Source: an uncultured Holophagaceae bacterium | GTDB taxonomy: Bacteria > Acidobacteriota > Holophagae > Holophagales > Holophagaceae | Assembly (NCBI GenBank): GCA_903843705.1 | Contig: CAIMQW010000070.1 | Span: 1 to 35,382 of the forward strand | Direction of reading: 5' to 3' | DNA: 35,382 bases | In this document: positions 1 through 35,382 of the stretch, piece by piece | How the letters are laid out: each line of letters starts with the position of its first letter | Position numbering within the stretch: the stretch's first letter is position 1 | Notes under the pieces: model-generated | Databases searched by the model: none | Told to the model about the DNA's origin: nothing | What the model saw: the letters and a program-made list of their open reading frames with translations, nothing else | Program-made: the position numbers and the translations under genes

Positions 1-138
1 CGCCAGGCCCTTCTTGCGCAGCCACTCGTTGGCCTGCTCCATGTCGCCGTTGTTCTCTTCCAGGGCCTTCTTGCAGTCCATCATGCCGAGGCCGGTCTTC
101 TCGCGCAGTGCCTTCACGTCTAGAGCGGTGAATGCCAT
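1..138 (-). CDS. tsf: Elongation factor Ts, N-terminal part (runs off the left edge)
   Basis: The 46 visible codons read [20 protein letters not shown] and continue with [16 protein letters not shown], the UBA-like N-terminal domain of EF-Ts, which exchanges GDP for GTP on EF-Tu. The start is ATG at 138-136. Its ribosome binding site, TAGGAG, overlaps the stop codon of rpsB, and only 9 nt separate the genes, so the two are probably translationally coupled. The rpsB-tsf order is the usual bacterial one. The rest of the protein, including the dimerisation domains, lies outside the window. Confidence 0.95.
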
Positions 139-147
139 CTTGGTCTC

Positions 148-900
148 CTAACCTTCAACTTCCATTTTCTCGGCCATCATCTGCTTCATGTCGTCGCTGT
201 CGCCCTTGTCCCGGAAGGACTGGCGTCCCTCGAGGATGGAGTCGGCCACGCGCTCGGAGAAGAGCAGGATGGAGCGGATCGCGTCGTCATTGGCGGGGAT
301 GATGTAGTCCACCATGTCGGGGTCGCAGTTGGTGTCGACGATGCCGACGACCTTGATGCCCAGCTTCTTGGCTTCGGTGACGGCGATGTCCTCGCGGTGC
401 GGATCGATGACGAAGATGACGTCAGGCAGCGAGCGCATGTCGCGGATGCCGAGGAAGGAGGCCTCCAGCTTCAGGCGGGTGCGGTTCAGGGTCAGCAGTT
501 CCTTCTTGGAGAGCAGGGCCGTGCGGGCGGGATCCGCCAGGGTGGCTTCCACTTCGCGGAACTTCTCCAGGCTCTTCTTGATGGTGGAGAAGTTGGTGAG
601 CATGCCGCCCAGCCAGCGGTTGTTGACATAGAAGGCGCCGCAGCGGCCAGCCTGCTCGGCGATGAGGTCCTGGGCCTGGGGCTTGGTGGCCACGAAGAGG
701 AAGTTCTTCCCCTCAGAGGCGCACTTGGTCAGGTAGTTCGCGGCGGTGTTCCAGAGGCGCAGGGTCTTCTGGAGGTCGATGATGTAGATGCTGTTGCGCG
801 CCCCGAAGATGTACTGCTTCATCTTGGGATTCCAACGCTTGGTCTGGTGTCCGAAGTGGGCACCGGCCTCGAGAAGTTCCTTCATCTGGATGGCAGCCAT
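148..900 (-). CDS. rpsB: 30S ribosomal protein S2
   Basis: The protein has 250 residues and is a component of the small ribosomal subunit. It shows the S2 family hallmarks: MKELLEAGAHFGHQTKRWNP near the N-terminus, FVATKPQAQDLIAEQA, the VNNRWLGGMLTNF block, and VIFVIDPHREDIAVTEA followed by GIVDTNCDPDMVDYIIPAND. The start was placed at the ATG at 900. The frame is open to a TTG at 918, but a good SD (GGGAGG, 907-912) sits correctly only for the ATG, and S2 proteins begin close to this Met. It is the first gene of a short rpsB-tsf unit, separated from rpsI by a terminator. Confidence 0.97.
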   Translation of the reverse strand: MAAIQMKELLEAGAHFGHQTKRWNPKMKQYIFGARNSIYIIDLQKTLRLWNTAANYLTKCASEGKNFLFVATKPQAQDLIAEQAGRCGAFYVNNRWLGGMLTNFSTIKKSLEKFREVEATLADPARTALLSKKELLTLNRTRLKLEASFLGIRDMRSLPDVIFVIDPHREDIAVTEAKKLGIKVVGIVDTNCDPDMVDYIIPANDDAIRSILLFSERVADSILEGRQSFRDKGDSDDMKQMMAEKMEVEG

Positions 901-1006
901 GCTGGCCTCCCTGGTCAAGCGGCGAAGGCGCCGCGGGTGGGATGAAAGGCGTCGGGTTGATCCCCTCCGCCCGAGTCGTCCGCGCCAGGTGATTCCGGGG
1001 CGGACC

Positions 1007-1040
1007 GGGAAAACAGAAGGGGGATCCGAGGATCCCCCTT
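1007..1040 (-). terminator. Rho-independent terminator after rpsI
   Basis: An 11-bp perfect stem (AAGGGGGATCC at 1017-1027 pairing with 1030-1040) lies just downstream of the rpsI stop. Read on the minus strand it is followed by a T-rich tail (TCTGTTTT). It separates the rplM-rpsI unit from rpsB-tsf. I found no convincing promoter in the remaining 106 bp before rpsB. Confidence 0.75.
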
Positions 1041-1053
1041 CCTTCGAAACAGA

Positions 1054-1446
1054 CTAGCGCTTGCTGAACTGGAAGCGGCGACGCGCGCCCTTGCGACCGG
1101 GCTTCTTGCGCTCCTTCATGCGGGGGTCGCGGGTCAGCAGACCGGCGCCGCGCAGCATGGACTTGAGCTGGTCGTTGTAGCTGAGCAGAGCGCGGGAGAT
1201 GCCCATGCGGATGGCCGAAGCCTGGCCGGCAGGGCCACCGCCGGTGACGCTGATGAGCATGTCGAACTTGCCGTCGAGGTCGGCCAGCAGCAGGGGCTGG
1301 TGGACCATCATGCGGAGCACGGCGTTCGGGAAGTAGTTCTCGAGGCTGCGGCCGTTGACGGTGATCTTGCCGGTGCCGGGACGAAGAAAGGCGCGGGCGG
1401 CAGCGCTCTTGCGGCGACCGGTTCCGTAGTTCTGGGTGATGGCCAT
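1054..1446 (-). CDS. rpsI: 30S ribosomal protein S9
   Basis: The 130-residue protein has the normal length for bacterial S9. It starts with [20 protein letters not shown], carries the conserved [20 protein letters not shown] block, and ends in the basic [17 protein letters not shown] tail that reaches the ribosomal P site. It lies 14 nt downstream of rplM, the classic rplM-rpsI pair. Confidence 0.97.
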
Positions 1447-1460
1447 GGGTTCCTCGCCTC

Positions 1461-1895
1461 TTACTTCTGGATGGTCAGGATCTGGGGCTGCTGGGCGGCC
1501 TGGTCGTGGTTGGGACCGGCATAGACCTTGAGCTTGCGATACATCGCGCGACCGAGGGGGCCCTTGGGCAGCATGCCCTTGACGGCGCTCTCGATGATGC
1601 GCTCGGGGAAAGTGAGCTTCAGCACCTCGGCGCGGACTTCCTTCATGGAGCCGGGCTGGGTGGTGGTGCGGCGGTACATCTTCTGCACGCCCTTCTTGCC
1701 GGTCAGGACGGCCTTCTCGGCGTTGATCACGATCACGTGGTCACCGGTGTCGAGGAAGGGGGTCCAGGTCGGCTTGTTCTTGCCGGAGAGGACGTCGGCA
1801 ACGGCGGTGCTGAGGCGGCCCACGGTCATGCCGGCGGCATCCACCAGGAACCACTGGCGCTTGAGTTCATTGGCTTTGGGAAAGTAAGTGCTCAT
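1461..1895 (-). CDS. rplM: 50S ribosomal protein L13
   Basis: The protein has 144 residues. Family blocks are visible: [20 protein letters not shown], the [16 protein letters not shown] segment, and [20 protein letters not shown] with [15 protein letters not shown] near the end. The frame is open upstream to 1955, but the ATG at 1895 has an SD (CGGAGC) and gives the usual N-terminus [11 protein letters not shown]13 assembles early into the large ribosomal subunit. It is the first gene of the rplM-rpsI unit. Confidence 0.96.
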
Positions 1896-1964
1896 GGCCT
1901 GCTCCGAAATCGAGATCGCGCTGCGCAGACAACACCCTAGGGGTGGCGAATCCACAGAAGGGAA

Positions 1965-1993
1965 AGCTTATCGTTGACTGCCCGGGGGGTCAA
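1965..1993 (-). promoter_or_regulatory. Probable sigma-70 promoter for rplM-rpsI
   Basis: On the minus strand, TTGACC (1993-1988) and TAAGCT (1970-1965) are separated by 17 bp. They lie about 70 bp upstream of the rplM start, in the gap after the PseG-like gene. The hexamers are close to, but not identical with, the consensus. Confidence 0.5.
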
Positions 1994-2002
1994 GCCGGGA
2001 TT

Positions 2003-3082
2003 TCAGGCTGGGACCTCTGCCAGAAGTCGGAGCTCCCGCGCGATGCGGTCTGCCGCCATGCCGTCCACCAGGAGCATGCCGTCGCGCACCTGCTCCTGTC
2101 GGTTGTCCTGCCCCTCGGGCCCAAGCCACTGGGCGAGGGCCTCCCGGACGATGCCCAGGTCAGCGCCGGGGCCCATGCCCAGGTCAAAGCAGCCGTTGGC
2201 CAGGGCCAAGTCCGCCAGGATGCCGTGCTGGCGCTCGTTCTGGCCCCACACGGCGGTGGGTACGCCCTGACAGAGGGCCTCGGCCAGGGTCACCCCGGCG
2301 GAGCACCAGAGGGCGTCGAACTCGGGGATGCGCCGGGTCAGGCCCGGCAGGCTGCGGACCACGGTGCAGCCCGGGAAGGGGCTGCCCAGGATGCCGTTGG
2401 GGGCCAGGAGGGTGCAGGCGCCCCGCCAGCGGTCCTCGACCGAGAGGCGGGAGAGGGTCTCGAAGGCCTTCTGGGAGAGATTGGGCCCGTCGCTGCCCCC
2501 GAAGGTGACCAGCAGTTTGTGGACCGCCAGGGGCTGCAGCGGCATGCGCTTGGGGCGTAGCTCGAGGGCCGCCTTGTCCACCACGATGAAGCCCGAGCCC
2601 CGCAGGACCCGGCAGCCGCCGGAGGTGGTCTCGCAGGGGCGCACCTTGCGGCCGCCCACCACCTTCACGGGATGGTCCGGCCAGCGGACACCCTCCAGGA
2701 ACGGCTGGAACAGGAGGTCCGCCGTCTCGTGGGCATCCGTGTCGTCCTCCATCACGGCCACCTTCAGCGGGCGCAGGGCCTGGAGGAAGGCCGTGCTGGT
2801 GTCCCACTGATCCACCAGCACCACGGAGGCCCGGGCCTTGAGGTCGGCCGGGAGAGGGGCGTGGAGCTCGGTGCCCAGGTAGACCGCCTCGCAGGGCAGA
2901 TCCTGGTCCAGGAAGGGGTGCCTGCCCCCGCCCACGCGCTGGGCTCGGTCATCTCCCGAGACAGCAATGCAGGCCTGGCCCCCGAGGGCGCGCCAAGCCT
3001 CCTGGAGGGCAAGCGCCCGGGCCACATGGCCCAGCCCAAGGCGCAGATCAGCGTGGACGCGAAGAATCAGGAGGGGGGACAT
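2003..3082 (-). CDS. PseG/SpsG-like nucleotide-sugar hydrolase or GT-B glycosyltransferase-fold protein
   Basis: The 359-residue protein resembles PseG, the UDP-sugar hydrolase of pseudaminic acid synthesis, and the wider MurG-like GT-B fold. Two features support this. The N-terminus LRVHADLRLGLGHVARALAL matches the family's R-D-x-G-x-GHxxR-x-x-LA pattern, although it reads HADLRLGLGH. The middle block KLLVTFGGSDGPNLSQKAFE matches the second family signature. A late segment, DALWCSAGVTLAEALCQGVP, fits the nucleotide-binding region of GT-B enzymes. No other pseudaminate or legionaminate genes are nearby, so the substrate is unknown. The gene lies 83 bp after the gamma-carbonic-anhydrase-like gene and may be the last gene of the liv operon or have its own promoter. 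Confidence 0.6.
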   Translation of the reverse strand: MSPLLILRVHADLRLGLGHVARALALQEAWRALGGQACIAVSGDDRAQRVGGGRHPFLDQDLPCEAVYLGTELHAPLPADLKARASVVLVDQWDTSTAFLQALRPLKVAVMEDDTDAHETADLLFQPFLEGVRWPDHPVKVVGGRKVRPCETTSGGCRVLRGSGFIVVDKAALELRPKRMPLQPLAVHKLLVTFGGSDGPNLSQKAFETLSRLSVEDRWRGACTLLAPNGILGSPFPGCTVVRSLPGLTRRIPEFDALWCSAGVTLAEALCQGVPTAVWGQNERQHGILADLALANGCFDLGMGPGADLGIVREALAQWLGPEGQDNRQEQVRDGMLLVDGMAADRIARELRLLAEVPA

Positions 3083-3165
3083 GATCCGGAGAGTCTATCC
3101 ATCTCTGCAACAGAAGGGGAGAGGGAACGCAGGACCCTGATCGATAGATCTATGAAATAACCGGT

Positions 3166-3747
3166 TCAGGGATAGGGGTGCCCGTCGGCAAAGCCCGGGC
3201 GCGGGTGCTCGATGACCGGGGCCTCGGCGGGACTCCAGCCGTCCAGGAAGTAGGCCTCTTTGTAGCGCACATAGCGGGTCCAGACGCTGCCCACCAGCTG
3301 GCGCTGGCTCTCGCTAAGGGGTCCCTTCACCACCGCAGGCCACCCCGCCACCAGGCTGTGCGACGGAGCCTGGAAGCCTTCGCGCACCAGGCTGCCGGCG
3401 GCCACCAGGCAGCCTTCTCCAATCTCGGCGCCGTCCATGATGGTGGTGCTCATGCCAATGAGGGCGCCCCGGCGGATGGTGCAGCCGTGCAGCATCACGT
3501 TGTGGGCGATGCTGACCTCCTCCTCGATGAGCAGGGGCCACTTCTGGTTGGTGACGTGCAGGCAGCAGCCGTCCTGGATGTTGGTGCGGGCCCCGATGCG
3601 GATCCAGTTCACATCGCCGCGGATGGCGCAGTTAAACCAGATGCTGGCATCGTCGCCGACCGTCACGTCGCCGAGGATCAGGGCGCTGTCCGGGGCGAAC
3701 ACCCGGCTGCCGATGGCGGGGACCATGCCTTGGAAGGGACGGATCAT
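3166..3747 (-). CDS. Gamma-carbonic-anhydrase-family (left-handed beta-helix) protein
   Basis: The 193-residue protein is built of hexapeptide repeats typical of the gamma-class carbonic anhydrase / YrdA / PaaY family. The three expected zinc-ligand histidines are present as H64 (CLHVTNQ), H82 and H87 (AHNVMLHGC), along with the conserved RGD at 43-45. The length is near that of YrdA/PaaY. PaaY is a thioesterase-like member found in phenylacetate clusters. This gene directly follows a PaaK-type ligase (37-bp gap), so a role in CoA-ester metabolism is as likely as CO2 hydration. Enzyme activity cannot be judged from sequence alone. Confidence 0.8.
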   Translation of the reverse strand: MIRPFQGMVPAIGSRVFAPDSALILGDVTVGDDASIWFNCAIRGDVNWIRIGARTNIQDGCCLHVTNQKWPLLIEEEVSIAHNVMLHGCTIRRGALIGMSTTIMDGAEIGEGCLVAAGSLVREGFQAPSHSLVAGWPAVVKGPLSESQRQLVGSVWTRYVRYKEAYFLDGWSPAEAPVIEHPRPGFADGHPYP

Positions 3748-3784
3748 GGGAACACTCCAGCGGCCGAGTGTACCCCAGCCACCT

Positions 3785-5047
3785 TTAGTCCCACTTCCGC
3801 AGGTCCTCGATCACCTTGCCATCGGTTGGCAGCGATCCGGTGGCCGCCCACTCGACCTCCGCACCGATGGAGAGGACCTCGCGGAGGCGCTCCCCAAGCC
3901 GGGCCCGGAGGCCCTCGTCCGGCGTCGCCGTCTCGACCTTGACCGTCAGGACATCCCGGCTCTCGGCGCGGGTGACCACGGCGCGGAAGCCAGTCACCTC
4001 CGGGAAGGCGCGCAGGGCGCCCTGCACCGTGCCCGGGTGGAGGAAGATGCCCTTCACCTTCACCAGTTGGTCGCAGCGGCCCAGCCAGCCACGGAGCTTC
4101 GGGGACCGTCGGCCACAGGCGCATGTCCCGTGGTCCACGGCGGAGAGGTCGCCGGTGCCAAAGCGGATCAGGGGGTAAGCCTTGTTGAAGAGGGTCACGA
4201 CGACCTCGCCCACCTCGCCAGGCCCCAGGGGGCGGCCAGTCTCGGGGTCGGCGATCTCGGTGATGGCGCGGCTGGCCAGGTGCATGCCGCCCTTGGCATG
4301 GCACTCGTAGGCTAGGCAGCCGCAGTCGGCCGTACCGAAGCCCTGCCGGACCGTGGCCCCGAAGAGGCTCTCCACCGAGTTCCGGAGCGTGTCGGGGAGG
4401 GGCTCGGCGGTGGTAAAGGCGACCTTCAAGCCGAAGTCTTTGGCCGGATCCAGGCCCTGTTCCTTGGCCCGCTCGCCAATCTGCAGCAGGAACGAGGCCA
4501 TCCCCACGAAGCCCGCGATGCCAAGGGCGCGGAGGATCTCGATCTGGACCTCCCGGTCGCCGACGCCGGTGGGGACGAGTGGGCAGCCCAGCGCGCCCAG
4601 CGCGTCATCGAACATCATGCCCGCCGGGGTCATCTGGTAGCCGAAGGTGTTGATGCAGGCATCGCCCCGACGGAAGCCGGCGGCGAAGAGCGCTTCCTCC
4701 CAGCCCCAGCCCTCTTCGAAGCCCTGCGGGTCGTAGATGGGACCCGGGGACCGGAACACGCGGCGGATCTGGTGGAGCGGGACCGCGAGCAGACCGCCGA
4801 AGGGGGGGGTCTCCCGCTGCATGTCGACGAGCTTCGCCTTGGGGGTTACTGGCAGCTTGGCCAAGTCATCGAGGCTGCGGATATCCCCCGGGGCCACCCC
4901 GGCGGCCTTGAGGAGGGCGCCGATGGCGGGTGCGTTCGCCGCAGCGTGCGCAACCACCTCGCCGAGCCGCTGGGCCTGGAGGTCCCGCTGCTCGTCCCAG
5001 CTGCGCTGCTCCAGGTCCTGGTTCAGGAATCCTGTGGTCCGGTCCAT
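3785..5047 (-). CDS. Phenylacetate-CoA-ligase-family AMP-forming ligase
   Basis: The 420-residue protein has PaaK length and features. The N-terminus WDEQRDLQAQRLGEVVAHA, the FRSPGPIYDP segment and FGTADCGCLAYECHAKGGMH match PaaK enzymes, as does the late GRCDQLVKVKGIFLHPGTVQ hinge/C-terminal motif. A CxCG pair (TCACGRRSPKL) lies before that hinge. PaaK enzymes activate aryl acids with ATP and CoA to aryl-CoA, AMP and PPi. It follows livF by 20 bp as part of the transporter operon, so its acid is probably one that the transporter brings in. Phenylacetate or indoleacetate are reasonable guesses but are not proven. Confidence 0.85.
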   Translation of the reverse strand: MDRTTGFLNQDLEQRSWDEQRDLQAQRLGEVVAHAAANAPAIGALLKAAGVAPGDIRSLDDLAKLPVTPKAKLVDMQRETPPFGGLLAVPLHQIRRVFRSPGPIYDPQGFEEGWGWEEALFAAGFRRGDACINTFGYQMTPAGMMFDDALGALGCPLVPTGVGDREVQIEILRALGIAGFVGMASFLLQIGERAKEQGLDPAKDFGLKVAFTTAEPLPDTLRNSVESLFGATVRQGFGTADCGCLAYECHAKGGMHLASRAITEIADPETGRPLGPGEVGEVVVTLFNKAYPLIRFGTGDLSAVDHGTCACGRRSPKLRGWLGRCDQLVKVKGIFLHPGTVQGALRAFPEVTGFRAVVTRAESRDVLTVKVETATPDEGLRARLGERLREVLSIGAEVEWAATGSLPTDGKVIEDLRKWD

Positions 5048-5067
5048 GGGGTGCCTCTCTCGGGAAT

Positions 5068-5862
<795 letters not shown>

Positions 5863-5901
5863 GGGTTCGGCTCTTCGTCCCTTTCGTGCGGAAAGTAACA
5901 G

Positions 5902-5947
5902 CCCGGCAGAGCCGGGAAAGGCGGGGGAGGAAATCCTCCCCCGCCTT
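5902..5947 (-). terminator. Two tandem hairpins between livK and livF (attenuator or mRNA-stabilising)
   Basis: A 14-bp perfect stem (5918-5931 with 5934-5947, AAGGCGGGGGAGGA arm) and a second 6-bp stem (CCCGGC-AGA-GCCGGG, 5902-5916) follow the livK stop codon. The T run after the first stem is short (TTTCCC). The structure may therefore stop only part of the transcripts, or protect the livK mRNA end, giving more binding protein than ATPase. Confidence 0.65.
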
Positions 5948-5957
5948 GCTCAGAAAA

Positions 5958-7124
5958 CTAGAGGCCGAGCCATTCCTGCTTGCGCGGCAGGTCGATGGTC
6001 GCCTTCTTGACCATCTTGCCCCCGACAAACTGGGCGAGGATGACGGACATGAAGGGACGGTGGTCGGTGGAGGTGTAGGTGATGGGGGCGGTGAGGCCCT
6101 GGGTGTCGAAGTTCTTGAGCTGCTCGGCGTACTTGCGGATGCCGGGGCCGTTCAGTTCCTTGTTCTTGTCGGCAATCTTGAGGACTTCGCACATGGTCAT
6201 CATGGACACCCAGCCGCGGATCCAGTGGCTCACCTGGGGCTGGCCGTTCGTGAACTTCTCGATGGCCTTCATGCCTGGGACCTTGTCGCCGTAGAGCGCC
6301 GCCCCGATGACGACCATGTAGCCTTCCTCAGCGCCAGCCGCCAGCTTGGGCATGCCCTCGTCGGCGCTCCAGATGTTGCCGAAGAACTTGGTCCGAAGGC
6401 CCAGCTTCTTGGCGTCCTTGAGGATGACGGAGGTGGAGACCTTGGTGCCGCCGATCCAGGCGAAGTCAGGGTCCTTCTTCTTGATGTTCAGGAGCTGGGT
6501 AGTGGCCTCGAGGGCCTTCAGGTCGACGTTCTCCTCACCGACGATCTCGAAGCCGAGCTCCAGGGCGTAGGCCTTGCCGCCGGGGATGGGCGCCTTGCCA
6601 TAACCCACGTCAGGATAGATGAAGGCCACCTTGGGCTTCCGCTTCTCCTTCCAGTTGTCCTTGATGTACTTGAGCCCGGCGCGGCAGGCGCTGGAATAGT
6701 CCGGGGCGCAGAAAAAGTTGTAGGGCGACTTGGTGGGATCCGTGAGGTGGGCCGAGTAGGAGGCCGACCAGTAGGGAATCTGATCCTTGGCGACCTGCTC
6801 CTTCAGAGCCTCGGTGTCGCCGCTGCCCCAGCCCTGGATGGCCACGACCTTGTCCTGGTCCTTGAACTTCTTGTAGAGGGCCAGGGCCTCGGGGATCTTG
6901 TAGGCGTAGTCCTGCTGGAGAAGCTTGATCTTCCGGCCGTTGATGCCGCCGTTCGCATTGATGTAGTCGGTGTAGGCCTTGATGCCGTCGGCGTAGGGCT
7001 TGCCGACATCTCCGGTGCCGCCCGTGATGTCGGCCAGGTTCCCGATGACGATGTCCTGGGCGGAGAGGGGTCCCGCCAGGAAGGCCATGGCCGCGAGAGC
7101 GATGGACGCGGTGAAACGTTTCAT
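5958..7124 (-). CDS. livK: Periplasmic substrate-binding protein of the Liv-type transporter
   Basis: The 388-residue protein is a type I periplasmic binding protein. It begins with a signal peptide (MKRFTASIALAAMAFLAGPL, cleavage probably after LSA before QDIVIG). The mature start IGNLADITGGTGDVGKPYAD and YINANGGINGRKIKLL are typical of LivJ/LivK. It catches the ligand in the periplasm and delivers it to LivHM. The start has a strong SD (AAAGGAG). The ligand is not evident. The neighbouring CoA ligases point to an aromatic or fatty acid rather than leucine. Confidence 0.92.
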   Translation of the reverse strand: MKRFTASIALAAMAFLAGPLSAQDIVIGNLADITGGTGDVGKPYADGIKAYTDYINANGGINGRKIKLLQQDYAYKIPEALALYKKFKDQDKVVAIQGWGSGDTEALKEQVAKDQIPYWSASYSAHLTDPTKSPYNFFCAPDYSSACRAGLKYIKDNWKEKRKPKVAFIYPDVGYGKAPIPGGKAYALELGFEIVGEENVDLKALEATTQLLNIKKKDPDFAWIGGTKVSTSVILKDAKKLGLRTKFFGNIWSADEGMPKLAAGAEEGYMVVIGAALYGDKVPGMKAIEKFTNGQPQVSHWIRGWVSMMTMCEVLKIADKNKELNGPGIRKYAEQLKNFDTQGLTAPITYTSTDHRPFMSVILAQFVGGKMVKKATIDLPRKQEWLGL

Positions 7125-7194
7125 TTCGATCTCCTTTCTGAGATTGAAGTGAGTGGTGCGGGATGGTGCAGGGATGAAGCGGGAGCGTGCGTGG

Positions 7195-8247
7195 TCAGTA
7201 GCTGAAGGGGAAGAGCTTCCAGTAGGTCTTGATCATTCGCCAGCGGTGGGCGAGGCCGTCCGGCTCGAAGATCAGGAAGAGGATGACGATGATGCCGAAC
7301 ACGCCATCCTTGAAGCTCATAATCAGGAAGCCGATCTTGGGGAAGATGTCCGCGAGCGCGCCGGTTCCGACGGTCAGCACCTGCGGGAGGAGCGTCATGA
7401 AGATGGCGCCGAAGATGGAACCCAGGACGCTGCCCAGGCCGCCGATGATGATCATGGCGAGGTAGTTGATGGACTCCGCGATGGTGAAGTGCTCGGCGGA
7501 GATGTAGCCGGTGTACATGCCCCAGAGGCTGCCTGCGATGCCCGCGTAGAAGGCGCTCACAGCGAAGGAGAGGAGCCGGTACTTGAACAGGTTCACGCCC
7601 ATGATCTCGGCGGAGAGGTGGTGGTCGCGGACCGCGATGAAGGCCCGACCGCTGCGGGACCGGAGCAGGTTCGTGGTGAAGATGACAGCTGCGATGGCTA
7701 CGGTGATGGTCAGGTAGTACTTGGAGCGATCCCCGTCGAAGGCGAAGGTTCCGAACTCCGGGGGCGGAGAGGGAATGCCGTTGCTGCCGCCGGTGACCGC
7801 GTCCAGGTGCATGAAGACGTATTGGAGGATGAACTGCGCGGCCAGGGTGGCAATCGCGAGGTAGAGTCCCTTCAGGCGGGCGCTGGGCAGGCCGAAGATC
7901 ATGCCCACGGCCGCCGCCGTGAGGCCAGCCATGGGCATTGCGAGCCAGAACGGCATGTGGACGACCCGCATGAAATAGGAGCAGGCGAAGGCGCCCACCC
8001 CCATGAAGGCGCCCTGGCCCAGGGAGATCTGGCCGGTGAAGCCCGTGACGACGTTGATCCCGAGAGCACCGATCACGGCGATGGCAATGGTCGTCATGGT
8101 GCTGGTGACATAGTTGGACGTGATCAGCGGCGAGAGGTAGAGGAGGACGACAAAGGCGCCTACAGCGATCCGGATGAACCGGGTCCGGAGGACCGTCATG
8201 TCGTCCCGGTAGGTCTGCCGGAAGTCTCCACAGTGGGCTACGCTCAT
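7195..8247 (-). CDS. livM: Liv-type ABC transporter permease LivM
   Basis: This 350-residue inner-membrane permease has multiple hydrophobic helices and the LivM hallmark GFTGQISLGQGAFMGVGAFA. The later motif LRSRSGRAFIAVRDHHLSAE is the EAA-like loop that contacts the ATPases. The ORF start (ATG 8247) has only a weak SD; an internal ATG at 8199 (MTVLRTRFIRIAV) would remove 16 hydrophilic residues and is an alternative. The gene lies 34 bp downstream of livH. Confidence 0.92.
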   Translation of the reverse strand: MSVAHCGDFRQTYRDDMTVLRTRFIRIAVGAFVVLLYLSPLITSNYVTSTMTTIAIAVIGALGINVVTGFTGQISLGQGAFMGVGAFACSYFMRVVHMPFWLAMPMAGLTAAAVGMIFGLPSARLKGLYLAIATLAAQFILQYVFMHLDAVTGGSNGIPSPPPEFGTFAFDGDRSKYYLTITVAIAAVIFTTNLLRSRSGRAFIAVRDHHLSAEIMGVNLFKYRLLSFAVSAFYAGIAGSLWGMYTGYISAEHFTIAESINYLAMIIIGGLGSVLGSIFGAIFMTLLPQVLTVGTGALADIFPKIGFLIMSFKDGVFGIIVILFLIFEPDGLAHRWRMIKTYWKLFPFSY

Positions 8248-8281
8248 GGCTCGATCCGATCTGTCAGGGGAGTCTCGGTCC

Positions 8282-9172
8282 TCATATCCGCTCGATCTCC
8301 TTCTTCCCGAAGAGGCCGTAGGGCTTGATCATCAGGATGATGACGAGGAAGACGTAAGGCGCGACTTCCTTGATGCCCGAGAGGCCGAGGGTGGTCTTCA
8401 GGACGCCATCCGAGAGGTTCTCCAGGACGCCGACAATGAGGCCACCGATGGCGGCTCCGGGGATGGAGTCAAGGCCGCCCAGGATGACCGCGGGGAATAC
8501 CTTCAGGCCGAAGTGGCCGAGCTGGACGTTGATGCCGTTGATGCTGCCGATCAGGATGCCCCCGATTGCCGAGACCACCGAGGCGATGCACCAGGCCAGG
8601 GCGAAGATGTTCTTCACGGGGATGCCCATGGAGAGGGCCACTTGATTCGAGAAGGCCGTGGCCCGCATGGCCACGCCGGCCTTGGAATACTTGAAGAACA
8701 CCGCGAAGAGGAAGAGAAGCACTGCCGAGAGGCCGAAGCTCCAGAGGTAGACCTGGCTAGTGGGGATCCCGACAAGGTTGACCGTCGCCTCCGGGAAGAG
8801 GGGGGGGTCGTAGACCTGGATCTGGGTGCCCCAGATGGCAGTCACGATGCTGCGGAGCACCGAGGAGAGGCCGATGGTCACCATGATGATCGAGATGACC
8901 GGCTCCCCGATCATCGGGCGCAGGATGAGCCGTTCCACGACCAGGGCGAGGGCGATGGAGAAGAGGATGGTGATCAGGAAGGCCCAGATCCAGGGGACCT
9001 TGTACTGGACCACCATGGAGAAGCAGAAGTAGGCCCCGAACATCATGAGCTCACCCTGGGCGAAGTTTACGACGCTGGTGGACTTGAAGATGATCGCGAA
9101 TCCGAGCGCCACGAGGGCGTAGATCGACCCGAGCACGAGTCCCGAGATCACGAGTTGGAGGTAGAACTCCAT
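8282..9172 (-). CDS. livH: Liv-type ABC transporter permease LivH
   Basis: The 296-residue membrane protein starts MEFYLQLVISGLVLGSIYAL, the usual LivH N-terminus, followed by TSVVNFAQGELMMFGAYF. The open frame extends upstream to 9514 inside the ligase gene, but the ATG at 9172 has a clear SD (AGGAGA) and fits the family. The segment SAIGGILIGSINGINVQLG and the C-terminal GLFGKKEIERI are also typical. It forms the membrane channel with LivM. Confidence 0.93.
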   Translation of the reverse strand: MEFYLQLVISGLVLGSIYALVALGFAIIFKSTSVVNFAQGELMMFGAYFCFSMVVQYKVPWIWAFLITILFSIALALVVERLILRPMIGEPVISIIMVTIGLSSVLRSIVTAIWGTQIQVYDPPLFPEATVNLVGIPTSQVYLWSFGLSAVLLFLFAVFFKYSKAGVAMRATAFSNQVALSMGIPVKNIFALAWCIASVVSAIGGILIGSINGINVQLGHFGLKVFPAVILGGLDSIPGAAIGGLIVGVLENLSDGVLKTTLGLSGIKEVAPYVFLVIILMIKPYGLFGKKEIERI

Positions 9173-9203
9173 GGAGTCTCCTGGTTGCTTCCGGTGTCCT
9201 GCT

Positions 9204-11141
9204 TCAGGTGGCGGCCGGCCGCGGATCCTCGGGGGAAGTGAGGTCGCGGACGTGGATCGTGGTCTTGAGCTGGGAGGTCTTGCCGTCCTGGTACTTGATG
9301 ACGGCGTCAATGGGGATCTGGGCCACGCCGGCGTAGATTCCCTCGATGATGTCGGCGTATTTCTGGTCCACGAAGCCGCGCCGGACCTTCCGGGTGCGCG
9401 TGAGCTCGTCGTCGTCGGCGTCGAGCTCCTTGTAGAGCAGGGCGAACTTCTGAATCCGCTGGGAGCCTGCCAGGGTGGCGTTGACCTTGCGGACCTCCTT
9501 CTCGACGAGGTCATAGACTTCAGTCTTGGAGGCCAGGTCGGTGTAGGTGGTGTAGCCGATCCGGTGGTCCTCCGCCCACTTGCCGAGGATGCTGAAGTCG
9601 ATGCAGAGGAGCGCCATGACGAAATCGCGTCCCTGCCCGATGCAGACGGCCTCCTTGACGTAGGGGCTGAACTTCATCTTGTTCTCGATGAACTGTGGGC
9701 TGAACCGCTCGCCGCTCTGAAGGGTCATGATGTCCTTCATGCGGTCGATGATCACCAGGTGGCCGTTCGGATCGAAGTAGCCGGCGTCACCGGACCGCAG
9801 CCAGCCATCCACGATGGTCTCGGCGGTGGCGGCCTCGGCCTTGTAGTAGCCCTGGAAGAGGGCCTGGCTCCGGGACACGACCTCACCGACCCCCTTGGCA
9901 TCGGGATTGTCGATGCGGATCTCGGTCTCGGGGATGGGTTTGCCGACGGAGTCGAAGTCGATGTCCCCGTCCCGGTGGATGCAGGAGATGCCGAAGATCT
10001 CCGTCTGGCCGTAGATCTGCTTGAGGTTGACCCCCAGGGCGTGGAAGAACCGGAAGGTGTCGGGACCCAGGGCGGCGCCGCCCGTGGAGGCGGAGCGGAT
10101 GCGGGTGAAGCCGATGCGGTCCTTCAAGGCCCGGAAGACCAGCAGGTAGGCGAGCCCGTAGCGGAGCTTCTGGAGGAGGGTTGGCGTCTTCTTCTGGAAC
10201 TTCAGGTCGGCCCACTCGTAGCCGATTGGCAGGCACCGGTTGTAGAGGAAGCGCTTGAGGGGCGAGGCGTCGAGGATCTTGACCTGCACCGTGGCGGCCA
10301 GATTCTCCCAGACCCGGGGCGGGCTGAAGAGGAGATGGGGACCGATCTCCCGGATGTTCTCGGTGGTGGTCTCGGGGGCCTCGGGGAAGCTCACCGTGAA
10401 GCCGAAGAGCAGCCCGCTGGCGACGCTCATCATCTGCTCGCCGACCCAGGGCAGGGGGAGGAAGCTGACGAACTCGTCGGTCTCCAGCTTCGGGTCCACC
10501 TTCCCGAGGTTGGTGGCCATGGAGATCATGTTGCGGTGGGAGAGGACCGCCAGCTTCGGGTGGCCCGTCGTGCCCGAGGTGATGCAGATGTGGGCGGGAT
10601 CCTCGGCCTGGGTGGCATCGACGAGCGCCTCGTAGGCACCTGGGTGGGCCTGCTCGTACTCCCGGCCGAGGTTCTCCACGTCGGGGAAGGCGATCAGCCG
10701 GGGATCCTCGTACTTCCGCATGCCCCGGGAGTCCGTGTAGACGATGTGCTTGACGGTTGTCAGCTCGTCGCCCATGTCCAGGACCTTGTCCACCTGCTCC
10801 TGATCCTCGGCCACGATGAACTTCGACTCGGCTAGGTTGATGATGTAGGAGACTTCCTTGAGGATGGCGTCCTGGTAGAGGCCGATCCCGATGGCCCCGG
10901 CGCTCTGGGCCGACAGCTCCGCGAAGAGCCACTCCGGCCGGTTGTCCCCGATGATGGAGATGGTGTCCCCCTTGGCGAGACCGAGGGAGACGAGGCCGAG
11001 GGTGAAGTAGCGGACGTGCTCGAAGTAGTCGCTCCAGGAATAGGGCTGCCAGACGCCCAGCTCTTTCTCGCGGAGGGCGACCTTGCCGGCGCCGTATTTG
11101 GCGGCATTTCTCCGGAGCAGGCGCGGAAGGGTATCGTTCAT
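9204..11141 (-). CDS. Long-chain-type acyl-CoA synthetase (AMP-forming)
   Basis: The 645-residue enzyme has the AMP-binding family layout. Motifs include the P-loop-like ITSGTTGHPKLAVLSHRNMI, the A5 motif YGQTEIFGISC, the A7-A8 region GWLRSGDAGYFDPNGHLVII with DRMKD, and a final lysine-containing RTRKVRRGFVDQKY. Length and the conserved KRFLYNR / ALKDRIGFTRIRSASTGGAA stretch place it with long-chain or aryl acyl-CoA ligases of the FAA1/LC-FACS type. It would convert an imported acid to its CoA thioester at the cytoplasmic face. It sits inside the transporter operon between livG and livH, an arrangement I associate with carboxylic-acid uptake clusters. The exact acid is unknown. Confidence 0.87.
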   Translation of the reverse strand: MNDTLPRLLRRNAAKYGAGKVALREKELGVWQPYSWSDYFEHVRYFTLGLVSLGLAKGDTISIIGDNRPEWLFAELSAQSAGAIGIGLYQDAILKEVSYIINLAESKFIVAEDQEQVDKVLDMGDELTTVKHIVYTDSRGMRKYEDPRLIAFPDVENLGREYEQAHPGAYEALVDATQAEDPAHICITSGTTGHPKLAVLSHRNMISMATNLGKVDPKLETDEFVSFLPLPWVGEQMMSVASGLLFGFTVSFPEAPETTTENIREIGPHLLFSPPRVWENLAATVQVKILDASPLKRFLYNRCLPIGYEWADLKFQKKTPTLLQKLRYGLAYLLVFRALKDRIGFTRIRSASTGGAALGPDTFRFFHALGVNLKQIYGQTEIFGISCIHRDGDIDFDSVGKPIPETEIRIDNPDAKGVGEVVSRSQALFQGYYKAEAATAETIVDGWLRSGDAGYFDPNGHLVIIDRMKDIMTLQSGERFSPQFIENKMKFSPYVKEAVCIGQGRDFVMALLCIDFSILGKWAEDHRIGYTTYTDLASKTEVYDLVEKEVRKVNATLAGSQRIQKFALLYKELDADDDELTRTRKVRRGFVDQKYADIIEGIYAGVAQIPIDAVIKYQDGKTSQLKTTIHVRDLTSPEDPRPAAT

Positions 11142-11165
11142 GGGCGTGTTGATAAGCTCTCCTTC

Positions 11166-11969
<804 letters not shown>

Positions 11970-12015
11970 GCAGGACCCCGAGCAAAGTTAATTTTTTTGG
12001 AGAAGGATTGGTTCT

Positions 12016-12091
12016 AAGGGTGTATCAGACTTCCGGCTGGGATGGAACACCTAACTCGCTCCAGGTGTATCTGTTTTTTGGCAACACCCTT
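12016..12091 (-). other. Nested inverted repeats in the leader of the liv operon
   Basis: The 251-bp gap between livG and the yeiH-like gene has no ORF I trust. It holds an outer 8-bp inverted repeat (AAGGGTGT 12016-12023 with ACACCCTT 12084-12091) enclosing an inner 6-bp one (ACACCT 12047-12052 with AGGTGT 12063-12068). On the transcript upstream of livG these could form one nested stem, and the arms also share the GGTGT core, so alternative pairing is possible. I do not recognise a known riboswitch. Confidence 0.4.
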
Positions 12092-12136
12092 GCTGCCTTG
12101 GGGTACGGCTTACGGATTGCTGTCCTGGAATGGGGT

Positions 12137-12166
12137 AATAAAGACGTCAAGGGAGGCACGTCTCAA
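12137..12166 (-). promoter_or_regulatory. Candidate promoter for the liv operon
   Basis: On the minus strand, TTGAGA (12166-12161) and TTTATT (12142-12137) are separated by 18 bp, about 170 bp upstream of livG. The match is moderate. An imperfect GC-rich stem (GAGGGCAC with GTGCCTCC, about 12154-12177) overlaps the -35 side and might instead be the end signal of the yeiH transcript. Confidence 0.3.
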
Positions 12167-12220
12167 CAGTGCCCTCCTGCCCCTGGATGGGTGTTGCCTG
12201 TCAGCCTTGCGGATGGGGCA

Positions 12221-13192
12221 TCAGCCCACGGTGAGCAGCCCCAGCTTCACGGCACCGAGGCCCAGCGAGCCCACCAGGAGCCACAGCAGCAACCCCTGCA
12301 GGAAGGGGCGGAAGCCCACGGTGCGGAGGGCTTCCCGGCTGAGTCCCGCACCGATGAGGAAGAGCGTGAGCACCAGTGCGCGGCGGGCGACGAGGGCCAC
12401 CAGGTGACCCGCGGTGTGCAGGGCCGGTACGAAGGTGACTAGGGCGGCCATGGCCAGAAAGCCCGCGATGAACCAGGGTCGCTTGACGGGCGGCGCCTCC
12501 GGGGCGGCCTCGCCGCGCCGGGACACCCACACGCCGATGAGCAGCGTGAGGGGCACGATCCAGAGCGCCCGGGCCAGCTTCACGGTGGTGGCCACCTCCA
12601 GGGCCCGGGGCCCATAGGCGAGACCCGCGCCCACCACGGAACTGGTGTCGTGGATGGCCAGGGCCGCCCACAGCCCGAAGGCTTCCTGGCTCAGGTGCGT
12701 CAATTGCCCAAGGGGAGGGAAGACCACCAGGGCCGCCGCGTTGAGGAGAAAGACCGTGGCCAGGGCCACGCTGGTCTCATGGGCCCGGGCGCGGAGGACC
12801 GGGGCCACCGCGGCGATGGCGCTGCCGCCGCAGATGGCCGTGCCCACGGAGATGAGCAGTCCCGCCTTGTGCTCCACCTTCAGCAGGCGTGCCAGCCACC
12901 AGCCCAGGGCCAACACCAGCGCGATGCTCAGGGTGGTGTAGCCCAGACCGTGCAGGCCGGCCTGGGCCACGGCCCGCAGGTTCATGTCCGCGCCTAGACC
13001 CACCACGGCCAGGGGCAGGAGGTGGTGCGTCCAGGCTTGGGTCCGTCCCTGGAGGGGGTTGCCCAGGGTGAGGGCGAGCAGGCCACCGCCCAGCAGCGCT
13101 GCGGCGGCGGGCGTGAAGGGCGCCAGGGCCAACAGGGCGCCGACGGCCAAGAGGACGCGGGAGGCCCGGGCCGCCCGAAAGGGTTCATGCAT
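12221..13192 (-). CDS. YeiH-family (UPF0324) putative inner-membrane exporter
   Basis: The 323-residue, very hydrophobic protein has about 9-10 predicted membrane segments. It carries family blocks such as LLPLAVVGLGADMNLRAVAQ, the cysteine-glycine loop SVGTAICGGSAIAAVAPVLR, and AIHDTSSVVGAGLAYG. These match the YeiH / conserved hypothetical 698 family, described as putative sulfate or sulfonate exporters. The substrate is not established. It is a single gene, divergent from the aminotransferase across an 85-bp gap. Confidence 0.8.
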   Translation of the reverse strand: MHEPFRAARASRVLLAVGALLALAPFTPAAAALLGGGLLALTLGNPLQGRTQAWTHHLLPLAVVGLGADMNLRAVAQAGLHGLGYTTLSIALVLALGWWLARLLKVEHKAGLLISVGTAICGGSAIAAVAPVLRARAHETSVALATVFLLNAAALVVFPPLGQLTHLSQEAFGLWAALAIHDTSSVVGAGLAYGPRALEVATTVKLARALWIVPLTLLIGVWVSRRGEAAPEAPPVKRPWFIAGFLAMAALVTFVPALHTAGHLVALVARRALVLTLFLIGAGLSREALRTVGFRPFLQGLLLWLLVGSLGLGAVKLGLLTVG

Positions 13193-13277
13193 GGGAACAG
13201 GCTAATCCCAGATGTGTTAGTCGACAATTTTGGGAGGACCGGACTTCGGTCAAGGACCGTTTGATTGATAATTCCGC

Positions 13278-14495
13278 ATGACCGAGCAGCTCATCCCCTC
13301 CCGCCGCGCCTTCCCTGCGGACGATCCAATCTTCGCGCTGAACGCGGAGGCCCAGGCCTTCAAGGCTGCGGGAGGCTCGGTCCTCAACGCCACCGTGGGT
13401 GCGCTCCTGGATGATGCGGGGCAGCTCGTGGTGCTCGAGACGGTCATGGACCTCTGGCGCGAGCTGACGGCCCTGGAGGTGGCGCCCTACGCGCCCATCG
13501 CGGGGGACCCCGCCTTCCTCAAGATCCTGGTCCAGCGGCATTGGCCCCAGGCCGCCGGGGCCGGCGCGGCCTGCGCCACCCCCGGGGGATCCGGCGCCCT
13601 GGGCCTGTCGCTGCGTAACTTCCTGGAGCGCGGCCAGTCCGTCTTGACCACGGCGCCGTACTGGGGTCCCTACGCCACCCTGGCCGCCGAGAACGGCGTG
13701 GGGGTGGTAACCGCCCCCTGGCCCGCGGCGGGGGAGCCTCTGGACGCAGCGGCCTGGGACACCGCCCTCCATACCCTGATGAAGACCCAGGGCCGGGTGC
13801 TGCTCTGGCTCAACGATCCCTGCCACAACCCCACCGGGCGTAGCCTCTCCGCCGCGGATCGGGTGGTCCTTCTGGGGTTGCTCCGAGACATCGCGGCCCT
13901 CGGCCCCGTGACCCTGCTGCTGGACTTCGCCTACCTGGACTACGCCCGGGAGCCCGCCGCCGTGGCCGAGGCCCTAGCCGACTACGCGGCCCTCGGTGCC
14001 GAAGGCCGCGTGCTGGTGGGTGGCTCCATGTCGCTCTCGAAGTCCATGACCCTCTACGGCGGGCGGGCGGGCGCCATCGCGTTTCCCTGGTGCAGCGACC
14101 CGACCCTGCAGGCGGCCCTCACCCAGTCCTGCCGTGGCACCTGGTCCAACTGTGCCAAGGCCCCTCAGTCCCTGCTGCTGCGCTTGGCGCGGGAGGGCAA
14201 GGCCCAGGTCCGGCTCTCCTCCGAGCATCGCCACTGGTCCGAGGTGCTGGCCTCCCGGGCCCTGGCCCTGGATGCGGCCCTGGAGGCCAACGGCTGGGAT
14301 CCCCTCCGCTGGCAGGGCGGCTTCTTTGTCACGGTGTCCACGCCGGAATCCGAGGCGGTCTGCGGCCGCCTCAAGGCCGAGGGCGTCTTCACCGTGCCCC
14401 TTCGAGAGGGCCTGCGCGTAGGCCTCTGCGGCCTGCGGGCGGCGGATGCCCCCCGTTTTGCCGAGACCCTGCGCCGGGTTGGGAGCGGCCGCTGA
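13278..14495 (+). CDS. Class I (aspartate/aromatic type) PLP aminotransferase
   Basis: The 405-residue protein is a fold-type I aminotransferase. The PLP lysine is K255 in GGSMSLSKSMTLYGGRAGAI, a pattern like the aspartate/tyrosine aminotransferase SxSKNxGLYGxRxG site. Upstream are the NDPCHNPTGRSLS motif and the DFAYLDYA motif that contact the cofactor. A late arginine in REGLRVGLCGL is in the position that binds the substrate carboxylate. It could make arylpyruvates for the IorAB enzyme encoded about 7 kb away, but the amino donor cannot be read from sequence. The start ATG has no obvious SD. Confidence 0.82.
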   Translation: MTEQLIPSRRAFPADDPIFALNAEAQAFKAAGGSVLNATVGALLDDAGQLVVLETVMDLWRELTALEVAPYAPIAGDPAFLKILVQRHWPQAAGAGAACATPGGSGALGLSLRNFLERGQSVLTTAPYWGPYATLAAENGVGVVTAPWPAAGEPLDAAAWDTALHTLMKTQGRVLLWLNDPCHNPTGRSLSAADRVVLLGLLRDIAALGPVTLLLDFAYLDYAREPAAVAEALADYAALGAEGRVLVGGSMSLSKSMTLYGGRAGAIAFPWCSDPTLQAALTQSCRGTWSNCAKAPQSLLLRLAREGKAQVRLSSEHRHWSEVLASRALALDAALEANGWDPLRWQGGFFVTVSTPESEAVCGRLKAEGVFTVPLREGLRVGLCGLRAADAPRFAETLRRVGSGR

Positions 14496-14502
14496 TTCGG
14501 TC

Positions 14503-14531
14503 TTGGAAACGGCCCCACCCTGAGGTATTCT
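14503..14531 (+). promoter_or_regulatory. Promoter of tRNA-Val
   Basis: TTGGAA (14503-14508) and TATTCT (14526-14531) are exactly 17 bp apart, and the predicted start falls a few bases before the tRNA 5' end. The element sits between the aminotransferase stop and the tRNA. Confidence 0.7.
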
Positions 14532-14541
14532 GATCGACCGC

Positions 14542-14616
14542 GGGCGTATAACTCAGCGGTAGAGTGCTACCTTCACACGGTAGAAGTCCCAGGTTCGAAT
14601 CCTGGTACGCCCACCA
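14542..14616 (+). tRNA. tRNA-Val (anticodon CAC)
   Basis: The sequence folds as a full cloverleaf. The acceptor stem is GGGCGTA/TACGCCC, and the D arm has ACTC/GAGT. The anticodon stem CTACC/GGTAG carries the loop TTCACAC, and the T arm is CCAGG-TTCGAAT-CCTGG. The discriminator is A and the 3' CCA is encoded. Loop positions 34-36 read CAC, decoding GUG valine codons. Confidence 0.97.
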
Positions 14617-14651
14617 AAAACCCCTCGCCGGGGTCCCGGCGAGGGGTTTTT
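14616..14651 (+). terminator. Rho-independent terminator after tRNA-Val
   Basis: A 16-bp perfect stem, counting the A/T flanks (14616-14631 with 14636-14651), has a 4-nt loop GGTC and ends in TTTTT. The first A of the 5' arm is the last base of the tRNA CCA. It is nearly symmetrical, so it could work in both directions. Confidence 0.9.
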
Positions 14652-14692
14652 GAACTGAGATCCGCATCCGCCTTCCTCCCCACGGAGCCTCC

Positions 14693-15259
14693 ATGCCACT
14701 CATTCTCGCCACCCAGGTCCGCGCCGGGATGATCGTCAACTTTGAAAATGAGCTCTGCCGCGTCATCAGCACCGAGCACCAGACCCCCGGCAACCTGCCG
14801 GCCCGGGTCCAGGTGAAGATGAAGCGCCTCAAGGACGGCATCAACCGCGAGAACCGCTTCGGCAGCTCCGACAAGGTGGAGAAGGCCAGCCTCGAGCAGC
14901 ACATGCTGGAGTTCCTCTACGAGGACGGCGGCAGCCTGGTCTTCATGAACAACGAGACCTACGAGCAGATCGAGGTCAGCAAGGAGATCCTGGGCGACGA
15001 CCTGGTGTTCCTCGAACCGAACATGCAGGTGGAGATCGAGTTCTACGAGGGCCAACCCATGGGCGCCACCCTGCCCCCCAGCGTGGTCCTGGAGATCGTG
15101 GAGACCGACCCAGTCATGAAGAACGCCAACGCCACGGGCTCCTACAAGCCCGCCAAGCTCAGCAACGGCATCACCGTCGGCGTGCCCCCCTACATGGAGG
15201 CGCCCTCGAAGATCCGGGTGAATACCGTGGACCGCACCTTCATGGAGCGGGTGAAGTAA
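14693..15259 (+). CDS. efp: Elongation factor P, variant with Asn34
   Basis: The 188-residue protein has the three-domain EF-P length. Recognisable segments are the N-terminal KOW-like domain (QVRAGMIVNFENELCRVIST), the OB domain start EFLYEDGGSLVFMNNETYEQ, and the C-terminal block VVLEIVETDPVMKNANATGS followed by VGVPPYMEAPSKIRVNT. EF-P relieves ribosomes stalled at proline runs. E. coli EF-P and this protein align without gaps up to the loop, and the position of the modified Lys34 holds Asn here (TPGNLPARVQVKMKRL). The YeiP/EfpL arginine loop is not present. It lies only 41 bp after the tRNA terminator. Confidence 0.93.
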   Translation: MPLILATQVRAGMIVNFENELCRVISTEHQTPGNLPARVQVKMKRLKDGINRENRFGSSDKVEKASLEQHMLEFLYEDGGSLVFMNNETYEQIEVSKEILGDDLVFLEPNMQVEIEFYEGQPMGATLPPSVVLEIVETDPVMKNANATGSYKPAKLSNGITVGVPPYMEAPSKIRVNTVDRTFMERVK

Positions 15260-15285
15260 GGAACGGGCGCGGAAAGAGTCAGTAG

Positions 15286-15320
15286 AGGCCCCGGTAGGCT
15301 GACGCCATCCGGGGCCTTGT
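15286..15320 (+). terminator. Likely terminator after efp
   Basis: A 9-bp stem AGGCCCCGG (15286-15294) pairs with CCGGGGCCT (15309-15317). The 14-nt loop has a further GGC/GCC pairing. The T tract (TTGTGCCATTT) is poor, so termination may be partial. Confidence 0.5.
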
Positions 15321-15389
15321 GCCATTTAGGATTTTCGGAGAGAAAATTCCTAGGTCGCGGTAAAGTATGGGTCGTTCAGTTCCCGGGCT

Positions 15390-15405
15390 AGTGACCGGAG
15401 TCACA
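15390..15405 (+). promoter_or_regulatory. CRP-type palindrome upstream of the Crp-family gene
   Basis: AGTGA-CCGGAG-TCACA is a GTGA-N6-TCAC palindrome, differing from the E. coli CRP consensus TGTGA-N6-TCACA by one base. It lies 48 bp before the regulator's start codon. The encoded regulator has the same three DNA-reading residues as CRP, so autoregulation is likely. A second inverted repeat, ATTTTC-N5-GAAAAT (15331-15347), lies further upstream. Confidence 0.6.
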
Positions 15406-15453
15406 ATCCATGATGAACTGTGCGATAACTATTCCAGCACCCGGTGGAGCCCC

Positions 15454-16128
15454 ATGCCTCAAGCAGTCCTCAACCTGAGAAGGATCGAGTTCCTGGCCGG
15501 CCTGCCGATGAATGCCGCCGAGGAGCTTGCCAGCATCGCCGAACTGCGCCGCTTTCCCAACGGCGTCCGCATCTACACCCAGGGCGACCAGGTGGCGGGC
15601 GTCTACGTGGTGGTCAAGGGCGGGCTGAAGGTCTTCCGTACGGACGGCCGGGGTCGGGTTCAGGTGCTCCAGTTCCTCAAGGTTGGCGACTGTGTGGGCG
15701 AGGTGGCCGTGTTCGACGGCGCACCCATCGCCTCCAGTGCAGAGTCCCACGGCGAGACTGAGTGCTGGCTGATCCCTTCGGCACCCCTGCGGCAGATCGT
15801 GCACCGGCATCCCGAGGTGGCCGAGATGCTCATCCAGCACTTCACCGCCAAGGTGCGCCACCTGGTCACGCTGGTGGAGACCCTCAGCCTGCACAGCGTG
15901 CCCGAGCGCGTGGCCCAGCTGCTGCTGGAAGCCCACGAGTCCAACCCCGTCCGGTCCCTGGTGGAGTTCCAGGAGACCCAGGAAGACCTGGCCCAGTGCA
16001 TTGGCGCCAGCCGCGAAGCCTTCAGCCGCGCCCTTCGCCTGCTCACCGACCTGGGCCTCATCCAGAGCACCTTCCCGGTGGTGCGCATCCTGGATCTGGG
16101 GAAGCTGCAGCGGTACGCCAAGGGGTGA
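15454..16128 (+). CDS. Crp/Fnr-family transcriptional regulator
   Basis: The 224-residue protein has an N-terminal cyclic-nucleotide-binding-like beta-barrel (about 10-125), a long helix, and a C-terminal winged HTH (about 165-215). The recognition helix GASREAFSRALRLL gives R187, E188 and R192, equivalent to R180, E181 and R185 of E. coli CRP, which read GTGA. In the ligand pocket GEVAVFDG keeps the Glu, but the usual Arg-Ser pair reads Ala-Ser (PIASSAES), so classic cAMP binding is doubtful. There is no FNR-type cysteine cluster. The frame is open to 15367, but the ATG at 15454 has an SD (GGTGGAG) and gives a normal length. Confidence 0.88.
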   Translation: MPQAVLNLRRIEFLAGLPMNAAEELASIAELRRFPNGVRIYTQGDQVAGVYVVVKGGLKVFRTDGRGRVQVLQFLKVGDCVGEVAVFDGAPIASSAESHGETECWLIPSAPLRQIVHRHPEVAEMLIQHFTAKVRHLVTLVETLSLHSVPERVAQLLLEAHESNPVRSLVEFQETQEDLAQCIGASREAFSRALRLLTDLGLIQSTFPVVRILDLGKLQRYAKG

Positions 16129-16134
16129 GTTTTT

Positions 16135-16234
16135 AGCTGTCGGCTGTCAGCTATCGGCCACGGATCAAGCGCCGACCCACCGAATGGGTCGGCGCTTATG
16201 CTTTAACTGACAGCTGACAGCCGAGAGCTATCAG
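16135..16234. repeat. Nested palindromic element with REP-like arms
   Basis: A left arm (16135-16157, core TCGGCTGTCAGCT) and a right arm in inverted orientation (16207-16229, same core) match at about 20 of 23 positions. They enclose the GC-rich hairpin at 16167-16197. The element fills the whole gap between the convergent regulator and moeA genes and reaches the moeA stop codon. The arms contain short repeats of GCTGTCAGCT type, resembling dispersed intergenic repeats in other genomes. Confidence 0.7.
16167..16197. terminator. Bidirectional hairpin between the Crp-family gene and moeA
   Basis: A 13-bp perfect stem (AAGCGCCGACCCA arm at 16167-16179, partner 16185-16197) with a 5-nt loop lies between two converging genes. 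Only two T residues follow on either strand, so it is an atypical terminator. Confidence 0.6.
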
Positions 16235-17376
16235 AGGACCGGCATCCACCGCGTCTTCACCCCGGACTCCATGCCTCCCGGCTCGATCCAGGCGAGGCCG
16301 TCGGCCTGGGCGAGGGTGACCAGGTCTGCGGAACCCTTGCCGGGCAACGGATGGAGGTGTCCCTCCACCAGGCGGCAGGGGTGCAGGAGTGGGCGGTCCC
16401 CCTTGTGCTTCACGGGGGCCGCCAGGCGGGCCCGGCGCCAGGGGTCGGGGAAGGCGCGGCCCTCCAGTCGGGCCAGGGCCACCGGCAGGAAGAGCAGGGC
16501 GTTGACGTAGGCCGAGACGGGATTACCTGGAAGCCCCAGCACCAGCAGGTCGCCGAGCAGGGCCACCAGCATGGGCTTGCCGGGCTTGAGGCGGATCCGG
16601 TGGAAGAGGATCTGCGCGCCCAGGTCCGCCAGTACTGAGGGCAGGTGATCGTGCTCGCCCATGCTCACGCCACCCGATGTGAGCAGGATGCGGAGGTCCC
16701 CGGGACGGCGCAGGGCCGCGGCCAGGGCGGGCGGATCGTCGGGCAGGGAGGGCCGCAGCTCCGGCTCGGCGCCCAGGGCCAGGGCCAGGGCGGCGAGCAT
16801 GGGGCCGTTGGAATCCCGGATCTGGTGCGGGGCCGGATTCGCCACCAGCTCATCGCCGGTGGAGGCCACCCCGACCCGGATGCGGCGGAGCGTGGGCACC
16901 GCCAGACCCTCCTGGGCCAGCAGGGCCTGGCGGGCCACCGTGAGGGGCGTCCCGGCGGGCAGCAGCAGCTGGCCGGCCCGGGCCTGTTCCCCGCGCCGCC
17001 GAACGTGGTCGCCAGGCTCCGGCGTCACCGCCAGGTGGAGGGTGTCACCCTCCTGGCGCAGCTGTTCCACGGGCACGATGGCATCGGCGCCCGACGGCAG
17101 CGCGGCGCCGGTCATGATGCGCACGGCGGTGCCCGGTGCCACGGTGAAGGCCGCTGGATCACTGCCGGCGAAGAGGGTGCCGAGCAGGCGGCGGGGATGC
17201 CTCCCGTCCGAGGCCCGCAGGGCCACGCCGTCCATGGAGGCCCGGTCCGTGGCGGGGTCGTCCCGCTCGGCCCGCACCTCGGCCGGGGCCGGGGCCGGCA
17301 GGGCCTCCCAGAGGCGCTGGAGCGCCGTTTCGAGCGGCAGCAGATCGGGGTGGTCGCAGCTCATGGCCATGGTCAC
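16231..17376 (-). CDS. moeA: Molybdopterin molybdotransferase
   Basis: The 381-residue protein has MoeA length and motifs: RASMDGVALRASDG near the N-terminus, GTAVRIMTGAALPSGADAIV, GVASTGDELV, the TSGGVSMGEHDHL loop, and LGLPGNPVSAYVNALLFLPV. MoeA inserts molybdate into adenylylated molybdopterin to form the active cofactor. The start ATG at 17376 has an AGGAT sequence about 8 nt upstream; an internal ATG four codons on is possible. It follows an Rrf2 regulator by 99 bp. No other molybdenum-cofactor genes are in the window. Confidence 0.93.
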   Translation of the reverse strand: MTMAMSCDHPDLLPLETALQRLWEALPAPAPAEVRAERDDPATDRASMDGVALRASDGRHPRRLLGTLFAGSDPAAFTVAPGTAVRIMTGAALPSGADAIVPVEQLRQEGDTLHLAVTPEPGDHVRRRGEQARAGQLLLPAGTPLTVARQALLAQEGLAVPTLRRIRVGVASTGDELVANPAPHQIRDSNGPMLAALALALGAEPELRPSLPDDPPALAAALRRPGDLRILLTSGGVSMGEHDHLPSVLADLGAQILFHRIRLKPGKPMLVALLGDLLVLGLPGNPVSAYVNALLFLPVALARLEGRAFPDPWRRARLAAPVKHKGDRPLLHPCRLVEGHLHPLPGKGSADLVTLAQADGLAWIEPGGMESGVKTRWMPVL

Positions 17377-17475
17377 GATCCTACCCGCAGCCTGGGGGGC
17401 TCAGGTCGGGAAGAGCCCGCTGGGGCGGGAGTTGAACCCCCTGCAGGTGTTTTAAGATTTTTAAGTCTGAATAGC

Positions 17476-17925
17476 CTAAGCCTGGGGGGAATTCGGAACC
17501 CGGTCCTTGGCTTCCTTCTTATGCCGGATGTTGATGAGTTGGAGATCCCGGATGGTGGCCTGGGTCATGGAGGTACTCACCTGACTCTTCACCGCGGACC
17601 AGGCGTCGTGGAGGGGGCAGGGGTGTTCGCCGTTGCAGGAGGGGAAGCCCATGACGCAGCCTTCCATGGCATCGGGTCCCTCCATGGCGGTCACCACCTC
17701 GCCGACGGTGATCCGGTGCGCGGGTCGTGTGAGGCGAAAGCCGCCCTTGGGGCCGCGCACCGAGGCCAGGATGTCGGCCTGCACCAGACCCTGGAGGATC
17801 TTCGCCAGGTAGGGCCCGGGCAGACCCAGGCGCGAGGAGAGGTCCTTGGCGAGACAGTAAGTCCCGTCCTCGGGCAGCGCCGCGAGGGCACGGAGAGCGT
17901 AGCCAGTGGCTGTCGAAAAGAGCAT
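17476..17925 (-). CDS. Rrf2-family regulator with probable Fe-S cluster (copy 1)
   Basis: The 149-residue protein has the Rrf2 winged-helix N-terminus (MLFSTATGYALRALAALPED) and the dimerisation helix LGLPGPYLAKILQGLVQADI followed by RGPKGGFRLTRPA. Three cysteines, C90, C97 and C103, form a CX6CX5C pattern (CVMGFPSCNGEHPC), similar to the CX5CX5C ligands of IscR and NsrR. It likely senses redox, nitric oxide or Fe-S status. It lies between a YwiC-like gene and moeA on the same strand. A weak imperfect inverted repeat (CCAGAATC/GATTCCAG, 17927-17950) sits just before its start. Confidence 0.88.
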   Translation of the reverse strand: MLFSTATGYALRALAALPEDGTYCLAKDLSSRLGLPGPYLAKILQGLVQADILASVRGPKGGFRLTRPAHRITVGEVVTAMEGPDAMEGCVMGFPSCNGEHPCPLHDAWSAVKSQVSTSMTQATIRDLQLINIRHKKEAKDRVPNSPQA

Positions 17926-18004
17926 TCCAGAATCCTTTTTCTGATTCCAGCTTCAGGGGAGGGGATTCCGGAGTCCAGCCCGGTTGTGACCTTTGACCAG
18001 AGAC

Positions 18005-18775
18005 TTAGCCCGCCAGGGCCCGCCACAGCAGCACCAGACCCACCGCGCTCAGGCCCCCTTCCCGCCAGCCGAGGGTCCGGGCTGCGAGGGGGCGCCAGGG
18101 CCGCATGGCCCGCAGGTAGAGCAGGCCCGTCCAGGCCGTCCACAGCAGGCCCGCGGGGCTTCGGGACGCGAGCAGCCAGGCCGAGGCCCCCAGCAGGAGC
18201 AGGTGCAGGGCGTGGGCGGAGAGCTTGCGGCGGGTCAGCTCCGCCCCCGCCAGGCCGTGGGCGTGGCCCAGGAGGCGCCGGACGTGGGCCAGGTTCGCCC
18301 CGCCCACCAGCGTGACGAGGACCCAGGCGCGTCCGGCCTCGGCCAGGGAGGCCCTGCCGGCGGTGAGCATGGCCGCCGCCAGTCCCGCGAAGGCGCCCTG
18401 GGCCGCGAGCTCCACCGCCAGGGAGCGCACCGCCCGCTGGGCATCGGCCCGCAGGGCCAGGAAGATCAGGGGCGCCACGGCGGCCAGGGGCACCAGGAAC
18501 CGCGGTCCCGCGAGGGTCAGGGCCTCGGCGCCGCAGGCCAGCGCCAGGCCGGTGCAGAGCAGGAGGGCCCGGACCTGCGCCCCGTCCCGCTGCCCCGTCC
18601 GCAGCCGGCGCAGAGGCGGCCGGGCCAGGAACAGACCCAGGGCCGCCAGGGCCAGACCGAGCCCCGCCGCCGTGGGCCGCAGCAGCAGCCCCAGGGCCAT
18701 GGGAAAGCCCAGCATGAACCAACTCCCGTGCTCCGTCGGAAGGAGGGTGCGCCAGGGGGGCAAGAATCGGGTCAT
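18005..18775 (-). CDS. YwiC-like membrane protein
   Basis: The 256-residue protein is strongly hydrophobic with about 7-8 membrane segments. Its N-terminus LLPTEHGSWFMLGFPMALGL fits the YwiC family motif (P-K-E-H-G-x-W). A further conserved-looking stretch is GGANLAHVRRLLGHAHGL. YwiC is of unknown function; in Bacillus its gene lies beside nitrate-respiration genes. Here it precedes an Rrf2 regulator (79-bp gap) and moeA, which would suit a link to molybdenum enzymes or nitrogen oxides. That link is inferred only from neighbours. Confidence 0.7.
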   Translation of the reverse strand: MTRFLPPWRTLLPTEHGSWFMLGFPMALGLLLRPTAAGLGLALAALGLFLARPPLRRLRTGQRDGAQVRALLLCTGLALACGAEALTLAGPRFLVPLAAVAPLIFLALRADAQRAVRSLAVELAAQGAFAGLAAAMLTAGRASLAEAGRAWVLVTLVGGANLAHVRRLLGHAHGLAGAELTRRKLSAHALHLLLLGASAWLLASRSPAGLLWTAWTGLLYLRAMRPWRPLAARTLGWREGGLSAVGLVLLWRALAG

Positions 18776-18837
18776 TTCAGGGATTTATCTCCGAAATACA
18801 GTCTGCCCGGGTGGTGGTCTCGAGGAAAGCTGTCTTT

Positions 18838-18880
18838 GCCACCGATGAATACCGATAAAAGCTGATGAAAAGCTGATCAG
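18838..18880. repeat. Degenerate short tandem repeat between the acyl-CoA synthetase and ywiC genes
   Basis: Units of CCGATGAA / CCGATAAA and two copies of AAAAGCTGAT follow each other, ending in the palindrome GCTGATCAGC that overlaps the stop codon of the synthetase gene. The pattern resembles intergenic GATGAA-type repeats seen in many genomes. No other clear feature was found in the 101-bp gap. Confidence 0.35.
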
Positions 18881-21015
18881 CGCTCGCTCGCAAGGAGGGT
18901 CAGGCCTTCGAGGGCTTCTTCCATGGTGAGGAACACGGGCAGGCCCGCGGCGCGGAGGGCGGCGCGATAGGCGTCGTAGAGGGGGCCGCCCTCCACCGCC
19001 ACACCGATCCCCTTCCCGCTGGCGCGGGCCAGCTCGGCCAGGGCGGTGGCGAAGGCTGCGCCGGCCGCGGGGTCAGCGGTGTCCAGGCGCTTGGTCAGCG
19101 GCACCAGGCCCACCAGCAGCACCTCCGCCTCGGTGGCCAGCAGCAGGCGGGCCGCGGCCAGGTAGGCGGCCTCGTCGGCCATGGGCGTGAGGTCCAGGGG
19201 CAGCCGTGCACTCACCAGGCCCTCGAGGCCCTGGGCTGTCAGGGTGGCGGCCAGGGCGGTGGTCTCCGCCGCCGTCAGCTGCGCGCCACGGCAGGCGCCG
19301 CCCATCAGGTCGGCTGACACCACGGACTCGAAGCCGGCGTTGGTCATCACGGCCACGGTGGCGGGACGGCCCTCGGGGTAGGCCCCCAGCCAGGCCAGGC
19401 CGGCGTCGAATGCCTCCAGGCGCTCCGCCAGGATCGCTCCGGCCCGGCGCAGCAGGCTGGCCTGCAGGGCGTGGTCACCGGCCAGGGCGCCGGTGTGGCT
19501 GCTGGCGGCGGCCATGCCCTCCTGGCTGCGGCCGCCCTTGTAGATCAGGACGCGGCGGCCCGAGGCGCGCAGGGCGCGGACGGCCTCGGCCGTGGCCTGG
19601 AGGTCGCCGGGGGCGAAGCCCTCCAGGTAGGCGCCCACCACCTGGACGGCGGGGTCCGTGGCGAAGCCCCGCAGGAAGTCCGAGCAGCGCAGGTCCATCT
19701 GGTTGCCAATGGCCACGGCGGCGCGCAGGCGGAGCTCCCCGCGGCGGCTCAGCCGGGTGATCAGGAAGGCGCCGCTCTGGCTCAGCAGGGCCAGGGGGCC
19801 GGGCAGGGCATTCAGCGGCAGCTTTTCCTCGGGGATGAAGAAGGTGTTGAGGCCCAGGTCGGGGCTGAAGAGGCCCAGGCCGTTGGGCCCCACCAGGGCC
19901 GGGGTCCACTGGCCCGCGCGGCGGTGCGCGTCGAGGCAGGCCAGCAGCCGCGCGCCGAGGCCTTCGGTGTCCGCGCCGTCGCCCAGGCCACCGGCCACCA
20001 GGTAGACCACCGTGGCGCCGCCGCCCTGGCGGCAGAGCTGCTCCACGGCCTCCAGGGTCTGAGGGGCGGGCAGGGAGAGGATCAGCTGATCCGTGGGCGC
20101 AGCGGCGAGCTCGGCCACGGAGGCCACGCATGGCAGACCGAGGAACTCCGCCGCGCCGGGCTTGAGGATGCGCAGGGCGCCCTCGGGCAGTCGGGATGTG
20201 CGGACATTCTCCAGGATGATGCGGCCCACGGTGCCTTCGCGGCTGGAGACACCGGCGATCACCAGGCTGCGAGGATTCAGCAGAGCCTGGTACCAGGCTG
20301 GATCCGGCGCGGTGGGTGCGGAGGCAGCTGCGTATTCCAGGGTTCCCACGCCGTCCAGGGCCGTGGGCAGGCCGTCGCCGTCCAGCACCACGGGGTTCAG
20401 CTCCAGCAGGGTGACGCCCGCGCGCTCCAGGCCAACGGCCGCGCGCCACAGGCCCTGCAGGAAGGCCAGCAGCTTCGCTTCGTTCGTGAGGGCCTCGGTG
20501 CCGCGCTGGCGGCCCAGCCAGGTGCGGCCGAGCCAGTGGCCGCCCAGCTCCGCCAGTGCCTGCTCCGGGGTGGTGAAGGCCAGGGGCCAGAGCAGGGGCG
20601 GGGCCAGGGCGCCCCAGGCATCGGCCTGGAGGCCGCCGATGCCGCAGACCACCAGCCAGCCCGCCTCGGGGTCGCGCTTGAGGGAGATCAGGGCTTCCGT
20701 GGGCAGGCCCGCCAGGCGGCGGAAGGGCACCTGCTCGCACACGAGGCCGCCGATCCAGGGCAGCTCCGCCACCAGCTGCCGCATGGCCTTGGCCTTGGTC
20801 GCCAGGGCCTCGGGCTCGAAGGGGCCGAAGTGCAAGGCACCGCGATCGGACTTGTGCCACAGACCGTCGGCTAGGCCCTTCAGCACGATGGGTTCACCCG
20901 GGGCGAAGGGCAGGGGCCCCGCCTCCAGGAACCCGTGCCGAGGCACGCGCAGCCCCGCCGCGGCCAGGAGGGCGTAGGCCTGCGCTTCGTGGAGGAAGCC
21001 CGAGGCCCCGGCCAC
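18877..21015 (-). CDS. ADP-forming acyl-CoA synthetase, fused subunits in beta-alpha order
   Basis: The 712-residue protein joins an N-terminal ATP-grasp (beta) part to a CoA-binding/ligase (alpha) part. The beta part shows LHEAQAYALLAAAGLRVPRH and KGLADGLWHKSDRGALHFG. The alpha part begins near LLNPRSLVIAGVSSREGTVG and holds the phosphohistidine H507 in ASSHTGALAGDHA. These enzymes convert acyl-CoA plus ADP and Pi to acid, CoA and ATP. Many fused homologues have the alpha part first, so the order is notable. The start is GTG with an SD (GGGAG), one base after the iorB stop. The operon context suggests arylacetyl-CoA as substrate. Confidence 0.88.
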   Translation of the reverse strand: MAGASGFLHEAQAYALLAAAGLRVPRHGFLEAGPLPFAPGEPIVLKGLADGLWHKSDRGALHFGPFEPEALATKAKAMRQLVAELPWIGGLVCEQVPFRRLAGLPTEALISLKRDPEAGWLVVCGIGGLQADAWGALAPPLLWPLAFTTPEQALAELGGHWLGRTWLGRQRGTEALTNEAKLLAFLQGLWRAAVGLERAGVTLLELNPVVLDGDGLPTALDGVGTLEYAAASAPTAPDPAWYQALLNPRSLVIAGVSSREGTVGRIILENVRTSRLPEGALRILKPGAAEFLGLPCVASVAELAAAPTDQLILSLPAPQTLEAVEQLCRQGGGATVVYLVAGGLGDGADTEGLGARLLACLDAHRRAGQWTPALVGPNGLGLFSPDLGLNTFFIPEEKLPLNALPGPLALLSQSGAFLITRLSRRGELRLRAAVAIGNQMDLRCSDFLRGFATDPAVQVVGAYLEGFAPGDLQATAEAVRALRASGRRVLIYKGGRSQEGMAAASSHTGALAGDHALQASLLRRAGAILAERLEAFDAGLAWLGAYPEGRPATVAVMTNAGFESVVSADLMGGACRGAQLTAAETTALAATLTAQGLEGLVSARLPLDLTPMADEAAYLAAARLLLATEAEVLLVGLVPLTKRLDTADPAAGAAFATALAELARASGKGIGVAVEGGPLYDAYRAALRAAGLPVFLTMEEALEGLTLLASER

Positions 21016-21016
21016 C

Positions 21017-21616
21017 CTAGGCTCCCGTCTTGGCCGGAGCGAGCCCGCGTCCGGCTTCGAAGGCTGCGAGGTTACGCTTGGTGATCAGGGAGCCTTTGGG
21101 CTCAAAGCGCTGGGCGATGACTTCGCGCCAGGTGCTGTTGGGCACGGGCAGGAAGGTCGAGGCCAGGCCCAGCAGGACCATGCCGCCCGCCTGGCGATGG
21201 TTGAGCCGGCGGGCTAGGTCCTCGGTATCGACGAGGTGTGCGCCGCGCACGGCCTTCAGGGCCGCGTAGACGTCGGCCAGGGGTGGGTAGCCGTCCATGT
21301 CCAGCTGGGGTTCCTCGGAGACCACCAGGTGGCCGTTCACGCGCAGCATGGCCACATAGCGCAGGGCCTCGAGGGGCTCCAGGGCGATGAGCAGCTCCGC
21401 GCTGCCTTCGTCGATGATGGGCGAGCTGAGGGGCACCTCGGCGTAGCAGACCTGGGCGTGGACGCTGCCGCCCCGCTGGCTCATGCCGTGGATCTCCGAC
21501 TGCAGGGTGAAGAGGCCGGTTCGGCGCAGGGCTTCGAGGACGATCTGAGCCAGGGACAGGACGCCCTGGCCGCCGACGCCGCAGAGGACAATGCCGTGGA
21601 CGCGGGGTTCACTCAT
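21017..21616 (-). CDS. iorB: Indolepyruvate:ferredoxin oxidoreductase, beta subunit
   Basis: The 199-residue protein is the gamma-type domain of 2-oxoacid:ferredoxin oxidoreductases. It shows GIVLCGVGGQGVLSLAQIVL at the N-terminus and the QSEIHGMSQRGGSVHAQVCY block, both typical of IorB. It pairs with IorA to oxidise arylpyruvates to aryl-CoA. Its ATG overlaps the iorA stop by 4 nt (ATGA), so translation is coupled. Confidence 0.93.
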   Translation of the reverse strand: MSEPRVHGIVLCGVGGQGVLSLAQIVLEALRRTGLFTLQSEIHGMSQRGGSVHAQVCYAEVPLSSPIIDEGSAELLIALEPLEALRYVAMLRVNGHLVVSEEPQLDMDGYPPLADVYAALKAVRGAHLVDTEDLARRLNHRQAGGMVLLGLASTFLPVPNSTWREVIAQRFEPKGSLITKRNLAAFEAGRGLAPAKTGA

Positions 21617-23274
21617 GGCTGGACCTCCGGGGTGCAGCAGGCCTGCTCGAGGCGGGCCTTCTCATCGCGATCATGCGCCTTCAGGACGCCCCGGCGCAGG
21701 GACTGGATGCACTCCCGCCGGAACACGAGCACCGAGGGGCCGGGGTACTGCAGCGCCTCCTCCACCGCCCGCACGTTGACCAGATGCTGTTTCGGCAGCG
21801 GCGCCAGCACCTGGACCTGGGCCTCGGGAACACCAAGGCCCAGCACCATGCGCTCAACCTGATCCAGGGCCTGGCTAGGCTGCTGGCCCGTCATGCCCAC
21901 TACGCGGTTGTCGAGGATCAGGACGGTGATGTTCGCGCTGGCATCGACTGCGGTGAGCAAGGCTGGCAGGCCGCTGTGACCGAAGGTGGAGTCGCCGATG
22001 ACCGCCACCGCGGGGGTCTGGCCCGCCAGGGCCGCCCCCACCGCCATGCTGATGCTGGCGCCCATCTCGACCACGGCATGGAGGGCGCTCAGGGGTTCCT
22101 GGGCCGCCAGGGTGTAGCAGCCGATGTCGCCGAAGACCCGGGCCTCGGGGTGCCCCAGGTTCTTCAGGGCCTCCTGCAGGGCTTCGAAGGCGTCCAGGTG
22201 GCCGCAGCCATCGCAGAAGCGGGGGGCCCGGATGGGCAGGTCGAGGCTGCTGGGGGCCTTGCCCGCTTCGGTTTCCAGTGCCAGGGCTTCTTTCAGTTGC
22301 CGGGGGGTGAGCTCGCCGGTGCGGGAGATGGTCCCGTCTAGGCGGCCATGGATCTGGCAGGTTCCGCGCAGACCCAGCCGGGCCTCGAGCACCGGGTAGT
22401 CCTCTTCAAAGACATAGGCCTCGTCCACCTCCGCCAGGAAGGCGGCCTCGAGCGCGGGGTCCACGGGGTAGGCGGCGATCTCCAGGCGGGGCAGCGCGGC
22501 CAGGGCCGGGTGCTCCAGGGCCAGCTGCTGGAAGTAGGCCCGACCCATGCCGGCCACGACCACGCCCCGGCGGTCGGTGCCGGCGACCAAGGTGTTCATG
22601 GCCCGCAGCTCCTGGAGCATCCGCGGCTGCTTCGCCAGCAGCTCGACGTAGCGGTGCCGGGCGTTGGAGGGGATCAGCACCCAGTCCTGGACGCTCTCCC
22701 GGGGCACCACGCCGAGGCCCGTGGGGGTCAGGGTCGGCTGCCGGGTCAGGGCCGCGCGGCAGTGGGCCAGGCGCGTGACCAGGCGCACCATGACGGGCAC
22801 CCCGAGTGCTTCCGACAGTTCAAAGGACCTCAGGGTGAAGTCATAACATTCCTGCACGGTGCTGGGTTCCAGGCAGGGCAGCCAGGCGAACTCGGCCAGC
22901 CGGCGGCTGTCCTGCTCGTTCTGGCTGCTATGCATGCCCGGATCATCGGCCACCAGCAGCACCAGGCCGCCACGCACGCCGGTCAAGGCCGAGTTGGCGT
23001 AGGCGTCCAGCGCCACGTTCAGGCCCACGTGCTTCATGGTCACCAGGGTCCGGTGCCCGGCGTAGCTCACGCCTAGGGCCAGGTCGTAGGCCACCTTCTC
23101 ATTGGCGGCCCACTGCGCTACCCGCCCTTCAGGTTCGGCGCGAATCATGGCCTCGACAAACTCGAAGCCTTCCGTCGAGGGCGTGCCCGGATAACCGAAC
23201 GCGCCCTTGATGCCGGCGTCAAAGGCGGCACAACCCACCGCCTCCGCTCCCAGGGCCAGGGTGCCATCCATCAT
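21613..23274 (-). CDS. iorA: Indolepyruvate:ferredoxin oxidoreductase, alpha subunit lacking the ferredoxin domain
   Basis: The 553-residue protein has the pyrimidine/transketolase-like N-terminal part (AAFDAGIKGAFGYPGTPSTE), VTMKHVGLNVALDAYANSAL, and the TPP domain with FCDGCGHLDAFEAL, GDIGCYTLAAQEPL and the TPP motif VIGDSTFGHSG. It ends at ACCTPEVQP shortly after FRRECIQSLRR, with no CxxCxxCxxxCP motifs. Canonical IorA carries two [4Fe-4S] clusters there. The frame is open to 23334, but the ATG at 23274 follows an SD (GGAGG, 23284-23280). It is the first gene of iorA-iorB-acyl-CoA synthetase. Confidence 0.92.
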   Translation of the reverse strand: MMDGTLALGAEAVGCAAFDAGIKGAFGYPGTPSTEGFEFVEAMIRAEPEGRVAQWAANEKVAYDLALGVSYAGHRTLVTMKHVGLNVALDAYANSALTGVRGGLVLLVADDPGMHSSQNEQDSRRLAEFAWLPCLEPSTVQECYDFTLRSFELSEALGVPVMVRLVTRLAHCRAALTRQPTLTPTGLGVVPRESVQDWVLIPSNARHRYVELLAKQPRMLQELRAMNTLVAGTDRRGVVVAGMGRAYFQQLALEHPALAALPRLEIAAYPVDPALEAAFLAEVDEAYVFEEDYPVLEARLGLRGTCQIHGRLDGTISRTGELTPRQLKEALALETEAGKAPSSLDLPIRAPRFCDGCGHLDAFEALQEALKNLGHPEARVFGDIGCYTLAAQEPLSALHAVVEMGASISMAVGAALAGQTPAVAVIGDSTFGHSGLPALLTAVDASANITVLILDNRVVGMTGQQPSQALDQVERMVLGLGVPEAQVQVLAPLPKQHLVNVRAVEEALQYPGPSVLVFRRECIQSLRRGVLKAHDRDEKARLEQACCTPEVQP

Positions 23275-23565
23275 GTGAACCTCCAGTGTTTTCAGGCCGG
23301 AAGTATGTTGGGCAGGGCAAGTGTCTGGGGTCACAGGACCTCAGGAAGGCTCATATGGGGCCAGGTAGCGCAGACCGGTGCCGATAAACGGCGGTCCTCC
23401 AGGCGTTCGGCACCGGGCTATGGTATCGGTTGAGGGTTCCCTCCAGAGGCTGGAAACCATGCTTTTCCCGGCCAGGGCCACCGTCGAGGGAGGGGGTCCT
23501 GGAGCCCATTTCTAACCCCCGCGAAGGTGTCAATCCAGGCTTCGGAGCCCATGACCTGGGGACCC

Positions 23566-23581
23566 AGTGCCAAAGGTCACA
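23566..23581 (+). promoter_or_regulatory. Near-consensus CRP-like site upstream of the cytochrome operon
   Basis: AGTGC-CAAAGG-TCACA matches GTGA-N6-TCAC in seven of eight core bases. It lies upstream of the candidate promoter at 23622-23650. One-mismatch sites are expected by chance about a dozen times in this window, so this alone is weak. Confidence 0.35.
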
Positions 23582-23609
23582 AGTTTGTCGGCATTGGCCC
23601 GAGTCGTTG

Positions 23610-23650
23610 TTGACAAAAAGGTTGTCAAAGTCGATATTGTGCCATTCATT
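23610..23650 (+). promoter_or_regulatory. Operator-like palindrome and candidate promoter of the cytochrome operon
   Basis: TTGACAA-AAAGG-TTGTCAA (23610-23628) is a perfect 7-bp inverted repeat with a 5-bp spacer. Its right arm forms a possible -35 (TTGTCA, 23622-23627), with TTCATT (23645-23650) 17 bp downstream as a weak -10. A protein on the palindrome would block this promoter. The leader to the porin ATG would then be about 310 nt. Confidence 0.45.
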
Positions 23651-23971
23651 CGAATTGAAAAATCATTAAAAATAAATAACTTACAAATTCAAAAGCTATG
23701 TCACCAAATTGTTGATTATTGCCACCAAACAACCATACAGGCATATCTTGACCTCACATTTCCTAGCTTGAGGTGCTCTGAACTTGGGCATAGTTTCGTT
23801 GCTGACTCCTGCATCGGCTTCACCCTTGAACTTTTCTCCAGCCTCCCCCGATTCCTCCGAGGCTCTGTGGCACCCGCGACACCCCCCGATGGATCCAGGG
23901 AACCAGTCACCACGCTCCATTCGTCTTCCAGAACGGCCCCAAGCACCGAGCACTACGAGAAGAGGCGAATC

Positions 23972-25345
23972 ATGAAACGACACACCCATGTGGCCCTGAT
24001 TGCCACCCTGATGTCTGCCACGGCCTGGGGCCAGGAGGTGAGCCTCTACGGCACCACCATGGCCCAGATGTGGAAGTCGGAGGACCCGGGCTTCAATAAG
24101 GCTACCTTCACGCCGGCCACCCAGTATCTGGGCATCGACGCCACCAAACTGGGCTCGGACAACCTGTCCCTGCACCTCTTCGGTTGGGGCAAGACCGACC
24201 TCAGCGACTCCACCAACTTCGACGGCACGAAGACTGCCGGCTACCTGAACTACGGCTACCTCCAGTACCAGTTCAGCAAGGCCAACGCCGAGATCAAGGC
24301 GGGCCGCTTCACCACGAACCAGAGCACCGGCTTCGAGCAGGTCGACGGCGTCAGCGCCCGGACGGACCTCCGCGGCGGCTTCACTCTGTCTGGTTTCGCC
24401 GGCAAGCCCGTCATCTACAAGGCCGGGGATCTAGCACACCTGAGTGGGAGTGCCGCGCAGCACAACTACGATTTCCAGCGCGATGTCATCTTCGGCACCC
24501 GCCTCGGCTGGCGCCCCTCGACCACCGGTGAGATCGGGGTCTCCTACCTGCAGGACGGCAGCAAGATGGCCAAGGACCTGACCATCCCCCAGCCCGTCGA
24601 CTACACCCGCCGGCAACTGGGCCTCGACCTGACCTACGTGCCCGCCACCTTCCTCGACTTCCGCGGCCGCACGATCTACGACGTCGCCAACCAGCGTAGC
24701 AACATCGCTGAGAACGACTACACCGCCACCGTGAAGCTGGGTAGTCAGGTCTCCGTGGCCGGCAACTACGCCGAGCGTAACTTCCTCTACTACTACGCTG
24801 GCACCAACCTGCCGAGCCTCTTCCGCCAGACCGATAACGACCGGTTCAAGGGCTGGGGCGGCAACGTCACCTGGAACGCCCCTCTGTCGATTCAGCTGGT
24901 TGCCGACTACCGCCACACCCACCGCGAGACCTACGGTGATGTAAACAAGGTTGGCGGCGAGCTGCGCTGGGCCAATGCCGACAAGACCCTGCTGGTGGGT
25001 GCCAGCGGCCACGTCGCGAACGCCGCCAAGACCCTGGTGGTGGACTCCGCCGCCCCCTTCCGCAGCCTCTCCTACGGGGAAGCTCGCGCCTGGACCATGG
25101 TCACCAAGGGCAAGTTCACGGCCAGCCTGGACGGCATCCTGCAGAAGTACCGAGCGTCCAACCCCTACCTGAACGGCCTCAAGAACCTCTACGAGGTGGT
25201 CGGCTCGCTGGGCTACGAGGTAACCAAGAACGTGAAGGTGTCCGGCGATCTCAGCCACGCAACCACCGCCGTCTCCAAGAACGAGACCCGGGGGCTTCTG
25301 CGAGCCGAGTACCGCTTCGGCATGGCTAGCAAGGGAGGTCGTTAA
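23972..25345 (+). CDS. Outer-membrane beta-barrel porin of a cytochrome conduit
   Basis: The 457-residue protein has a signal peptide (MKRHTHVALIATLMSATAWG). The mature part is rich in alternating amphipathic strands with aromatic ends, for example NLSLHLFGWGKTDL, AGYLNYGYLQYQF and SIQLVADYRHTHRETYG. It ends in the strand TRGLLRAEYRFG before a short basic tail. No heme motifs are present. It is smaller than MtrB (about 650-700 residues) and closer in size to porins beside Geobacter multiheme clusters. The likely role is to sheathe a cytochrome wire through the outer membrane. The open frame begins at 23567, but the signal peptide fixes the start at 23972 (SD-like AGAGG). Its stop overlaps the next start (TAATG). 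Confidence 0.8.
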   Translation: MKRHTHVALIATLMSATAWGQEVSLYGTTMAQMWKSEDPGFNKATFTPATQYLGIDATKLGSDNLSLHLFGWGKTDLSDSTNFDGTKTAGYLNYGYLQYQFSKANAEIKAGRFTTNQSTGFEQVDGVSARTDLRGGFTLSGFAGKPVIYKAGDLAHLSGSAAQHNYDFQRDVIFGTRLGWRPSTTGEIGVSYLQDGSKMAKDLTIPQPVDYTRRQLGLDLTYVPATFLDFRGRTIYDVANQRSNIAENDYTATVKLGSQVSVAGNYAERNFLYYYAGTNLPSLFRQTDNDRFKGWGGNVTWNAPLSIQLVADYRHTHRETYGDVNKVGGELRWANADKTLLVGASGHVANAAKTLVVDSAAPFRSLSYGEARAWTMVTKGKFTASLDGILQKYRASNPYLNGLKNLYEVVGSLGYEVTKNVKVSGDLSHATTAVSKNETRGLLRAEYRFGMASKGGR

Positions 25346-25818
25346 TGGCCCGCAAAACTGCTCTCAAGGTCTTCGCCGCTGTGCTGGGCCTCGGTGTCCT
25401 CATGGCGTGCAGCCTCGTCTCTCCCGAGGCGAGCTTCGCCAGGACCCACCCCCAGGAACTGGGCGCCGGCCGGCCCGTGTGCTCTGAGTGCCACACCACC
25501 GATGTGTCCAAGGGCGCTCTCAAGCCCTACGCCGCCTTTGACCACACGGTCGGGTTCGTGAAGGACCACCGCTTCCAGGCCAACCAGGACAACAACACCT
25601 GCGCCTCCTGCCATGCCCAGTCCTTCTGCTCGGACTGCCACGGCGGCAAGGCTCCCATGAAGCCCGCCACCCGCCTGAGCGACCGCCCTGACCGGGCCGC
25701 GCCGCATCGGGGCGATTACATGACGCTGCACCGCATTGAAGGAAAGATGGATCCCTCCAGCTGCTTCAAGTGCCACGGCAGGGCCAACAACGACAAGTGC
25801 CAGGCTTGTCACCGGTAG
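25345..25818 (+). CDS. Pentaheme c-type cytochrome lipoprotein
   Basis: The 157-residue protein begins with a lipoprotein signal (LGLGVLMACS, lipid on C22). It has five CxxCH heme sites at residues 46 (CSECH), 86 (CASCH), 95 (CSDCH), 140 (CFKCH) and 152 (CQACH). Five hemes in about 135 mature residues is very dense, fitting an electron wire. Extra histidines (HTVGF, HRFQ, HRGDY, LHR) could be distal ligands. Its start overlaps the porin stop by one base, so the two are translationally coupled and may be assembled together. The face of the outer membrane it occupies is unknown. Confidence 0.88.
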   Translation: MARKTALKVFAAVLGLGVLMACSLVSPEASFARTHPQELGAGRPVCSECHTTDVSKGALKPYAAFDHTVGFVKDHRFQANQDNNTCASCHAQSFCSDCHGGKAPMKPATRLSDRPDRAAPHRGDYMTLHRIEGKMDPSSCFKCHGRANNDKCQACHR

Positions 25819-25846
25819 ATCCGCTTGAGTGCCGAAAGGGAACCCA

Positions 25847-26491
25847 ATGAGCCGAACTAGACTGATGGCGGGAAGCTGCTTCGCGATGGTGCTCACGCTC
25901 CTTGCCTGGGGCTGCGCCGGGACCGCGAGCAAGGCGGTGCCCTTCAACGCCACCACGGGCGTGCACCCCACGACCTGGATCCAGGACCACTGGGCCGAAT
26001 ACGTCAAGGCCCCTGCGCAGTGCCGGACTTGCCACGGTTCCACGGATGATCCCGCGCAGGCTGGCGGCATCTCCGGCTGGAGCTGCTTCAAGTGCCATAC
26101 CGCCGTCAATCACCCCGATAACTGGGCGCTCCCCACGCAGCACGGTCGCCTCGGTGCCCAGGCCGCCCCGAACGCCGCCAGCCCCACGGCGATGGTCGGC
26201 TTTGCCCACTGCGCCAAGTGCCACGGGTCGAGCTTCGACAACGGCATCACGATCTCCTGCAAGTCCTGCCACACCAAGGCGCCGCACCCGAATCGTCCCT
26301 GGACCGGAACCACCTTGACCGCGCCCAGCCACATCCGCACCAACCAGGCGAATGCCACCGAGTGCGCCAAGTGCCACACCGCCGGCGCCAACTCGACCCT
26401 GAAGCCGCTCATCACCGCCGCCGATCCCCTCGGCTCGGCCCCGGGCTGCCTCAACAACACCCTCTGCCACGGAACCAACGTCAAGCGCTAG
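25847..26491 (+). CDS. Penta- or hexaheme c-type cytochrome lipoprotein
   Basis: The 214-residue protein has a hydrophobic leader ending in LLAWGCAG, a likely lipobox although Trp at -2 is unusual. Five CxxCH sites are at residues 59 (CRTCH), 80 (CFKCH), 122 (CAKCH), 138 (CKSCH) and 173 (CAKCH). A sixth, widened CX5CH motif (CLNNTLCHG) begins at 201. The start is ATG 25847 with SD AAAGGGA; a GTG at 25829 has poorer spacing. It lies 28 bp after the pentaheme gene. It probably relays electrons between the small cytochrome and the decaheme surface protein. Confidence 0.87.
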   Translation: MSRTRLMAGSCFAMVLTLLAWGCAGTASKAVPFNATTGVHPTTWIQDHWAEYVKAPAQCRTCHGSTDDPAQAGGISGWSCFKCHTAVNHPDNWALPTQHGRLGAQAAPNAASPTAMVGFAHCAKCHGSSFDNGITISCKSCHTKAPHPNRPWTGTTLTAPSHIRTNQANATECAKCHTAGANSTLKPLITAADPLGSAPGCLNNTLCHGTNVKR

Positions 26492-26519
26492 CCTACGGCC
26501 CAACGGGGCCCCTGTACTC

Positions 26520-26529
26520 AAAGGAGGTG
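26520..26529 (+). other. Perfect Shine-Dalgarno-like sequence without a gene
   Basis: AAAGGAGGTG lies in the 120-bp gap before the decaheme gene, whose own SD (AAGGAG) is at about 26598-26603. No ATG, GTG or TTG follows at a useful distance: the overlapping GTG would sit inside the SD and reads only five codons. A weak GGCCC/GGGCC hairpin precedes it. No other feature is seen in this gap. Confidence 0.4.
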
Positions 26530-26611
26530 CGACATCCCGTCTAGTGAGACAAGCACTTCTCTTCGACCGCTCTGCAACCGCTTCACCACCTCAATTCAAG
26601 GAGAAAGAAAA

Positions 26612-29596
26612 ATGAAGCATCGACCCCTGAAACAGCTCTGCGGGCTCATCGCCACCGCAGCCATCGCCATCGCGCTGATCGGTTGCAACGGCAAGGACGG
26701 CGCCACCGGCGCCACCGGACCCGCCGGCACCAGCGGCACCAATGGCACCAACGGCACCAACGGCACCAACGGCACCAACGGCACCAGCCCGGTTATCACC
26801 GTGAACGCCGCCGCTCTGACCCCCGACCAGTGGGCGAACCTGTCCCTGTCCGGCTCGGTCACCAGCGCCACGGTCACTGACGCCGCCGGCAAGCCCGTCG
26901 TGAACTTCAAGGTCGTGGACCAGAACGGCACCCCCGTCTCCGGCCTCGGCTTCACCACGAAGGCCTCCAATGCCCTGGCTTCCAGCTACGCGAACCTGGC
27001 CTTCAGCATCGCCAAGCTCGTCCCTGGCACCAACGGCAGCCCCAGCAAGTGGGTCAGCTATGTCGTGACCTCCATGCCGAACACCACCACCGCGGTTGCC
27101 CCCGGCAAGCCCAGCACCGACAGCACGGGCACCCTGGTCGACAACGGCGATGGCAGCTACAAGTACACCTTCTACCGTGACATCACTGCCGCCCAGCCCT
27201 TCCTGGATGGCTACACCTACACCGGCAACAACACCCGCGCCGACCTGGGTGATGTGACCTTCAAAAACGTCCTCACCCACCGCGTCTCCATCCAGGTGGG
27301 CGGCAACGCCCGCGGGACCAGCACCAACACCCCCGATGCCTCCAACAGCGGCATTGTCGGCGTGCCCGTCAAGAACCCCGCCAACATCGTCTACGACTTC
27401 GTGCCCTCCACAGGCGCGGTGGCCGCTCCCGCCGCCAGCCGCGACATCGTGACCCTGGCCGCCTGCAACGCCTGCCACACGGAGCTCGTCGTCCACGGCG
27501 GCAGCCGGAAGGACCCCCGCTACTGCGTGATGTGCCACAACGACCAGCGCAAGTACGGGTCTGCTGAGTCTGCCACTACGGCCCCCACCACGACGGCCCC
27601 CTACGGTGGCTATGTCTCCAGCGCCCCTGGTGCCACCACCACCGTCAGCACCAACAAGATCAACGGCCTGTCTGCGGGCGATTTCCCCGCCTTCATCCAC
27701 CGTCTGCACCGTGGCGAAGGCCTCCAGAAGACCGGCTACCTCTACGGCGGTCTCTACTTCAACGAGGTCCGCTACCCCCAGAGCATCCAGAACTGCACCA
27801 CCTGCCACACCTCGGCCAATCCCGCCACTGCCGCCCTCGGCGACAACTGGAAGAACGTCCCCAGCCGCATGGCTTGCGGCGCCTGCCACGACCGCATTGA
27901 CTTCACCAAGTCCGCCGCTGCTGGCTACCACGAAGGTGGCGTCCAGCTCGACGACTCCATGTGCATCAGCTGCCACGGCCCCGCCGGCGTGGCCCTGAAC
28001 CACGTCCCCGTGACGCCTCCCAATGCGACCAATGCCGGCCTGACCGCCGCGCAGAAAGGCGATGCCAGCAACAGCCACACCAACTCCGGCTACGTCCCCA
28101 GCGACCTCGCCAACCTGCCCGCGGGCGCCCACTGGCTCAAGTACGACATCTCCAAGGTCTACGTCGACGCCAGCAAGCACCCCGTGTTCGTCTTCCGCTT
28201 CCTGCAGGACGGCCTGACCACCGCCCCCGTCACCTTCAACACTTGGGACGCCACCGCCAACGGGGGGGACGGCAACGAGCTGATCACCAACTGGGTCGGC
28301 AGCACCACCCTCTACTTCGCCTACGCAGTGCCCCAGGACGGCATCGCCGCTCCCAAGGACTGGAACGCCACGGTGAGCCTCGCGCTGCGCAAGCTCTGGC
28401 GCAATGGCCAGACCGGCGCCACCCTCACGGGCCCCGACGCCAGCGGCTACTACACCGCCACCTTCGGTCACGTGACCATTCCTGCCACCGCGACCCTGCG
28501 GACCGGCGGCATCGGCTACTCCTACGGCGTGGCTGCGGCTGCGGCTGGTGGCCCTCCTGCCACCAAGGCTGTGAGCAACACGGATGCCATGCCTCTCACC
28601 CAGATCAACCTGGCGGCCTACCCCTACGGGAAGACCGTGATCAACGGTGTCCTGCAGGACGCCCCCTACCAGGGCGGTGTCGTACCTCCCAGCCCCAACA
28701 TGTATAAGATGGCCGTGGCCTCCGCCACCTCCACCACTGCTGACACCGCTCGCCGTCCCATCGTCGAGAACGCCCGCTGCAACACCTGCCACAAGAGCCT
28801 GGGTGTCTTCACCGAAGGCGTCTTCCACGCCGGCCAGCGGAACGATGCCCCCACCTGCACCTTCTGCCACCACACCAACACGGTCGGCAGCACCCAGACG
28901 GGCTTCGGCATCAATATCAAGACCGTCGTCCACGCCATCCACGCTGGCTCCAAGCGCGTCATCCCCTTCACCTGGGAAGTCGCGGGCCTGTATTGGGAAG
29001 TCGGCTACCCCGGCGTCCTGAACAACTGCGAAGCCTGCCACGTGCCGGGGTCCTATGACTTCAGCGCCAGCACCAACGCCGGCCAGGTTGCCAGCCTCCT
29101 GTGGGACACCAATGCTTCCGGTGCCTACGCGTCGACCCTGACCGCCCTGTCCACCACCGCCCCGTTCGTCTATGACTCCACCAAGACCTACACGGCGCCC
29201 TGGATCACCCCCAACACCAACTACGGTTCCACCCTCTTTGTGAACAGCACCCTGGTTGCTTCGGCCGCCCGGACCTGGCCCAGTGCGAACACCGCCAGCT
29301 CCACGGCCCTCATGGGTGGCACGATCGTCGTGGCCGCCGGTGGCGTCCTCGAAGCTGAGCCCGCCACCCTGGTGACGAGCCCGATCACCGCTGCTTGCGT
29401 GGCCTGCCACGACAGCAACCTTGCCAAGCTCCACATTGCTGCCAACGGTGGCGTCATTGCCAAGCCCCGTAGCACCGTGGTCACCTCCGTGGCCGGCGCC
29501 GCTCCCATCGTGCCGATCAACAACACCGAGCAGTGCCTGCTCTGCCACGGCAACGGGAAGGTTGCGGACATCCGCGCCGTCCACATGACCTTCTAG
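26612..29596 (+). CDS. OmcA/MtrC-family decaheme outer-membrane lipoprotein cytochrome
   Basis: The 994-residue protein has a lipoprotein signal (IAIALIGCNG, lipid on C25) followed by a collagen-like Gly-X-Y stretch (about residues 26-60). Ten CxxCH sites fall in two groups: 285, 305, 395, 422 and 451; then 723, 749, 806, 929 and 975. Between and before them are Ser/Thr-rich beta domains. This is the four-domain plan of MtrC/OmcA (beta, five hemes, beta, five hemes), although the protein is longer than MtrC (about 670). Such proteins sit on the cell surface and reduce metals or electrodes. It is the last gene of the porin-cytochrome operon and is followed by a strong terminator. Confidence 0.93.
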   Translation: MKHRPLKQLCGLIATAAIAIALIGCNGKDGATGATGPAGTSGTNGTNGTNGTNGTNGTSPVITVNAAALTPDQWANLSLSGSVTSATVTDAAGKPVVNFKVVDQNGTPVSGLGFTTKASNALASSYANLAFSIAKLVPGTNGSPSKWVSYVVTSMPNTTTAVAPGKPSTDSTGTLVDNGDGSYKYTFYRDITAAQPFLDGYTYTGNNTRADLGDVTFKNVLTHRVSIQVGGNARGTSTNTPDASNSGIVGVPVKNPANIVYDFVPSTGAVAAPAASRDIVTLAACNACHTELVVHGGSRKDPRYCVMCHNDQRKYGSAESATTAPTTTAPYGGYVSSAPGATTTVSTNKINGLSAGDFPAFIHRLHRGEGLQKTGYLYGGLYFNEVRYPQSIQNCTTCHTSANPATAALGDNWKNVPSRMACGACHDRIDFTKSAAAGYHEGGVQLDDSMCISCHGPAGVALNHVPVTPPNATNAGLTAAQKGDASNSHTNSGYVPSDLANLPAGAHWLKYDISKVYVDASKHPVFVFRFLQDGLTTAPVTFNTWDATANGGDGNELITNWVGSTTLYFAYAVPQDGIAAPKDWNATVSLALRKLWRNGQTGATLTGPDASGYYTATFGHVTIPATATLRTGGIGYSYGVAAAAAGGPPATKAVSNTDAMPLTQINLAAYPYGKTVINGVLQDAPYQGGVVPPSPNMYKMAVASATSTTADTARRPIVENARCNTCHKSLGVFTEGVFHAGQRNDAPTCTFCHHTNTVGSTQTGFGINIKTVVHAIHAGSKRVIPFTWEVAGLYWEVGYPGVLNNCEACHVPGSYDFSASTNAGQVASLLWDTNASGAYASTLTALSTTAPFVYDSTKTYTAPWITPNTNYGSTLFVNSTLVASAARTWPSANTASSTALMGGTIVVAAGGVLEAEPATLVTSPITAACVACHDSNLAKLHIAANGGVIAKPRSTVVTSVAGAAPIVPINNTEQCLLCHGNGKVADIRAVHMTF
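26726..26788 (+). repeat. Seven 9-bp tandem repeats coding a collagen-like (GTN)n stretch
   Basis: Seven in-frame units of GGCACCAAC type (variants GGCACCAGC at both ends and GGCACCAAT second) encode GTS-GTN x5-GTS. They continue a Gly-X-Y run begun by GKDGATGATGPA. Four units are identical, which allows slippage that would change length in steps of three residues without breaking the frame. Confidence 0.9.
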
Positions 29597-29654
29597 TCAA
29601 CCCCACCGCGGAGCCCGGGCAACCGGGCCCCGCGGAACGATCTGAGCCATGAAG

Positions 29655-29694
29655 AGAACCCGGATGCCTCGGCCGCCGGGTTCTTTTTTTTTCT
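29655..29694 (+). terminator. Rho-independent terminator of the cytochrome operon
   Basis: A 9-bp perfect stem (AGAACCCGG 29655-29663 with CCGGGTTCT 29676-29684), a 12-nt loop and a run of T residues follow the decaheme stop codon by about 60 bp. Confidence 0.9.
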
Positions 29695-29707
29695 AGGGTC
29701 CTGGAGA

Positions 29708-29738
29708 TTGACAGGCGCCTCCGGTTGCGCCGAAAATA
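29708..29738 (+). promoter_or_regulatory. Candidate promoter of the helix-hairpin-helix gene
   Basis: A perfect -35 TTGACA at 29708-29713 is followed after 18-19 bp by an AT-rich GAAAATA. It lies between the operon terminator and the next ATG at 29761. The -10 is imperfect. Confidence 0.4.
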
Positions 29739-29760
29739 AGCAAAAGCATGAGGTATTTCC

Positions 29761-30144
29761 ATGAATAAAAAACCAGTTACCATTCTTGGCGCCCTGCTGC
29801 TCGTCTGCGCCCTGGCCCCCGCGGCCTGGGCCCAGGAAGACGACGCCTCGCCCAAGAAGAAGCCGGTGCCCAAGGCCGTGCATGAGGCCCGGGCCAAGGC
29901 GGCCGCCAAGAAGGCCAAGGCCAAGGCCGATGCGGACGCCAAGGCCAAGGCCGTGGCCATCGACCTGAACCGGGCCACCAAGGCGCAGCTGAAGGCCCTC
30001 CCGGGCCTCACGGACGCCCAGGCGGACGCCATCATCGCCAAGCGTCCGCACCGCTCCAAGACGGACATGGTGACCAAGGGCATCATCCCGGCGGAGACCT
30101 ACCAGGCTTACAGCAAGCGCATCATCGTCCGAGAGGCACACTGA
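29761..30144 (+). CDS. Secreted ComEA-like helix-hairpin-helix protein
   Basis: The 127-residue protein has a signal peptide (KPVTILGALLLVCALAPAAW, cleavage likely before QEDDAS). A Lys/Ala-rich region (about 31-65, with PKKKPVPKAVHEARAKAAAK and AKAKADADAKAKA) follows. The C-terminal half (66-110) matches the HHH fold of ComEA: VAIDLNRATKAQLKALPGLT followed by DAQADAIIAKRP. ComEA binds DNA outside the inner membrane during transformation. Here the membrane anchor is replaced by a cleavable signal. The gene follows the cytochrome operon but has its own promoter. Binding of extracellular DNA is possible but unproven. Confidence 0.82.
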   Translation: MNKKPVTILGALLLVCALAPAAWAQEDDASPKKKPVPKAVHEARAKAAAKKAKAKADADAKAKAVAIDLNRATKAQLKALPGLTDAQADAIIAKRPHRSKTDMVTKGIIPAETYQAYSKRIIVREAH

Positions 30145-30356
30145 CAAGGGCCTCCCTCCGGCCTCAACGCCAGGAGTCCCACGGACGGGGGCCTCGCTGT
30201 TTCCCTGCAGTTGGGGCCAGTCCATGCTCTGCCGGTAAGGCCTGAAGGTGCCTGGCTAAAAACCTAGACAGCGGCGGTCATCAGGACGGCTCTGTCCAGG
30301 CATGACAGCTTGAATGCTGCCAAATCCTCGACAACGTCCCTCCAGGGGGCTTATGA
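30145..30356. other. Non-coding gap after the helix-hairpin-helix gene
   Basis: The stretch between the helix-hairpin-helix stop and the operator region of the Rrf2 gene shows no believable ORF. I see no clear terminator either, only short GGCC-rich inverted repeats near 30150-30165. Confidence 0.4.
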
Positions 30357-30389
30357 CGTGATGAGGATCACAGGGTCAATTGATTTGAC
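30357..30389 (+). promoter_or_regulatory. Two operator-like palindromes upstream of Rrf2 copy 2
   Basis: CGTGA-TGAGGA-TCACA (30357-30372) is an exact GTGA-N6-TCAC CRP-type site. Immediately after it, GTCAA-TTGAT-TTGAC (30375-30389) is a 5-bp inverted repeat with a 5-bp spacer. Both lie 65-98 bp before the start codon. The first could bind the Crp-family protein of this window and the second an Rrf2 dimer. Confidence 0.5.
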
Positions 30390-30454
30390 GGACCTTGAGC
30401 GCATCTTCGAAGATGAGCAGGGCTTTACGCCAGAGTTTCTCGCAGGAGGATCCC

Positions 30455-30922
30455 ATGCTTCCGCTCTCCCAGACCACAGGTTACGCGGTGCGCGCCCTGA
30501 GGTGCCTCCAGGAGCCCGGGGGCCAGCCCGTGCTGGTCGAGGCCATCGCTGAGTCCACGGGGATTCCCCGCTCCTACCTGTCGAAGCTGATCCACAAGCT
30601 CGCCAAGAAGGGTCTGGTGGTGGCTCGCCGCGGGCACCACGGCGGGGTGGTTCTGGCCAAGGCCTCCACGGAGATCTCGGTCGCAGACCTGACCGATGCC
30701 ATCGATGGTGTGACCTGGCAGAAGCGCTGCCTCATGGGCCTGATCGGCTGCACCGCCGAGAAGCCCTGCAGTGTGCACGACTTCTGGGAAGAGACCCGGG
30801 GAATGATCATGCTCCGGCTACGGTCCGTGACCCTGGCGGACCTGGCCACCCTGCCGGACGCGGGCGTCGAGCGGTTCCGGGCCCGCCACGGGTTCGGCAA
30901 CTCGGTGTCGGCCTCGGCCTGA
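30455..30922 (+). CDS. Rrf2-family regulator with probable Fe-S cluster (copy 2)
   Basis: The 155-residue protein starts MLPLSQTTGYAVRALRCLQE, the Rrf2 N-terminus, and has the DNA-binding helix GIPRSYLSKLIHKLAKKGLV with RRGHHGGVVLAK as the wing. Cysteines C92, C99 and C105 (CLMGLIGCTAEKPC) form CX6CX5C, as in the two other copies. The start ATG has a strong SD (AGGAGGA). It is convergent with copy 3 across a shared terminator. Its closeness to the cytochrome operon suggests control of electron-transfer or redox genes, which is inference. Confidence 0.9.
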   Translation: MLPLSQTTGYAVRALRCLQEPGGQPVLVEAIAESTGIPRSYLSKLIHKLAKKGLVVARRGHHGGVVLAKASTEISVADLTDAIDGVTWQKRCLMGLIGCTAEKPCSVHDFWEETRGMIMLRLRSVTLADLATLPDAGVERFRARHGFGNSVSASA

Positions 30923-30940
30923 CCCGCCAGGCCTAGCCCT

Positions 30941-30979
30941 CAAAGAAAGAGGCCACCCACAGGGCGGCCTCTTTCTTTG
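30941..30979. terminator. Shared bidirectional terminator between two Rrf2 genes
   Basis: A 14-bp perfect stem (CAAAGAAAGAGGCC 30941-30954 with 30966-30979) and an 11-nt loop lie between the convergent stops. The stem's A-rich and T-rich ends provide a T tract on both strands. Confidence 0.9.
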
Positions 30980-30990
30980 TCAGAGCGGCC

Positions 30991-31542
30991 TCAGGCCTTC
31001 TTGGCGGGAGCCTTCTTGACGGCGGGCTTCACGGCCTTGGCGGGGGCCTTCTTGGCGGCGGGCTTGGCGGCCTTCTTGACCCGGGGCTTGAGCTTCTTCT
31101 CGGGGAGGGCATCGGCCAGGCGCCAGGTGCGGCTGGCCTGCTCGAAGGTGCGGATCTCCTCCAGGGAGATGTCCTTCAGGCAACGGTGGATGTGATCCCG
31201 CTCGGCCTTCCAGAAGGTGTGAGAGGGGCAGGCCCGCTCGTCCGAGCAGTCCTTGAAGCCAAGGAGGCACTGGTTGCGCCACTCGGAGCCGTCCACGGCC
31301 TCGGCGATGAGGTCCAGGGTGATCTCCTTGGCGGCCAGGGCCAGCACCACGCCGCCCTTGTTGCCGCGCTTGGCCATCACCAGCCCGACCTTGGCAAGCT
31401 TGTGGATCATCTTGGATAGGTAGGGGCGCGGAAAGCCCGTGCGGGCGGCCACATCGACGACCAGCGTCGGCTTGCCGCCGGGATCCTGGAGGCAGCTCAT
31501 GGCCAGGACCGCATAACCTGAGGACTGGGAGAGTGGAAGCAT
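30991..31542 (-). CDS. Rrf2-family Fe-S regulator with histone-H1-like tail (copy 3)
   Basis: The 183-residue protein is close to copy 2 (MLPLSQSSGYAVLAMSCLQD; GFPRPYLSKMIHKLAKVGLV; RGNKGGVVLAL). Cysteines C92, C99 and C105 (CLLGFKDCSDERAC) again form CX6CX5C. Unlike the other copies it has a basic tail at 149-183 with 14 Lys, many Ala and Pro and no acidic residues (KKAPAK and KPA units), resembling the C-terminus of histone H1. The ATG at 31542 was chosen over an upstream GTG at 31554, because it matches the start of copy 2 and has an AGGTG sequence before it. Confidence 0.9.
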   Translation of the reverse strand: MLPLSQSSGYAVLAMSCLQDPGGKPTLVVDVAARTGFPRPYLSKMIHKLAKVGLVMAKRGNKGGVVLALAAKEITLDLIAEAVDGSEWRNQCLLGFKDCSDERACPSHTFWKAERDHIHRCLKDISLEEIRTFEQASRTWRLADALPEKKLKPRVKKAAKPAAKKAPAKAVKPAVKKAPAKKA

Positions 31543-31580
31543 AGGCACCTGCACGAAGTGGATGGGTTGATCGTGTTCAA

Positions 31581-31625
31581 ATCATAGACGATATTGTTGT
31601 CCATCACACTCAATGACTGTGATGG
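31581..31625 (-). promoter_or_regulatory. Promoter and operator-like palindrome of Rrf2 copy 3
   Basis: A good -10 element, TATGAT (31586-31581 on the minus strand), lies 38 bp before the start codon. The perfect 8-bp inverted repeat CCATCACA-N9-TGTGATGG (31601-31625) covers the -35 region, where a bound dimer would block RNA polymerase. Autorepression, as in IscR, is a reasonable guess. Confidence 0.55.
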
Positions 31626-31638
31626 AAGGCACAATGCA

Positions 31639-31667
31639 CGAAACCCCCGGGGGTGCCGGGGGTTTCG
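31639..31667 (-). terminator. Terminator after the dihydroorotate-dehydrogenase-like gene
   Basis: An 11-bp perfect stem (CGAAACCCCCG 31639-31649 with CGGGGGTTTCG 31657-31667) with a 7-nt loop follows the stop at 31696. The T tract on the minus strand is weak. Confidence 0.65.
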
Positions 31668-31695
31668 GGGCTTACGGGGATGGAAGCACCTGATT

Positions 31696-32688
31696 TCAGG
31701 GCTTCCATCCGTTGAGGATCCGCATGTAGTTGGCGCGGGTGAAGGCCTGGGGATTGGGGCTCTTCAGCAGGCTCATGCTGCCCCGGGCCTGGGCCAGGGA
31801 CTCGTACTCGTGCTCCTCCAGCCACTCGGCCAGGCCCGCGCGGGCCTGGGCCAGACGCTCAGGCCCGTGGATCAGCAGGGCGGACACCATCTGGACGGCG
31901 TCTGCACCGGCCATGACGGCCTTCAGGGCGCCGATGCCGTCATGCACACCGCCGGTGACCGCGAGGCTGCCCTTGATGCGTCCGTGGAGCACCGCGAGCC
32001 AGCGGAGGCGAAGCAGCAGGTCCGAGGGACCGGACAGCTGCAGGCTGGGTTCCGCCAGCAGCTCCTCCACGTTGATGTCGGGCTGGAAGAAGCGGTTGAA
32101 GAGCACCAGACCATCGGCGCCAGCCGCTTCCAGCTCCACGGCAAAGTGCGCCAGGGAGGAGAAGAACGGCGAGAGCTTCACGGCGACGGGGATCTTCACC
32201 TGGGCCTTCACGGTGCGGACCACGTCGAGGGTGCGCTTCTCCACATCAGCGGCGGACTCCTTGGCGTCCGTCGCGATGTAGTAGACGTTTAGCTCCAGGG
32301 CATCGGCCCCGGCCTGTTCCATGAGACTAGCGTAGTGCAGCCAGCCCGCAGCGGTGGTGCCGTTCAGGGAGGCGATGACTGGTACGGCCACGGCCTGCTT
32401 GATGCGGTGGAGCTGCTCAAGGTAGCGCTCGGGCCCGAGGCGGAAGTCATCGGGCTGAGGGAAGTAGGAGACGGCTTCTGCGTTGGCGTTCGCGTGCAGC
32501 TCCATGTCCATGAGCGTGCCCTGCTCTTCGCGGGTGATCTGCTCCTCGAACAGCGAGTGCATGACGATGGCGCTGGCGCCGGCGTCTTCAAGGCGCTTGA
32601 CCATGCCCATGTCGTCGACCATGGGCGAGGCCCCGGCCATCAGGGGATGGGCCAGCTGGAGTCCCAGGTAGGAAGTCTTGAGATCCAT
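31696..32688 (-). CDS. Dihydroorotate-dehydrogenase-like flavoprotein
   Basis: The 330-residue TIM-barrel protein resembles class 1 dihydroorotate dehydrogenases. It begins LKTSYLGLQLAHPLMAGASP, followed by VPVIASLNGTTAAGWLHYAS, EQAGADALELNVYYIAT and KIPVAVKLSPFFSSLAHFA; GSLAVTGGVHDGIGALKAVM with AGADAVQMVSALL is the phosphate-binding end for FMN. The substrate loop differs from true PyrD, and this subgroup is often encoded next to pyruvate:ferredoxin oxidoreductase, as here (7-bp gap). Its true substrate is not known. Confidence 0.85.
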   Translation of the reverse strand: MDLKTSYLGLQLAHPLMAGASPMVDDMGMVKRLEDAGASAIVMHSLFEEQITREEQGTLMDMELHANANAEAVSYFPQPDDFRLGPERYLEQLHRIKQAVAVPVIASLNGTTAAGWLHYASLMEQAGADALELNVYYIATDAKESAADVEKRTLDVVRTVKAQVKIPVAVKLSPFFSSLAHFAVELEAAGADGLVLFNRFFQPDINVEELLAEPSLQLSGPSDLLLRLRWLAVLHGRIKGSLAVTGGVHDGIGALKAVMAGADAVQMVSALLIHGPERLAQARAGLAEWLEEHEYESLAQARGSMSLLKSPNPQAFTRANYMRILNGWKP

Positions 32689-32695
32689 GGCTGCC

Positions 32696-35382
32696 TCAGC
32701 TTTCCTTGGGGGTCACGGTCAGCTTGGAGAGCTGCTCGTAGACGGAGTACCGGTTGGAGATCTCGTGCTGGGACTGGGCCAGCAGCTTCTTGAAGTGCTC
32801 GGGGTTCTGCTGCTCGATCATCCGGTAGCGGGTCTCGTTGCGGACATACTCACCGAGGGTGACCTTCGGGGCGCCGGAGTCCATCTGGAGCGGGTTCTCG
32901 CCCCGATCGGCACGGCGGGGATCGAAGCGGAACAGCGGCCAGTGGCCGGAGTCCACCGCGAGCTTCTGCTGGTCGCAGCCGTTGGCCATGTCGTATCCGT
33001 GGGCGATGCAGTGGCTGTAGGCGATGATGAGGCTGGGTCCCTTGTAGGACTCGGCTTCATGGAAGGCCTTCACGGTCTGGGCGTCGCGGAAGCCGAAGGC
33101 GACCTTGGCCACGTAGATGCCACCGTAGCTCATGGCGATCATGCCCAGATCCTTCTTGGGCATGCTCTTGCCGGCCATGGCGAACTTGGCGCCGGCGCCC
33201 ATGGGCGTGGACTTGGAGGCCTGGCCGCCGGTGTTCGAGTACACCTCGGTGTCGAGCACCAGGACGTTGACGTTGCGGCCGGTGGCGAGTACGTGGTCCA
33301 GGCCGCCGTAGCCGATGTCGTAGGCCCAGCCGTCGCCGCCGACGATCCAGACGCTCTTGTCGACTAGGTAGTCGGCGATGTCCAGGAGCATCTTGGCTTC
33401 GGGCTCCGCCATGAGGCGCACCTTCTGCTTGAGGATCTCCACCCGCTCGCGCTGGGCCTTGATCCCGGCTTCGTTGCTCTGGTCGGCGGTGGCGAGGCCG
33501 GCGATGAGCTCATCGCCCAGGGTGGCCGACAGACGATGCATCAGCTCCAGGGCGAACTCCTGGTGCTTGTCCACCGAGAGGCGCAGGCCCAGTCCGAACT
33601 CCGCGTTGTCCTCGAAGAGGCTGTTGGCCCAGGCGGGCCCGCGGCCGTCGCGGTTCTTGGTGTAGGGCGTGGTGGGCAGGTTGCCACCGTAGATGCTGGA
33701 GCAGCCCGTGGCGTTGGCGATCAGGGTGCGGTCGCCGAAGAGCTGGGTGAGGAGCTTGATGTAGGGGGTCTCGCCGCAGCCGGAGCAGGCGCCGGAGAAC
33801 TCGAAGAGCGGCTCGAGGAACTGGCTGCCCTTCATGTCCAGCTTCACCGTGGTGCGGTCCACTTCCGGGAGGTCCAGGAAGAACTTGAAGTTGGCGGCTT
33901 CGGCCTCGCGCAGCGGAGCCTGGGCGACCATGTCGATGGCCTTGTGCTTGGGGTTGCTCTTGTCCTTGGCGGGGCAGACTTCCACGCAGAGGTTGCAGCC
34001 GGTGCAGTCCTCGGGAGCCACCTGCAGGGAGTACTTCTGACCCTTGTATTCGGCACCCTTGTAGTCGACGGCCTTGAAGGTCGCCGGTGCGCCCGCGAGG
34101 GCGGCGGGGTCATAGACCTTGGCCCGGATGGCGGCGTGGGGGCAGACCATCACGCACTTGTTGCACTGGATGCAGATGCCGGCGTCCCACTCGGGGATCT
34201 CGAGGGCAATGTTGCGCTTCTCCCACTTGGTGGTGCCGACCGGCCAGGTTCCGTCGATGGGGAAGGCGCTCACGGGGAGCAGGTCGCCCTTGCCTTCCAT
34301 CATCACGGCGCTGACGCGCTTGATGAACTCGGGGGCCTCGCTGGGTACCGTGGGGGGCCGCACGCGGGTGGAGGAGGCAGCAGCGGGAACCGCCACTTCG
34401 TAGAGGTTGGCCAGGGTCTCGTCCACGGCGTGGAAGTTCTGCTGGACGACGGCGTCGCCCTTCTTGCCGTAGGTCTTCTTGATGGCCTTCTTGATCTGGG
34501 CGATGGCCTCCTCGCGGGGCAGCACGCCGGAGATGGCGAAGAAGCAGGTCTGCATGATGGTGTTGATGCGCACGCCCATGCCGGTGTTCTTGGCCACTTC
34601 ATAGGCGTCGATGACATAGAACTTCAGGTGCTTGCTGGCGATGGCTTCCTGCACTTCCTGGGGCAGGGTCTCCCACACGGCGTCCTTGCCGTGGGGCGTG
34701 TTCAGCAGGAAGGTGGCGCCGGGAACGGCGGTCTCCAGCATTTCGTACTTCTCGAGGAAGCTGGTCTGGTGGCAGGCGATGAAGTTGGCCTTGGTCACCA
34801 AGTAGGCGCTCCGGATGGGGCGGGGCCCGAAGCGCAGGTGGCTGATGGTGATGGCGCCGGACTTCTTGGAGTCATAGACGAAGTAGCCCTGACCGAAGTT
34901 GGGGGTCTCCTCGGCGATGATCTTGATGGAGTTCTTGTTGGCACCCACGGTGCCGTCAGCGCCCAGGCCGTAGAAGAGGGCGCGGGTCACGTCCGCGGGC
35001 TCCACGTCGAAGCTGGCGTCATAGGGCAGGGAGGTGTGGCTGACGTCGTCCACGATGCCGATGGTGAAGCTGTTCTTCGGCTGATCCTTCTCCAGGTTCT
35101 CATACACGGCCTTGACCATGGCCGGGGTGAACTCCTTGGAGGAGAGGCCGTAGCGGCCGCCCACGATCTTGGGGTTGAGGGTGGTGTAGCCCTGCTCCCG
35201 GCCCTCGTGCAGGGCGGCGATGACTTCCAGGTGCATGGGCTCGGCGGGGGCGCCCGGCTCCTTGCAGCGGTCCAGCACGGCCAGCTTCTTGACGGAGGCG
35301 GGCAGGGCGCGGACGAACTCGGGGATGGCGAAGGGCCTGAACAGGCGGACCTTCAGGACGCCGACCTTCTCGCCCTGCTTCA
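32696..35382 (-). CDS. nifJ: Pyruvate:ferredoxin (flavodoxin) oxidoreductase, N-terminus beyond the right edge
   Basis: About 895 residues of this roughly 1170-residue enzyme are present; the frame is open to the right edge, where GEKVGVLKVRLFRPFAIPEF and LDRCKEPGAPAEPMHLEV are visible. Two ferredoxin-type clusters follow (CIQCNKCVMVCPHAAI and CTGCNLCVEVCPAKDKS). The TPP domain has CSGCGETPYIKLL, ATGCSSIYGGNLPTTPYTKN, and GDGWAYDIGYGGLDHVL with DTEVYSNTGGQASKSTP. The enzyme converts pyruvate and CoA to acetyl-CoA, CO2 and reduced ferredoxin in the cytoplasm. The missing part includes the first domain. Confidence 0.96.
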   Translation of the reverse strand, partial: KQGEKVGVLKVRLFRPFAIPEFVRALPASVKKLAVLDRCKEPGAPAEPMHLEVIAALHEGREQGYTTLNPKIVGGRYGLSSKEFTPAMVKAVYENLEKDQPKNSFTIGIVDDVSHTSLPYDASFDVEPADVTRALFYGLGADGTVGANKNSIKIIAEETPNFGQGYFVYDSKKSGAITISHLRFGPRPIRSAYLVTKANFIACHQTSFLEKYEMLETAVPGATFLLNTPHGKDAVWETLPQEVQEAIASKHLKFYVIDAYEVAKNTGMGVRINTIMQTCFFAISGVLPREEAIAQIKKAIKKTYGKKGDAVVQQNFHAVDETLANLYEVAVPAAASSTRVRPPTVPSEAPEFIKRVSAVMMEGKGDLLPVSAFPIDGTWPVGTTKWEKRNIALEIPEWDAGICIQCNKCVMVCPHAAIRAKVYDPAALAGAPATFKAVDYKGAEYKGQKYSLQVAPEDCTGCNLCVEVCPAKDKSNPKHKAIDMVAQAPLREAEAANFKFFLDLPEVDRTTVKLDMKGSQFLEPLFEFSGACSGCGETPYIKLLTQLFGDRTLIANATGCSSIYGGNLPTTPYTKNRDGRGPAWANSLFEDNAEFGLGLRLSVDKHQEFALELMHRLSATLGDELIAGLATADQSNEAGIKAQRERVEILKQKVRLMAEPEAKMLLDIADYLVDKSVWIVGGDGWAYDIGYGGLDHVLATGRNVNVLVLDTEVYSNTGGQASKSTPMGAGAKFAMAGKSMPKKDLGMIAMSYGGIYVAKVAFGFRDAQTVKAFHEAESYKGPSLIIAYSHCIAHGYDMANGCDQQKLAVDSGHWPLFRFDPRRADRGENPLQMDSGAPKVTLGEYVRNETRYRMIEQQNPEHFKKLLAQSQHEISNRYSVYEQLSKLTVTPKES

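Follow-up and report, generated by a model that had tools for sequence, protein, structure and literature searches.

A predicted four-gene porin–cytochrome conduit of Geothrix-type Holophagaceae with an Ext-type core and an OmcA/MtrC-family terminus

The window analyzed in this study, a stretch of 35,382 nucleotides, is one of the contigs of a 3.75-Mb genome (86% complete) of a Geothrix-type Holophagaceae bacterium. Bacteria of this type respire iron in soils and sediments. Among named loci, the closest are those of uncultured Holophagaceae and of Geothrix species, G. fermentans DSM 14018 among them. The genes and features of the locus are as follows.

23610-23638, + strand: sigma-70-like promoter candidate upstream of POR, matching 10 of 12 consensus positions
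23972-25345, + strand: POR, porin of 457 aa with a signal peptide and no Cys
25345-25818, + strand: CYA, 157 aa, five CXXCH motifs, lipobox LMAC
25847-26491, + strand: CYB, 214 aa from an ATG start, five CXXCH motifs and one CX5CH, lipobox-like WGC
26612-29596, + strand: DEC, 994 aa, ten CXXCH motifs, lipobox LIGC
29668-29690, + strand: terminator-like stem and T-run just 3' of DEC (pattern scan)
29708-29737: candidate for a promoter of HHH's own (pattern scan)
29761-30144, + strand: HHH, small secreted ComEA-like helix-hairpin-helix protein (PF12836, 5.9e-8)

The initial annotation had placed a porin and three lipoproteins (a pentaheme, a penta/hexaheme, and a decaheme) here; all four genes were found where it put them, and the porin length of 457 residues was exact. 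The POR and CYA genes share one base (TAATG). The spacing is 28 nt between CYA and CYB, for which a GTG farther upstream, at 25829, is a possible alternative start, and 120 nt between CYB and DEC. The CXXCH counts of CYA, CYB, and DEC (5, 5, and 10) are far above chance, the shuffle means being 0.04, 0.05, and 0.01, respectively, so that the excess is at least two orders of magnitude. The hairpin and T-run after DEC probably mark the operon end; the number of terminator-like sites in the region was not above that of shuffles, and it is the position and the T run of 29668-29690 that fit. Two sigma-70-like sites were found versus 0.5 expected. The divergent upstream genes encode indolepyruvate-type ferredoxin oxidoreductase subunits and an acyl-CoA ligase, and the downstream genes encode the ComEA-like secreted protein, two Rrf2 regulators, a DHO-dehydrogenase-family protein, and a pyruvate:ferredoxin oxidoreductase. 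The Rrf2-family regulator genes (30449-30922 and 30991-31554) are convergent and are kept beside the conduit in the genus; their products are candidates for iron or redox control. HHH follows 24 of the 35 DECs with enough downstream sequence and also stands between tandem DECs; a DNA-binding partner for surface cytochromes would be odd.

POR is predicted to be an outer-membrane beta-barrel, as its AF2 model (pLDDT 84.9) had 22 strands and no plug. No sequence match to POR was obtained in Pfam, NCBIfam, or PDB, and a profile search of PDB was also empty. When the fold was compared with PDB (Foldseek, VIA-align), generic 16- to 24-strand barrels were retrieved, namely TonB-dependent receptors, ushers, and porins; MtrB was not among the structures listed, the matches there being generic barrels. 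POR also gave no match to TIGR03509 (MtrB/PioB family) at E<=0.1, and no MtrB-family barrel was found in the host genome, at its 86% completeness, by a search that is able to find one, since TIGR03509 detects a barrel in 2 of 60 relatives. Above the cut-off, an MtrB/PioB-family barrel occurs in one genome of the genus, a 78% complete bin (G009:C164:4-2208), and represents either a true Geothrix Mtr or mis-binning. None of POR, CYA, and CYB had an above-cut-off match to TIGR03508 (MtrA/DmsE-type periplasmic decaheme), for which the rest of the host genome yielded sub-cut-off matches only; CYA and CYB, like POR, did not match TIGR03509. These results agree with the earlier description of the cluster as unlike MtrA and MtrB in its parts.

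Across 48 relatives of CYA, exactly five His residues outside the heme motifs were invariant (H35, H67, H75, H121, and H129), so that the five hemes can be paired with five distal His, one per heme. This pattern suggests that CYA is a pentaheme bis-His lipoprotein, and it is the constant partner of POR. The monomer model of CYA was of low confidence (pLDDT 64), and its profile gave weak PDB matches, limited to one MtrC pentaheme domain, such as any pentaheme domain might give. Mature CYA has about 136 residues, which is comparable to the size of the plugs within 22-strand TonB-dependent barrels.

In CYB, a C-X5-CH site (Cys at 201 and 207; typically GCFNNTLCH) was invariant in 24 of 24 relatives, and exactly six non-motif His were invariant in 24 homologs (H40, H48, H89, H99, H147, and H162), a number that matches the five CXXCH motifs plus CX5CH. 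On this conservation, CYB can be read as a bis-His hexaheme lipoprotein, by which the earlier 'penta/hexaheme' is narrowed to a hexaheme, and the four-gene set very probably carries about 21 hemes in total. In the literature collection searched, no paper used the term CX5CH together with heme, for which another notation may exist. If CX5CH binds heme, counts of CXXCH only would miss one heme per CYB unit, and the heme counts of the family would be systematically low. CYB matched the N-terminal ~210 aa of Geobacteraceae surface-type lipoproteins of 390-1231 aa, where the unit is often repeated. CX5CH is likewise repeated in the Geobacteraceae arrays. The unit is single in Holophagaceae and doubled in frame in lake MAGs; the form encoded at a second Geothrix locus has 1165 aa and 25 CXXCH. 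At this second, paralogous locus (L086, L087, L088, and L093, equal to loci L034 and L035), POR-CYA is followed by a lipoprotein of 1121-1168 aa with a CYB-like N-terminus, 25 CXXCH, and five CX4CH/CX5CH sites, and in the porin tree its porins branch basally to the remaining Holophagaceae sequences.

By its profile matches, DEC is an OmcA/MtrC-family decaheme lipoprotein, the type named in the initial annotation: it scored 447.5 bits with TIGR03507 (cut-off 209.3), and it matched PF22113 in three stretches (2.2e-49) and MtrF in PDB (4.9e-26). A Gly-rich collagen-like tract follows the lipobox (Collagen, 9.6e-5, below its cut-off). The further label 'Shewanella-like' could not be maintained, because the family is widespread and the sampled relatives were from Holophagaceae and Geobacteraceae, in a quick decaheme tree that contained no Shewanella sequence. 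In this tree, which is to be taken with caution, the decahemes of a related set of Geobacteraceae loci (tier ii; L136-L142 and L187-L193) intermingled with the Holophagaceae ones, and those of other Acidobacteriota formed a separate long-branched clade. Five of the six tier-ii decahemes tested were above the TIGR03507 cut-off.

POR was detected in 31 of 60 relatives, all of the same genus, and in none of the 24 other sampled genomes of the class and phylum; with 31 of 36 genus genomes carrying it, the cluster is near-universal in its genus. Among 247 Acidobacteriota genomes (140 genera), POR was confined to one family, bar one weak stop-containing match. Two near-Geothrix clusters (L072 and L075) lie on contigs labelled Deltaproteobacteria and Bacillota, which are probably mislabelled or mis-binned MAGs. 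The order POR-CYA-CYB(-DEC) was kept in the examined loci of the genus, bar CYB-extended and second-copy variants, and across Holophagaceae. The POR and CYA genes overlapped, by either 1 or 4 bases, in 47 of 50 loci of Holophagaceae and in 23 of 23 of Geobacteraceae. The 1-base overlap, previously taken to suggest co-assembly, is real and conserved, but it supports translational coupling and not directly co-assembly. A candidate for a natural POR-CYA fusion (L069:4714-6519) was rejected, the join being an NN assembly gap.

Conservation fell from CYA (80%) through POR (69%) and CYB (63.5%) to DEC (52%), and CYA was the highest and DEC the lowest in 16 of 17 loci. Such a decrease is as expected for a core-to-surface series; surface components have been described as replaced and fastest to diverge (PMC6148476; PMC12977616). 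POR-CYA is the coupled core, and the outer lipoproteins would be the exchangeable part. These data bear on the proposal of the initial annotation that two lipoproteins take the place of MtrA. CYA and CYB are both short and lipidated, their genes are adjacent, and their 11 hemes together come close to the 10 of MtrA, as would suit a stack of the two, end to end within and below the barrel, with DEC alone outside. We regard this arrangement as unlikely, since CYB corresponds to the repeat unit at the N-terminus of large surface-type lipoproteins, since its conservation is below that of CYA and POR, and since POR-CYA alone makes up the core that is invariant in the two phyla. As a single unit of those arrays, CYB would more likely be an exit-side relay than half an MtrA substitute, and only CYA is likely to be in the MtrA position.

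The place of DEC was considered in the same way. With POR-CYA-CYB as the conduit, DEC might stand outside the complex: a surface reductase in its own right, encoded in the same operon and receiving electrons by diffusion or contact. The 120-nt gap before DEC is consistent with this, as are the two or three tandem DECs of some loci and the lake Holophagaceae MAGs (L061, L062, and L063), in which CYB is duplicated (12 hemes) and the only decaheme, diverged and below the TIGR03507 cut-off at 162 bits, lies before the porin. Furthermore, one genome of the genus (G018) has DEC homologs and no POR, which indicates that DEC can exist without the POR-CYA core. However, DEC lies directly 3' of CYB in most Holophagaceae loci, and a scan of the CYB-DEC gap in the window found no terminator-like site. 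We therefore give a separate DEC an appreciable chance, short of an even one, and retain DEC as the end of the conduit.

A single search with the CYA profile recovered this POR-CYA pair from Geobacteraceae and from other Desulfuromonadales as well, and Geobacteraceae genomes contain additional pairs related to it. In an ext-like set (L131 and L133), organized as extABCD, there are an upstream 12-heme protein without a lipobox (11 CXXCH and one CX3CH) and a following lipoprotein. In an omb-like set, organized as ombB-omaB-omcB and tandemly duplicated in one Geobacteraceae genome, a 403-aa porin is accompanied by an 8-heme protein without a lipobox and a large cytochrome. In profile comparisons (hhalign), the Holophagaceae porins matched those of tier ii at 6e-51, the ext-like ones at 3.5e-20, and the omb-like ones at 4e-9 (4e-18 from the Geobacteraceae side), the ext-like and omb-like labels resting on gene organization and not on G. 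sulfurreducens reference sequences. For CYA the corresponding values were 4e-52, 4e-33, and 4e-21, compared with 1e-8 for the control, CYA versus CYB. Judged from these profiles, POR is probably a conduit porin of the Ext-type/Omb superfamily, homologous to the Geobacteraceae Ext-type porins and remotely to OmbB, and CYA is homologous to ExtC-type and remotely to OmaB-type cytochromes. The resemblance to Geobacter ext clusters in the initial annotation was thereby supported. Naming POR outright ExtB or ExtE was rejected, as Geobacteraceae have several related subfamilies and the labels come from gene organization. The 'possible hybrid' is not a one-off, because the same pairing recurs in Geobacteraceae and across the genus.

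The conserved pairing and the Ext/Omb-like homology support the earlier reading of the cluster as a porin-cytochrome conduit. POR has no database family match, which would suit an ordinary porin lying beside unrelated cytochromes; we consider such a coincidence highly improbable, as the pairing with a pentaheme lipoprotein is conserved in two phyla and related porin/cytochrome pairs occur in four porin subfamilies.

In a careful tree of 85 porins, the Holophagaceae sequences formed one clade (100/99) nested within Desulfuromonadales, with Geobacter argillaceus as sister (100/95) and another Geobacter nearby (98/99), and the omb-like porins were a distant group. The tree is evidence for movement of the core between phyla. 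Its nesting favors a single transfer event, from Desulfuromonadales into Holophagaceae, after which descent was vertical; the POR-CYA core was probably acquired from the Geobacter lineage by a Holophagaceae ancestor. The insertion appears to be old, because the neighboring genes are conserved across the genus. The components of Ext and OmcB have been reported to share no homology (PMC6148476). Our profile comparisons suggest that the Ext and Omb conduits, labelled by gene organization, are distant relatives rather than unrelated inventions. It is about an even question whether the Ext, Omb, and Holophagaceae conduits all descend from one ancestral porin/small-cytochrome core that moved between phyla, with a modular outside made of CX5CH hexaheme arrays (one to several) or of one unit and an interchangeable MtrC-type decaheme. 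If true, this modular-core reading would revise the published view of Ext and Omb and define a heme-binding CX5CH motif.

Taken together, these findings make it quite probable that the four genes encode a trans-outer-membrane conduit for respiratory electron export, with a POR-CYA core from the Ext-type conduit of Desulfuromonadales and exchangeable outer lipoproteins. POR would span the outer membrane as the predicted 22-strand barrel. CYA would lie in or under it and take electrons from periplasmic cytochromes; the homology with the OmbB/OmaB pair points to CYA as the one that would fill or close the barrel. CYB would relay electrons from CYA on the exit side to DEC, the presumed terminal reductase at the surface, which may pass them to Fe(III) minerals, shuttles, or electrodes. 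We infer this complex and the order periplasm, CYA in POR, CYB, DEC, and minerals or electrodes from homology and conservation; all three cytochromes are predicted lipoproteins and could face either side of the membrane. NapC/NrfH-family quinol-side cytochromes are encoded in the host genome and could feed the conduit. Porin-cytochrome conduits can work in either direction, and the present one might run inward, with Fe(II), electrodes, or partner cells as electron donors. Geothrix reduces Fe(III), and the type species of the genus is a known Fe(III) reducer. The near-universal presence of the cluster in such a genus argues against inward flow. For Holophaga/Geothrix that consume ferrous iron in the vicinity of cable bacteria, an inward direction has been suggested (PMC11748539). 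Mtr clusters that serve Fe(II) oxidation are often without MtrC (PMC4245776), whereas the present cluster has a decaheme of the MtrC family. We hence regard inward flow as improbable and prefer electron export. Geothrix, a major Fe(III)-reducing genus outside Geobacter and Shewanella, now has a concrete and testable genus-wide candidate conduit.

Among known systems, the Ext conduits of Geobacter (ExtABCD and ExtEFG) also combine a porin, the pentaheme outer-membrane lipoprotein encoded after it (ExtB-ExtC and ExtE-ExtF; PMC6148476), and a further multiheme cytochrome. CYA, as a pentaheme predicted outer-membrane lipoprotein beside a porin, corresponds to ExtC/ExtF in these features, and replacement of outer lipoproteins, as in the present cluster, is a published feature of ext loci. 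Unlike in Ext, no multiheme periplasmic cytochrome (ExtA/ExtG) and no adjacent periplasmic dodecaheme is present in the cluster, the third protein is a single hexaheme unit, and the terminus is an OmcA/MtrC decaheme. A search of the 86% complete host genome for an ExtA-like periplasmic dodecaheme, run without a positive control, gave no match; extBCD loci without an adjacent extA exist (PMC6148476). In the tier-ii loci, a related porin is found with a pentaheme lipoprotein, mostly with a CYB-like one too, and in several cases with an OmcA/MtrC-family decaheme nearby, but the decaheme is often upstream of or apart from the porin, and in the tree their porins are a clade of their own. Some genomes have been described as carrying a decaheme lipoprotein gene upstream of extE (PMC6148476).

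The OmbB-OmaB-OmcB (Pcc) complex, experimentally a conduit (PMC4245776), follows the same logic and is remotely homologous in porin and partner cytochrome. However, OmaB-like proteins carry 8 hemes and lack a lipobox, whereas CYA has 5 hemes and a lipobox, and the large third cytochrome is apparently of another type than the OmcA/MtrC family of DEC; POR, CYA, and DEC do not correspond to the set of OmbB, 8-heme OmaB, and 12-heme OmcB. With MtrCAB of Shewanella, the cluster shares the design principle and the terminal decaheme family (TIGR03507), but POR is not MtrB (457 aa versus a 662-position model), there is no MtrA, and CYA and CYB are separate small lipoproteins. True MtrCAB occurs in other Acidobacteriota, of the class Acidobacteriia (PMC8805035).

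Precedents also exist in reports on Holophaga and Geothrix. In 2020, a Holophaga PCC was placed in the ExtB/E family (PMC7399161). Sediment transcripts included extEFG and mtrF homologs of a Holophaga MAG and an mtrF homolog of a Geothrix MAG, with the same extEFG/mtrF potential noted for Geothrix (PMC11748539). These accounts share the ExtB/E-family PCC and the extEFG and mtrF homologs with our analysis, and in the parts available they do not contain the four-gene order, the hexaheme, its CX5CH, or the porin phylogeny. An ExtB/E-type PCC in Holophaga is thus already published, and what is new is the specific four-gene architecture, the putative CX5CH hexaheme, the suggested common core of Ext and Omb, and the transfer inferred from the porin tree. 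The present cluster is a recognizable, not previously itemized variant of the Geobacter Ext conduit with an MtrC-type terminus.
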